DNA from: Saccharopolyspora sp. NFXS83 | Lineage (GTDB): Bacteria > Actinomycetota > Actinomycetes > Mycobacteriales > Pseudonocardiaceae | Length of the DNA stretch: 64,000 nt | Assembly: GCF_026241095.1 (NCBI RefSeq) | Contig: NZ_JAPFGB010000003.1 | Location: 1-64,000 of the forward strand | Reading direction: 5' to 3' | In this document: positions 1-64,000 of the stretch, piece by piece | Position numbering within the stretch: the first letter of the stretch is position 1 | How the letters are laid out: every line of letters begins with the position of its first letter | The notes under the pieces: generated by a model | Database searches by the model: none | What the model was told of the DNA's origin: nothing | What the model saw: the letters and a program-made list of their open reading frames with translations, nothing else | Position numbers and translations under genes: made by a program

Positions 1-1465
1 GAAAACACACGGCCTGCCCGCCACCGCCGTGGCCTGGGGCTTCTGGGAACAGCGCAGCGGCATGACCGGGCATCTGGACACCACCGACGTCCACCGGATC
101 ACCGCCACCGGGATCGTGCCACTGACCACCGAGGAAGGCCTAGGCCTATTCGACCTCGTCCGGCTCGCCGAACCGGCGCACGCCCTAGCCCTGCGGCTGG
201 ACCTCGCCGCGCTGCGGCACGCACCGGAGATACCGCCGCTGTTGAGCAGGCTGGTGCCCCGCTCCGGGTCGGTGCGGCACGCCGCCGCTGCCGAGGCGGG
301 TCCGCAGACGGGGCCGAGGCTCCTGGACCACCTGGCTCAGCTGTCCGAGAACGAGCGCGGGCCCGCGCTCGCCGACGCGATCCGGGCCGAAGCCGTGCTC
401 GTGCTCGGGCGCGTACATGAGGACGCCGCCGCTGACGACACGACGTTCCGGGACCTCGGGTTCGACTCCCTGACGGCACTCGAACTGCGCAACCGCCTCG
501 CCACGACCACCGGCGTCCGGCTCGCGCCGACCGTCGTCTTCGACCACCCCACCGCGGAAGAGCTGGCTGGACACCTGCTGCCGAAGCTGAAGCTCCGCGC
601 CGGTGCGCCGGCCGCCTCGCCACCTGAGAACGTGGACGACGGCGGCGGGGACACGGTCGTGTCGCTGTACCAGCGCGCCATCGGCGACGGACGCGTGTCC
701 GAGGCGACGGACGTGCTCGCCATGCTCGGCCGTCTGCTGCCGACCTTCGTCGGTGGCGAATCGCGGACCACGACGCGACGGCTGGCTGACGGCGACGCCC
801 GGCCCGCGGTGATCTGCCTGAGCGCCCCGATCGCACCGGTGATCTGGGATGCCTACGCGATCCTCGCGAATAACTTCCCGGAACCGCGGCGGATGTCGGC
901 GCTCGTCCCACCCGGATTCGTTGCGGGCGAACCGGTTCCGGCCGACCTCGAAGCGTTGGCGCGGGTATGCGGTGACGCCGTCCTGGCCGCGGCGGGAGTC
1001 GATCCGGTCGTGCTCATGGGGCATTCATCGGGGGGCTACCTCGCCCACGCGACGGCCGCCTACCTGGCGGGCATCGGCAGGCCACCGGCCGGGATCGTCC
1101 TCGTCGACACCTACCCCCTGGACGTGTTCGACGACGCGGAGTACGGCGAGTTCATGCGGTCCCAGATGGGGCGGCACGCACTGGCCTCCGGGCGCGAGGC
1201 GGTGTCCCTGGGGCACCAGCTCGTCGCGCAGGGCGCCTACTCGGGCTTCGTCGTGGCTTGGCGGCCGACGCCGTTGTCCGTGCCGACGCTGCTGGTCAGC
1301 GCATCCGAGTCGATGTCGGAGGCACCTCGGCCGGACTACTCCCACACCGACGCGGAGAAGGTCTGGGACCGGGTCGTCCGGGTTCCGGGGAACCACTTCA
1401 CGGTGGTCTCGGCGCACGCGCGGACGACCGCACAAGCGATCCACGAATGGTTAGAAGAACTATGA
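1..1465 (+). CDS. type I PKS, terminal module (KR end-ACP-thioesterase), 5' truncated
   Basis: The reading frame is open from base 2, so the gene enters from outside the window. It starts in the tail of a ketoreductase ([13 protein letters not shown]). An acyl carrier protein follows, with the phosphopantetheine serine in GFDSL at about base 467. A type I thioesterase ends it, with nucleophile motif GHSSGG (Ser codon at 1025) and a late GNHFTVV histidine. The thioesterase would release or cyclise the finished polyketide, so this is the last module of the assembly line. The stop overlaps a vestigial ATGA at 1462. The next gene, however, starts with a loading module, so gene order is not biosynthetic order. 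The family call is certain. KS, AT and any DH lie outside the window. Confidence 0.95.
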
Positions 1466-1476
1466 GGAGCCGTCCG

Positions 1477-19158
<17,682 letters not shown>

Positions 19159-19299
19159 AAGGGGACCCGCACCGGCCGCGGACCGACCTGAACGGCGGCT
19201 GGAGTTTCGTCGTGTTGGATACGCGAGACTCTCGGGTGCTCGTTATGCGGGGAGTGTTCGGGGTGGTTGGGTCTTGGTGGTGAGTGATAGGGAGACCAT

Positions 19300-19648
19300 C
19301 TATTCGGCGACTCGGCTGGTGGTGGAAGCCGGTCTGGCTGGTGGCGGCTCGGTGTTCACCCCAGGGCGCGTGCAAAGTTGACCTGTCCCGGTGTAGGTGG
19401 TTTCGGGGAGTAGGTGCAGGAGTCGTTCGGGCCTGCGGTTGGCGGCGCGGAGTGCGGGTTGGATGCGGGTAGCTCCGTTTTGGCGGTGCAGGGTGGTGGC
19501 GGCGTTGCGGCGGTCGGCGAGGTTCTGGGGTGCGTTGCCGGTGCGGGCGCGGTGGCGGTCTTCGTTGAAGGCGACGTCGCGCACCGGGTGGAGCCGTCCC
19601 TCTATGCCCCAATGTCCGCGGATGAGTTTCGCCAGGCGAAGCGTGCGC
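19300..19648 (-). mobile_element. ISAs1-family transposase remnant (C-terminal end only)
   Basis: Read on the minus strand from about 19648, the frame gives KLIRGHWGIEGRLHPVRDV, followed by FNEDRHRARTGNAP. This is the C-terminal signature of ISAs1/H-repeat transposases. Nothing of the N-terminal or central DDE part is present. At the upstream side it runs directly into a truncated USP gene, so the insertion and a later deletion removed both partners' missing ends. The stretch around 19360-19381 (CCAGGGCGCGTGCAAAGTTG) could be the old terminal repeat; that is a guess from general resemblance. The element is dead. Confidence 0.7.
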
Positions 19649-20046
19649 GGAGACGGATACGGCGACGGAGCCCACGAGCAACCTGGTGAAGCCGCCGAGC
19701 CCGCGGCTGCCCACCGCGATCAGCGAGGCGGTGCGCGATTCGGCGACGAGGACGGCGGTCGGTGCGGATCGCGGCACGAATTCGGTCTCGATCGGCACAC
19801 TCGGCGCTTCGGCCGCCGCCGTGTCGCGTGCTTGGCACAACCAGCCCTCCCCCTGTTCTCGAACAGCGTCGAAGAACGATTGCGGCAGCACGACACCGGG
19901 TATTTCCGGCACCACGAGAGCTGATTGCGTGTCGCAGCAGATCAACCGGATCCGGGCCGAGCGAGCGCCTCCGCCGCCGCCCACCGGGCGGCGCGCAGGG
20001 CCGAGTTCGATCCGTCGATTCCGACGATGAGAGCACGGTTCGTCAT
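19645..20046 (-). pseudogene. universal stress protein, frameshifted and 3'-truncated
   Basis: The frame from ATG 20046 starts MTNRALIVGIDGSNSALRAA and stops after about 34 codons. The homologous sequence resumes in another frame (LLVGSVAVSVSAHA, GSRGLGGFTR) until about 19650, where the ISAs1 remnant cuts it off. The order of motifs matches the intact USP at 27110-27982: N-terminal VGIDGS, central ETEF, then GSRGLGGFT. The gene thus carries at least one frameshift near 19955 and has lost its second domain. It sits just past the end of the nitroreductase gene, in the same direction. Confidence 0.8.
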
Positions 20047-20072
20047 GACGCCCCTCCAGCGCGGTCCGTGTT

Positions 20073-21029
20073 TCAGGCAGTGCGGCCGAAGCGCAGGAAG
20101 GCGTGTGGGACTCCCGCCAGCCCCAGCTGCTCGGTCACTGCCTTGCGCATTTCTTCCAGCCGCAGCGGTTGCGTCATCACCGACACGGCGAGCCCTCCCG
20201 CAGTCGCTTCCAGCCATGCCGACTGAAGCGCCTCTCCGATGCGCACGTGGTCGATGGTGGAATCGGTTGCGCTGCACAGGACCAGCACCGAGTCGTGTTC
20301 GATGCGCGACGCCAGCAGGGACTCGTCCGGCAGCTTGGTCTGACCGGTCACCAACCCCACCGCGGGGAGTCCTTGCCGTCCCAGGGCCTTCTCCGGAATG
20401 CCCGCTCCCGGTGTGGGGTCTCCTGTCGCATCCTGCTGCACGATCCAGTGGGTGAGCTCCCGCTGATATTCGGCGTCCGCGTGCAGCACGCGGGCCGCGT
20501 ACGCCAACGAGCGAGCCACCTCCGACGCTTCGGTGGAACCGGTGATCCAGTGCATTTCGTCCGGGCCGAGCCCGGCGGCCACCCGCAACGTGTCCCGTTC
20601 GGCGTCTGTCACCGGTTGTTCGGCGAACGCGCCTCGGTAGCTGCGGCGGCGTTCGATGGCGGCGAAGCGACGCTCGTCCACCCCCGATGGCGTGGCCTCC
20701 CGGGTCGCGGTGATCTTCGCGGTCGCTGGTTCGCTCTCCGGGGCCGCCGCGCGGTCCACGTGAGGTAGCCGCCCCAGGTGGCGGACCGCCACCAGGAGAT
20801 TGGTCAACGCGGCGCCGAAGGAGATCGCCCGATCGCGGCCCTGCGGGTCGTGTTCGTCGAGCAGGTCGACCTGACGGGGGTGCAACTCGGCGACGTGGCC
20901 GCGCACCACCAACGTCCAGGGCTGGGCGTTGTGCACCGAGGGCGCCGCCGCCACTGCCTCGGACAGCACGTGTCGTTCCTGTTCCGTCCAAGGGGACGCG
21001 GCATCGCCTTGACCATCCCGATCGGCCAT
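20073..21029 (-). CDS. Acg-type nitroreductase-fold protein
   Basis: About 318 aa from ATG 21029; GTG 21032 and ATG 21053 are in-frame alternatives. GAGGAG lies a few bases before the 21032/21029 starts. The sequence has the degenerate, duplicated nitroreductase fold of the Acg (Rv2032) family: an N-terminal AAPSVHNAQPW segment, a central ERRRSYRGAF segment and a C-terminal PQ/FGR end (LRFGRTA). In mycobacteria these proteins belong to the DosR dormancy regulon. They are thought to bind or sequester FMN rather than act as efficient enzymes. Lying among USP genes, it fits the same programme here. The substrate is unknown. Confidence 0.85.
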   Translation of the reverse strand: MADRDGQGDAASPWTEQERHVLSEAVAAAPSVHNAQPWTLVVRGHVAELHPRQVDLLDEHDPQGRDRAISFGAALTNLLVAVRHLGRLPHVDRAAAPESEPATAKITATREATPSGVDERRFAAIERRRSYRGAFAEQPVTDAERDTLRVAAGLGPDEMHWITGSTEASEVARSLAYAARVLHADAEYQRELTHWIVQQDATGDPTPGAGIPEKALGRQGLPAVGLVTGQTKLPDESLLASRIEHDSVLVLCSATDSTIDHVRIGEALQSAWLEATAGGLAVSVMTQPLRLEEMRKAVTEQLGLAGVPHAFLRFGRTA

Positions 21030-21250
21030 CACCAAGGCCACTCCTCGCTCCATGAGGTGCTGGGCGTGCCGCCGACGGTGTGGAGACCGGTTTCGTTGCG
21101 TGCACGGCGGCACGGGGTTCTGCGCGCTCTGCTCGACATTGCGCCCTCCCGGCCCGGCACGCATCTCAACGGTGTGCGTCGGAAACACCGGGTGTGATCG
21201 GAAAGCTCCAGGGGATGGCGTATTCGTGGCGGTAAGGGGTGGCGGTGTCT

Positions 21251-22108
21251 TTAGGTCGACCTGACGACCAGCAGAGGACACGGTGAGCAATGGGCGAGCG
21301 CGCGACTGGTCGACCCGAGCAGCATCCCGGTGAGACCGCTGTGGCCGCGACTCCCGATCACGAGCAACTCCGCGTGTGCGGCGTGCGCGAGAAGCGCTCG
21401 GACCGGGCGGTCGTGTTCGACCGAGCGGCGGATCTCGACGTCAGGGAAGCGCTCGTCGCTTCCCGCGAGGCGTTCGGCGAGCAGGCGGTGGGCGATCGAT
21501 TCCCGCTCCCCGGGTGGCATCGTCGGTGTCAGTTCGGTCCAGTCCTCCGCCGCGACCTCGCGCCAGGTGTGCACCGCCAGCAGCGTTGTGCCGCGCAGAT
21601 CGGCCTCGTGCAACGCCCAGCGGAGCGCCGAGTCGGCTACTCCGGCCGAGTCGAGACCGACGACGACACCTCCGGACGGAGGGTTGCCGGGCGGCTCCCG
21701 CACGACGGCCACCGGGCAGGCCGCGAGCGCGATGGCGGCTTCGGCTGTCGAGCCGAAGTCGAGCTCGGTCCCGGACTCGCCGAGCCCGCGGCTGCCGACG
21801 ACGATCATGCCAGCGGCAGCGGACTCGGCGACCAACTGTCGGGCTGCGGTTCCGCGCCTGAGCTCGCAGCGGACGAGTGGGATGGGGCCGTGCCGGTTGA
21901 CGGCTTGCTCGGCGGCGTGCAGCACCTCCTCGCCGCGACGTCGCACCGCTGCCTCGCTGTCGGGAGGGAGGTCCCCGGGCAGCACCGTGAGCAGGAGTAT
22001 CGGCCATTGCCGTAGAGCGGCCTCGCGCGCGCCCCACTCCGCCGCGCGCAAAGCCGAGCTGGATCCGTCCACGCCCGCAACGATGACCGGGTTCCGCTGA
22101 ACGTCCAC
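21251..22108 (-). CDS. tandem-domain universal stress protein
   Basis: 285 aa from a GTG start. There are two USP domains: residues ~6-140 (VIVAGVDGSSSALRAAEW, then GSRGLGESG) and ~145-285 (VVVGLDSAGVADSALRW, then IGSRGHSGLTGMLLGSTSRA). The second domain keeps the full GxxGx9G(S/T) ATP-binding loop; the first is degenerate there. Tandem USPs are soluble nucleotide-binding proteins tied to hypoxia and dormancy in actinobacteria. It lies between the nitroreductase and another USP on the same strand, but the gaps of 221 and 103 bases suggest separate promoters. Confidence 0.9.
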   Translation of the reverse strand: MDVQRNPVIVAGVDGSSSALRAAEWGAREAALRQWPILLLTVLPGDLPPDSEAAVRRRGEEVLHAAEQAVNRHGPIPLVRCELRRGTAARQLVAESAAAGMIVVGSRGLGESGTELDFGSTAEAAIALAACPVAVVREPPGNPPSGGVVVGLDSAGVADSALRWALHEADLRGTTLLAVHTWREVAAEDWTELTPTMPPGERESIAHRLLAERLAGSDERFPDVEIRRSVEHDRPVRALLAHAAHAELLVIGSRGHSGLTGMLLGSTSRALAHCSPCPLLVVRST

Positions 22109-22211
22109 GCGCGGTCGCCTCCCTGAGTCCTGGAGCTTGCGGCGAAGATAAGGCTGATCCGGTCTGGGCGCGACGTGACTGCGGGCCTGTTCGTGTTGCC
22201 CTGCACGGCGT

Positions 22212-22724
22212 TCAGCCGAGCACGGAGTCGTGATCCGGCGCTGGTCCCCACGCCCGGTCTTGTTCGTCCGGGGCGAGCTCCACGTCGTGCGGAACGATCA
22301 CTACCGGGCAGCGGGCACGGCGAAGGCACCCTCCCGCGATGTGGCCCATCGTGGGATTGATGCCGCGGTGATGGCGACCATCGCCGAGGACGAGCATGGC
22401 TGCCTCGGCCGAGAGTTCCGAGAGGACCTCGACGGTCTGTCCTTCGAGGAGCTCCGTGCGCAGTCCCGGGGGCAGCTGTTCACCCACGCACGCGTGGACC
22501 GCTTTCGAGAGCTCCCGCCGGTACTGCTCGTGCATGTGGTGCGGGGCCAGTTCGGGGTTCATCAGCAGAGGGCCCGGTCCGGAGAGGACGGCGTGCCGCG
22601 ACCACACCATGACAGCGCGCACTTCTCGGTGGCGTTGCCGTGCCTCGCGCACGGCCCAGCGAAGGGCACGTGCGCTGCTCTCGGACCCGTGGACGCCGAC
22701 GACGAGCGGCTTCTCGGCGCACAT
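22212..22724 (-). CDS. single-domain universal stress protein
   Basis: 170 aa from ATG 22724, with GAGGAGG six bases upstream. The N-terminus is a clear USP strand (LVVGVHGSESSARALRWAV). A C-terminal RARCPVVIVPHD segment matches the last USP strand. The glycine loop reads GDGRHHRGINPTMGHIAGG, which lacks the usual GxxGx9GS spacing. ATP binding is therefore doubtful, and this may be a structural, non-nucleotide-binding USP. After the domain there is an acidic tail of about 25 residues. Confidence 0.85.
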   Translation of the reverse strand: MCAEKPLVVGVHGSESSARALRWAVREARQRHREVRAVMVWSRHAVLSGPGPLLMNPELAPHHMHEQYRRELSKAVHACVGEQLPPGLRTELLEGQTVEVLSELSAEAAMLVLGDGRHHRGINPTMGHIAGGCLRRARCPVVIVPHDVELAPDEQDRAWGPAPDHDSVLG

Positions 22725-22903
22725 GATCGACCTCCTCGGACGCGAACGCCTCGGTGTCCGGCAACGACGAAGTGTGCCTGGACCAGGCGGTCGGCCACCA
22801 GAGCATTTCGTCTTCGGCGGTCCGCTTCAACGGCCGGAAGGCATCGGCGGAGGTCGTCGCACCGCGGCGTCGCTGCACCGTGTTCCGGGTACTCGGGAGG
22901 TGG

Positions 22904-23001
22904 CCGACAGCGTGCTTGGCGACATCGTCGAGATTTCGTGCGCGCGGAGGTGACCGGCTTCGACCACCAGCGGACGGAACGAAGCGGTCTCGTGGGCCGC
23001 C
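22904..23001 (+). pseudogene. remnant of a SpoIIAA-like gene, 3' end
   Basis: This stretch encodes VADSVLGDIVE and then loses frame, but the nucleotides stay alignable (GCTTCGACCACCAG, TCGTGGGCCGCCGG). The match is to the 3' end of the intact SpoIIAA-like gene at 44398-45153. It lies directly upstream of the intact HAD gene. The second copy of the HAD gene, at 45.8 kb, lies just past the intact SpoIIAA-like gene. This marks an old duplication of a two-gene block. Confidence 0.65.
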
Positions 23002-23101
23002 GGGCGTTTTGGGCGCGGCACGTGGAGCCTCGGTGCTGAGCAGATCCAAGGCTGGGCGCGAATCGTCCGCCAGTCGCGATGGGCCCGTCTCGGGAGGATC
23101 G

Positions 23102-23863
23102 ATGACCGCGATCACCGTCCGTCCGCAACGGCACGACGCTGTCCTCTTCGACCTCGACGGCGTGCTGACGGACACGGCTTCAGTGCACTGCGCGGCCTGG
23201 AAGCGGCTGTTCGACCACTACCTGGCGGCGAGGGCTGGCCACCACGAGCCGTTCACGACGGCGGACTACCTGGACCACGTCGACGGCAAACCGCGCGCCG
23301 ACGGGGTGCTCGACTTCCTGCGTTCACGAAGAATTGAACTCCCGAGGGGGGCTCCGTCGGACCGTTCGGACGCGGAAACGGCGGTGGGGTTGGGAAAGCG
23401 CAAAGACCGCTATTTCCGCGACGCTCTCGCTACCGGCGGGGCGCGGGTGTTCGACGGCGCGATCGGCCTGCTCGTCTCCCTGTGGGAGGCGCACCTGCGC
23501 ATCGCCGTCGTTTCGGCCAGCCGCAACTGCGCGCTCGTGCTCGAGAGCGCCGGGCTCACCGGGCTGGTCGACGTCGTGGTCGACGGGGTGGTGGCCGACG
23601 AACTCGGTCTGCCGGGAAAACCGGATCCGGCGACGTTCCTCGAGGCCGCCCGCAGGTGCGGCTGCCGCCCGTCGCGCTCGGCGGTGGTCGAGGACTCCTC
23701 GGCCGGTGTCCGGGCTGCCCGAGCGGGCGGCTTCGGCCTCGTGATCGGGGTGGCCCGCGTCGCCGCACCCCACGACCTGCGGGACGTGGGCGCGGATGTC
23801 GTGGCCCGTTCGCTGTGCGAGATCTCGGTGACGACATCAGGTCGCCCCTGGCGCGATGGATGA
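23102..23863 (+). CDS. HAD-superfamily sugar phosphatase / beta-phosphoglucomutase-like
   Basis: 253 aa from ATG 23102, with GGGAGG five bases upstream. Motif I is LFDLDGVLTDT (D17, D19). A cap domain follows (HCAAWKRLFDHYL, DHVDGKPRADGV). Motif II is VVSASRN, motif III lysine is in GLPGKPDP, and motif IV is VVEDSSAGVRAARAGGFG. This is the PGM-like HAD class, close in layout to mycobacterial Rv3400, which pairs with a GH65 phosphorylase. The GH65 gene here is at 36008-38443, so the two have been separated. A likely role is isomerising or dephosphorylating the beta-glucose 1-phosphate released by the phosphorylase. Which reaction it performs cannot be told from sequence. Confidence 0.85.
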   Translation: MTAITVRPQRHDAVLFDLDGVLTDTASVHCAAWKRLFDHYLAARAGHHEPFTTADYLDHVDGKPRADGVLDFLRSRRIELPRGAPSDRSDAETAVGLGKRKDRYFRDALATGGARVFDGAIGLLVSLWEAHLRIAVVSASRNCALVLESAGLTGLVDVVVDGVVADELGLPGKPDPATFLEAARRCGCRPSRSAVVEDSSAGVRAARAGGFGLVIGVARVAAPHDLRDVGADVVARSLCEISVTTSGRPWRDG

Positions 23864-23882
23864 GCGATGCGTGCTTCGCAAC

Positions 23883-24698
23883 TCAGCGCACCACGGCGAC
23901 CGGGCATCTCGCGTGGTGCAGCACTCCGACGGCGACCGAGCCGAGGAACAGCCCGTTGAACCCACCGGTGCCGCGGTGGCCCACCACCAGCAGCGGAGAC
24001 TCACCGGCCGCGTCGACGAGGGCGGGGACCGGGTGCCCGCGCACGGCGCGGGTGCGCGTGTGGAGTCCCGAGTACCGGTCGCGCCATTCCGTGAGCTGGG
24101 CGTTGAGGGAGTTCTCGATGCGAGTCTGCACTTCGTCCTGATCGGGTGGCGGCAGGGGCGGCGCGAGCAGCCCCTGCTCGTGCCAAGCCTGCACGGCGAG
24201 CACTTCGACTCCGCGGGAGGCTGCGGCGTCGAACGCGAAACGCAGCACCGCGTGAGCATTGGCCGCGTCGTCCACCCCGACGACGACCGGACCCCCGAGA
24301 TCGACTCCGCCCGCGCGCACGACCACGACCGGCCCCACCGCGTGGGTGGCGACCTCCGAACTGACCGAGCCCAGCAGCGCGTCGGCGAATCCACCGAGCC
24401 CGCGCGATCCCAGCACCATCAACTGGGCGGTCTCCTCGCAGCGAAGCAGCTGTTCGATCGGATGCCCGGTGAGGATCTCCTCGCGCACCTCGACTTCGGG
24501 CGCTTGGGCGCGGCACTGCTCGGCGACCGCGTGCACGCTCTTTCCCGCGAAAGCCGAGCGATTCGGGTCGTCGTTGACCAGCACCAGGTGCAGGCGGGCG
24601 CCACGACGCCGGGCTTCCCGTGTCGCCCAGGCCGCGGCTTCGGCGGAATGGCCGGAACCGTCGACTCCGGCCACGACCGCGTGCTCGGGTTGTGCCAT
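23883..24698 (-). CDS. tandem-domain universal stress protein
   Basis: 271 aa. Domain 1 begins AVVAGVDGSGHSAEAAAWA and carries LGSRGLGGFADALLGSVSSE. Domain 2 begins PVVVGVDDAANAHAVLRFA and carries VGHRGTGGFNGLFLGSVAVG. Both nucleotide loops are intact. It converges with the HAD gene, with 19 bases between the stops. The architecture is the same as Rv2005c/Rv2623-type DosR-regulon USPs. Confidence 0.92.
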   Translation of the reverse strand: MAQPEHAVVAGVDGSGHSAEAAAWATREARRRGARLHLVLVNDDPNRSAFAGKSVHAVAEQCRAQAPEVEVREEILTGHPIEQLLRCEETAQLMVLGSRGLGGFADALLGSVSSEVATHAVGPVVVVRAGGVDLGGPVVVGVDDAANAHAVLRFAFDAAASRGVEVLAVQAWHEQGLLAPPLPPPDQDEVQTRIENSLNAQLTEWRDRYSGLHTRTRAVRGHPVPALVDAAGESPLLVVGHRGTGGFNGLFLGSVAVGVLHHARCPVAVVR

Positions 24699-24824
24699 GG
24701 TTCTCTCCCCTCGACGTGGCAGATCATGATGCCCAGAGCGTGGAACGAGCGGCGGACCGCCGAGGCCCCGGCGCGGCCAGCACGGGCCGTCGGCAGGGTG
24801 GCGGCCGACGGCCGCGTGGTCTGA

Positions 24825-25082
24825 TCATTCTTTTCTCCGGTGCTCGGTCAGGTTCGCCCGTGCTTGCCGGTACTCGTCCGCATCGATTTCCCCGCGGGCA
24901 TACCTGCGATCGAGGATCTCGTCGGCGGTTTCCTGGTGCGCGGCGCCGTTGTCGTGCCGAGGATGCTCACGGGTCAGGCGAATTACGGTCCAGACGATCA
25001 GCGCGAGGAACGCGAGGAACGCGATCCAGATGATGGGCATCACGAACATCCAACAGAGACCAGGTCCATAGCCGTACATCAT
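24825..25082 (-). CDS. small membrane protein with SHOCT domain
   Basis: 85 aa from the first of two tandem ATGs (25082), with AGGAG nine bases upstream. Residues ~8-35 form one membrane helix (CWMFVMPIIWIAFLAFLALI). The C-terminus (ADEILDRRYARGEIDADEY) is a SHOCT module, a short helical motif found on many small bacterial membrane proteins and thought to mediate oligomerisation. A DosR-like box lies 65 bases upstream. Its function is unknown, but such proteins are common in actinobacterial hypoxia regulons. Confidence 0.85.
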   Translation of the reverse strand: MMYGYGPGLCWMFVMPIIWIAFLAFLALIVWTVIRLTREHPRHDNGAAHQETADEILDRRYARGEIDADEYRQARANLTEHRRKE

Positions 25083-25147
25083 CGCCGACAGCTCCTTAAC
25101 CGGACGCTTGCCGTTCCATCGTCCCGACGCGCGAAGCGACCTGGCCA

Positions 25148-25161
25148 GGGACCTTGGCCGC
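25148..25161 (-). promoter_or_regulatory. DosR/DevR-like box upstream of the SHOCT gene
   Basis: GGGACCTTGGCCGC matches GGGNCNNNNGNCCC with one mismatch and ends 65 bases before the start codon. Single-mismatch matches are common by chance in GC-rich DNA. The support is the position and the shared TTGGCC core with the boxes at 31070 and 41204. Confidence 0.35.
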
Positions 25162-25179
25162 ACAAACCGTGCGGCCAAG
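25153..25179. repeat. perfect 11-bp inverted repeat, 5-base loop
   Basis: CTTGGCCGCAC and GTGCGGCCAAG flank AAACC. The left arm overlaps the DosR-like box. There is no T-run on either side, so an intrinsic terminator is not obvious; an operator is equally possible. The rest of the 25083-25390 gap holds nothing I recognise. Confidence 0.6.
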
Positions 25180-25390
25180 CCATGTGCTGCCTAGACCACT
25201 CGGTTCTTGGTGGAATCAAGTGCTCGCACCCCGAAACGTTCAAGGCCGTGCGTTGCGCACCGACGGAGCCGCCGCGACAGCGGTGGTCAGCGTCTCGCGC
25301 TCCGCACGTGCGGGCGAGACTCCTCCATCACCCGGACAGCTCCTCGTCTCCGGTGCTCGCGCGACGAGCGTGCTCGGCCGGGCATCCGCG

Positions 25391-25867
25391 CTAGGACTCG
25401 TCCTCTCCGGTGAGCGCGTCCGACGCGGCTCGACGCAGCGTGGCGCGCATGATCAGGCGAATGAAGGGACCGACGGTCCACCAGTACCAGCCGAAGGTCC
25501 GCAGCGAGAGCGCGTCGTCGAGGGAGACGCGCACGTCGTAGCTGAGCAGGCTGCCGCGACCGCAGGCCCGAGCGATTCGAGGCTGGGGACCGGCGTCCAG
25601 AACCTGCCCGCGGCGCCCAGGACGAGCTCGTGATCCGGTTTTTCGGAGAGCCGGAGCCAGTTCCCCTCGGCCACGAGGTCGTCGGGTTCGGGTTCGAGCC
25701 GGCACGTGTCGGCGCAACCAGGCCGGCCAGCCCCGCACGAGCATCGCCGCGTCGATCACCGGGGACCGCACCGTGAGCAGGTCCAAGTGGCGCAGCGCCG
25801 CGTAGGAGGCACGAGGCGGGCAGCGCACCGGAAGGTGCTCCGTCATCGCGAAATCAGGGCTCTCCAT
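25391..25867 (-). pseudogene. frameshifted SRPBCC-like protein gene
   Basis: Coherent protein appears in three successive pieces in different frames. First comes MESPDFAMTEHLPVRCPPRA through MLVRGWPAWLRR, then EGNWLRLSEKPDHELVLGAA and GRFWTPVPS in a second frame, then YDVRVSLDDALSLRTFGWYW and VGPFIRLIMRATLRRA back in the first. The order and the W/FW/RYWW landmarks fit a small actinobacterial protein family I associate with the SRPBCC (polyketide-cyclase-like) fold. The family assignment is tentative; the two frameshifts are clear. An upstream in-frame ATG at 25969 could be the true start. Confidence 0.6.
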
Positions 25868-26140
25868 GAAGTCGTCGATGCCGGGCGGCTCTTCCTGCGG
25901 GTGGCCCGATGCCGCCATCGCCCACCGCGTCGTCTCGCCCTCGCGGACATCGTGCTCGCGTCCCTCCATGTCGCACCACCTGAGGTTTGTCCTTCCAACG
26001 CCGGGCCCGGGATGTACCGGCACTCGCGAATACGGCAGGGTCGTTGGGCCTCCTGGCAGGTCCCGAGTTCCCCGGCCACGCTCGAGTACCGGACCCTTTG
26101 CCGGTCATCGCGGTCGGCGTTCCAGTTGGGGGGAGAGAGC

Positions 26141-26968
26141 ATGAACGACATCAGAGGGTCGGTGGTGGTCGGGATCGACGGCTCCCGGTCCGCCGAGCTC
26201 GCCGCGGGGTGGGCGGCGGTCGACGGGCGCGGGCGGAACCTGCCGGTGCACCTGGTTTTCTCGCTGGGAGGCGTCACCCCGGTGCTGCCCGGTGCGTATC
26301 CGATGCAGTGCTACTACGAAGGGATCGACAGCAACGCCCGCGAGCGCCTCGACGTGGCTGCCGACGTGGTGCGGGCGGCGGCTCCGGACATCCCGATCAC
26401 GACGGCGGTCACCAACCAGCCACCGGTGCTGGCCCTGGTAGACCTCTCGGAGCAGGCGGACGAGGTCGTGTTGGGGCAGGGGGACTTCAGGGGTTTTCCC
26501 GAGCTGCTCCTGGGCTCCGTGGCCACGAGCGTGTCGACTCGCGCCCGCAGTCCGGTCGTGGTCGTGCGCGGTGATCCGGATGCGACCGGTCCGGTGGTGG
26601 TGGGCGTCGACGGCGGCGCGGCTGCGGACGTGGCGCTCGCGGCGGCCTTCGAGCGCGCCTCCCGCACGGGGCTTCCGCTGGTGGCGGCACATGCTGTGGA
26701 GGAACGCCACCGGGCGTCCGGCGGCGCCGGTGGTGCGGGCGAGCACGTCGCTGAATGGCGGCGGCGCCACCCCGAGGTGGACCTCCACTGGGTCGAGGAG
26801 CGCGGTGATCCGAGGGAAGTGCTGCTGGCGCAGGCGCGGCGGGCCAGCGTGGTCGTGGTGGGCAGTCGAGGTCGCGGCGGCTTCCGCGGCCTCCTGCTCG
26901 GTTCGACCAGCCAGGCCTTGCTGCACCACGCCGCCTGCCCGGTGATGGTGGTGCGCGCACGGACCTGA
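26141..26968 (+). CDS. tandem-domain universal stress protein
   Basis: 275 aa from ATG 26141, preceded by GGGGGGAGAGAG. Domain 1 starts SVVVGIDGSRSAELAAGWAA; its glycine loop is GQGDFRGFPELLLGSVATS. Domain 2 starts PVVVGVDGGAAADVALAAAF and carries GSRGRGGFRGLLLGSTSQAL. The short domain 2 has a Gly/Ala-rich insert (ASGGAGGAGEH). It points away from the decayed gene on the other strand and runs toward a second plus-strand USP. A poor DosR-like match (two mismatches) lies at 26046-26059. Confidence 0.92.
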   Translation: MNDIRGSVVVGIDGSRSAELAAGWAAVDGRGRNLPVHLVFSLGGVTPVLPGAYPMQCYYEGIDSNARERLDVAADVVRAAAPDIPITTAVTNQPPVLALVDLSEQADEVVLGQGDFRGFPELLLGSVATSVSTRARSPVVVVRGDPDATGPVVVGVDGGAAADVALAAAFERASRTGLPLVAAHAVEERHRASGGAGGAGEHVAEWRRRHPEVDLHWVEERGDPREVLLAQARRASVVVVGSRGRGGFRGLLLGSTSQALLHHAACPVMVVRART

Positions 26969-27007
26969 GCGACTCGGCCCGGCACGCGGTGCCCGAACAC
27001 CTCCCCG

Positions 27008-27021
27008 GGGACTCTCGGCCC
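27008..27021 (+). promoter_or_regulatory. DosR/DevR-like box upstream of USP
   Basis: GGGACTCTCGGCCC is a perfect match to GGGNCNNNNGNCCC and lies 88 bases before ATG 27110. Chance matches are possible at this GC content, but its position agrees with the other boxes in the island. Confidence 0.45.
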
Positions 27022-27109
27022 TGTCGGTCCGTGTGACGCAGTGCGTGTAATCGGGTGCCGTGCAAGGCGACGCCGGGACCGGCGAACGATGTGGCGGAGG
27101 TGCAGCGCG

Positions 27110-27982
27110 ATGGCGCGGACGGTGGTTGTCGGGATCGATGGTTCGCCGTCGGCTATCCGCGCCGCTCGCTGGGCGGTTCGGGAGGCACGGCGGCGGTCGG
27201 CACAGCTGCACCTGCTGCACTGCGACGTCAAGTCGCTCGTCGTCGTGCCGGACATGCCGGTCGTGCCACCGCGGCAGACGTTTTTGGAGAGCGTCCGTGA
27301 GGAAGCCGAGGAATCCCTGCGGCTGGCGAAGGAGCAGGTGGGCGAAGTCGCACCGGACGTAGTCGTGGAGACCGAGTTCCGCATGGAGGCTCCGGCGAGC
27401 GGGCTCGTCGAGCAGTCCCGGCGAGCGGATCTGGTGGTGCTGGGCAGCCGTGGTCTCGGAGGGTTCACCGGGCTGCTGATCGGTTCGGTGGCGATCGCCG
27501 TGGCCGCACACGCCCGCAGCCCGGTCGCGGTGGTCCGCGGAGAGCACGATCCGGACCAGACCGATCCGGTCGTCGTCGGCGTCAGCGGTTCCGGACACGA
27601 TGCCGCCGCGCTGGGCTACGCCTTCGAGCTCGCCGCCGCACGGGAGGTGCCCCTGCGCGCGGTCCACGCCTGGCACTCCCTGGCGTGGGATGAGGCGCGC
27701 TTGCGGAACCGGATCGACGAGGGGTGGGCCGTGGTCCAGTCCGATGAGGAACGCCTCCTGACGGAGGTGCTGGCGGGCTGGTCGGACGAACACCCCGACG
27801 TCGTGGTGCAGCGCTTCGCACCGCTGAACAAACCCGCGCGGGCCTTGCTCACGCATGCGGAGCAGGCACAGCTCGTCGTGGTCGGAGCCCGGGGGCGGGG
27901 AGGTTTCACCGGGCTGGTGCTGGGGTCCACGAGCCAACAACTGGTGCAGCACTCACCGTGCCCGGTGGTGATCGCGCGGTGA
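27110..27982 (+). CDS. tandem-domain universal stress protein
   Basis: 290 aa from ATG 27110, with GGAGG about nine bases upstream. Domain 1: TVVVGIDGSPSAIRAARWAV and GSRGLGGFTGLLIGSVAIAV. Domain 2: PVVVGVSGSGHDAAALGYAF and GARGRGGFTGLVLGSTSQQL. Both ATP loops are intact. It is the closest intact relative of the broken USP at 19645-20046. It has a perfect DosR-like box upstream. It ends with the typical HSPCPVVIAR strand. Confidence 0.93.
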   Translation: MARTVVVGIDGSPSAIRAARWAVREARRRSAQLHLLHCDVKSLVVVPDMPVVPPRQTFLESVREEAEESLRLAKEQVGEVAPDVVVETEFRMEAPASGLVEQSRRADLVVLGSRGLGGFTGLLIGSVAIAVAAHARSPVAVVRGEHDPDQTDPVVVGVSGSGHDAAALGYAFELAAAREVPLRAVHAWHSLAWDEARLRNRIDEGWAVVQSDEERLLTEVLAGWSDEHPDVVVQRFAPLNKPARALLTHAEQAQLVVVGARGRGGFTGLVLGSTSQQLVQHSPCPVVIAR

Positions 27983-28174
27983 GGTGCGTGCCGTGCCGTT
28001 CCACGGTGTTCGCGGTCCACGGCGCCCGCGCCTTGCCCGCCGAGGCGAAAGATGCCGCCCTCCCCGGTATGTGGCCGCAGTCCTGAGAATTCCTGAGTGC
28101 GCCGCGGGTTCCGTTGAGCAGCAACGCTTTTGCCACGTTCCCGTGCCCGGTCGTCGCGACGCGCTGAGCGCGTA

Positions 28175-28188
28175 AGGCCCTCTGGCCC
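28175..28188 (-). promoter_or_regulatory. DosR/DevR-like box upstream of the Rv2004c-like gene
   Basis: On the minus strand it reads GGGCCAGAGGGCCT, one mismatch to GGGNCNNNNGNCCC, 79 bases before ATG 28268. The mycobacterial homologue of the downstream gene belongs to the DosR regulon, which is the main reason to list this site. Confidence 0.35.
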
Positions 28189-28267
28189 TGCCGCGTCCCC
28201 GAAGCGAACCGGGAGCCTGCACGGTGGACGGGCGTGCCAGGCGCGTCCGCGATCGGGTGGTCGGGAG

Positions 28268-29758
28268 ATGCGAGGGGGAGTGGTGGAGGAGGCGGACGAA
28301 AATTCGGTCGGAGAACGCCTGCCCGCGGCGGTCGCCGAGAGCCACACCGCTGTGCTGCTGTTCACCGGGGACCGCGCGTACAAGGTCAAGAAGCCGGTCG
28401 ACTTCGGTTTCCTGGACTTCAGCACGACCGGGGCCAGGGAACGGGCCTGCCGTCGTGAGGTCGACTTGAACCGCAGGCTGGCGCCGGACGTCTACCTCGA
28501 CGTGGCGCAGGCCCTGGACGGGCACGGCCGCACCTGCGACTGGATCGTGGTGATGCGGCGGATTCCCGCCGAACGCAGGTTGTCCACGGTGGTCCGGCAG
28601 CGTGGAGCTCCGCTCGCGGAGCTCGAACGGATCGCCCGGGTGCTGGCGTCGTTCCACAGCACCGCGCGGACGGGGGCGGACGTCGCGGCAGCGGGAAGGG
28701 CGCCTGCGCTGCGCGGGCGGTGGAGCGACAACGTCGCGGGGGTGGAACCGTTCGTCGGCGATGTCCTGGACTCCGAGGAATTCGAGGAGATCACCCGGTT
28801 GGCGCTGGAGTACGTCGACGGCCGGGCCCCGCTGCTGGATGAGCGCGCCCGCCGTGGATGCGTGGTGGACGGGCACGGCGATCTGGTCGCTGACGACATC
28901 TTCTGCTTGGATGACGGGCCGCGGCTGCTCGACTGCCTGGAGTTCGACGACGAGCTGCGGCACGTCGACGGACTCGACGACGCGGCGTTCCTGGCGATGG
29001 ATCTCGAACGCCTCGGAGCGGTGGATCTCGGGAGGCGGTTTCTGCGCTGGTACCGCGAGTTCTCCGGAGCGGAGGCCGCGGACTCGCTGGCCCATCACTA
29101 CCTCGCGTACCGGGCTTTCGTCCGTGCGAAGGTCGCCTGCCTGCGGCACGCCCAGGGGGCGGCGGGAGCGGCTGATGAGGCCCGCCTGCTGGCGGACATG
29201 ACCCGCGCGCACCTGCGGGCCGGGCAAGTGCGCCTGGTGCTGGTGGGAGGCTTGCCGGGAACCGGCAAGTCGACGGTGTCGGGTTCGCTCGCGGACCGGC
29301 TGGGGGCGGTGCTGCTCAGCACCGACCGGGTGCGCCGCGAACTCGCGGCCGGTCGGGACGAGCCCGCGCACGCCGGGTACGGGCGCGGGCTGTACGCGGC
29401 GGAGCACGTGCACGGGACCTACTCAGAGCTGCTCGCGAGGGCGCGGACGCTGCTGGAGCACGGCGAGAGCGTCGTGCTCGACGCCAGCTGGAGCAAGGCG
29501 GACGAACGGGCTCGGGCCCGGCACCTCGCCCAGCTGGCCCGCTGCGCATCGGTCGAACTGCGCTGCACGGCCGCCGGATACGTGACCGCCGGGCGGATCG
29601 CGGACCGGACGGGCGACCTCTCGGACGCGACCCCGGACATCGCCGCGCGGATGGCCGCCGATTTCGCGGAGTGGCCCGAGGCCCAGAACGTCGACACCTC
29701 TGGCTCGCCGCAGGAGGCGATCGCCGCGGCGCGGAGAGCCTTCACCGAGCCGGGATGA
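28268..29758 (+). CDS. aminoglycoside-phosphotransferase-like / AAA ATPase fusion (Rv2004c-like)
   Basis: 496 aa from ATG 28268; GTG starts at 28280 and 28283 are alternatives. Residues ~20-330 are a degenerate phosphotransferase/kinase domain (LLFTGDRAYKVKKPVDFGFLD, then VVDGHGDLVADDIFCLDDGP). Residues ~335-490 are a P-loop kinase with Walker A GGLPGTGKST and LDASWSKADERARARHLAQL, resembling shikimate/zeta-type kinases. This two-domain layout is that of Rv2004c, a conserved DosR-regulon protein whose substrate is unknown. It follows a plus-strand USP after a gap of about 285 bases that contains the box at 28175. Confidence 0.88.
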   Translation: MRGGVVEEADENSVGERLPAAVAESHTAVLLFTGDRAYKVKKPVDFGFLDFSTTGARERACRREVDLNRRLAPDVYLDVAQALDGHGRTCDWIVVMRRIPAERRLSTVVRQRGAPLAELERIARVLASFHSTARTGADVAAAGRAPALRGRWSDNVAGVEPFVGDVLDSEEFEEITRLALEYVDGRAPLLDERARRGCVVDGHGDLVADDIFCLDDGPRLLDCLEFDDELRHVDGLDDAAFLAMDLERLGAVDLGRRFLRWYREFSGAEAADSLAHHYLAYRAFVRAKVACLRHAQGAAGAADEARLLADMTRAHLRAGQVRLVLVGGLPGTGKSTVSGSLADRLGAVLLSTDRVRRELAAGRDEPAHAGYGRGLYAAEHVHGTYSELLARARTLLEHGESVVLDASWSKADERARARHLAQLARCASVELRCTAAGYVTAGRIADRTGDLSDATPDIAARMAADFAEWPEAQNVDTSGSPQEAIAAARRAFTEPG

Positions 29759-29798
29759 GCGCTGGGTCCGCGGAGGCCGAAGCCGGAAGGGGAGATCG

Positions 29799-29990
29799 AT
29801 GCGAGCGGAGACCGTGGTGTGAGTCGAGGGCGAAACCGCGTCGCGACGGGTCGTGCGCGAAGCACGTCGGCGGGGGAGTCCGCTCCGCGTGGTCGTGGTG
29901 CGGTCCTTGCACGAGCGCCCCTGGGGTGCTGAGTTGCCGATGCTCGGCGACCACGGCACGGCGACGCCGGCGGGTCCGTGCTCGGCGGCG
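29799..29990 (+). pseudogene. universal stress protein N-terminal fragment
   Basis: From ATG 29799 the frame reads MRAETVV, stop, VEGETASRRVVREARRRGSP, LRVVVVRSLHERPWG. This is the beginning of a USP with a TGA where the VVVGVDGS glycine should be. After about 60 codons the homology ends, and no second half follows. An SD-like GGGGAG precedes the ATG, so expression of a 7-residue peptide would be the only product. The 29990-30262 stretch beyond it holds nothing recognisable. Confidence 0.7.
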
Positions 29991-30261
29991 TGGCGTTGCA
30001 CGCGATCCGCCGAGCCCAGTGGGAGCGTTCGGCGAGACCCGCCGAGGTGCCCGTGGGCGCAGACGTGGACGCGGCACGCCGTCGAGTTGTTCAGCATGGG
30101 GCCCGGAGGCCCGGAGGCCCGGATGCGCATAGGTGGCGCTGTCGCGACGGATCTCCTCCTGCGGCGGCTCGCCGTGTGATCCTTCGCCGCGGGTGCTCGA
30201 TCGGAGAAGAGACGGCGAGATCGCGCAGGAAGTTCGCGCACAGGACGTCGTGGCGCGAGCG

Positions 30262-30588
30262 GCGGCGGCCTCGCTTCTCCGCGCACCACCAGGACCGGGC
30301 ACGGTGCGTGGTGGATCGTCGCTTGGCTGGTGGAACTGGGCAGCAACTTGCTGAAGCCATGCGGGCGCCCACCACAAGGAGGCGGGCTCTCGCGGCGTGG
30401 GCGAGCAGGTCGGCCGCAGTCGAACCGCGTTCGACGAAGCGGTCCACAACGACGTCCGGATACCGCTCGCCAGCAGCGCACCACGTTAGGGAGGGTCTCC
30501 GCGTGGCCCGCGCACTTCGACGATCTGCCCTTGCGGTCGTCCGAATAAACACCTTCGACGACCAGCAGTCACCGACCTGAACCATCAT
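30262..30588 (-). pseudogene. universal stress protein, internally deleted and frameshifted
   Basis: On the minus strand a frame from ATG 30588 gives YPDVVVDRFVERGSTAADLL, then AHAARARLLVVGAR. It shifts frame near 30360 into GFSKLLPSSTSQATIHHAPC, then PVLVVRGE. This is the C-terminal half of a USP. The N-terminal VGxDGS half is missing. A DosR-like box lies 77 bases upstream of the remaining start, so the promoter may outlive the gene. Confidence 0.7.
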
Positions 30589-30665
30589 GTCGTGTCACCT
30601 CGCGCGACCTCGCGGCCGACTTTTCCCTTCCTGACCCAAGGTCGCGCGGAAACCGGTGACGAGAA

Positions 30666-30679
30666 GTGCCGAGAGTCCC
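30666..30679 (-). promoter_or_regulatory. DosR/DevR-like box upstream of the decayed USP
   Basis: On the minus strand it reads GGGACTCTCGGCAC, identical to the box at 27008 except for one base, and 77 bases before the start of the dead USP. The near-identity to 27008 is the main support. Confidence 0.4.
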
Positions 30680-30749
30680 GATCGCCGTCACGTGGGACGA
30701 GGAGACGCGGCGAGCGGATTCGCACTCGGTCGATGCCCGCGTCGCAGCC

Positions 30750-31009
30750 TTAGTTCCGGAACGTCGCCGGGTGACCGGTCGCTTGTTCAACGTCCGCGAT
30801 GGACGCGTCGAGCAGTTGGTGGGCGAGGTCGGACAGTGCCCGGGCCGTCGCCAACTCCGCGCCGATCGCAGGGATATTCGTATCGCCGGGATTTCGTCTG
30901 GCCAGTCCTCTGCCCGCGATGTCGTCGCGGGTGTGCAGGCGGGCGTCCGCTTAGGTGTGGTCGCTGTGCTCGGAGATGTTCACCAGCACTGTCCATCGTT
31001 CCGTGCGCG
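30750..31009 (-). pseudogene. DUF1876 (Rv1738-like) dormancy protein, interrupted by a stop
   Basis: On the minus strand the frame reads TERWTVLVNISEHSDHT, TAA, ADARLHTRDDIAGRGLARRN, PGDTNIPAIGAELATARALS, DLAHQLLDASIADVEQATGH, TAA. This is the whole DUF1876 fold, closely following Rv1738 (WTVDISIDEHEG, ARLNPADRNVPEIGDEL, ARALSDL). An in-frame TAA at 30951-30953 replaces the residue after HT. There is also no good start codon before WTV. Rv1738 is among the strongest DosR-induced genes in M. tuberculosis. The gene is probably dead, unless translation restarts after the stop. Confidence 0.75.
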
Positions 31010-31069
31010 TGGGCCCCTTCCTTTCTCGTCAACGAGGCCAGGGTGTGGTGGTCTTCGGGCGAGTTCACA

Positions 31070-31083
31070 GGGGCCAAAGCCCT
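31070..31083 (-). promoter_or_regulatory. DosR/DevR-like box upstream of the DUF1876 pseudogene
   Basis: The plus strand reads GGGGCCAAAGCCCT, one mismatch to the core on the minus strand, about 60 bases upstream of the dead Rv1738-like gene. It shares GGCCAAAG with the box at 41204. The identity of the downstream gene makes this one more believable than the match score alone. Confidence 0.4.
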
Positions 31084-31143
31084 CGGTCGCCGGATCTGGC
31101 CGTGGAGGGGTGCTGCGCCTGTCACCCGGGGACGGGACGGGCG

Positions 31144-31548
31144 TCATTGCCTGCGGGGCGTGGGGGGCTGTCGCTTTCTTCCCCCTCCGGGGCGGGAAGT
31201 AGCGGAAGAACCGAGCGCGCGGGCTGCCGCGGCGAGGAACACGAGCTCCAGCACCAGGCTCGCCCAGCCCGCTGGTTCCCAGGACTCCTCGCGGAAGCCG
31301 GGCAGACCCGTGGTGCGGCTCAGCACGAATCCGAGGAACATGCCCGCGCTCACTGCGCTGCCGAGCAACCACGCCCAGGTCGACGGTCGACGCAGTACGG
31401 TGTACGCGACGCCCAGCAGCAGAACGGCACCCACGACGAATAGAACGCCCAGATAGGTGGCGTCCTCGAAGCTGTCCGGTGCGAGGACGAGATGGATCAC
31501 CGCGAGGAGCGTGGAAGCGGCGGCGGCGGTGTAGCTGGTGGCGCGCAT
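31144..31548 (-). CDS. small integral membrane protein, four helices
   Basis: 134 aa from ATG 31548, with GGAGG four bases upstream. Four hydrophobic segments are visible: TLLAVIHLVLA, YLGVLFVVGAVLLLGVAYTV, WLLGSAVSAGMFLGFVL and ASLVLELVFLAAAARAL. A basic Pro/Gly-rich tail follows. The spacing suggests a four-helix inner-membrane protein of the kind found beside stress genes in actinomycetes. I do not recognise a named family. The 31549-31848 gap upstream holds only its promoter region and a weak GCCCG-TTT-CGGGC hairpin. Confidence 0.75.
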   Translation of the reverse strand: MRATSYTAAAASTLLAVIHLVLAPDSFEDATYLGVLFVVGAVLLLGVAYTVLRRPSTWAWLLGSAVSAGMFLGFVLSRTTGLPGFREESWEPAGWASLVLELVFLAAAARALGSSATSRPGGGRKRQPPTPRRQ

Positions 31549-31848
31549 GGGCCCTCCGTTCCTGTGCTGTGCGGATCGGAAGCCTGTTCGGCGCAGGTGC
31601 TCAATGCGTTCCGCCGTTCCGCTCCTGCGGTGCCGACGGCTTCCGCGTCGGAACATCCGCGCTCACCCATGATGGGGGCGGGAGAGACCGTCGAACATTG
31701 CCGATGGTCCCGGTCGTGCCACTCCCCGGGCGGTGCCGCTGGGAACAGGCGAAAGCCCGTTTCGGGCCCACCGGCGGTGCGATCCTTGCGAAGGATTGGA
31801 GGGCGCCCGGAGGCGTTCGACGCCGAACGCCGTTGCCGGTTGTGGATG

Positions 31849-33864
31849 CTACCGATGCGGAGACCCTGGGTTCGGGCCTGTGATGCCGCGTCGCAGTTCG
31901 CCGGGCCGGTGGCGTTCTGGTTCGTGGTAGCGGTCGTGGGAGGACGGCAGCTGCCAGGGCACGCTGGTGATCATGACCCCTGGTTCGAACCGCAGCCGGG
32001 TCTTCAGTCGCAGCGCGCTCTGGTTGTGCAGCGCGTTGTCCCACCAGCGGCCGAAGACGTACTCCGGGATGTAGACGATGACCACGTCACGCGGGCTTGT
32101 TCTCCGAAGGTCGCGGACGTACTGCACGACGGGCCGAGTGATCTCCCGGTAAGGCGATTCGAGCACCTTGAGCGGGACGGGTATCTCGTTGCGCTGCCAC
32201 GTCTGCTCGAGGAGTTGGGTATCGGCGTCCTCGACGTTCACGGTGATCGCGGTGAGATCGTCCGGGCGGGTCGCCCGCGCGTAGGCCAGGGCGCGCAGGA
32301 CCGGCTTGTGGACGTTGGAGACCAGTACCACCGCGTGCACGCGGGCTGGGAACATGGTGTCCTCGTCCTCCGGCTCGAGTTCCTGCTGCACCAGGTCGTA
32401 GTGGCGGCGGATGCCGCGCATCAGCACGAACAACACCGGTACGACTATCACGACCAGGTAAGCACCGTGGGAGAACTTCGTGACCAGCACGATCGCCAAC
32501 ACCAGACCGGTCATCGCCGCCCCTGCCGTGTTGATCAGCCTCGCGCGGTACTGGCGTCGGCGTTTCGCATTGTCGGTGGTCGAGGCCAGTTCGCGGTTCC
32601 AATGCCGCACCATGCCCGCCTGGGCGAGGGTGAACGACGTGAACACGCCGAGGATGTAGAGCTGGATGAGGCGGGTGGTCGATCCCTCGAACAACCAGAT
32701 CAAGGCTCCTGCGGCGGACGCAAGCAGGACGATCCCGTTCGAGAAGGCCAGTCGATCTCCGCGAGTGTGCAGCTGTCGCGGCATGTAGCGGTGCCGTGCC
32801 AGCAGCGAGGTCAGCAACGGAAACCCGCTGTATGCGGTGTTCGCGGCCAGGACCAGGATCAGCGTTGCCGTGGCCTGCACGTAGTAGAAGCCCGGACTGG
32901 CCGTCCCGCCGAACACCGCCGCCGCGATCTGGGCGATCACGGTGCGCTGCGGTTCGTTCGCGCAGTCGCCAGGTAGACCGATCAGGTCGCAGGGGTTCTC
33001 CGCGTAGTGCACTCCGCTGATCAACGCCAACGCGGTGACCCCTGCGAACATCGTGATCGCGATCAATCCGGTCGCGGCCATCGTGGCCGCCGCGTTCTCG
33101 GCTTTGGGCCGGCGAAAGGCCGGGACGCCGTTGGAGATCGCTTCCATACCGGTCAGGGCAGTGCAACCCGAGGCGAACGTCCGCAGCAACAGGAACAGCA
33201 GCGCGAAGGTGCTCCACGAAGAATGCTCCGGCCGAACATCGTACGCAGCACTCTGGGCTACCGGGGCGGCCCCGACCAACGTCTCTACCAACCCGGTAGC
33301 GATCATGACCAGTACACCGGCGATGAACAGGTAGCTCGGCAAAGCGAAGATGCGGCCCGACTCGCGCATCCCGCGCAAGTTCAACGCCGTGAGCACGATG
33401 ACGAACCCGATGCCGAGTTCCACCCGGTACGGGTTCAGCTCGGTGAACGCGGAGATGATGTTGTCCACTCCCGCCGACACTGACACCGACACGGTGAGCA
33501 CGTAGTCGACCATCAGCGCACCGGCCACGACCAGCCCGGCTGAGGGGCCGAGGTTTTCCGAGGCCACAGCGTAGGAACCGCCTCCGGACGGATAAGCACG
33601 CACGACCTGCCGGTAGGAGATCGTCACGACAGCCAGGAGAAGCATTACCGCCGCGCCCGCCCACCAAGCCAGGTGCAGCACTGCCACCCCGCCCAAAGCG
33701 AGTACCAGGAGAATCTCCTGGCTCGCATAGGCGACGGAGGAGAATGGATCGCTGGCGAACAGGGGAAGCGCCAGCCGCTTCGGCAACAACGTCTCGGCGA
33801 GCTGGTCGCTGCGCACCGGCCGCCCCACGACCAACCGCTTCAACCACGTCGCAGCCCCCTGCAC
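31849..33864 (-). CDS. APC-superfamily permease, KimA-like
   Basis: 671 aa from GTG 33864. About twelve transmembrane helices fill residues ~35-490, starting after the amphipathic LFASDPFSSVAYASQEILLV segment typical of the KimA/YdaO group. That group includes high-affinity potassium importers. A cytosolic domain of about 180 residues (ARVHAVVLVSNVHKPVLRAL onward) has a USP-like alternating strand pattern, as in other members. Potassium is the best-known substrate of the group, but I cannot assign it here. No c-di-AMP riboswitch pattern was seen upstream. No SD is strong. The genes around it are stress related. Confidence 0.85.
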   Translation of the reverse strand: MQGAATWLKRLVVGRPVRSDQLAETLLPKRLALPLFASDPFSSVAYASQEILLVLALGGVAVLHLAWWAGAAVMLLLAVVTISYRQVVRAYPSGGGSYAVASENLGPSAGLVVAGALMVDYVLTVSVSVSAGVDNIISAFTELNPYRVELGIGFVIVLTALNLRGMRESGRIFALPSYLFIAGVLVMIATGLVETLVGAAPVAQSAAYDVRPEHSSWSTFALLFLLLRTFASGCTALTGMEAISNGVPAFRRPKAENAAATMAATGLIAITMFAGVTALALISGVHYAENPCDLIGLPGDCANEPQRTVIAQIAAAVFGGTASPGFYYVQATATLILVLAANTAYSGFPLLTSLLARHRYMPRQLHTRGDRLAFSNGIVLLASAAGALIWLFEGSTTRLIQLYILGVFTSFTLAQAGMVRHWNRELASTTDNAKRRRQYRARLINTAGAAMTGLVLAIVLVTKFSHGAYLVVIVVPVLFVLMRGIRRHYDLVQQELEPEDEDTMFPARVHAVVLVSNVHKPVLRALAYARATRPDDLTAITVNVEDADTQLLEQTWQRNEIPVPLKVLESPYREITRPVVQYVRDLRRTSPRDVVIVYIPEYVFGRWWDNALHNQSALRLKTRLRFEPGVMITSVPWQLPSSHDRYHEPERHRPGELRRGITGPNPGSPHR

Positions 33865-34031
33865 ACCTGGAGCATAGGGTCACCGCCCGCATCGACGCTG
33901 CTCAGAACACTCCCCCGTGAGGCCCTGCGCTGCTCGGGACGGGGAGCCCGACTTTCCGCCGCCCGTAATCCGGAGTGAGCCTCCCCGGAGTCACGTGAGG
34001 TAACGCGCTGGACGCGTCCGTGCGCCCACGG

Positions 34032-34045
34032 GGGCCGATAGGCCC
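34032..34045 (+). promoter_or_regulatory. DosR/DevR-like box upstream of orphan pup
   Basis: GGGCCGATAGGCCC is a perfect match to GGGNCNNNNGNCCC with clean dyad ends, 72 bases before ATG 34118. The distance matches that of the other boxes (58-88 bases). Confidence 0.45.
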
Positions 34046-34117
34046 TGCACGCCAGCAGTCGGGCGGCGGCACTCTCGACTTCGGAATCGGACCGCGAAGC
34101 GGCGGACGGAGTGCGTG

Positions 34118-34315
34118 ATGCGTCGAGGCGAACGCAAGCACCGGCATGACGATCGAGATGTCGAGACAGGAGTTCCCGATGTCGGCGCATCGGGGCCTGA
34201 GCGGCGGGAGGGGCTCGACGATGCCACCGAGTCCGTGCTCGACGACATCGATGCACTCCTCGACGAGGAAGCCGAAGAATTCGTGCGTTCCTACGTGCAG
34301 AAGGGCGGCCAGTAG
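34118..34315 (+). CDS. pup: prokaryotic ubiquitin-like protein Pup, orphan copy
   Basis: 65 aa from ATG 34118 (a GTG precedes it in frame at 34115), with GGAG six bases upstream. The basic, disordered N-terminus (RRGERKHRHDDRD) differs from usual Pup. From residue 28 on it is canonical: ERREGLDDATESVLDDIDAL, then LDEEAEEFVRSYVQKGGQ. The middle is the helix that binds the Mpa/ARC coiled coils. The C-terminal GGQ needs deamidation by Dop before PafA can ligate it to target lysines. Normally pup sits in a dop-pup-prcB-prcA cluster. None of those genes is nearby, so this is probably a second, separately regulated Pup. A perfect DosR-like box upstream hints at hypoxic induction. Confidence 0.92.
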   Translation: MRRGERKHRHDDRDVETGVPDVGASGPERREGLDDATESVLDDIDALLDEEAEEFVRSYVQKGGQ

Positions 34316-34446
34316 CCGCGTCGTCGCCGAGGTCTGATCGGTCGCCGTTCGCCCACTCCGCCTGGGCGGTGGTCACGGCGACAAGATGGGGAGGATTCAT
34401 GCTCGTCTCGGAGGCCTACCATCCCGGAGCGCTCACCTGTTCAAGC

Positions 34447-34480
34447 AAGGGGTCGCTGGTTCGAACCCAGTTGCGCCCAC
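34447..34480 (+). other. tRNA 3'-end fragment, probable integration (att) site
   Basis: GGTCGCTGGTTCGAACCCAG followed by TTGCGCCCAC is a T-arm (GCTGG/CCAGT around TTCGAAC) plus the 3' half of an acceptor stem. No D-arm or 5' acceptor half is found upstream, so it is not a functional tRNA. On the minus strand it translates to GATGFEPATP, the well-known readthrough of tRNA T-arms. A tyrosine integrase starts about 90 bases downstream, as in many tRNA-integrated elements. Confidence 0.65.
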
Positions 34481-34567
34481 TTTGGTTGCCTGACCAGTGA
34501 AAACGGGGTTTCCGTCGAGGGGTGCTCCGCTCTGCGCAGGGCCACAGCGAGCCCTTAATTTTGCCCC

Positions 34568-35095
34568 ATGCGGGAGCAGTGGGACGGCCTGATCAGGGAC
34601 TACGGCAAGGCGCTGAAGCGCGAGAACAAGTCCCCCAAGACCATCGAGCTCTACGTATCGACGGCGACTTGGTTCGCAGACTGGCTCGCAAAGCAAGACC
34701 GCCTTGGCGACATCGCTGACGTCACCCGGGCCGACATCGGTGACTGGATCACGGAACTGCTGGAGACCCGCAAACCCGCGACCGCCAACGGCCGATTCCG
34801 GGCGCTACAGCAGTGGTTCCACTTCCTGGTCGACGAGGACGAGATCACTGAATCGCCGATGCAGCGGATGAAGCCTCCGCAGATCCCCGAGGTCCTGGTG
34901 CCGGTCGTTCCGTTGGCCACCGTCAAGGCGCTGCTCAAGCAGTGTGAGGGCAAGGATCTGATCAGTCGCCGCGACGCCGGGATCATCCGGCTGCTCATCG
35001 ATACCTGCGGGCGCCTGTCGGAGGTCGCCGGTCTCAAGGCCGACGACCTCGACTTGGAACAGGGCCAGGTGCTGGGCCACGACGAGGGTGACGCG
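34568..35095 (+). pseudogene. tyrosine recombinase (phage-type integrase), 3'-truncated
   Basis: From ATG 34568 the frame has the N-terminal SAM-like core-binding domain (KSPKTIELYVSTATWFADWL). The start of the catalytic domain follows, with the first catalytic arginine in DTCGRLSEVAGLKADDL. After about residue 175 the protein becomes unrelated low-complexity sequence and never reaches the HxxR or Tyr motifs. It cannot recombine DNA. It lies next to the tRNA fragment, so it is probably the relic of an integrated element. Confidence 0.8.
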
Positions 35096-35653
35096 GGCCA
35101 TGAGGTTGTCCCCGGTGGCACCGAAAAGGACACAGCGAGACCGCCACCCGTCAAGTCCGGTACTCCGACCCCTCCCCCAGCCGCCAGCACCGGTATGCGC
35201 TCATCGAGGAGCACGACGCAGAACAACGCCGTGAACTGCCGTTCGTGCAGTTCCATACCTCACGATTATTCATGGGTGGGTTGAAATCCCTCCGGAACCA
35301 GAGGGCGGGTCTTCAGCCGGAAGCGACACTTGCCCTGACCTTGGCTGCAGCGCTCGTCGGCGGCCAGGGAAAACGGAGGTGAGCACAGCGCTCCGTGGAA
35401 GGCAGTCGGACGCTGTCTGGAGGGTCCCCGCATGGGCGGGGTTCGTGTCCTGCTCTTGGTGCTCGTTGTTGTGCGATGCTGCGTTGGTGCCGCGCATCGG
35501 CTGGTCTATCCGGGTGACGTTTCCCGTGCGTTGAACAAGTTCTTTCTGTGAGCCCTTAACTGTGGCCCTCACACTCACCGCTGACCTGGAAGTCCCTGGT
35601 CACGCACACCGCTGGGCCGCTGATGCCTGACAAGCACGGACTCGCTGGCCGAG
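35096..35653. other. gene-poor relic region after the broken integrase
   Basis: No complete gene is visible. A plus-strand stretch at about 35155-35275 reads RYSDPSPSRQHRYALIEEHD, like the middle of a real protein, but has no recognisable start. It then runs into an IS30 end at 35294-35327. The remainder, up to the CBS gene, holds nothing I can identify. Confidence 0.5.
35294..35327. mobile_element. solo IS30-type terminal repeat (relic)
   Basis: The 34 bases match the terminal repeat of the intact IS30 element at 46020-47348 at 30 positions; the differences are three adjacent bases and one later A to G. The flanking TTGAA also matches the sub-terminal sequence. No transposase is attached, so this is the remaining end of a deleted copy of a related element. 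Confidence 0.75.
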
Positions 35654-35959
35654 GTGGCCACAACGATGACCGACCACCACGTGGGTTCGCTTGCGGTGGT
35701 CGATGGCAACATCATCTTCGGCATCGTTTCAGAACGCGACATCACACGAGCCGTCGCGCAGCAGGTATCTCCGCAACACGCGACGGCCGCAGCCTTCGCA
35801 TCACGACACGTCACCTCCGCCAAGCTGGACGACGACACGGTCGACATCACCCGGCGGATGCTCGATACCGGCGTCCGGCACATGCCGGTGGTCACGGGAA
35901 GCACCGTCGTAGGGGTCGTGTCCATGCGCGATCTCCTCGCTGTCGAGGCGTGGACCTGA
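35654..35959 (+). CDS. CBS-domain protein, shortened at the N-terminus
   Basis: 101 aa from GTG 35654. It carries most of a CBS pair: VGSLAVVDGNIIFGIVSERD, then VDITRRMLDTGVRHMPVVTG. In-frame codons upstream still read CLTSTDSLAE, which belongs to the first CBS strand, but they are cut off by a TGA. The true start has therefore been lost or frame-shifted. CBS pairs of this size (Hrp1/Rv2626c type) bind adenosyl ligands and are DosR-induced in mycobacteria. It converges with the GH65 gene. It may be a pseudogene. Confidence 0.6.
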   Translation: MATTMTDHHVGSLAVVDGNIIFGIVSERDITRAVAQQVSPQHATAAAFASRHVTSAKLDDDTVDITRRMLDTGVRHMPVVTGSTVVGVVSMRDLLAVEAWT

Positions 35960-36007
35960 AGGAGATCGCCGCAGTGCGGCCTCGTCAGGCTCTCGTCGTG
36001 GAGACGG

Positions 36008-38443
36008 CTACGGCGTGTGGCTGACGTCGGCGCGGGCGGGGACGCCGTGCTCCAAGGAGAACCGCACGGCCGAACCGCCCCGCAGCAGCGCCTCCCGTCC
36101 GCCACAAGCGCAGCTGAACGCGGTGCGGACTGAGCTGAGCCCGACGCGCACCACGGCCGTGCGACCGGTGATCGTGATGGAAAGGGGGTGGCCCCGGTAG
36201 AGGAGTTCGAGCTTCAGCTCGCCGAGCTCCTGAGGCCAGCACGGGTTGAGGTGCAGCGCGCCGTCGCGGGCATCGATTCCGGCGAAGCAGCGTTGGAGCA
36301 GATCGATGGTGCCGGTCATAGCGGCGAGGTGGATGCCTTCGCTGGTGCTGCCGCCTCGGGTGCCGTGGACGTCGGAGTCCAGGGCGCGGTGGAAGTGCTC
36401 CCAAGCTTGGTGGCGGTTGGCCCTGGCCAGAACCCACGCGTGCACCACCGCGCTGAGGGTGGATCCGTGGCTGGTGCGTCGCAGGTAGTGCTCGATCGTT
36501 TCGGGGATGCGGTGCGGCGGGAACGGGTAGCCGAGGCGGTCGAGCACGTCGCGCAGCTCTTCGGCCGACAACAGGTAGAACAGCATGAGCACGTCGGCTT
36601 GTTTGGAGGCTTGGTACCGGTTGGGGTCGTCGCCTTCGGCTTCCAGGATGCGGTCCAGCCGGCGGATGTCGCCGTAGCGGTCGTGGTAGGCGCGCCAGTC
36701 GAGTTCGGCCAGTTCGGAGTAGCCCTCGAACTGGTCGGGGATGCCGATGTGGAAGGGCACGAACAGCTTGCGGGACAGCCGGTCCCAGTGGTCGATGTCG
36801 GTGCTGTGCAGGCCGAGTTCGGTGGCCAGTTCGCGGCGCCGGTGCGCCGAGAGCATGTCGAGCACGGTCGACGCCGTCCGGCACAGCCAGGCCAGCATGA
36901 CGTTGGTGTAGGCGTTGTTGTTGATTCCCGGTGCCGCGGCACCGGGGTAGGCGGTGTGGTACTCGTCGGGGCCGACGACGCCTTCGACGACGTACCGGCC
37001 CCGTGCCGGGTCGTAGCGGGCGAGCCTGGCGAGGAACCGGGTGGTGTCCAAGATCAGTTCCGCGCCGAAGTCGTTGAGGAACGCCTCGTCCGCGGTCGAT
37101 TGGTAGTAGCGCCAGGTGTTGTGCGCGATCGCGATGCCGAGGTGTCGTTGGAGGCGGGTGTGGTCGGGCGACCAGTGCCGGGAGCGCGGGTTGAGGTGCA
37201 GCGCTTGGCTTTCCTCCCTGCCGTTGCTGCCGCTCTGCCAGGGGAACATCGCGCCGGTGCTTCCCGCGAGGCGCGCGGCTCGGCGGGCCTGGGGGAGCCG
37301 GCGATAGCGGTACATCAGCAGCGCGCGGGATTCGTCGGGGGCGCGCAACGTGAGCACGGGCAGCACGAACAGCTCGTCCCAGAAGACGTGCCCGCGGTAG
37401 GCTTCTCCGTGCAGTCCTCGTGCGGGAACCCCGACGTCGAGGTCCGCGGTGTTCGGCGAGATCGTCTGTATCAGGTGGAGCACGTGCAGTCGCACCTTGC
37501 GCCGGATCTCCGCCGAGCCCCGAACGTCGAAGTGGAAGGTTCGCCACGAGCGTGCCCAGGCCGCTTGGTGCGAGCGCAGCAGCGCGTCGAAGTCGGCCGC
37601 TTCGGCGCACAGCTCTGCGGACTCGGCGGCCGGTTCGGAGATCGCGGTGTCGCGGGAGGTGTGCAGCGCGACCACTTTCTCCACTTGGACGTGTTGGCCC
37701 GGTCCCGCGGCCACGGCGAACTCATGGGCGATCAGGTCCTCTTCGGCGATGACGGTTCGCAGCGGCGACAGTTCATGGCCGTCGAGCCGGACCCGTGCGC
37801 GCGCTGCTTCGGCGACCGAGATGCGGGACTGGGCGGTGCGGGCGCTCAAGAGCACGGTTTCGGGTGAGAGCTCGCGCGTGCCGAAGTCGGTCAGGTGCGG
37901 ACGTTCCACTTCTTCGTAGCGCGCGACACCCGAGTTGCGCACGCGGCCGTCCAGCCCGCTGCGGAAGGTGATGGTGCTGGCGTGATCTTCGGGGATCAGC
38001 GTCGTCTCCAGCGCGGCGAGATGTGGCAGTCCCATGTGGACGATGCGGCGCTGGAGCAGGGTGGTGGTCCTGCCGTCGTCGTCGCGGAACCGGCAGCGCC
38101 GCCGGAGCAGCGCGTGTTCGAGGTCCAGCTCGACCTCGTGTTCCACGAGCGAGAATCGGCGAAGGTCGAACCAGGCGCCGTCGTCGAAGCGAAAGGTCAG
38201 CGGCAACCAGTTCGGCAGGTTCACCATCGATTCGTTCGTGACTTCCTGCCCGGCGACCTCGGCTGTTCGGCGGTCGTAGCAGCCCGCCACGTACGTGCCG
38301 GGGTAGTGCACGTCGTCGCGCACCGCTTCCGGCGCGGCTCCGCGCGTGGCGAAGTACCCGTTCCCGAGCGTGCACAACGCTTCGCGCCGTCCCTCGTCAT
38401 CGAGGTCAAGGCCGCTGAACCGCCACAGGTGCTCACCGGTCAT
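36008..38443 (-). CDS. glycoside hydrolase family 65 phosphorylase (maltose/trehalose/kojibiose type)
   Basis: 811 aa from ATG 38443. The N-terminal beta-sandwich starts LCTLGNGYFATRGA. The (alpha/alpha)6 barrel has the substrate-binding FWDELFVLPVL and the general-acid glutamate in VVGPDEYHTAYPG. The phosphate-binding loop is HGSTLSAVVHA and the C-terminal sheet ends near VSHTP. Length and motifs fit inverting phosphorylases that split a disaccharide with phosphate to beta-glucose 1-phosphate. The HAD protein at 23102 would be the partner mutase (Rv3401/Rv3400 pair). It starts 7 bases after the stop of an upstream USP and is surely co-transcribed with it. The exact disaccharide cannot be told. 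Confidence 0.9.
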   Translation of the reverse strand: MTGEHLWRFSGLDLDDEGRREALCTLGNGYFATRGAAPEAVRDDVHYPGTYVAGCYDRRTAEVAGQEVTNESMVNLPNWLPLTFRFDDGAWFDLRRFSLVEHEVELDLEHALLRRRCRFRDDDGRTTTLLQRRIVHMGLPHLAALETTLIPEDHASTITFRSGLDGRVRNSGVARYEEVERPHLTDFGTRELSPETVLLSARTAQSRISVAEAARARVRLDGHELSPLRTVIAEEDLIAHEFAVAAGPGQHVQVEKVVALHTSRDTAISEPAAESAELCAEAADFDALLRSHQAAWARSWRTFHFDVRGSAEIRRKVRLHVLHLIQTISPNTADLDVGVPARGLHGEAYRGHVFWDELFVLPVLTLRAPDESRALLMYRYRRLPQARRAARLAGSTGAMFPWQSGSNGREESQALHLNPRSRHWSPDHTRLQRHLGIAIAHNTWRYYQSTADEAFLNDFGAELILDTTRFLARLARYDPARGRYVVEGVVGPDEYHTAYPGAAAPGINNNAYTNVMLAWLCRTASTVLDMLSAHRRRELATELGLHSTDIDHWDRLSRKLFVPFHIGIPDQFEGYSELAELDWRAYHDRYGDIRRLDRILEAEGDDPNRYQASKQADVLMLFYLLSAEELRDVLDRLGYPFPPHRIPETIEHYLRRTSHGSTLSAVVHAWVLARANRHQAWEHFHRALDSDVHGTRGGSTSEGIHLAAMTGTIDLLQRCFAGIDARDGALHLNPCWPQELGELKLELLYRGHPLSITITGRTAVVRVGLSSVRTAFSCACGGREALLRGGSAVRFSLEHGVPARADVSHTP

Positions 38444-38449
38444 CCGCCA

Positions 38450-39286
38450 TCACCGGGAGTCCGAAGTGCCGGGCACCACGGCGACCGGGCAGGGGGACCG
38501 GTGCAGAACTCCGCGGGACACCGACCCCAGCAGCATCTCGGAGAAACCGCCCGCACCGCGGTGACCCACCACCAGCAGGCGTGCGCCGCTGGCGGCCTCC
38601 GCGAGCGCGTCGATCGGGTTCATGGAACTGGTGACCCCTCGCAAGACGAGGTCCGGGTGCTCCGGTCCGGTGCCCGCCAGTTCCTCAGCGAGCAGCCGCC
38701 CCGCGCGTCCGAGCAGTTCCTCGCGGTCCGGGTGCTCGTAGGGACCGGGGATGAAGTAGGCGTCCGGCGATGCCTGCACCGCCATCACGCCGCAGCGCAG
38801 TGCCTCGGCGGTGCGGCAGGCGAACTCCAGCGCCCGCCGTGCGGCAGCCGACCCATCGATTCCGACCACGACGGTCTCGTGCGTCACGCGTTCGCCCTCG
38901 TCGCGAACGACAATCGTCGGGCAGGCTGACCGCATCGCCACTCCGAGTGCCACCGAGCCGAGCAGAGCGTCGTGGAAAGCTCCGTGTCCACGTGATCCGA
39001 CCGCGAGCAGCGTTGAGCGTCGCGAGATCTCCACCAGGCGCGGCACCGGGTGACCTGTCGCCGTCCGTGTGGTAACTCGAAGGCCGGGACGATGGCGCCG
39101 GCACCGGGAGGCGAGGTCCCCAAGCCATTCCGGGACGGCCTCGTCCGGGTGCGCTTCGGCCTCCACCGCGACCAACAGCAGATCATCTCCATCGCGGAGG
39201 GCGTTCGCGCACACCCACTCAACGGCGCGTTCCGAGGGGGCCGCGTTGTCCACCCCTACCGCGCACTGTCGCCCACCGACCGCCAT
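38450..39286 (-). CDS. tandem-domain universal stress protein, leading an operon with GH65
   Basis: 278 aa from ATG 39286, with GGAGG six bases upstream. Domain 1 (CAVGVDNAAPSERAVEWVCA, GSRGHGAFHDALLGSVALGV) and domain 2 (TVVVGIDGSAAARRALEFAC, GHRGAGGFSEMLLGSVSRGV) both keep the nucleotide loop. The GH65 start follows its stop by 7 bases. No convincing DosR-like box was found in the 190-base divergent gap to the phosphate transporter. Confidence 0.92.
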   Translation of the reverse strand: MAVGGRQCAVGVDNAAPSERAVEWVCANALRDGDDLLLVAVEAEAHPDEAVPEWLGDLASRCRRHRPGLRVTTRTATGHPVPRLVEISRRSTLLAVGSRGHGAFHDALLGSVALGVAMRSACPTIVVRDEGERVTHETVVVGIDGSAAARRALEFACRTAEALRCGVMAVQASPDAYFIPGPYEHPDREELLGRAGRLLAEELAGTGPEHPDLVLRGVTSSMNPIDALAEAASGARLLVVGHRGAGGFSEMLLGSVSRGVLHRSPCPVAVVPGTSDSR

Positions 39287-39476
39287 CAGCCACCTCCGTA
39301 CGTCCCTGCCAGGCTGGCAAAGCAGCCGTGCCACGGCATGTCGAAGTACCGGGGGCGGCGGGGACGACGCGGGATGACGAGTTGCGTCCGATCACGCGAA
39401 CGCCGATCGTCGAACGCACCACCTCGGTCTGAACGGGCCTGGTGCGGAGAGCCGGAGGAGGGGCGTTCCGCGGCGA

Positions 39477-40514
39477 ATGGGATGGGGCGCCGTCGCCCAC
39501 ACTGAACTGGTGTTGTTCCTGGTCGTGGTCATCGCGCTGGCTTTGGTGTTCGACCTGACCAACGGTTTCCACGACGCGGCGAACGCGGTCGCCGCGCCGG
39601 TGGCGACTAGGGCGATGCGTCCTGGACCCGCGGTGCTCGTGGTCGGATGCGCTCAGATCGCCGGAGCGCTGCTGGTGGGCACCGCCGTGGCGGACACGGT
39701 TGGGGGCGTGGTCGCGTTGCCGCGCCACTTGGTGGTGGCGTCGGTGGGGGCCGCGCTCACCTCGGCGATCTTGTGGAACCTGGTGACGTGGTGGTGGGCG
39801 TTGCCGTCCAGTTCCTCGCACGCGCTGGTGGGTGGGCTGGTGGGTGCCTGCGCGATGACCTCGGGAGTTGCCGCCGTGCATTGGGGCGGTTGGCACGATG
39901 GCCGCGTGTCGGGCGTCTTCGGCGTGCTCCTGGGACTCGCGATTTCCCCGGTGGCCGGCGTTCTGGCCGGTGGTGTGTTCGGTCGGCTGGCCAGGACCGG
40001 TCTGCGCAGAGCGCGGCGTCGTGTCGAAGGAGCGTTGCGGGTAGGTGAGTGGGGTACCGCGGCGGCGTTGGGTTTCGCGCATGGCACCAATGACGCGCAG
40101 AAGACGATGGGAGTGGTGACCTTGCTCCTCGTCGCGGAAGGGCACTTGGCGGAGTTCCGGGTGCCGGTGTGGGTGAAGTTCGCCGCCGCGCTGTCATTGG
40201 TCCTGGGGACGGCTGTCGGTGGCGGGCGCATCGTGCGCACCCTTGGCCGTGGGATTTACCGGATGCGGCCGTTGGACGGCCTGGTCAGCCAGGGCGGCTC
40301 CGCGGGGGTGATCCTGGCGGCGGCTTCCGTGGGGGCGCCGGTGAGCACGACGCACCTGGTCACGGCGAGCGTGGTCGGCGTCGGGGCGGAACATCGGCGT
40401 CATCGTGTGCGGTGGGCCGTCGTGCAGGAGATGGCGTCGGCATGGCTGGTGACCATGCCGGTGACCGCTGTGGTCGCCGCTGGTCTGACACCAGTGTGGG
40501 GGTTGTTGGCATGA
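39477..40514 (+). CDS. PiT-family inorganic phosphate transporter
   Basis: 345 aa from ATG 39477. It has the two PiT signatures, FDLTNGFHDAANAVAAPVAT near the start and GFAHGTNDAQKTMGVV at about residue 200. Matching SSSHALVGGLVG and VSTTHLVTASVVG repeats lie in the two halves. About ten membrane helices are visible. These are low-affinity, metal-phosphate/proton symporters. The stop overlaps the start of a DUF47 (PhoU-like) gene in ATGA, the usual Pit-accessory pairing. Next to PPK2 it fits polyphosphate/phosphate handling under stress. Confidence 0.92.
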   Translation: MGWGAVAHTELVLFLVVVIALALVFDLTNGFHDAANAVAAPVATRAMRPGPAVLVVGCAQIAGALLVGTAVADTVGGVVALPRHLVVASVGAALTSAILWNLVTWWWALPSSSSHALVGGLVGACAMTSGVAAVHWGGWHDGRVSGVFGVLLGLAISPVAGVLAGGVFGRLARTGLRRARRRVEGALRVGEWGTAAALGFAHGTNDAQKTMGVVTLLLVAEGHLAEFRVPVWVKFAAALSLVLGTAVGGGRIVRTLGRGIYRMRPLDGLVSQGGSAGVILAAASVGAPVSTTHLVTASVVGVGAEHRRHRVRWAVVQEMASAWLVTMPVTAVVAAGLTPVWGLLA

Positions 40515-41128
40515 AGCTCCCCAGAGCGTGGTTCCTCCCGCCCGAACACGATGTGCTGGCGATGTTGTGCGCTGAGGCCGACACGTCGTGCGCCGCGGTG
40601 GAGCTGCTCGTCCAGTGGGTTCACGGACTCATAACCGCGGTGGAGGCCGCCGGTCGAATCCGTTCGCTGGTTGGCGAGGTCGAACGGCAGCGGCGAGAGC
40701 TGCATGTCGCGGTACGAGAACGGTTCAGCACTCCACTTCAAGGTGAGGACATCCTGGAACTGGCCCAACGCCTCGCTGAACTGGTCGAGGATGTCCACCG
40801 CTTGGTGCAGGAGGCTGAGCTCACCGCTGTGACACCTGATCCGAACATCACCGAGATCGTCGAGGGAATCGCCGATGCGAATCGGATGTGCCGCCACGCG
40901 GTGGCCAGGTTGCCGCACGCCGATGCCGGGGACGTGGCCGATGAAGCAGCTCGGCTGCTGGAGCCGGCCGAGCACGCCTACCGTGGTGCGATCACCGAGC
41001 TGAACGATGAAGTCGACCTGAGAACCGAGATTCGGCGTCGCGAGCTGTACCGGCGGGCCGAGCACGCCACCACCGCGGTGGCACGGGTCCTGCATCGCAT
41101 TTGGTACGGGGTCAGCAAGACCGAGTGA
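40511..41128 (+). CDS. DUF47 / PhoU-like regulator of the Pit transporter
   Basis: 205 aa from ATG 40511, overlapping the transporter stop by four bases. All-helical, with heptad-like stretches (AAVELLVQWVHGLITAVEAA, QRLAELVEDVHRLVQ, ANRMCRHAVARL) and an N-terminal LPRAWFLPPEHDVLAML typical of DUF47. Such proteins sit beside Pit transporters and modulate phosphate uptake. Metal-binding E/D residues are spread through the helices. Translation is likely coupled to the transporter. Confidence 0.87.
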   Translation: MKLPRAWFLPPEHDVLAMLCAEADTSCAAVELLVQWVHGLITAVEAAGRIRSLVGEVERQRRELHVAVRERFSTPLQGEDILELAQRLAELVEDVHRLVQEAELTAVTPDPNITEIVEGIADANRMCRHAVARLPHADAGDVADEAARLLEPAEHAYRGAITELNDEVDLRTEIRRRELYRRAEHATTAVARVLHRIWYGVSKTE

Positions 41129-41203
41129 CCGCGCCGTCGAGGAAGTGGAATCGGGTCGCTCCGACCGGCCGGTCCCCTTCTTGCCACTATCGCTCTGTGC
41201 ACA

Positions 41204-41217
41204 CGGGCCAAAGTCCG
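41204..41217 (-). promoter_or_regulatory. DosR/DevR-like box upstream of USP
   Basis: The plus strand reads CGGGCCAAAGTCCG. Both terminal bases miss the core, but the inner GGCCAAAG matches the boxes at 31070 and (with one change) 25148. It lies 58 bases before ATG 41276. Confidence 0.35.
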
Positions 41218-41275
41218 TTCCAGTTCAACGTTCCCCGGTGCGATGCTCACGGGAGTTCCTCTCAGAGGAGGCTTC

Positions 41276-42160
41276 ATGGTCAGTGGGCAGTTCGGTTCCG
41301 TCGTCGTGGGTTTCGACGGGACGTCGGGATCGCGGCGGGCGGTGACGTGGGCGTGCCGTGAAGCGGAACTCCGCGGCCGGCGGGTGCAACTCGTGCGTGC
41401 CTTCTCGGCACCGTTGGAAGAACTCACAAGGATCCACCTGCCGGCCGAATCCGTCGACCTCGGTCCGCTGCGCGCCAGCGCGGAACGAGAATCGGACGAC
41501 GTCGTCCAGGAGTGCGTCCGCGAACGGCCGGAGCTGGAGATCACGACCGATGTCCGGCTCGGGCACCCCGCGACCGTGCTGCACGACGCCGCCGAACGCG
41601 GCGAGATGCTGGTGCTCGGTTCTTCGGAGCACGGTCGTTTGCACCAAGTCCTGCTGGGTTCTACCGCTAATGAGCTGATGCGGAAATCACCCGTGCCGCC
41701 GGTGGTCGTCGTCCGAGGAGAGGGCGACGGGCCGCGCGGGAAGGTCGTGGTCGGGGTCGACGGCTCGCGGGCGAGTGCAGGTGCGGTGGGATTCGCCTTC
41801 GACCACGCCGCGCGGCACGGGGCGGACGTCGTCGCCGTGCTCGCGTGGGACGAGCTCCCCCGTGATGCGATTCCGCCCGCAGGGGACTGGAAGCTGGACT
41901 GGACGGACATCACGCGCTCGTGCGAGCGCGTGATGTCCGAGTCGCTGGCGGGTTGGCGCGAGCGGTACCCGGACGTCGACGTGCATCCGGAGGTCACCAC
42001 GACGGAGTTGCCGACGGAGATCCTGTTGCGCCACGCGGTCGGCGCGGACCTCGTCGTCGTCGGTCGGCACGGGCGGTCCTTGGTGCGTGCCACGGTGTTG
42101 GGTTCCACCAGCCACGCGATCGCGCACTACGCGCCGTGCCCGGTCGCGGTCGTGCACTGA
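41276..42160 (+). CDS. tandem-domain universal stress protein
   Basis: 294 aa from ATG 41276, with GAGGAGG five bases upstream. Domain 1: SVVVGFDGTSGSRRAVTWAC, with a weakened loop GSSEHGRLHQVLLGSTANEL. Domain 2: VVVGVDGSRASAGAVGFAFD, with GRHGRSLVRATVLGSTSHAI. It is the last intact USP of the island. It lies 51 bases from the converging PPK2 gene. Confidence 0.92.
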   Translation: MVSGQFGSVVVGFDGTSGSRRAVTWACREAELRGRRVQLVRAFSAPLEELTRIHLPAESVDLGPLRASAERESDDVVQECVRERPELEITTDVRLGHPATVLHDAAERGEMLVLGSSEHGRLHQVLLGSTANELMRKSPVPPVVVVRGEGDGPRGKVVVGVDGSRASAGAVGFAFDHAARHGADVVAVLAWDELPRDAIPPAGDWKLDWTDITRSCERVMSESLAGWRERYPDVDVHPEVTTTELPTEILLRHAVGADLVVVGRHGRSLVRATVLGSTSHAIAHYAPCPVAVVH

Positions 42161-42211
42161 TCAGCAGCGGTCGTGTTCGCCGGAGGCCGCCAGGTGGGGG
42201 AGAGCGGTCGT

Positions 42212-43018
42212 TCACAACGTGGCCGCGTGGTCCGGCACGTACTGGAATCGCTCCCGCGGCGGCCGGTGCTGTCGGCTCGCGGCGACCTGCCGCGGCAGCG
42301 CGATCCTGGGGACGTCGAGATCGGAGTAGGGGAGTGCGGACAGCAGATGCGCGATCATGTTGATCCTGGCGCTGCGCTTGTCCTCGCTGTCGACCAGGAA
42401 CCAGGGCGCCTCGTCGGTATCGGTGGCCGCGAGCATCTCGTCGCGGGCGACCGAGTAGTCGTCCCAGCGCAGCGCCGATTCGACGTCGACCTGGGACAGC
42501 TTCCACCTGCGCAGCGGGTCTTGCGCCCGGCGGTGCAGTCGCCGGAGCTGTTCGGCGCGGCTCACGGAGAACCAGTACTTGCGCAGCAGCACGCCGTCGT
42601 CGACGAGCAACCGTTCGAACACGGGGCACTGCCACAGGAACCGCCGGTACTCCTGTTCGTTGCAGAACCCGAGGACTCGTTCGACGCCCGCGCGGTTGTA
42701 CCAACTCCGGTCGAACAGCACGATCTCGCCGGCCGCGGGTAGTCGTTCGACGTAACGCTGGAAGTACCACTGGGTGCGTTCGCGCTCGTCGGGGACGGAC
42801 AGCGCCTCGATCCGCGCGCCGCGTGGGTTGAGGTGCTCGATGACCCGCTTGATCGCGCCACCCTTGCCCGCCGCGTCCCTGCCTTCGAACACCACGACGA
42901 CCCGCTGCCGCTCGCGGCGCACCCACTCCTGGAGCTTGGCCAGTTCCGTTTGCAACCGCAGCAGCTCCGCGCGATAGGTCGGCGCGGCCAGGCGCGGTTC
43001 GTCCGACACGTCGATCAT
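42212..43018 (-). CDS. ppk2: polyphosphate kinase 2 (PPK2)
   Basis: 268 aa from ATG 43018. Walker A is [16 protein letters not shown]. The lid/Walker B region is [18 protein letters not shown], followed by [17 protein letters not shown] and [15 protein letters not shown]. These are the full PPK2 signatures for transfer between polyphosphate and nucleoside di- or monophosphates. A single domain suggests class I or III, but the substrate preference cannot be read. Its ATG overlaps the stop of the upstream alcohol dehydrogenase (ATGA), so the two are translationally coupled. Confidence 0.93.
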
Positions 43019-44040
43019 CCGCCGGGCAGCAGCACCGCGGCGCCGTCCACCCGGTCCGCCGCCAAGTCCCGCAACGCCGCGTCGGCCCGGTCGAACCGGT
43101 ACGGCGTGGTGGTCACCCGCAGGTGGTGACGATCGGCGAAGCGCAGGAAGTCCAGCCCGTCGGCCCTGGTGTTGGCCGTGACGCTGCGCAGGTCGCGTTC
43201 GTAGAACAGATGGCGGTGGTAGTCCAGGGCGGGAATGTCGGAGAGGTGTATCCCGGCGACGACCACCGTGCCACCGCGCCGGAGGGCCGCCAGCGCCACC
43301 GGCACAAGTTCACCGACCGGTGCGAACAGCACCGCCGAGTCCAGCGGCTCAGGAGGTTCGTCGGCCGCTGCGCGAGCCGAGGTGGCGCCTAGATCCAGCG
43401 CCAGCTCGCGTGCTCGCGCTGCCCTGGTGAGCACGTGCACGCGGGCACCGCTCGCGATGGCGACCTGCGCGGTCAGGTGCGCGCTCGCCCCGAACCCGTA
43501 CAGCCCGAGCACCCCACCGATCGGGACCTCGGCGCGCTTCCACGCCCGGTAGCCGATCAACCCCGCGCACAGCAGCGGAGCCAGCTCCGCATCCGAGTAC
43601 CCACCTGGCAACCGGTAGGCGTAGGCGGCGGGCACGGTGAGGAACTCGGCGTAGCCGCCGTCGGCGTCCCAACCCGTGTACCGCGACCTCGGGCACAGGT
43701 TCTCCGCCCCGTGCACGCAGAACCCGCAATGCCCGCACGTTTCGCGCAACCAGGGAACCCCGACCCGCTCTCCCACATCGAATCCGGTACCGGCCGGGTC
43801 GCAGGCGACGACCTCGCCGACGACCTCGTGGCCGGGCACCACGCCACGGGTGTGGACCGGCAGCTCGCCTTCGACCACGTGCAGGTCGGTGCGGCACACC
43901 CCGCACACCAGGACCCGCACCAGTAGTTCCCCTGCGTCCGGCTTCGGAACGGGACGCAGGCCCCAGCGCAACGGGGAGTGGGTGAGCGGCCGCGGTTCGT
44001 CCACCACCCACGCGTTCATGGTCTCGCCGATGAAAGCCAT
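43015..44040 (-). CDS. zinc-dependent alcohol dehydrogenase
   Basis: 341 aa from ATG 44040, with AGGAG six bases upstream; ATG 44046 is also in frame. Catalytic zinc ligands are [16 protein letters not shown] and GHEVVGEVV. The structural-zinc cluster is [15 protein letters not shown]. The NAD-binding fold starts at [17 protein letters not shown], although the glycine motif GFGASA is one residue off the GxGxxG standard. The family is the AdhA (Rv1862)-like group; a stress-linked role regenerating NAD is plausible. It overlaps and precedes ppk2 in one operon. Confidence 0.9.
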
Positions 44041-44397
44041 TCCCATCTCCTGCGACGTCCCGCACCGGCCGCTCGGCACCGTTGCGCGTCCCACCATCCG
44101 AAAGAGCGGTTCGTGATGCCAGGGCACATCGACCTCTCCGCCGAGCCCCGGTGACAAACCGGTTCCCGCGCGGCAGTGGCATCGGCGACGCGCGGAGGCC
44201 CGAGACGAGATCGGTCAGCACCATCGGCGGTTCGGGACTCTGAGCCCTGGATTGCGCCCCCTGACTGTGGCGACACTCGACCGTCGGCGCCCCGTCGGGA
44301 TGCGGCTGCGCAGTGCGAGCGAGGACGTCACTGCCCACGACTACGAGGGCCTCCCGGTCCCAGCGAGGGTGTTGCAGCACGTCCGGAGGTGGACGAG
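44041..44397. other. divergent regulatory region between adh-ppk2 and the SpoIIAA-like gene
   Basis: No gene is visible in these 357 bases. At 44236-44249 GGGACTCTGAGCCC matches the DosR-like core with one mismatch and resembles the box at 27008. It lies 148 bases before ATG 44398 and about 195 bases before the adh start, further than in the other promoters. Confidence 0.4.
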
Positions 44398-45153
44398 ATG
44401 TTGGAAACGGTTCCAGAAGTGCCGCAGGGGGTCGACGCGATCCGCGCCAGCGGAACGGTCACGAAGGAGGATTACCAGAGCGTGGTCGAACCGTTGCTGG
44501 ACGCTGCGAGGCGGGAGAACCGGCGCATTCGCTTGCTGTACCAGGCCGGTCCGGATCTGCACGGTTTCTCGCCTGCCGCGGTGTGGGAGGACACCAAGGT
44601 CGGACTGGCGTCGCTGCGGTTGTTCGAAGGCTGCGCCGTCGTCACCGACATCGGCTGGATCCGCGATCTGAGCAGGCTCGGTGCTTTCCTGGTGCCCTGC
44701 CCGGTGCGCGTCTTCAACGGCCATGAGTGGGAGAAGGCGGGCGCGTGGTTGAACGGACTACCTGAAGGCCCTGGCGTCACGCACCGTCTCGACGCCGACT
44801 CCGGCGTCCTCGTCATCGAGGTGCAGCAACCGTTGCGAGTGCAGGATTTCGACGCACTGGCCGTCACCGTGGACGCCTGGATCGAACAGCACAACGACCT
44901 GCGTGGTCTCGTGGTGCACGCTCGAGCGTTTCCCGGCTGGCAGAACCTCCCGAGCCTGATTCGCCACGTTCGGTTCGTCCGCGACCACCACCGCAAGATC
45001 GAACGCGTGGCGCTGGCGGCCGACAGCGTGCTCGGCGACATCCTCCCGCACATCGCCAAGCACTTCGTTCATGCGGAGGTCACCAGCTTCGACCACCAGG
45101 ACTTGGACAAGGCCACCTCATGGGCCGCCGGTGGACTGGATACGACACGTTGA
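44398..45153 (+). CDS. double SpoIIAA-like (STAS-fold) protein
   Basis: 251 aa from ATG 44398, with GGAGG about nine bases upstream. There are two repeats of about 120 residues. Each has strand-helix patterns ending in a DRLG/WIR-type helix: DAIRASGTVTKEDYQSVVEP to VVTDIGWIRDLSRLGAFLVP, and VLVIEVQQPLRVQDFDALAV to KIERVALAADSVLGDI. This is the SpoIIAA-like (PF11964-type) family, of unknown biochemical role, often among stress genes. Its 3' end overlaps the converging CBS gene by 36 bases. A dead copy of its end lies at 22904-23001. Confidence 0.8.
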   Translation: MLETVPEVPQGVDAIRASGTVTKEDYQSVVEPLLDAARRENRRIRLLYQAGPDLHGFSPAAVWEDTKVGLASLRLFEGCAVVTDIGWIRDLSRLGAFLVPCPVRVFNGHEWEKAGAWLNGLPEGPGVTHRLDADSGVLVIEVQQPLRVQDFDALAVTVDAWIEQHNDLRGLVVHARAFPGWQNLPSLIRHVRFVRDHHRKIERVALAADSVLGDILPHIAKHFVHAEVTSFDHQDLDKATSWAAGGLDTTR

Positions 45154-45663
45154 GACGTTCGGACGGCCTTGCGGCAGCGAAGCTGCACGAGAACTCTTCC
45201 AGGGCGGTGAACGATGGCGATTTCCCCGTCGCCGAAAGGCAGCGGCGGTGTTCATGGCGGGATGCTGTCCGGCGGCTATTGCACGGACGAGGTCCACCGC
45301 GGTGAGTACGCCCCGCACGCGTGCACCTTCAAGGACCAGCACCGCATCGCTGCCCGCCTCGATCACGTGCTCGGCGGCGACGGCACCACTGTCACCGACC
45401 GCCACGCTGGGCGCCGGCCTTTGGCACAGCGCTTCGACCGGCACCTGTTCGCCAGGTCTCCGCGCGGCGATGCCGAATAGCAGGTCCGCGGTCGTGACGA
45501 GACCGGGCGTCGTCTCCGGCAGCACCGCCAGGTGGTGAACCCCGTGGCCGTGCATCTCCCGAAGAGCATCCATGGTGCCGATCCCGCCTCGTACCGAGAT
45601 GACGCGACTGGTCGCGAGCTCCAGGGCGCCGGGCATCGACGCCTCCGGACGACCTGTGGTCAT
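45118..45663 (-). CDS. CBS-pair protein
   Basis: 181 aa from ATG 45663, with a GGGGGG run four bases upstream. Two CBS motifs: VISVRGGIGTMDALREMHGH to GLVTTADLLFGIA, and APSVAVGDSGAVAAEHVIEA to GVLTAVDLVRAIA. These pairs usually bind AMP/ATP or S-adenosylmethionine. The C-terminal 45 residues are basic and unstructured, and overlap the converging gene, so the true stop may be correct but the tail is suspicious. Confidence 0.75.
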   Translation of the reverse strand: MTTGRPEASMPGALELATSRVISVRGGIGTMDALREMHGHGVHHLAVLPETTPGLVTTADLLFGIAARRPGEQVPVEALCQRPAPSVAVGDSGAVAAEHVIEAGSDAVLVLEGARVRGVLTAVDLVRAIAAGQHPAMNTAAAFRRRGNRHRSPPWKSSRAASLPQGRPNVSTCRIQSTGGP

Positions 45664-45796
45664 GAGTCCCCCCGTTGGTTCAGCCGTCCGCATGCGTGAG
45701 TGACGGAACGGTTCGGATATGCGGGTGCAGGCAATTCGAAGCTCAGGTGAAACGCTGCGCCTTGCCAGAGTCGATGGACCCACGTCGAGCGGATCG

Positions 45797-46003
45797 ATGA
45801 CCGTCGTCGTCAGGCCACAACGGCACGGTGCTGTCCTCTTCGACCTCGGCGGCGTGCTGACCGACACGGGCTCAGCTGACTACCTCGACCGTGTCGATGG
45901 CGAGCCGTGCGCCGATGGTGTGCTCGATTCCCCTGCTTTCGCAGGGGAATCGAATCCCGCGTGGCGAGGACCGCCTACGCCCTGGTCTTGGGACAAGGCG
46001 TAG
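45797..46003 (+). pseudogene. second HAD-phosphatase copy, deleted and truncated
   Basis: It begins VVRPQRHGAVLFDLGGVLTD, almost the same as the intact HAD protein at 23102. It shows three lesions. The catalytic Asp in DLDGV is Gly. About 28 residues (from VHCAAW to FTTA) are deleted. After GVLDS the sequence turns into unrelated hairpin-rich DNA and stops. The upstream 40 bases are also alignable with the intact copy. It lies next to the IS30 element. Confidence 0.8.
45924..45953. repeat. perfect 13-bp hairpin, 4-base loop
   Basis: TCGATTCCCCTGC and GCAGGGGAATCGA flank TTTC. It lies exactly where homology of the HAD pseudogene to its parent stops. There is no T-run after it. Confidence 0.75.
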
Positions 46004-46007
46004 GCGG
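45971..46007. repeat. perfect 11-bp inverted repeat, 15-base loop
   Basis: CCGCCTACGCC and GGCGTAGGCGG. It is the second strong hairpin in 85 bases, between the HAD fragment and the left end of the IS30 element. Confidence 0.7.
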
Positions 46008-46019
46008 ATGTGTGGGTGT

Positions 46020-47348
46020 GTCGCTTCCGGTTGAAGACTGACCCTCTGGTTCCGGGTGGATTCAGGTGATCGTCGCAACGGTGGTGGTGATCATGGTGCC
46101 AGGGCGGCGGTGAATACTTCGGCGGGTGTGTGCCATCCCAGTGTCTGGCGTGGTCGTGTGTTGAGTCGTTCTTCGACGACGCGCAGATCGTGGGGTGTAT
46201 GGGCGGCGAGGTCGGTGTTCTTCGGGAAGTACTGCCGTGCCAGGCCATTCGTGTTCTCGTTCGTGCCGCGCTGGCACGGACAGCCCGGATGGGCGAAGAA
46301 CACGCCCTGCCGCAGCAAGGTCGCGATCTGTTCATGGTGAGCCATTTCCGCGCCTTGATCCCATGTCAGCGTCCACCGCACGGTTTCGGGGATGCTGCTG
46401 AAGGTGTCGATAAGCGCGTCCCGGACGGTGTCGGCGGTGCGGTTGCCGGGCAGGTGGACCAGGCGCACGTAGCGGCTTCGTCGATCGACGAGGGTGGCGA
46501 TCGCCGAACGCCCACCGCGGCCCACAATCAAGTCGCCTTCCCAGTCTCCGACGCGCTTGCGCTCGTGGGCCGCAGAGGGGCGGTGCTCGATCAACGTCGC
46601 CGGCGCGACGAACCGGCAGCGACGCTGGTCCGGGCGACGACGCCGTGTGCGCAGCGGACGCCCGGTTCGCAGACGCCTGGTGAGTTCCCTGCTCAGCCCG
46701 CCTTTACCAGCGTGGTACAACGCCTGGTAGATCGTCTCGTGCGAGACATGCCAGCCTCGACGATGCGGAAACGTGCTGCGCAGCCACACGGCGATCTGCA
46801 CCGGACTCCAGTCCAGCTCCAGTTTCGCCTGGACCATCGCGCGCAGCTCGGAATCGAGGATCAGCCGAGCCCGGCGCAGGCGGCGGGCCCGCTGCCGAGC
46901 CCGCGCGTGTGCCAGATCCGCGTCGTAGCAGCCACGATCATGCGGACGCACGTTCCGGCGTAACTCCCGACTGATCGTGGAGGCGGCACGTCCCAGCCGG
47001 TCCGCGATCGTGCGGATGCTGAGCCCACGCTCATGCAGGGTGGCGATGCGCTGCCGTTCCAACAACGACAGGTACCGGTTCGAACGTGCGTCTTCGGCCA
47101 CCTTGGCCGGCGGCACGCCACCGTGCTCCGCCCGCCACCGATAGCCGGTCTTTCGGCCGACACCGACGATCCGGCACGCCTCCACCGTTCCCACACCGGC
47201 CGCCAGCAACAACCAGTACTCCGACTCCAGATCCAACCGGAGCTTGCGCCCACGCCTCGTCATTGAAACGCCCTTCATGATCAGGTGTGTTGCGACGACT
47301 ACTTGAATCCGCCGGGAACCAGAGGGTCAGTCTTCAACCGGAAGCGAC
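46020..47348 (-). mobile_element. complete IS30-family insertion sequence
   Basis: Left end GTCGCTTCCGGTTGAAGACT and right end AGTCTTCAACCGGAAGCGAC belong to a perfect 34-bp inverted repeat (46020-46053 and 47315-47348). Further in, imperfect similarity extends about 25 bases. Length is 1329 bp with one transposase. No obvious direct target repeat flanks it. A related solo end lies at 35294. Confidence 0.9.
46091..47278 (-). CDS. IS30-family transposase
   Basis: 395 aa from ATG 47278; ATG 47263 is an alternative start. N-terminal helix-turn-helix: LLLAAGVGTVEACRIVGVGR and the IS30 LSIRTIADRLGRAASTISRE element. DDE catalytic core: D in RVGDWEGDLIVGRGG, D in WTLTWDQGAEMAHH, and E in CQRGTNENTNGLARQYFP. 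The frame is intact and the ends are perfect, so the element is likely active or recently active. Confidence 0.95.
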   Translation of the reverse strand: MKGVSMTRRGRKLRLDLESEYWLLLAAGVGTVEACRIVGVGRKTGYRWRAEHGGVPPAKVAEDARSNRYLSLLERQRIATLHERGLSIRTIADRLGRAASTISRELRRNVRPHDRGCYDADLAHARARQRARRLRRARLILDSELRAMVQAKLELDWSPVQIAVWLRSTFPHRRGWHVSHETIYQALYHAGKGGLSRELTRRLRTGRPLRTRRRRPDQRRCRFVAPATLIEHRPSAAHERKRVGDWEGDLIVGRGGRSAIATLVDRRSRYVRLVHLPGNRTADTVRDALIDTFSSIPETVRWTLTWDQGAEMAHHEQIATLLRQGVFFAHPGCPCQRGTNENTNGLARQYFPKNTDLAAHTPHDLRVVEERLNTRPRQTLGWHTPAEVFTAALAP

Positions 47349-47469
47349 AACGGCATCCCCGGCAACGACGGGGTGGAGTTCCTGGCTGGGTGGCATCGTC
47401 CCGGCACAAGCGGCAGACGTTCCCTAACGCTCGGGAACTCGGCCGGATAGCAGGGCATGAGAATGTCGG

Positions 47470-49443
47470 TCACGAGGCGGAACACGGTGGCGTTCGGGAT
47501 CTGTCGACCTGTGCCGACGGGTTCGCCAGTTGCTCGTAGGCGCTGGCTTGGAGGGTGTACAGCTCGTAGTACAGGCCGCGTTTCGCGAGGAGTTGTTCGT
47601 GGGTTCCGCATTCGGCGATGCGGCCGTGGTCGAGTACGACGATGCGGTCGGCGTGGCAAATGTTGGCGAGCCGGTGGGTGACGATGATCGTGGTGCGGTT
47701 GCGGCCGTTGTTCGCGGAGCGGGTGGCGTGTTGCAGGCCGGCGAAGACGCGGGCTTCGGCTTCGGCGTCGAGGGCCGCGGTGGGTTCGTCCGCGATGAGC
47801 ACGGAGGCGTCGTGCCGGTAGATGCCGCGGGCGATGCTGAGGCGTTGCCACTGGCCGCCGGAGAGGTCGACGCCGTCTTGGAATTGGCGTGACAGCATCG
47901 TGTCCGCGCCGCGGGGGAGGGTGTTGATCACGTCGTCGGCGCCTGATTCGCGCAGGGCCGTGGTCCAGCTCTGATGCGAGTCGCTATGGTGGTCGAGTCG
48001 GCCGATTCGGATGTTGTTCTCGGCGGTCATGGGCCATTGCGCGGGGTCTTGTGCGATCAGGGCGATGCGGTTGTGGATGGTGTGCGGTCGCGCTGTTGCC
48101 AGGTCGACTTCGTCCCAGGTCACGGTGCCGGTCGTGGGTGGGTAGAGGCCGGTGAGGAGTTTGCCGAGTGTGGTCTTGCCGGAGCCGTTGCGGCCGACCA
48201 GCGCGATGACCTCTCCGCGTTGAATGGTGAGGTCGATGTCGCGAAGTGCGGGGGTTTCCGCACCGGGGTAGGCGAACGAAACGCCTTCGAAGCGGATCGT
48301 TGCCGGATCGGGCGGTGCGTCGATGGTGCCTGGATTGCCGCGTCGCGTCCGGGCTTCGCGGAGGAACTGCTGGTAGAAGCGCAGGTAGAACGAATGCTCG
48401 TACAGCTGGTTGATCGAGACCATCGTGGTCGACAAGGCTGAGGATGCGGTGCGCAGCGCCACGACGGCGGTGCCGGCCAACGCCAACGGCATCAGCCCGG
48501 CGTACAGCAGCAGCCCCAGGATCACGAAGGCAAGTCCTAATCCGGCGCCGCTGAGGAGATCGCCGAGCAGCTGCACCGCGCTCTTGCGGTGCTCGGCGCG
48601 GATCGCCTGAGCCGTGACGTCCGCGGTGATCCGGCGATGTTCGCTCAGCAGCGGCTCTTGCAGCCCGAGCGCGTGCCGCTCGGTGGAGACATCGCGCGCC
48701 ACCACGAGGTTCTCGGCGACGTGCAACTGGAGTCGTCGCTGGACCATGTTCAAGAACGAGCTGTATCCGATCTTCGCCGCTCGCATCGCGGCCCCCGCGT
48801 CGGCGGCTGCCGAGATGAGCAGGGCGGGAAGCAACCAGATGCTGAACAGGCTCGTCGTGACGACCGCTGCGATCAGGCGGACCAGCGAAGCAGTGACCGC
48901 GCCGACCAGGCGGACGCTGACCTCCAGCGAGGTGATCCCGCGGGCACCTCCCTGACGCGCCAGTTCTTGGAAAGCCGCGTCGTCCCACGCCAGCAACGGT
49001 ACGGCGGACACGGCGACGTTGAGTTCATCCTGCGCAACGGCCCGCACCAGCGGCACAAGTGCCGATTGGGTCGCTTGCACCGCGTGATCGAGGGCGGTGC
49101 TCGCCAGGAACAGGGCTGAAACGGCGGCTATCGCGGGCAGCGAGTTCAGTACCCGCTCGGGCGTTGGCCCCTCGGCCAGCAGCGAAGACAGAACCTGGGC
49201 CGTGGCGAACAACCCGAACGCGGTGCTGCAGCCCGAAGCCAGCTGAGCTGCCGCCACCAGACACGTCCGCAGCGGCGAGGTCGACCACGCCAACCGCAAC
49301 ACCAAGGCGATCGCGGCAGGAAGAGCACGCACCATCTGCCACGTCCCGGACGCGGCCACTTGCTGATCGACCTCCGCCCATGAGGGCGGCTTGAGCTGGT
49401 CGACCCCGATCAGCGCAGCACTGGTCGGGTGTGAATCCGTCAT
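47470..49443 (-). CDS. ABC exporter, fused membrane and ATPase domains
   Basis: 657 aa from ATG 49443. Residues ~40-350 form a six-helix type-1 exporter domain (segments such as LVRLIAAVVTTSLFSIWLLP). Residues ~370-620 are the nucleotide-binding domain: Walker A LVGRNGSGKTTLGK, signature VDLSGGQWQRLSIARG, Walker B ASVLIADEPTAALDAEAE, H-loop TTIIVTHRLA. It is a half-transporter that must dimerise. The substrate is unknown; peptide or lipid exporters share this layout. It is divergent from the toxin gene across a gap of 224 bases. A poor SD precedes the ATG. Confidence 0.9.
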   Translation of the reverse strand: MTDSHPTSAALIGVDQLKPPSWAEVDQQVAASGTWQMVRALPAAIALVLRLAWSTSPLRTCLVAAAQLASGCSTAFGLFATAQVLSSLLAEGPTPERVLNSLPAIAAVSALFLASTALDHAVQATQSALVPLVRAVAQDELNVAVSAVPLLAWDDAAFQELARQGGARGITSLEVSVRLVGAVTASLVRLIAAVVTTSLFSIWLLPALLISAAADAGAAMRAAKIGYSSFLNMVQRRLQLHVAENLVVARDVSTERHALGLQEPLLSEHRRITADVTAQAIRAEHRKSAVQLLGDLLSGAGLGLAFVILGLLLYAGLMPLALAGTAVVALRTASSALSTTMVSINQLYEHSFYLRFYQQFLREARTRRGNPGTIDAPPDPATIRFEGVSFAYPGAETPALRDIDLTIQRGEVIALVGRNGSGKTTLGKLLTGLYPPTTGTVTWDEVDLATARPHTIHNRIALIAQDPAQWPMTAENNIRIGRLDHHSDSHQSWTTALRESGADDVINTLPRGADTMLSRQFQDGVDLSGGQWQRLSIARGIYRHDASVLIADEPTAALDAEAEARVFAGLQHATRSANNGRNRTTIIVTHRLANICHADRIVVLDHGRIAECGTHEQLLAKRGLYYELYTLQASAYEQLANPSAQVDRSRTPPCSAS

Positions 49444-49667
49444 TTGCCGCCCTGACCTTCCATGAAGATTCCCACCCGACCTGGTTCGGTGACTACTTTC
49501 CCTGGCGAATAACGGGATTTCGTCGTTCGGGCTAGCACACAACAGTTCGCTGATCCTGCGCCAGACTCCAAAGGTGCTGCGCCGTTCCAGTGATGGGTAC
49601 GTTTCCTGCGACGAATGGATGATCTCCGAGCTACGCTCACGGTGGCCTAGACGAGTGGTTGGGGAGT

Positions 49668-51392
49668 ATGGGTGACGGGTTCCGCGTTGATGTCGAGGCG
49701 ATCAAGACCGCCGGGCTCGGCATCGCGGAGTTGATGGCGTCTCTCACCGCGACACAGGTCGACGACGTGGATGCCACTCCCGGGGCCGTGGGGCATCCCG
49801 GCTTGGCATCGGGTGTGGCCGGCTTTTGCGACAGGTGGCAGGTCGGGGCCGAGAACTTGACGAAGGACGGCGAGCAGCTGTCCAGGAACCTCATCGATTG
49901 CGCGGGGACGTACCTCGCGATCGAGCAGGATCTGGTGTTCGCCCTCGGCGGTAGTGCTGAGGACCTGGTTGATGCGGAAGGCGGTGCACGCCCGCCGGAT
50001 CCGGCGACGGTGAAGCCGCCGCGAGTGCGGCCAGGAATGGCCTCACCGGCGCGCGCGGAGTTGGGCGAAACCGCTGACCCGCTGGCCCTCGTCCCTGGCG
50101 ATCCTGTGGCAGTGACAACGACGGCCTCTTCGTTGTCACGGTACGGGCAGTTGCTGTCGGAGACCGGTGAGAGCCTGCGGACGTTGGGTTCGAGCGGGTG
50201 GGAAGGCAAGGCGGGTGACTCGTTCCGGGCGTACTTCGATGGCGAACCCCAGCGGTGGGTCCTCGCTGGCGAATCGTTCGGGTCGGCGAGTACGTCCTTG
50301 GACTCTTTCGTCCACACCTTGAGGTGGGCTCAGGAACAGGCGCGCGAAGCTCTCCGCTTATGGGGCGAAGGGCAGGCCGCCACGGAACGTGCGCTCGCTG
50401 ACCGTCGCGCATCGGCAATGCCCACGCCGGAAGCGGTTGATCCAGGGGAGCCGTTACGACGAGCACAGGAAGCGTTGCAGCGGGCGCGGGAACAGCTCGA
50501 CAAGGCTGGGCAGCAGAGCGCGAAGATCGTCGTGGAAGCCCAGGCCGCAGCGCCGCAAGAACGTGGGCTTCTCGACGGTATCGGAGATGCACTCGACGCG
50601 ATCGGGGACGCTCTCGGCGCAGTCGGTGGGGCCATCGCCGACATCCCCGGCAACCTCCTGCACAACAGCTTGGACTCGGTCGCCGATGTCGGAGATGCCG
50701 TCGGAACGGCCGTCGGGGCGGGCATCCAAGGGGTCGGTCTTCTCGGCGGTGAACTTCACGAACTCGGTGGTGAAGCCGCCAGCACGATGTTGAGCAGCGC
50801 TGGGCGTGCGCTCGGAAGCGAAACCCTGGAAGACGCGGGGAAGACCGCCGAGGTATTGGGTGACCGGCAGGCCGATGCAGCGCGAACGGGTATGCGTTCG
50901 GCCGGGGAAGCCGTGATCAAGTGGGCTGACGGTGAGGCTGATTTCGTACGGCAACGCGCCGACGAAGCGGCGGAAACCCTCGGGGCCGAAGACCCCACTG
51001 GTGAAGGAGCTGACCCTGAGCCGCACTACGTGATCATCGATCCGGAGCGCTACCCGAAAACTTCGCTGCACATCCTGCAGGCGCAAGAGGGAATCTCGTT
51101 CCGCGGTGACGAATCGACCGCGTACCCGAAGCAACAGCCATCGGTCCTGACCTACGACCCGCCGGGCAACGAGAACAACGAGCGTCGGGGCGACGCGTTG
51201 CGGGGAATTCCCGCGCGTGGCAGGGAAGGTTTGGACCGCGACGAGTATCCGCCGGCGGTGTTCAGCGAAGGAGGCGACCAGTCCAGCGTCAAGTACCTTC
51301 CCTCACGCGACAACCAGGCGGCCGGCGCCTCGATGGGGCGGCAGATGCGCAGCCTGGACGATGGTGACGCCGTCCGCATCGTGGTCGGGTGA
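49668..51392 (+). CDS. WXG/EspC-like polymorphic toxin with NucA/NucB-type nuclease tail
   Basis: 574 aa from ATG 49668; TTG 49659 is in frame. Residues ~1-90 look like an EspC-type T7SS protein (FRVDVEAIKTAGLGIAELMA). Residues ~140-270 are a second helical WXG-like unit (LGSSGWEGKAGDSFRAYFDG). A Gly/Ala-rich middle (DALDAIGDALGAVGGAIADI) leads to the C-terminal ~120 residues. These read GLDRDEYPPAVFSEGGDQSS and VKYLPSRDNQAAGASMG, matching the RDEYP...DNxxxG core of NucA/NucB DNases. There is no signal peptide. I infer secretion by a type VII route. The stop overlaps the next start (GTGA), the normal toxin-immunity coupling. Confidence 0.8.
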   Translation: MGDGFRVDVEAIKTAGLGIAELMASLTATQVDDVDATPGAVGHPGLASGVAGFCDRWQVGAENLTKDGEQLSRNLIDCAGTYLAIEQDLVFALGGSAEDLVDAEGGARPPDPATVKPPRVRPGMASPARAELGETADPLALVPGDPVAVTTTASSLSRYGQLLSETGESLRTLGSSGWEGKAGDSFRAYFDGEPQRWVLAGESFGSASTSLDSFVHTLRWAQEQAREALRLWGEGQAATERALADRRASAMPTPEAVDPGEPLRRAQEALQRAREQLDKAGQQSAKIVVEAQAAAPQERGLLDGIGDALDAIGDALGAVGGAIADIPGNLLHNSLDSVADVGDAVGTAVGAGIQGVGLLGGELHELGGEAASTMLSSAGRALGSETLEDAGKTAEVLGDRQADAARTGMRSAGEAVIKWADGEADFVRQRADEAAETLGAEDPTGEGADPEPHYVIIDPERYPKTSLHILQAQEGISFRGDESTAYPKQQPSVLTYDPPGNENNERRGDALRGIPARGREGLDRDEYPPAVFSEGGDQSSVKYLPSRDNQAAGASMGRQMRSLDDGDAVRIVVG

Positions 51393-52507
51393 TCGCGATG
51401 GGTGACCCGTTGCTGAACTTGATCCTGATGTCCAAGGGGCCGTTCGGACCCAGCCGCGCGGTCGACTTCGGAACCATTTCGGGACCGTTGGGTGAATTGA
51501 GCGCGATGCTGTTGCAGCGCAACGGTTTCGCGCTGTTCAACGCGGGCGTTCAGGTCTTCCGCGGTGACCCTGGCGGCATCGGGCCCGAGCTGGCGCAATG
51601 GAACTCCCCGCACGTGTGGAAGGACTCGTACGGGGCTCTCGCCGATGATCTCTTCTGCTTCGGCCAAGACCTCTTCGGCGTCCAGTTCGCGATCAGTGAC
51701 AACCGGACCGTGGTCACGTTCGACCCAGAGAACGGGCACCGCGCCAGCATCGGTTCGTCTCTGCAAGATTGGGCGGAGTGGCTGCTGGCCGACCCCAATG
51801 TCCGCGGCGCGCACGGCTTCGCAACCTCGTGGCAGGACGAGCACGGAGCATTGACGGTGGAGCAGCGGCTCATCCCTCGCCGGTTCTTCGTGCTCGGCGG
51901 AACGTACGATCGCAGCAACGTCACCAGCATGGACGCCGTGGAGGCCATGCGGATCCGCGGACCACTCGCGCGACACCTCCACAACCTGCCCAAAGGAGCG
52001 AACGTGCAGCTAGGCGGAGAGCAGAAGCCGACTCGCGCGGATCTCCAGCTCGTTGCCGACTACGGGCAGATCCACCTGTTCGACCAGGCCGACGCGACGG
52101 TCGACGTGTCCGAGGAGTGGACCGATCAGCTGCTGGATCTGCGCATCGGCTCGGATCCCGAGGGGCCGACGCTGATCGGCTTGGGCGTCGCGCGCAACGC
52201 GAAGGTGTCTTTCGCATTGGAGCTGCTCACCCAGGCGCCGGATCAGCAGGTGCAGCCGGGATGGGACCACGTCGTGGAGGCGAGCATCAACGCCCCCAGC
52301 GAAGTGCTCGTCCTGAGCGGACCCACTGCGGCGAAGCACAAGGCCGTCGAGATCCACGTAGCTCCCGGGGTTTACCGAGTTCGCCACCACATGGCGGGTC
52401 TGGACACGATCTCCGACGACGCCCTTGACGGTGACGACCACTACGAGCTCCTGCTCTGGCCCGAGTCCTATCGGGAGCCCGAGGTTCTCAAGGGTTACTC
52501 GATCTGA
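51389..52507 (+). CDS. immunity protein: SUKH-like domain fused to a Nin/ComJ-like domain
   Basis: 372 aa from GTG 51389, four bases of overlap with the toxin; ATG 51398 is the alternative. Residues ~1-200 resemble the SUKH/SMI1-KNR4 immunity fold (FALFNAGVQVFRGDP, DLFCFGQDLFGVQFAI, FDPENGHRASIGSSL, LADPNVRGAHGFATSW). Residues ~225-360 follow the pattern of Nin (ComJ), the B. subtilis inhibitor of NucA: YGQIHLFDQADATVDVSEEW, ARNAKVSFALELL, SINAPSEVLVLSGPTA, EIHVAPGVYRVRHHM. Since the neighbour carries a NucA/NucB tail, the C-terminal half is the likely inhibitor. The Nin match is from memory of the pattern, not from an alignment. Confidence 0.7.
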   Translation: MIAMGDPLLNLILMSKGPFGPSRAVDFGTISGPLGELSAMLLQRNGFALFNAGVQVFRGDPGGIGPELAQWNSPHVWKDSYGALADDLFCFGQDLFGVQFAISDNRTVVTFDPENGHRASIGSSLQDWAEWLLADPNVRGAHGFATSWQDEHGALTVEQRLIPRRFFVLGGTYDRSNVTSMDAVEAMRIRGPLARHLHNLPKGANVQLGGEQKPTRADLQLVADYGQIHLFDQADATVDVSEEWTDQLLDLRIGSDPEGPTLIGLGVARNAKVSFALELLTQAPDQQVQPGWDHVVEASINAPSEVLVLSGPTAAKHKAVEIHVAPGVYRVRHHMAGLDTISDDALDGDDHYELLLWPESYREPEVLKGYSI

Positions 52508-52615
52508 TCGGTACAGGGGCGAACGTCGTACCGGGGCTGTTGCGGGTACTCCGTCGGCGACTGGCCGAGATCGAACTGTGGACCTCAGTTGACAGTTCTG
52601 ACCTGCACTCTTAGT

Positions 52616-52635
52616 GTTTCCGCTATAGTGGAAAC
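52616..52635. promoter_or_regulatory. near-perfect 20-bp palindrome upstream of the AbrB-like gene
   Basis: GTTTCC and GGAAAC flank GCTATAGT, with a single mismatched pair. A TTGACA at 52589-52594 lies 21 bases before it, so it sits at or just after a possible promoter and could be an operator for the AbrB-like regulator encoded downstream. The surrounding 52508-52738 holds no gene. Confidence 0.5.
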
Positions 52636-52738
52636 AGGATGATGGGTCGACGGAGCCTCGGTAAACGACGGGACCTCGGTCTGACTGGTCCGATATCGCC
52701 AAATTGGTGAACCCTGACTTGCTAGGGCTGGAGGAAAC

Positions 52739-53248
52739 TTGCCCAGCCTGGATTGGGGTGTGGTGGTTGCGAACCCTGCTAGTTCGATTAGTGGAAACCC
52801 GGCGGGTTTGACGAGAGTTTTCGCGGAATCTTTCTTGTTTCGTGGCACCGGAGTAGCAGAGGAAGATCCGAAGCCGCTTCCTATGGCCGCGTTGAGAAAC
52901 GAGGCACATGGTTCTACGTTGTGTCATCAGGTTGCAGCGGTCGATGGTCGCGGCAGGGTGTCTGACAAGCTGCTGATCAGCGTCCTCGGCTGGCAGCCTG
53001 GTGACCGCGTATCGATTGAGCTGGCGCGGAGCTTGGTCGCGACGGCGCGTCGGTGTGACCGTTCTCCCGTCGTCTTGGGTGAGGATCGGTACCTGCGACT
53101 GCCGGTGTCGGTACGGGCTGCGCTGGGGTTGCGTGGTGGTGGTCGGGTCTTCATGGTCGCTGTGCCGCACCTTGATGCGGTGCTTGTTCACCATGTCTCC
53201 GTTCTCGACGAGATGGTGACTGGATACTACGAATTAGATCAAACCTAG
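52739..53248 (+). CDS. AbrB-like regulator of recombinase cassette A
   Basis: 169 aa from TTG 52739, chosen for the GGAGG four bases upstream. The C-terminal 110 residues (VAAVDGRGRVSDKLLISVLG, EDRYLRLPVSVRAALGLRGG) carry the paired swapped-hairpin pattern of AbrB/SpoVT-type DNA-binding proteins. They align with the protein at 55519-55995. The N-terminal 55 residues look disordered. It directly precedes the broken recombinase in the same direction. The palindrome at 52616 is a candidate binding site. Confidence 0.75.
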   Translation: MPSLDWGVVVANPASSISGNPAGLTRVFAESFLFRGTGVAEEDPKPLPMAALRNEAHGSTLCHQVAAVDGRGRVSDKLLISVLGWQPGDRVSIELARSLVATARRCDRSPVVLGEDRYLRLPVSVRAALGLRGGGRVFMVAVPHLDAVLVHHVSVLDEMVTGYYELDQT

Positions 53249-53258
53249 TGATTCTGGA

Positions 53259-54316
53259 GTGAGGGGTGTGGTTGTGGGTTACTCGATTTCGGGGGAAGCT
53301 GAGATCAGTGCGATTCGCACACTTCTCGCTGCCATGGATATAGACCCGTCAGGCTTGGCGAGCGAAGCTGGCGGCCACAAGAAAAGTCCGACGTTTGCGG
53401 AGTATCTTCCGGAGGTCGAGAGGGCGGTATCGGAGTCCAGTGCTCGTGTGTACGCGCCGTACTGGCGCAGGTTGGTCCAGGTGTGGGGTGAGCGCGGTTG
53501 GATGAACCCAGCGCTTCCGAGATCAAACAGCTCGCGTGGCGGATGAAGGACGAGGCCGTCACTCGTAGGAACACCCGCGGTGGGCGTAGCGCCGCGGAGC
53601 ATCTCGTTGGCGCTGTGCGCTGCATTTACAGTCATGCGGAGTCCGACGGGTTGATCGACGAGGTGAAGAACCCCGCCCGCCGGGTTGCCAAGCCTCGTCG
53701 TCTGCCGAGCACTCGTCGCGCCTTGCCGGCCAGCAGGATCGCGGAGCTGAACAAGGTCGCCTCGTGCACGGGCAACGATCCGGACTTGGACGCGCTCCTG
53801 CTTCGGCTGCACATGGAGACGGCGTGTCGTCGTGGGGGAGCGTTGGCGGTTCGCCCGCGTGATCTGGATGTGGATCAGTGCTTGGTCTTGCTGCGGGAGA
53901 AGAGGGAGACCGTGCGTTGGCAGCCGGTGTCGCCCACGTTGATGCGAGCACTGCGAGAGCATGCCCAGGCGCGGGGCGACGATGATCGCGACGGGCAGCT
54001 GTTGCGGTATGTCGATGGTGCTCCGATTTCGCGGCGACGGTACGACCACCTGTGGCATCGGCTCGGTCGGCACTTGCCGTGGGTGGCTGCGCAGCAGATC
54101 ACGACGCATTGGTTGCGGCACACCACGTTGACCTGGGTGGAGCGGCACTTCGGTTATGCGGTCGCGCGCGAGTTCGCGGGTCACGCGGTCGGCAGTGGCG
54201 ACGGCGGTGCTACCGCGACCTACGTGCGTGCGGATCTTGGCGAGGTCGCTGCGGCGTTGGCGGCGTTGACGGGGGAGCCCCATCCGTTGGCCGGTGGTGA
54301 GCGGACTCGTCGATGA
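53259..54316 (+). pseudogene. tyrosine recombinase of cassette A, 1-bp frameshift
   Basis: The first frame (from GTG 53259) holds the N-terminal core-binding part ending SARVYAPYWRRLVQVWGERG. At about 53497 one base is missing, and the protein continues in another frame with LDEPSASEIKQLAWRMKDEA through ATYVRADLGE. The joined product aligns end to end with the intact protein at 54476-55522, including the catalytic HWLRHTTLTW and the Tyr in TYVRA. It is probably inactive, unless the frameshift is a sequencing error. Confidence 0.85.
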
Positions 54317-54327
54317 ACTTCCCCGGA

Positions 54328-54359
54328 GCCGTGAGCAGACAGATACGCTTGCTCACGGC
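54328..54359. terminator. hairpin between converging recombinase genes
   Basis: GCCGTGAGCA and TGCTCACGGC form a perfect 10-bp stem around a 12-base loop. It lies 12 bases after the stop of the plus-strand recombinase and about 116 bases from the stop of the minus-strand one. It could serve both directions. No long T-run is present. Confidence 0.5.
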
Positions 54360-54475
54360 CGGGTTGGTTACGTCTTATTGTCGCTCGGATGCCGGAACCG
54401 CCTGCTAGGGCGTGGCCCGGACGGTGGCGCTCCACGCTATTTCTGGAAGCCGGACCCTCCGTTGAGGAATGCCGG

Positions 54476-55522
54476 TCACTGTTCCCGTCCAGTGGGGCGC
54501 GCCAATGGATGGGGTTCGCCGGTGAGTGCCGCGAGTGCGGCGGCGGTTTCGTCGATGCCGGCTCGGATGTAGGTCGTGGTGGTGCCGTCTCCTCCGGCGG
54601 TGTCGGTGTGTCCGGCGTAGGCGCGGGCGACGGCGTAGCCGAAGTGGCGTTCGACCCAGGTGAGGGTGGTGTGCCTGAGCCAGTGGGTGCTGATCTGTTG
54701 GGTGGCGACCCACGGCAGGTGGCGTCCGATGCGAAGCCACAGGTGGTCGTAGCGGCGGGTGGTGATGGGTTCGCCGTGGCGGTAGCGCAGGAGTTGCCCG
54801 CCGGATTCGGCGGCGCCGCGGTGTTCGGCGTGTTCCTGGAGTCCGCGCATCAAGGTCGGTGAGACCGGTTGCCAGCGTGCTGTTCCTCCTTTCTCGTGAA
54901 GCAGCACCAGGCATTGCTGCGGATCCAGATCTCGTGCGGTGAGGGCGAGTGCTCCGCCGCGGCGGCAGGCGGTCTCGGTGTGCAGCCGGATCAGGAGCGC
55001 GTCGAGTGTCGGATCGTTTCCCGTGGTCGCCGCGACGTGGTTGATTTCGGTGAGTCCGGAGTCGGGTAGGCCGCGTCGTGTGGTGGGGAGTCTGCGTGGT
55101 TTCGGTACTCGTTTTGCGGGGTTGTCGCCGTCGGTGATCCAGCCGTCGGCGACGGCGTGGTTGTACACGCACCGCAGTGCGGCGATGAGGTGTTCGGCCG
55201 CACCCCGGCCACCACGGGCGTTGCGTCGGGCCACGACGTGGGTCTTGACGTGCTCGGCCAGTTGTTTGATTTCCAGCGCGGTGGGTTCGTCGAGTCGGCG
55301 TCGTCCCCAGTGCTCGATGATCCGGTTCCAGTACGAGCCGTAGACCCGCTTCGTTCCTGCCGAGACGGCTTGGGCGACCTTCGGGATGTAGTCGGCGAAG
55401 GTCGGCGCGACCTGCTTGGGCTGTGGGTGGGCGACCAGGTCCTCTGGGGACAGGCCCATGCGCGCGAGCACCAAGCGCGCCGCATCGAGCTCGGCACCTG
55501 AAGCGGAGTGCTTCTCGTTCAT
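54476..55522 (-). CDS. tyrosine recombinase of cassette B, intact
   Basis: 348 aa from ATG 55522, which overlaps the stop of the AbrB-like gene (ATGA). The core-binding domain is FADYIPKVAQAVSAGTKRVY to EIKQLAEHVKTHVVARRN. Catalytic residues are Arg in ETACRRGGALALT, HWLRHTTLTWVERHFGYAVA, and the nucleophilic Tyr in TTTTYIRAG. Close relatives are typically encoded beside AbrB-like genes in actinomycetes. It faces the broken copy A, which is about the same length and about two-thirds identical by eye. Confidence 0.9.
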   Translation of the reverse strand: MNEKHSASGAELDAARLVLARMGLSPEDLVAHPQPKQVAPTFADYIPKVAQAVSAGTKRVYGSYWNRIIEHWGRRRLDEPTALEIKQLAEHVKTHVVARRNARGGRGAAEHLIAALRCVYNHAVADGWITDGDNPAKRVPKPRRLPTTRRGLPDSGLTEINHVAATTGNDPTLDALLIRLHTETACRRGGALALTARDLDPQQCLVLLHEKGGTARWQPVSPTLMRGLQEHAEHRGAAESGGQLLRYRHGEPITTRRYDHLWLRIGRHLPWVATQQISTHWLRHTTLTWVERHFGYAVARAYAGHTDTAGGDGTTTTYIRAGIDETAAALAALTGEPHPLARPTGREQ

Positions 55523-55995
55523 GCGTGCTCACCCCCGAACATCCGGGCGTGGGGTTCGGCGAGGAGTGAGTCGAGCACCGGCATGGTGTGCACCGCGAGT
55601 GCGTCGTGGGCGGGCTCGGCGGCGAGCAGCACCCGTTGGCCTGGCTGGAGTGCACACCAATGACGCACGGCGGCGGGCAACCGCAGATGTCCTTGTGAGG
55701 TCAGCGAGAACACCCCGTCCTCGCGGCAGGCGACCAGCACCGAGCCCGCCACCGCACGGAGGTCGAGGCGTTGACCGGCGATCCAGCCCAGGGAGCGGAC
55801 CACCGACCGGTCCGACACTCGTCCACGGGAATCCACCGAAGCGACCGCGCACACCCGGGAGGTCGCCTCGGGCGCTTCCGCGAGTTCGGGCAGCGGGAGC
55901 TCCCGGCGAACTCGCCCGCTCACAGGAGCCGACTCGGACTCCGAGCGCCGCGGCGGAACCACGCCAGGGACAGTCCGCTCACTCACGACGACCAC
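55519..55995 (-). CDS. AbrB-like regulator of recombinase cassette B
   Basis: 158 aa from GTG 55995 (GTG 55986 is an alternative). The N-terminus is acidic and disordered. From residue ~48 it reads CAVASVDSRGRVSDRSVVRS, then QGHLRLPAAVRHWCALQPGQ, the same AbrB-type pattern as the 52739-53248 protein. It is co-directional with, and overlaps, the intact recombinase. It may repress its own cassette. I infer this from the arrangement only. Confidence 0.75.
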   Translation of the reverse strand: MVVVSERTVPGVVPPRRSESESAPVSGRVRRELPLPELAEAPEATSRVCAVASVDSRGRVSDRSVVRSLGWIAGQRLDLRAVAGSVLVACREDGVFSLTSQGHLRLPAAVRHWCALQPGQRVLLAAEPAHDALAVHTMPVLDSLLAEPHARMFGGEHA

Positions 55996-56020
55996 CCCCG
56001 CAGGGGGCCGAACAGCAGAA

Positions 56021-56054
56021 CAAGGCGGCAGCGCCCGAAGCGCTCACCGCCTTG
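56021..56054. repeat. strong nested hairpin in the 55996-56358 gap
   Basis: CAAGGCGG pairs with CCGCCTTG, and an inner AGCGC pairs with GCGCT around CCGAA. It lies 26 bases upstream of the minus-strand AbrB-like gene, in its leader. The remaining gap holds only promoter-like, less GC-rich DNA and no gene I can identify. Confidence 0.55.
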
Positions 56055-56358
56055 CCGACAACACCGTATGATCCATATTCTTGTAGCGAATCGGCTACGC
56101 ATGCGTGTCCGAGGGGGGACTTGCACGCTAACTACACGCCTTCTGCTTCCCGAAAAGGATTGAGGCAGGGGGTTTTTGCTGTTCCGCTTGTCCTACCTGG
56201 GACGGCTTGGCGGGACGGACGGGTTTGCTTTGTGACCAGCGAGAATGTCCGCTGATGCGCGGTCGAGACAGGTGCTGTCGGATGTCCTGGCGTGTGCCCG
56301 AAAAGCCCCGTGGTACATGTAGCGGGCGCTCGGTTTCGGGACACGATTACGTGCCGCG

Positions 56359-56760
56359 CTACAGCGTGGTGAACCCTGCCGGGCCCGCCTGCCAGTTCAG
56401 GCAGGCCTGGACCACTCCGGTGAGCATGCCCAGCCGGGCGGACTCGCTGACGAACCGGCGGACGTGCAGCGCGCTGGAACTCAACTCCGGCCGACGCAAC
56501 CGGATATTGCTGGAAGAATCGACGAGGTAGGAGGTCAGCAGCCGAAGCTCGTTCAGCCACGTCTGGTAGCGCAGCTTGTGATCGAAGTTCTGCACCGCCA
56601 GCGCGTTCGCACTGATCACGTCGGCCAACGCCACGGGCAGTCGGCTGGGTGGATGTCGCATTTCGACGCTGTCCAGCGTCGCGTCAGGATCACCGGCGAC
56701 CGACCACACGAAATGCCTCAACCGCACCCATCCCACAACGGGCAGCGTAGCTGTCGTCAC
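56359..56760 (-). CDS. hypothetical protein, helical
   Basis: 133 aa from GTG 56760 (TTG 56769 is also in frame). The sequence is coherent and mostly helical: VALADVISANALAVQNFDHK, QTWLNELRLLTSYLVDSSSN, HVRRFVSESARLGMLTGVVQ. No motif, signal peptide or membrane segment is evident. I do not recognise it. It lies between the recombinase cassettes and the DISARM-like operon, on the opposite strand to the latter. It may be part of that defence neighbourhood or simply a passenger. Confidence 0.5.
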   Translation of the reverse strand: MTTATLPVVGWVRLRHFVWSVAGDPDATLDSVEMRHPPSRLPVALADVISANALAVQNFDHKLRYQTWLNELRLLTSYLVDSSSNIRLRRPELSSSALHVRRFVSESARLGMLTGVVQACLNWQAGPAGFTTL

Positions 56761-57113
56761 CTGCTGCAACGGTAATCAGACCACCGCGAGGTTTCGGCGA
56801 CATCGTGTACAACCTGCCTTCGCTGGTCTGTCATTTTTCCAATTGGCATATACCGAACCTGCTCGAAGACTGGGCTGTTCGGGTTAACTGGGAGCGGATT
56901 TCACAAATCTCGAGCCAAGTCCCACCGAGGCGTTGTAACTTGTGTCGCGGCTTTGACGACACAGCCACGTAGCCCGACAGTTGCTTTCCTTTGGGGGGAC
57001 CAAAATGTGCGCTGCCCGCCTCCAGTGAGCCTGCACGCGGTGAACGCTCACCGCCGAACCAACTGACCGATCGCTCCGTCATCGACCGTAGCCCGAACCG
57101 GACGTGCCCACAG
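56761..57113 (+). other. upstream region of the DISARM-like operon
   Basis: These 353 bases are less GC-rich than the rest (stretches such as TTTTTCCAATTGGCATATAC). They probably hold the operon promoter. A short TTTGG-GGGGA-CCAAA repeat lies near 56990. The frame of the first gene is open from TTG 56991, but the 41 extra residues are low quality. Confidence 0.45.
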
Positions 57114-58694
57114 ATGCGAATGATTCCGGACCGCGTGCCGAGCGGATCCAGTCAGGCCGAACGCCGAATTTTCCAGGAACTGCGCGAATTAGAGGTCCCT
57201 GAGTGGACCGTGGCGCTGCACAGCCTCAATCTTCCCGAACACGTGCGAAAACGGGTGTGCGAGATCGACTTTCTGCTGGTGGGGGAACGCGGCCTGCTTG
57301 CCTTGGAGGTCAAGGGCGGCGTCGTGTCCTGTCGAAAAGGCATCTGGCACAGCCGGGATCTGCGCGGTAGACGCCACCGGCTCAAGGAAAGCCCGCTTGA
57401 GCAGGCCAGCACGGCGATGTTCTCCCTCGAAAATCGCCTGCGCAACCACTTCGGCGCGGAGCTGCCCGGACGCACCGTCTTCGCCCACGGGGTGGTCCTG
57501 CCCGACTGCGACTTCGACGTCGCCAGCGCTGAGTGGGATCCCGCGATGGTGATGGACGCACACCAGATCGCCACGACCGGCTGGAAGGCGTGGCTGGACG
57601 CGCTCGGCACGTTCTGGGAGGAGAAGCCCGGCAGCCGTGCCCGCCTGTCAGCCGCCGATGTGAAGCGCTATCTGGAATTCCTGCGTCCGGACTTCGACCA
57701 GATCCCGACGCTGCGGCAGTTGAGCCAGCAGGTGGAGGCCGACCTGACGGCGCTCACGCAGCAGCAGTACCGCGCACTCGATCTCGGTCGCAGCAACGAC
57801 CGGATTATCTTCGAAGGCGGTGCGGGGACGGGAAAGACCATGCTCGCGGCGGAGATCTGCCGCCGGTCCGCAGATTCGGGTGTGCGGGTCCTGATGACCT
57901 GCCGGAGTGGTGTCCTAGCAACGTTCGTCGGTGATCAGCCCGGCCTCGAGAAAGCGACTGTGGTTCCGTTCCACCGCGTGGCCGAGTTCGACGCCGCGAG
58001 CTTCGACCTCGTCGTCGTCGACGAGGCGCAGGACCTGATCAACACGGCCGACTTAGAGGCGATCGACCGCGTGCTCGCGGGCGGACTCGCAGACGGCCGA
58101 TGGATCTTCCTGCTCGACTCGAACAACCAACGCGGCCTGGTCGGGCACTACGAGGCGGAGGCGATGGCGAGCCTGAACAGGCAGCGCCCGGCGAAGTTAG
58201 TGTTGGTCGACAACTGCCGCAACACGAGCGAGATCGTAACGGCGACGCAGCAGCGCACTGGTGCCGACTTGGGCGTGACCACCGCGGGTCACGGCCTTGA
58301 GGTGAGCGTACTTGAGCCACCCGTCAACGAAGCCGGACGGGCCATCGGGGAGGTACTCGACCAGTTGGTCGACGATCAGGTCCCGCTTGAGCACGTCGTC
58401 CTGCTTTCAGCACGCGACTTCGCTGAGTCCGTGTTCGGCTCGCTTCCCCCGGTATGGCGGCAGCGCGTTGATCTCCTCGATCTCATCCGACTGCGCAGCC
58501 CGACGCCTGGGCGCATCGGATTCGCCGACATCGCTCGGTTCAAGGGCCTGGAGAGTCCGTTCGTGCTGCTGGAATCCCCGCCCCCGGTCGACACCAATGC
58601 CGCGCGCACGGAGCTGTACGTCGGGATGACGAGAGCGCGAGCGGCTCTCTGGGTGGTCAGCCCGATCTCACCGGCACGGCAGGGCCAGGCCTGA
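57114..58694 (+). CDS. NERD-nuclease / UvrD-like helicase, first gene of DISARM-like operon
   Basis: 526 aa from ATG 57114; ATG 57120 is equally possible and neither has a good SD. Residues ~15-130 form a NERD (nuclease-related) domain with Asp52, Glu65 and Lys67 in CEIDFLLVGERG and LLALEVKGG. From ~225 a superfamily 1 ATPase follows: Walker A GGAGTGKTMLA (Lys241), Walker B DLVVVDEAQDL (303-304), and a C-terminal LYVGMTRARAALWVV motif VI. Such NERD-helicases occur in several defence islands. It ends in TGATG overlap with DrmA. It is not one of the canonical DISARM subunits, so it may replace DrmD/DrmE-type functions. Confidence 0.88.
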   Translation: MRMIPDRVPSGSSQAERRIFQELRELEVPEWTVALHSLNLPEHVRKRVCEIDFLLVGERGLLALEVKGGVVSCRKGIWHSRDLRGRRHRLKESPLEQASTAMFSLENRLRNHFGAELPGRTVFAHGVVLPDCDFDVASAEWDPAMVMDAHQIATTGWKAWLDALGTFWEEKPGSRARLSAADVKRYLEFLRPDFDQIPTLRQLSQQVEADLTALTQQQYRALDLGRSNDRIIFEGGAGTGKTMLAAEICRRSADSGVRVLMTCRSGVLATFVGDQPGLEKATVVPFHRVAEFDAASFDLVVVDEAQDLINTADLEAIDRVLAGGLADGRWIFLLDSNNQRGLVGHYEAEAMASLNRQRPAKLVLVDNCRNTSEIVTATQQRTGADLGVTTAGHGLEVSVLEPPVNEAGRAIGEVLDQLVDDQVPLEHVVLLSARDFAESVFGSLPPVWRQRVDLLDLIRLRSPTPGRIGFADIARFKGLESPFVLLESPPPVDTNAARTELYVGMTRARAALWVVSPISPARQGQA

Positions 58695-61600
58695 TGCCCG
58701 TGGAAACCGGATTCCCCGACCGGGACGCCGTGCTGAACTACCTGCACGACCAACTGATCGGGCCGATCGACGGCTCCGACGAGTTGCTCGAGGAGAAGCC
58801 CCATGAACGCTACCTGACGGGCATCCTCTACCCGCAGGCTCCAACGACCGGCAACGAGCAGGAACTGGCCGGCTACGAAGAAGAGCTCGTCGATGAGGGC
58901 GCTGGTCAGCTTGGCGACGACAACGAGGATGACCCGATCACGTTGTCCGGCCAGACACGGCCGAGTTCGGTGGGCATCAGCTTCGTCGCAACGGCTTGGA
59001 CACCTGTCGAGGTCGGCGTCCGGGCCGGTCTCTACACCTGGCAGGAGCCTGACGAGTGGCGGCGCGAAGCCGTTGACCTCACCGGGGAGCACGCGGTTCG
59101 GCTCGCTCCGGGCAGATCAGGAGTCGTTTGCGCACGGAGCCTGTCGCTGCTCGATGGAAGAGCGTCGATACAAGTGCGTTGGCGCCCGAATGCCAGCGGA
59201 GCTGTCGTGACGGTCGTGCTGATCAACAACCGGCCGCAGCGCGAGAACCGCAGGGTCGACAGTTCCGACTGCTTGTTCCAGGTCGAGCTGCACTGTCGGC
59301 CGACCTCGGGCGAGATCGCTCGGTATCCGGGTAGGCGTCACCTCGACGACTCGGACGAGGAAGCCGAACTGGGGCTGCAGTACCGCAACGTGCCCGTTTA
59401 CGCGATCGGCCACGGAAGCGCCGCCACGTGGGACCGCGGTGGCGGTCCCACCAGAGCCGTCTGCACGACCTTCCTACCCGTCCACGTCGTACCCGATGTC
59501 GCCTTCGACGTCCCCGGATCGCAGGCGGTGTTCCGGCTCAGCCGCCTAGCCGGCATCGAGGCTGCTCCCGAGCGGATCACGTCCGAACTGACCGCCTTCG
59601 TGACCGCCTACGAGGAGTGGATCAGGGACACCCGCACATCGCTTGCGCGGGACATGCCCGAGCACTTGGCGAAGGCTGCCGACAGGCTGCTCGAGCGGGC
59701 GGATATCGCCAGCGGACGAATGCGGAGGGGTATCGATCTCCTGACCGAGCCGCGGGTTCGCCGAGCCTTCGCCCTGGCGAACAGGGCCATGCTCATGCAG
59801 ATGCTGCACAGCGCACCCGACCTCGCCGGAACCCCGCACGCTCCGTCTGCCGCACCCGACGACGTTGAGCCTGATTACGCCAATGCCGAGCACACCTGGC
59901 GCCCGTTCCAGTTGGGATTCCTGCTCCTGACGATCGAGGGGGTGGTGACGGACGGAGACGACCGCGATCTCGTCGACCTGATCTGGTTCCCCACTGGCGG
60001 TGGTAAGACCGAGGCGTACCTCGCGCTCGCCGCGTTCACGATCATGTACCGGCGGATCATCTTGGGCGACCGGGGAGCTGGCACGACCGTGATCACCAGG
60101 TACACTCTGCGGTTGCTCACCACCCAACAGTTCCAGCGCGCCGCCACGATGGTGATCGCGTGTGAGAAGCTCCGCCTCGATCAGCCCGACGAACTGGGGA
60201 GCACACCGATCTCCATCGGGATCTGGGTTGGTGGTTCGAACACCCCGAACACCTTCTCGGAAGCACGAAAACTGCTGGAAACACTTGAGAGCGGTGGCAT
60301 TTCTTCAGGCCAGGGCTTCCAGGTGGAGACCTGTCCCTGGTGCGGAACCCGGATCGTGCCTGGCACGCCCGAGGACGAGCAGACCTGGGGCATCACGGCC
60401 ACCAACAACGCCTTCCGGATCCGATGCCTCAACACCTCCTGCCCGTTCACCACCGGACTGCCGATATCGTCGGTCGACGAGGACCTCTACGCCAACCCAC
60501 CCACGATGCTCGTCGGCACGGTGGACAAGTTCGCCAGGGCGGTGTGGAAGGACAGCACCGGCGTTTTCTTCGGCGCCGGGAAGGACCCTGGTCCGTCCCT
60601 GATCATCCAGGACGAGTTCCACCTCATCTCGGGACCGCTGGGCACCATCGTCGGTCTCTACGAGGCGGCGTTCGACGTGTTGATGGCACGCAGCGGGGTC
60701 CGGCCGAAGATCGTCGCCGCGACCGCGACCATCCGAAACGCGGGCGACCAGACCCGAGGGGTGTTCGGCCGCAAAGTGTCCCTGTTCCCCCCTGCTGGCG
60801 TTGACGCCGCCAACTCGTACTTCGTGCGACTGGCGGAGGACAGTCCAGGCCGGGCCTATGTCGGCGTGATGCCCCAGGGACACACTCCGCTCACCGGACT
60901 CGTCCACGTCGCGGCGGCACAACTTCAGGCCCACGTCGAACTCGAGCTGTCCCCGCCCGCCGAGGACTGCTACTCGACACTGATCGCATACCACAACAGC
61001 CTCCGAGAACTGGGCAAGACCATGACTCTCGCGTTGGACGACATCCCGTCCCGCGTGAAGGTCATCGCCGCGGCTGAGGACGCGTACCGGAAGTTGAACG
61101 ACGACAACATCGTTGAGCTCACCAGCAACGTGCCTTCGTTCCGCATCCCGAACATCCTGCAGCGGCTGGCTCGCGAACACCGCGAACAGGACAGCGTCAC
61201 CCTGCTGGCCAGCACGAACATGATCTCGGTGGGTGTGGACATCACCCGGCTGGGCATGATGACGGTAGTCGGCCAGCCGAAGACCACGGCCGAGTACATC
61301 CAGGCGACCAGTCGGGTCGGCCGCAAGGCCAACCGACCGGGGCTGGTGCTCACCTTGTACTCCCCGTCGAAACCCCGCGACCGCTCGCACTACGAGTCGT
61401 TTGTGCCGTACCACTCGACCCTCTACGCCTCGGTCGAGCCGAGCTCGGTCACCCCCTTCTCCGTCGCCGCCCGGGCCCGCGCTCTGCACGCCGACCTCGT
61501 GCTGCTCGTAAGACACGCCCTCGGGCTGAGTCGTGACGCGGATGCGGACCGCTTCGACGCCGAACGCACCGACTTCCGTGACCTCGTGGCGACGTTCCTG

Positions 61601-61852
61601 GAACGAGCGGGAAAAGCCGATCCAACCGAGAAGCGGCGGGTGACCGAACATCTGGACCAACTGGTCGAGCACTGGAGTCGCCTGGTGGTCGAGGCCGAGC
61701 CGGATGGTGGTCTCGTCTACCAGAGCACCGGCAAGGGGCGACTGAAGCTCCTACGGCGGTTCACCGAGCGTGGGGTCGGCTGGCCGACGCTCGACTCCAT
61801 GCGGAGCGTCGACGTGGACACCGAGGTCTGGGTTCGGGGGTCGGGAACATGA
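58694..61852 (+). CDS. drmA: DISARM helicase DrmA
   Basis: 1052 aa from ATG 58694. The N-terminal ~400 residues are specific to the family. The superfamily 2 helicase core has Walker A WFPTGGGKTEAYLA (Lys438), Walker B as DEFH (640-643) in place of DEAH, motif III ATATIRN, and motif VI EYIQATSRVGRKANR. A zinc-like CPWCG...CLNTSCPF insert lies near residue 555. DrmA together with DrmB forms the conserved core of DISARM, which blocks incoming unmethylated phage DNA. The gene overlaps both neighbours by 1-4 bases, so the subunits should be made in fixed ratio. Confidence 0.9.
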   Translation: MPVETGFPDRDAVLNYLHDQLIGPIDGSDELLEEKPHERYLTGILYPQAPTTGNEQELAGYEEELVDEGAGQLGDDNEDDPITLSGQTRPSSVGISFVATAWTPVEVGVRAGLYTWQEPDEWRREAVDLTGEHAVRLAPGRSGVVCARSLSLLDGRASIQVRWRPNASGAVVTVVLINNRPQRENRRVDSSDCLFQVELHCRPTSGEIARYPGRRHLDDSDEEAELGLQYRNVPVYAIGHGSAATWDRGGGPTRAVCTTFLPVHVVPDVAFDVPGSQAVFRLSRLAGIEAAPERITSELTAFVTAYEEWIRDTRTSLARDMPEHLAKAADRLLERADIASGRMRRGIDLLTEPRVRRAFALANRAMLMQMLHSAPDLAGTPHAPSAAPDDVEPDYANAEHTWRPFQLGFLLLTIEGVVTDGDDRDLVDLIWFPTGGGKTEAYLALAAFTIMYRRIILGDRGAGTTVITRYTLRLLTTQQFQRAATMVIACEKLRLDQPDELGSTPISIGIWVGGSNTPNTFSEARKLLETLESGGISSGQGFQVETCPWCGTRIVPGTPEDEQTWGITATNNAFRIRCLNTSCPFTTGLPISSVDEDLYANPPTMLVGTVDKFARAVWKDSTGVFFGAGKDPGPSLIIQDEFHLISGPLGTIVGLYEAAFDVLMARSGVRPKIVAATATIRNAGDQTRGVFGRKVSLFPPAGVDAANSYFVRLAEDSPGRAYVGVMPQGHTPLTGLVHVAAAQLQAHVELELSPPAEDCYSTLIAYHNSLRELGKTMTLALDDIPSRVKVIAAAEDAYRKLNDDNIVELTSNVPSFRIPNILQRLAREHREQDSVTLLASTNMISVGVDITRLGMMTVVGQPKTTAEYIQATSRVGRKANRPGLVLTLYSPSKPRDRSHYESFVPYHSTLYASVEPSSVTPFSVAARARALHADLVLLVRHALGLSRDADADRFDAERTDFRDLVATFLERAGKADPTEKRRVTEHLDQLVEHWSRLVVEAEPDGGLVYQSTGKGRLKLLRRFTERGVGWPTLDSMRSVDVDTEVWVRGSGT

Positions 61853-63636
61853 CCATGCGCAGGATCCGCCGATCGCAGATCGTCAGCCCGTTCGGCCCTG
61901 GGGCGATCATCGACCTGGTCGGTGAGTCGTTCGTTGCCGAGGACGCCGGAAACTGGCGCGGCAAGCCTGAGTACGTGTCCTTCCCGAGGTTGGCCGCGTA
62001 CCTGCGGGTGGACGAGCTTAGAACTCCGAGACCTGGCGGAAAACTGCCGTACTTCCGCTTCCCGCAGTGGCTGTTCTGCTTCCACTGCCGAGGCATGGCG
62101 CGCTGGAGCTACAAGTGCGAGAAGGCGAATGAGGCGCCCATGTGCGAGACATGCGGCGGGCGCCGGCAACTGGTTCCGATGCGGTTCGTGGCCGTCTGCG
62201 GGAACGGACACCTGACCGACGTGAACTGGTTCCGGTGGGCGCATTCGGACCCGCGTCGTGACCGCAACCAGGCGCAGTGCGCGACGACCGACCTGCGCTT
62301 CGAGAACAGGTCCGACGTCGGCGGTGGTCTGCGGTCGCTCGAAGTGGTGTGCCGCCGATGCCGCGCCCACCGGTCTCTGGAGAACCTGACCATGAAGGGG
62401 GCGCTCACGCAGATCGGAATGAAGTGCCCCGGTACTCAACCCTGGCAGAGCCAGGCGGATCAGCAACCGTGCAGCGAACCGCTCATCGCAATGCAACGCG
62501 GGGCGTCCAGCGTCTACTTCCCCACCGTGGTCAGCGCCATCGACATTCCACCGGAGTCCGACTACTCCGAGACGAGTTCCGTCTCCTCCGCGCTGTCGCA
62601 ACGGAAGGACTTCAAGCTCCTCATCTCCGATCCCCAGTACAGCCTGCGCGATGGGATTGTCGCCCACATCGCGCAGGAAATGCAGATCACCCCCGCTGAG
62701 GTCGAGGCCGAACTGGCGAGTCAGCTCAGGGAAGAGCCCGGCACCGAACAGGGATCGCCTGACGATATCCACCCGAACGAGTGGAAGGCACTGTGCACAC
62801 CTCAGGATCGGCCCGACCCGAGGGACAACTTCATCACCCGGCGAGCGCAACGGCCGGATTCCCGGGTATCCGGCGGATCGTCTGCCGCCGAACTCGCGGC
62901 CATCTTGGACGACGTCATCCTGGTGGATCGATTACGCGAAGTACGCGTACTGACGGACTTCAAGCGGTACACCATGCGGGAGTCGGTTCCCGCCAACCTC
63001 TCTAGCCCTGGTGACTTCCTCCCGGCCGTGGAGGTCTTCGGGGAGGGCTACTTCCTGCGTTTCAACGAAAGTGCGCTCACCTCCTGGGAAGCGCAGCCGA
63101 AAGTGCGCGAACGCTTCGGCAAGCTCAGCGCCAGGCAGCAGGCCCACGCATCCTGGCTAACGACACCCACTCCACGGCTTGTGCTCCTCCACACGTTCGC
63201 CCACCTGCTCCTGCGCAACACCGCGTTCGAGGCTGGCTACTCGACTTCTTCGCTCCGCGAACGCCTTTACGTGACCCCTGAGTCGAACCAGCCCGCCATG
63301 GCGGGAATCCTCGTGTACACGGCTGCCGGTGACACCGAGGGAACACTGGGCGGACTCGTCCGGATGGGCGAGTACGAGCGGCTCTCCAGGCTGTTCTACA
63401 CCTCGGTGGCATCGGCGCAGTGGTGTTCCTTCGACCCCGTGTGCGGCGAATCCCCGGGCCAGGGACCGGGCGGCCTGTCGCTGGCGGCTTGCCACGCGTG
63501 CTCACTCGTCCCGGAGACGAGCTGCGTAGCGGCGAACCGGCTGCTCGACCGGAAGCTGCTCATCGACGAGGAGTACGGTTTCTTCACCTCCCTCGCCACG
63601 GCGCTGGACCAGGTTCCCGGTGGAGGAACCTGGTGA
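61849..63636 (+). CDS. drmB: DISARM protein DrmB (DUF1998)
   Basis: 595 aa from ATG 61849, with ATGA overlap with drmA. The N-terminus MRRIRRSQIVSPFGPGAIID is typical of DrmB. Zinc clusters appear at FCFHCRGMARWS...MCETCGG and VVCRRCRAHR. The C-terminal DUF1998 domain has RLVLLHTFAHLLLRNTAFEA, GTLGGLVRMGEYERLSRLF and a final CHACSLVPETSC. DrmB forms a complex with DrmA in characterised DISARM systems. The stop overlaps the next start. Confidence 0.9.
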   Translation: MTMRRIRRSQIVSPFGPGAIIDLVGESFVAEDAGNWRGKPEYVSFPRLAAYLRVDELRTPRPGGKLPYFRFPQWLFCFHCRGMARWSYKCEKANEAPMCETCGGRRQLVPMRFVAVCGNGHLTDVNWFRWAHSDPRRDRNQAQCATTDLRFENRSDVGGGLRSLEVVCRRCRAHRSLENLTMKGALTQIGMKCPGTQPWQSQADQQPCSEPLIAMQRGASSVYFPTVVSAIDIPPESDYSETSSVSSALSQRKDFKLLISDPQYSLRDGIVAHIAQEMQITPAEVEAELASQLREEPGTEQGSPDDIHPNEWKALCTPQDRPDPRDNFITRRAQRPDSRVSGGSSAAELAAILDDVILVDRLREVRVLTDFKRYTMRESVPANLSSPGDFLPAVEVFGEGYFLRFNESALTSWEAQPKVRERFGKLSARQQAHASWLTTPTPRLVLLHTFAHLLLRNTAFEAGYSTSSLRERLYVTPESNQPAMAGILVYTAAGDTEGTLGGLVRMGEYERLSRLFYTSVASAQWCSFDPVCGESPGQGPGGLSLAACHACSLVPETSCVAANRLLDRKLLIDEEYGFFTSLATALDQVPGGGTW

Positions 63637-64000
63637 GTGGGGAAACAACGAGTCCGTGCCCGGACGGCGGCAGATACGCGGTCGTTGCCACTGCCGCCGG
63701 AGTGGACCAGACCCGTGCAGCGGTCAAGTGCCTGGTGAGGCTCCGGCAACGTGGCGCAAGGGCGCGCATCGTCGGCAAGGGACGTGTGCTTCGCGTGCGT
63801 GTCCAGGACTTGCTTCCGTTAGATCTGAAGAGGCGCGGCGTTGTCGGCTACTTTCCGTACGTACGGGACCTCTGGAAGACGGTTCTGGGTTCACAACCGG
63901 ACGGGTTCAGCCACTACGACCTCGAACTGCACGAGTTCCAGGCGCAACTCGGACACCGGTCCTCGAAGCCGGCGCCGCACGAGCAACTCCTGATCATCCA
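63633..64000 (+). CDS. fourth gene of DISARM-like operon, 3' truncated by the window
   Basis: The start is GTG 63633, overlapping the drmB stop (GTGA), with GGAGG six bases upstream. The visible 122 residues (YAVVATAAGVDQTRAAVKCL, RGARARIVGKGRVLRVRVQD, VVGYFPYVRDLWKTVLG) belong to no family I recognise. No phospholipase D HxK motif (DrmC) or methyltransferase motif appears in this part. The position makes it a likely subunit of the system. Confidence 0.75.
   Translation, partial: MSGETTSPCPDGGRYAVVATAAGVDQTRAAVKCLVRLRQRGARARIVGKGRVLRVRVQDLLPLDLKRRGVVGYFPYVRDLWKTVLGSQPDGFSHYDLELHEFQAQLGHRSSKPAPHEQLLII

Follow-up and report, generated by a model that had tools for sequence, protein, structure and literature searches.

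Pupylation is usually pictured as a pathway in which Pup, its ligase and its depupylase each exist in a single form. The 64,000-nucleotide stretch of Saccharopolyspora sp. NFXS83 analyzed here (the window) raises the question of what a second, solitary pup gene, named pup2 below, is doing among genes for stress proteins. The reading adopted with moderate confidence is that pup2 encodes a dormancy-induced Pup which would belong to a DevR/OsdR (DosR-type) low-oxygen regulon and would share the single ligase and the single depupylase of the genome.

The gene was read from an ATG at 34118 to the end of the ORF at 34315 on the forward strand (65 aa), with a GTG at 34115 as alternative start and a ribosome-binding-site-like GGACGGAG at 34104..34111 on the same strand, just 5' of the start. 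Its product scored 60.5 bits against the Pfam Pup profile PF05639 (cut-off 27), aligning with profile positions 9-69 of 69, and terminated in FVRSYVQKGGQ, with the Gly-Gly-Gln ending typical of Pup (Gly-Gly-Gln/Glu). Solved Pup chains matched the last 42 residues (e.g. 3m91_B, E 4.6e-11, residues 24-65), and the helical region bound by PafA/Dop and by Mpa appeared conserved, aligning with 3m91, 4bjr and 7oxy. These entries are taken to show Pup in structures with Mpa, PafA and Dop, the partners of some being partly assumed. A full Pup with GGQ end and canonical helix, as the first-pass annotation had described it, was thus confirmed. The N-terminus, called unusual and basic in that annotation, proved only modestly basic: the net charge of the first 12 residues was +2, against means of +0.76 in 29 distinct canonical Pups and +1.84 in 32 second Pups. 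Between Pup2 and Pup1 of the same genome, 24 of the C-terminal 40 residues were identical and the first 25 residues differed almost throughout; close to the C-terminus, Pup1 has FVRAY at the site of FVRSY in Pup2, by which peptides of the two can be distinguished. When pup2 was compared between two species of the window's genus, only silent changes were found after codon 36, whole-gene dN/dS was about 0.33, and the N-terminus was variable even at this distance.

Two Pup matches were found in the genome, pup2 and a pup on contig C13. The latter sits between dop and prcB, with pafA 5 kb beyond, in a standard dop-pup-prcB-pafA locus; there, the position and size of a 258-aa ORF mark it as putative prcA, and a 615-aa ORF is presumably Mpa, judging by its terminal motif GQYL. 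The Pup_ligase family had two members in the whole genome, Dop and PafA, both on contig C13, so that Pup2 is without enzymes of its own. Around pup2, none of the 20 ORFs scanned with Pfam between 20 and 45 kb was a dop, pafA, mpa or proteasome gene. The C13 pup lies beside dop/pafA and proteasome genes, whereas pup2 does not. Both the isolation of pup2 and its status as a second Pup, for which the first-pass annotation had proposed looking for a standard locus elsewhere, were upheld, and the possibility that pup2 is the only pup, merely relocated, was ruled out by the locus on C13.

Pup was detected in 293 of 297 Pseudonocardiaceae genomes, and at least two matches were present in 27 of the 297 (counted from the table). 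A second Pup occurred in 18 of 22 genomes of Saccharopolyspora genus g26 and in 2 of 6 genomes of the window's own genus, which is grouped apart from g26, the other four being devoid of it. Outside the family, none was found in 391 class genomes (394 were sampled, three of them Pseudonocardiaceae), and a separate scan, in which the best 15 candidates at most were scored per genome, gave the same result. The single-protein scan of named genomes returned no relative. Likewise, tblastn (E 0.01) gave no Pup2 match in 72,556 plasmid and 50,697 phage records; a plasmid or phage origin was rejected on this ground, for those collections only, since canonical-like Pups were missing from them too.

Forty stretches were fetched, two of which (L052, L085) proved canonical, leaving 38 second-pup loci including the window. 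Two of the matches, L050 (G025) and L076 (G268), were fragments and not working genes; G268, a Saccharopolyspora, carried six Pup matches, one of them a fragment, a local family expansion. A tree built on 64 columns, its inner order unsure, compared 36 second Pups with 29 canonical ones. It united 34 of the second Pups on a branch with support 92/82 and 33 of these on the following one (97/88), next to the canonical Pups of the family. All second Pups thus clustered save two, L063 and L066, and a single origin of all 36 did not emerge. These two outliers (G175 and G200, respectively) scored 28 and 40 bits, stood far apart from the others in the tree and had Pup-like C-termini, VERYVQRGGE and VEQYVQKGGQ, but a different helix. 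Across several genera, second Pups shared an M-R/H-Q-E/D-K/R start and had lost the glycine run of most canonical Pups. The 32 first collected ended in GGQ (18) or GGE (14), an ending which the collecting pattern required, and three of the four added later ended in NGQ. Three Saccharopolyspora proteins (L054, L055 and L069, from G091 and G216) were intact except for the diglycine, with KNGQ replacing KGGQ at the end. Taken jointly with its recruitment into the DevR/OsdR regulon, descent of pup2 from a paralogous Pup lineage confined to Pseudonocardiaceae, as far as sampled, is on balance probable.

The surroundings of pup2 were rich in stress-related functions. To its left, the reverse strand carried a nitroreductase-family ORF (20073..21290; PF00881, E 6.1e-11) and three universal stress proteins (Usp, PF00582) at 21251..22108 (E 3.2e-45), 22212..22724 (E 3.7e-16) and 23883..24698 (E 3.3e-44). 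A fourth Usp ORF lay on the forward strand (27041..27982, E 6.3e-55; its true start is probably downstream of 27041), and an amino acid permease (31849..33864, reverse strand; AA_permease_2, E 4.7e-28) was the divergent neighbor of pup2. To the right were a CBS-domain ORF (35654..35959, forward; PF00571, E 3.3e-16), a family 65 glycoside hydrolase (GH65; 36008..38443, reverse; PF03632, E 5.4e-123), two further Usp ORFs (38450..39334, reverse, E 2e-38; 41243..42160, forward, E 4.6e-43) and polyphosphate kinase 2 (PPK2; 42212..43018, reverse; PF03976, E 5.7e-101). A phosphate transporter, an alcohol dehydrogenase and an AAA_33 protein were also among the 20 scanned ORFs. With six Usp ORFs, the nitroreductase, PPK2, GH65 and others, the Pfam scan bore out the DosR-regulon-type surroundings claimed earlier.

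The same-genus relative G120 had the same divergent pup2-permease pair, and G101 had kept the GH65 neighbor (76% identical), with no DNA match to the pup2-permease segment. A segment of about 1.17 kb (34458-35631) was present in the window and missing from the same place in G120. It held a tRNA-3'-end-like stretch, noted by eye (ARAGORN reported no tRNA), and a 238-aa integrase piece with N-terminal Pfam domains only, and resembles what is left of an integrated element, situated just 3' of pup2. Delivery of pup2 by this integrase remnant is unlikely because G120 has pup2 without the insertion. Much of the left end of the window was filled by a single very long open frame (1258-19158, 5966 codons), taken for a putative modular synthase.

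Neither dop nor prcB was found at any of the 38 second-pup loci. Usp ORFs, searched with a profile made from the Usps of these loci, lay within 8 kb of 13 of the 38 second pups, as against none of 76 dop/prcB-linked controls, which were mostly from other families than the window's and therefore make a weakened control. The control loci, resting on the best 80 of 522 in the alignment scan, numbered 82 in all, 76 with dop or prcB; among the remaining six, Usp ORFs were near three (L118, L127 and L153), which were Saccharopolyspora second pups again. No partner gene common to all second-pup loci was found. Besides pup itself, the widest clusters were stress proteins (11 loci, or 13 of 38 after the profile search) and P-type ATPases (9 loci). 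Other neighbors in relatives included PPDK, nitroreductase and P-type ATPases with cupredoxin or hemerythrin domains, as well as trehalose phosphatase-HAD, phosphoribosyltransferase-dienelactone hydrolase and GNAT-CoA ligase. The likening of these neighbors to the DosR regulon is partly general background and partly drawn from PMC5069765.

A perfect palindrome 72 bases before the start of pup2 had been reported in the first-pass annotation as a sign of DosR control. The palindrome was there (GGGCCGATAGGCCC, 34032-34045, 72 bases 5' of the ATG). As evidence, the bare pattern GGGNCNNNNGNCCC is weak because it is common: the 6.9-Mb genome contains 269 perfect copies, 260 bp would include one by chance in about 1% of cases, and a reversed control pattern occurs 640 times. 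The generic palindrome was therefore dropped as proof, although the window has an excess of it, 8 copies vs 2.5 expected. A published description fared better. The accessible text of PMC5069765 gives AGGGCCGATCGGCCCT as the OsdR consensus of Streptomyces, with support from gel shifts, and tabulates predicted sites, 23 distinct ones of which were made into a matrix. With this matrix, the DevR/OsdR-type box GGGGCCGATAGGCCCT at 34031..34046, the first base of which lies 87 bases 5' of the ATG, ranked top of all window positions with 16.97, the runner-up having 14.95; among 4000 200-bp pieces drawn at random from the related loci, 0.1% scored as high.

Similar boxes preceded related second pups, S. 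hirsuta and S. indica being among the species that have one. The 1% threshold was passed by 10 of 32 second-pup upstream regions vs 0 of 41 canonical ones (Fisher P 1e-4), and a threshold of about 2% by 13 of 32 vs 1 of 41; perfect copies of the pattern of the first-pass annotation within 260 bp were found at 10 of 32 vs 1 of 41. These statistics treat related loci as independent, the ten positives falling, as judged from the tree by eye, into about six lineages, and all 32 promoters were used because alignment A1 (16 rows) had been picked partly by box. None of four further second pups scored had a box, which brings the count to 10 of 36, with the box missing at the 1% threshold in 26 (fragments L050 and L076 were left out). 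Where loci were anchored on the box, it started 87-129 bases before the start codon in 13 of 14, and its flanks differed between loci, close pairs excepted. The score was only 9.5 (1.65%) in G120. Among the 12 scored second pups near stress proteins, six were below the 1% threshold and three (L049, L072 and L082) below that of 2%. High-scoring boxes were also present at stress-protein genes, the exact 16-base consensus lying just before one of these in L081; in the window, a weaker box (GGGGACTCTCGGCCCT, 27007..27022; matrix score 9.72, eighth in the window) lay upstream of the Usp ORF at 27041..27982. It is worth adding that three g26 second pups (L057, L067 and L074), with the start MRQEKNRQRP or MRQEKNHQRP, shared a different neighborhood with several common ORFs and had no box at the matrix threshold, although L067 had a perfect generic pattern. 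This subgroup may answer to another signal.

A candidate regulator was found on contig C56, where a 583-aa kinase adjoins a 235-aa response regulator. Their best solved relatives were the DosT/DevS GAF domain (6.6e-54) and DevR 3c3w (8.3e-85), respectively, and by homology the genome would thus possess a DevS-DevR pair. Three DevR homologues were counted in this genome, and all 31 genomes searched had one at E below 1e-60, including four of the window's genus without pup2, so having the regulator does not set pup2 genomes apart. No perfect box was seen in the approximately 35 kb read around the devSR genes. In S. indica, a devR homologue 59% identical to the DevR of the window's genome followed pup2 on the same strand, its start about 260 bases further on; this was the case at one of the 38 loci (the named duplicate L127 apart). 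A text-pattern search of the loci for response regulators gave none and missed the S. indica one, which was found by protein search. The earlier proposal of a DosR-type stress Pup was strengthened, at the level of sequence, as regards its DosR link by the OsdR matrix, the recurrent box, the Usp neighborhoods, the DevS-DevR pair and the S. indica devR.

The box, the neighborhood, the regulator, the second copy and the single enzyme set are all seen directly in the DNA. From them we infer that pup2 was recruited into the DevR/OsdR regulon in the present genome as well as in a branch of Saccharopolyspora, and that low oxygen would act through DevS on DevR, which would bind the box at 34031-34046 and induce the pup2 transcript together with the stress-protein island. 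The single Dop would then deamidate Pup2, and the single PafA would attach it to lysines, as for Pup1. Since the C-terminal part that binds Dop and PafA is kept along with GGQ, both enzymes should accept Pup2, and its ligation appears likely. According to the available portions of the respective papers, the N-terminal part of Pup takes no part in Dop binding (PMC8599861), and in Pup, an intrinsically disordered protein, the helix associates with the coiled coil of Mpa and the unstructured N-terminus is fed into the pore (PMC6476560). The first 20-25 residues, which serve for Mpa threading in ordinary Pup, are diverged in Pup2, and Mpa may for this reason engage Pup2 conjugates at a rate of their own. 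A changed fate of Pup2-tagged proteins is a reasoned guess. It is conceivable, if rather doubtful, that the cell owns two tags, an ordinary Pup and an oxygen-limitation Pup, attached by the same ligase and read differently by Mpa, each through its own N-terminus. If so, the proteins tagged under oxygen limitation would form a dormancy pupylome, whether put in storage, degraded slowly or targeted in a special way, and bacteria would have a counterpart to the use of several ubiquitin-like modifiers.

Other explanations can account for part of these data. Pup2 might merely enlarge the Pup supply in dormancy, with the same targets and fate and an N-terminus free to drift. The retained C-terminal module, the N-terminal variability between two species of one genus and the ordinary Pup machinery as the only one present all agree with this idea, but pure drift would not keep the N-terminal features (the common start and the loss of the glycine run) found in several genera; a simple effect of dosage is unlikely, while still deserving serious attention. 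Much less probable is that pup2 is a bystander of a box serving the divergent permease, or that both genes are served. The box does lie between both start regions, 72 bases from pup2 and 167 bases from the permease GTG, and the same pair exists in G120; its distance to pup2, however, is kept in relatives of which the other neighbors differ.

A competitor or decoy, binding Mpa or PafA under stress and slowing ordinary degradation instead of tagging, seems marginally more improbable again. It would suit the divergence of the N-terminus, the part which the accessible text of PMC6476560 describes as used for threading, and sits poorly with the conserved enzyme-binding region and with the GGQ/GGE end of the 32 second Pups first collected, an end imposed by the collecting pattern and replaced by NGQ in three of the four later ones. 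Finally, pup2 could be a decaying duplicate preceded by a chance box. Its patchy presence in the window's genus (2 of 6), the abundance of the generic pattern in the genome and the two fragmentary second-pup matches elsewhere (L050, L076) are compatible with decay, but the frame is intact, its C-terminal part has only silent changes, second Pups form one supported group and the box recurs, which leaves this the most improbable of the explanations considered. The preferred reading therefore remains that of a dormancy-induced Pup predicted to be under DevR/OsdR control.

If a dormancy regulator that senses oxygen did control a second Pup, regulation would extend to the tag itself, and research on the Pup-proteasome pathway would meet that on the DevR/OsdR regulon, from which it has been separate. 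Material for comparison is available in 26 further genomes in which Pup was matched more than once. No DosR/OsdR-controlled or dormancy-specific Pup was found in the literature searched, which included the accessible parts of PMC8007912 and PMC7947786 and was exclusive of subscription papers and preprints; within these sources, the DevR/OsdR-linked Pup appears new, two pup genes per genome being already known.

Compared with the canonical actinobacterial Pup of dop-pup-prcBA loci, Pup2 is alike in length, C-terminal module, GGQ end and a Pfam score above cut-off, and differs by its diverged N-terminus, separate tree branch, box, stress-protein surroundings and the absence of dop, pafA and proteasome neighbors. 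It thereby departs from the rule, given in the available text of a 2008 survey, that pup is invariably beside the PafA gene (PMC2588565). With the mycobacterial DevR/DosR and Streptomyces OsdR regulons, it has in common the box type, the stress proteins, nitroreductase and other neighbors and the DevS-DevR pair; the membership of pup2 is a prediction. The accessible text on these regulons (PMC5069765) names no Pup gene and reports that transcripts of proteasome genes, among others, were lowered when osdR was mutated in S. coelicolor. A pair of pup genes in one organism, a PupQ and a PupE, has been described before (PMC3511204), in the available text of which their location, control and lineage are not given; in the genome studied here, both Pups are of the PupQ type.
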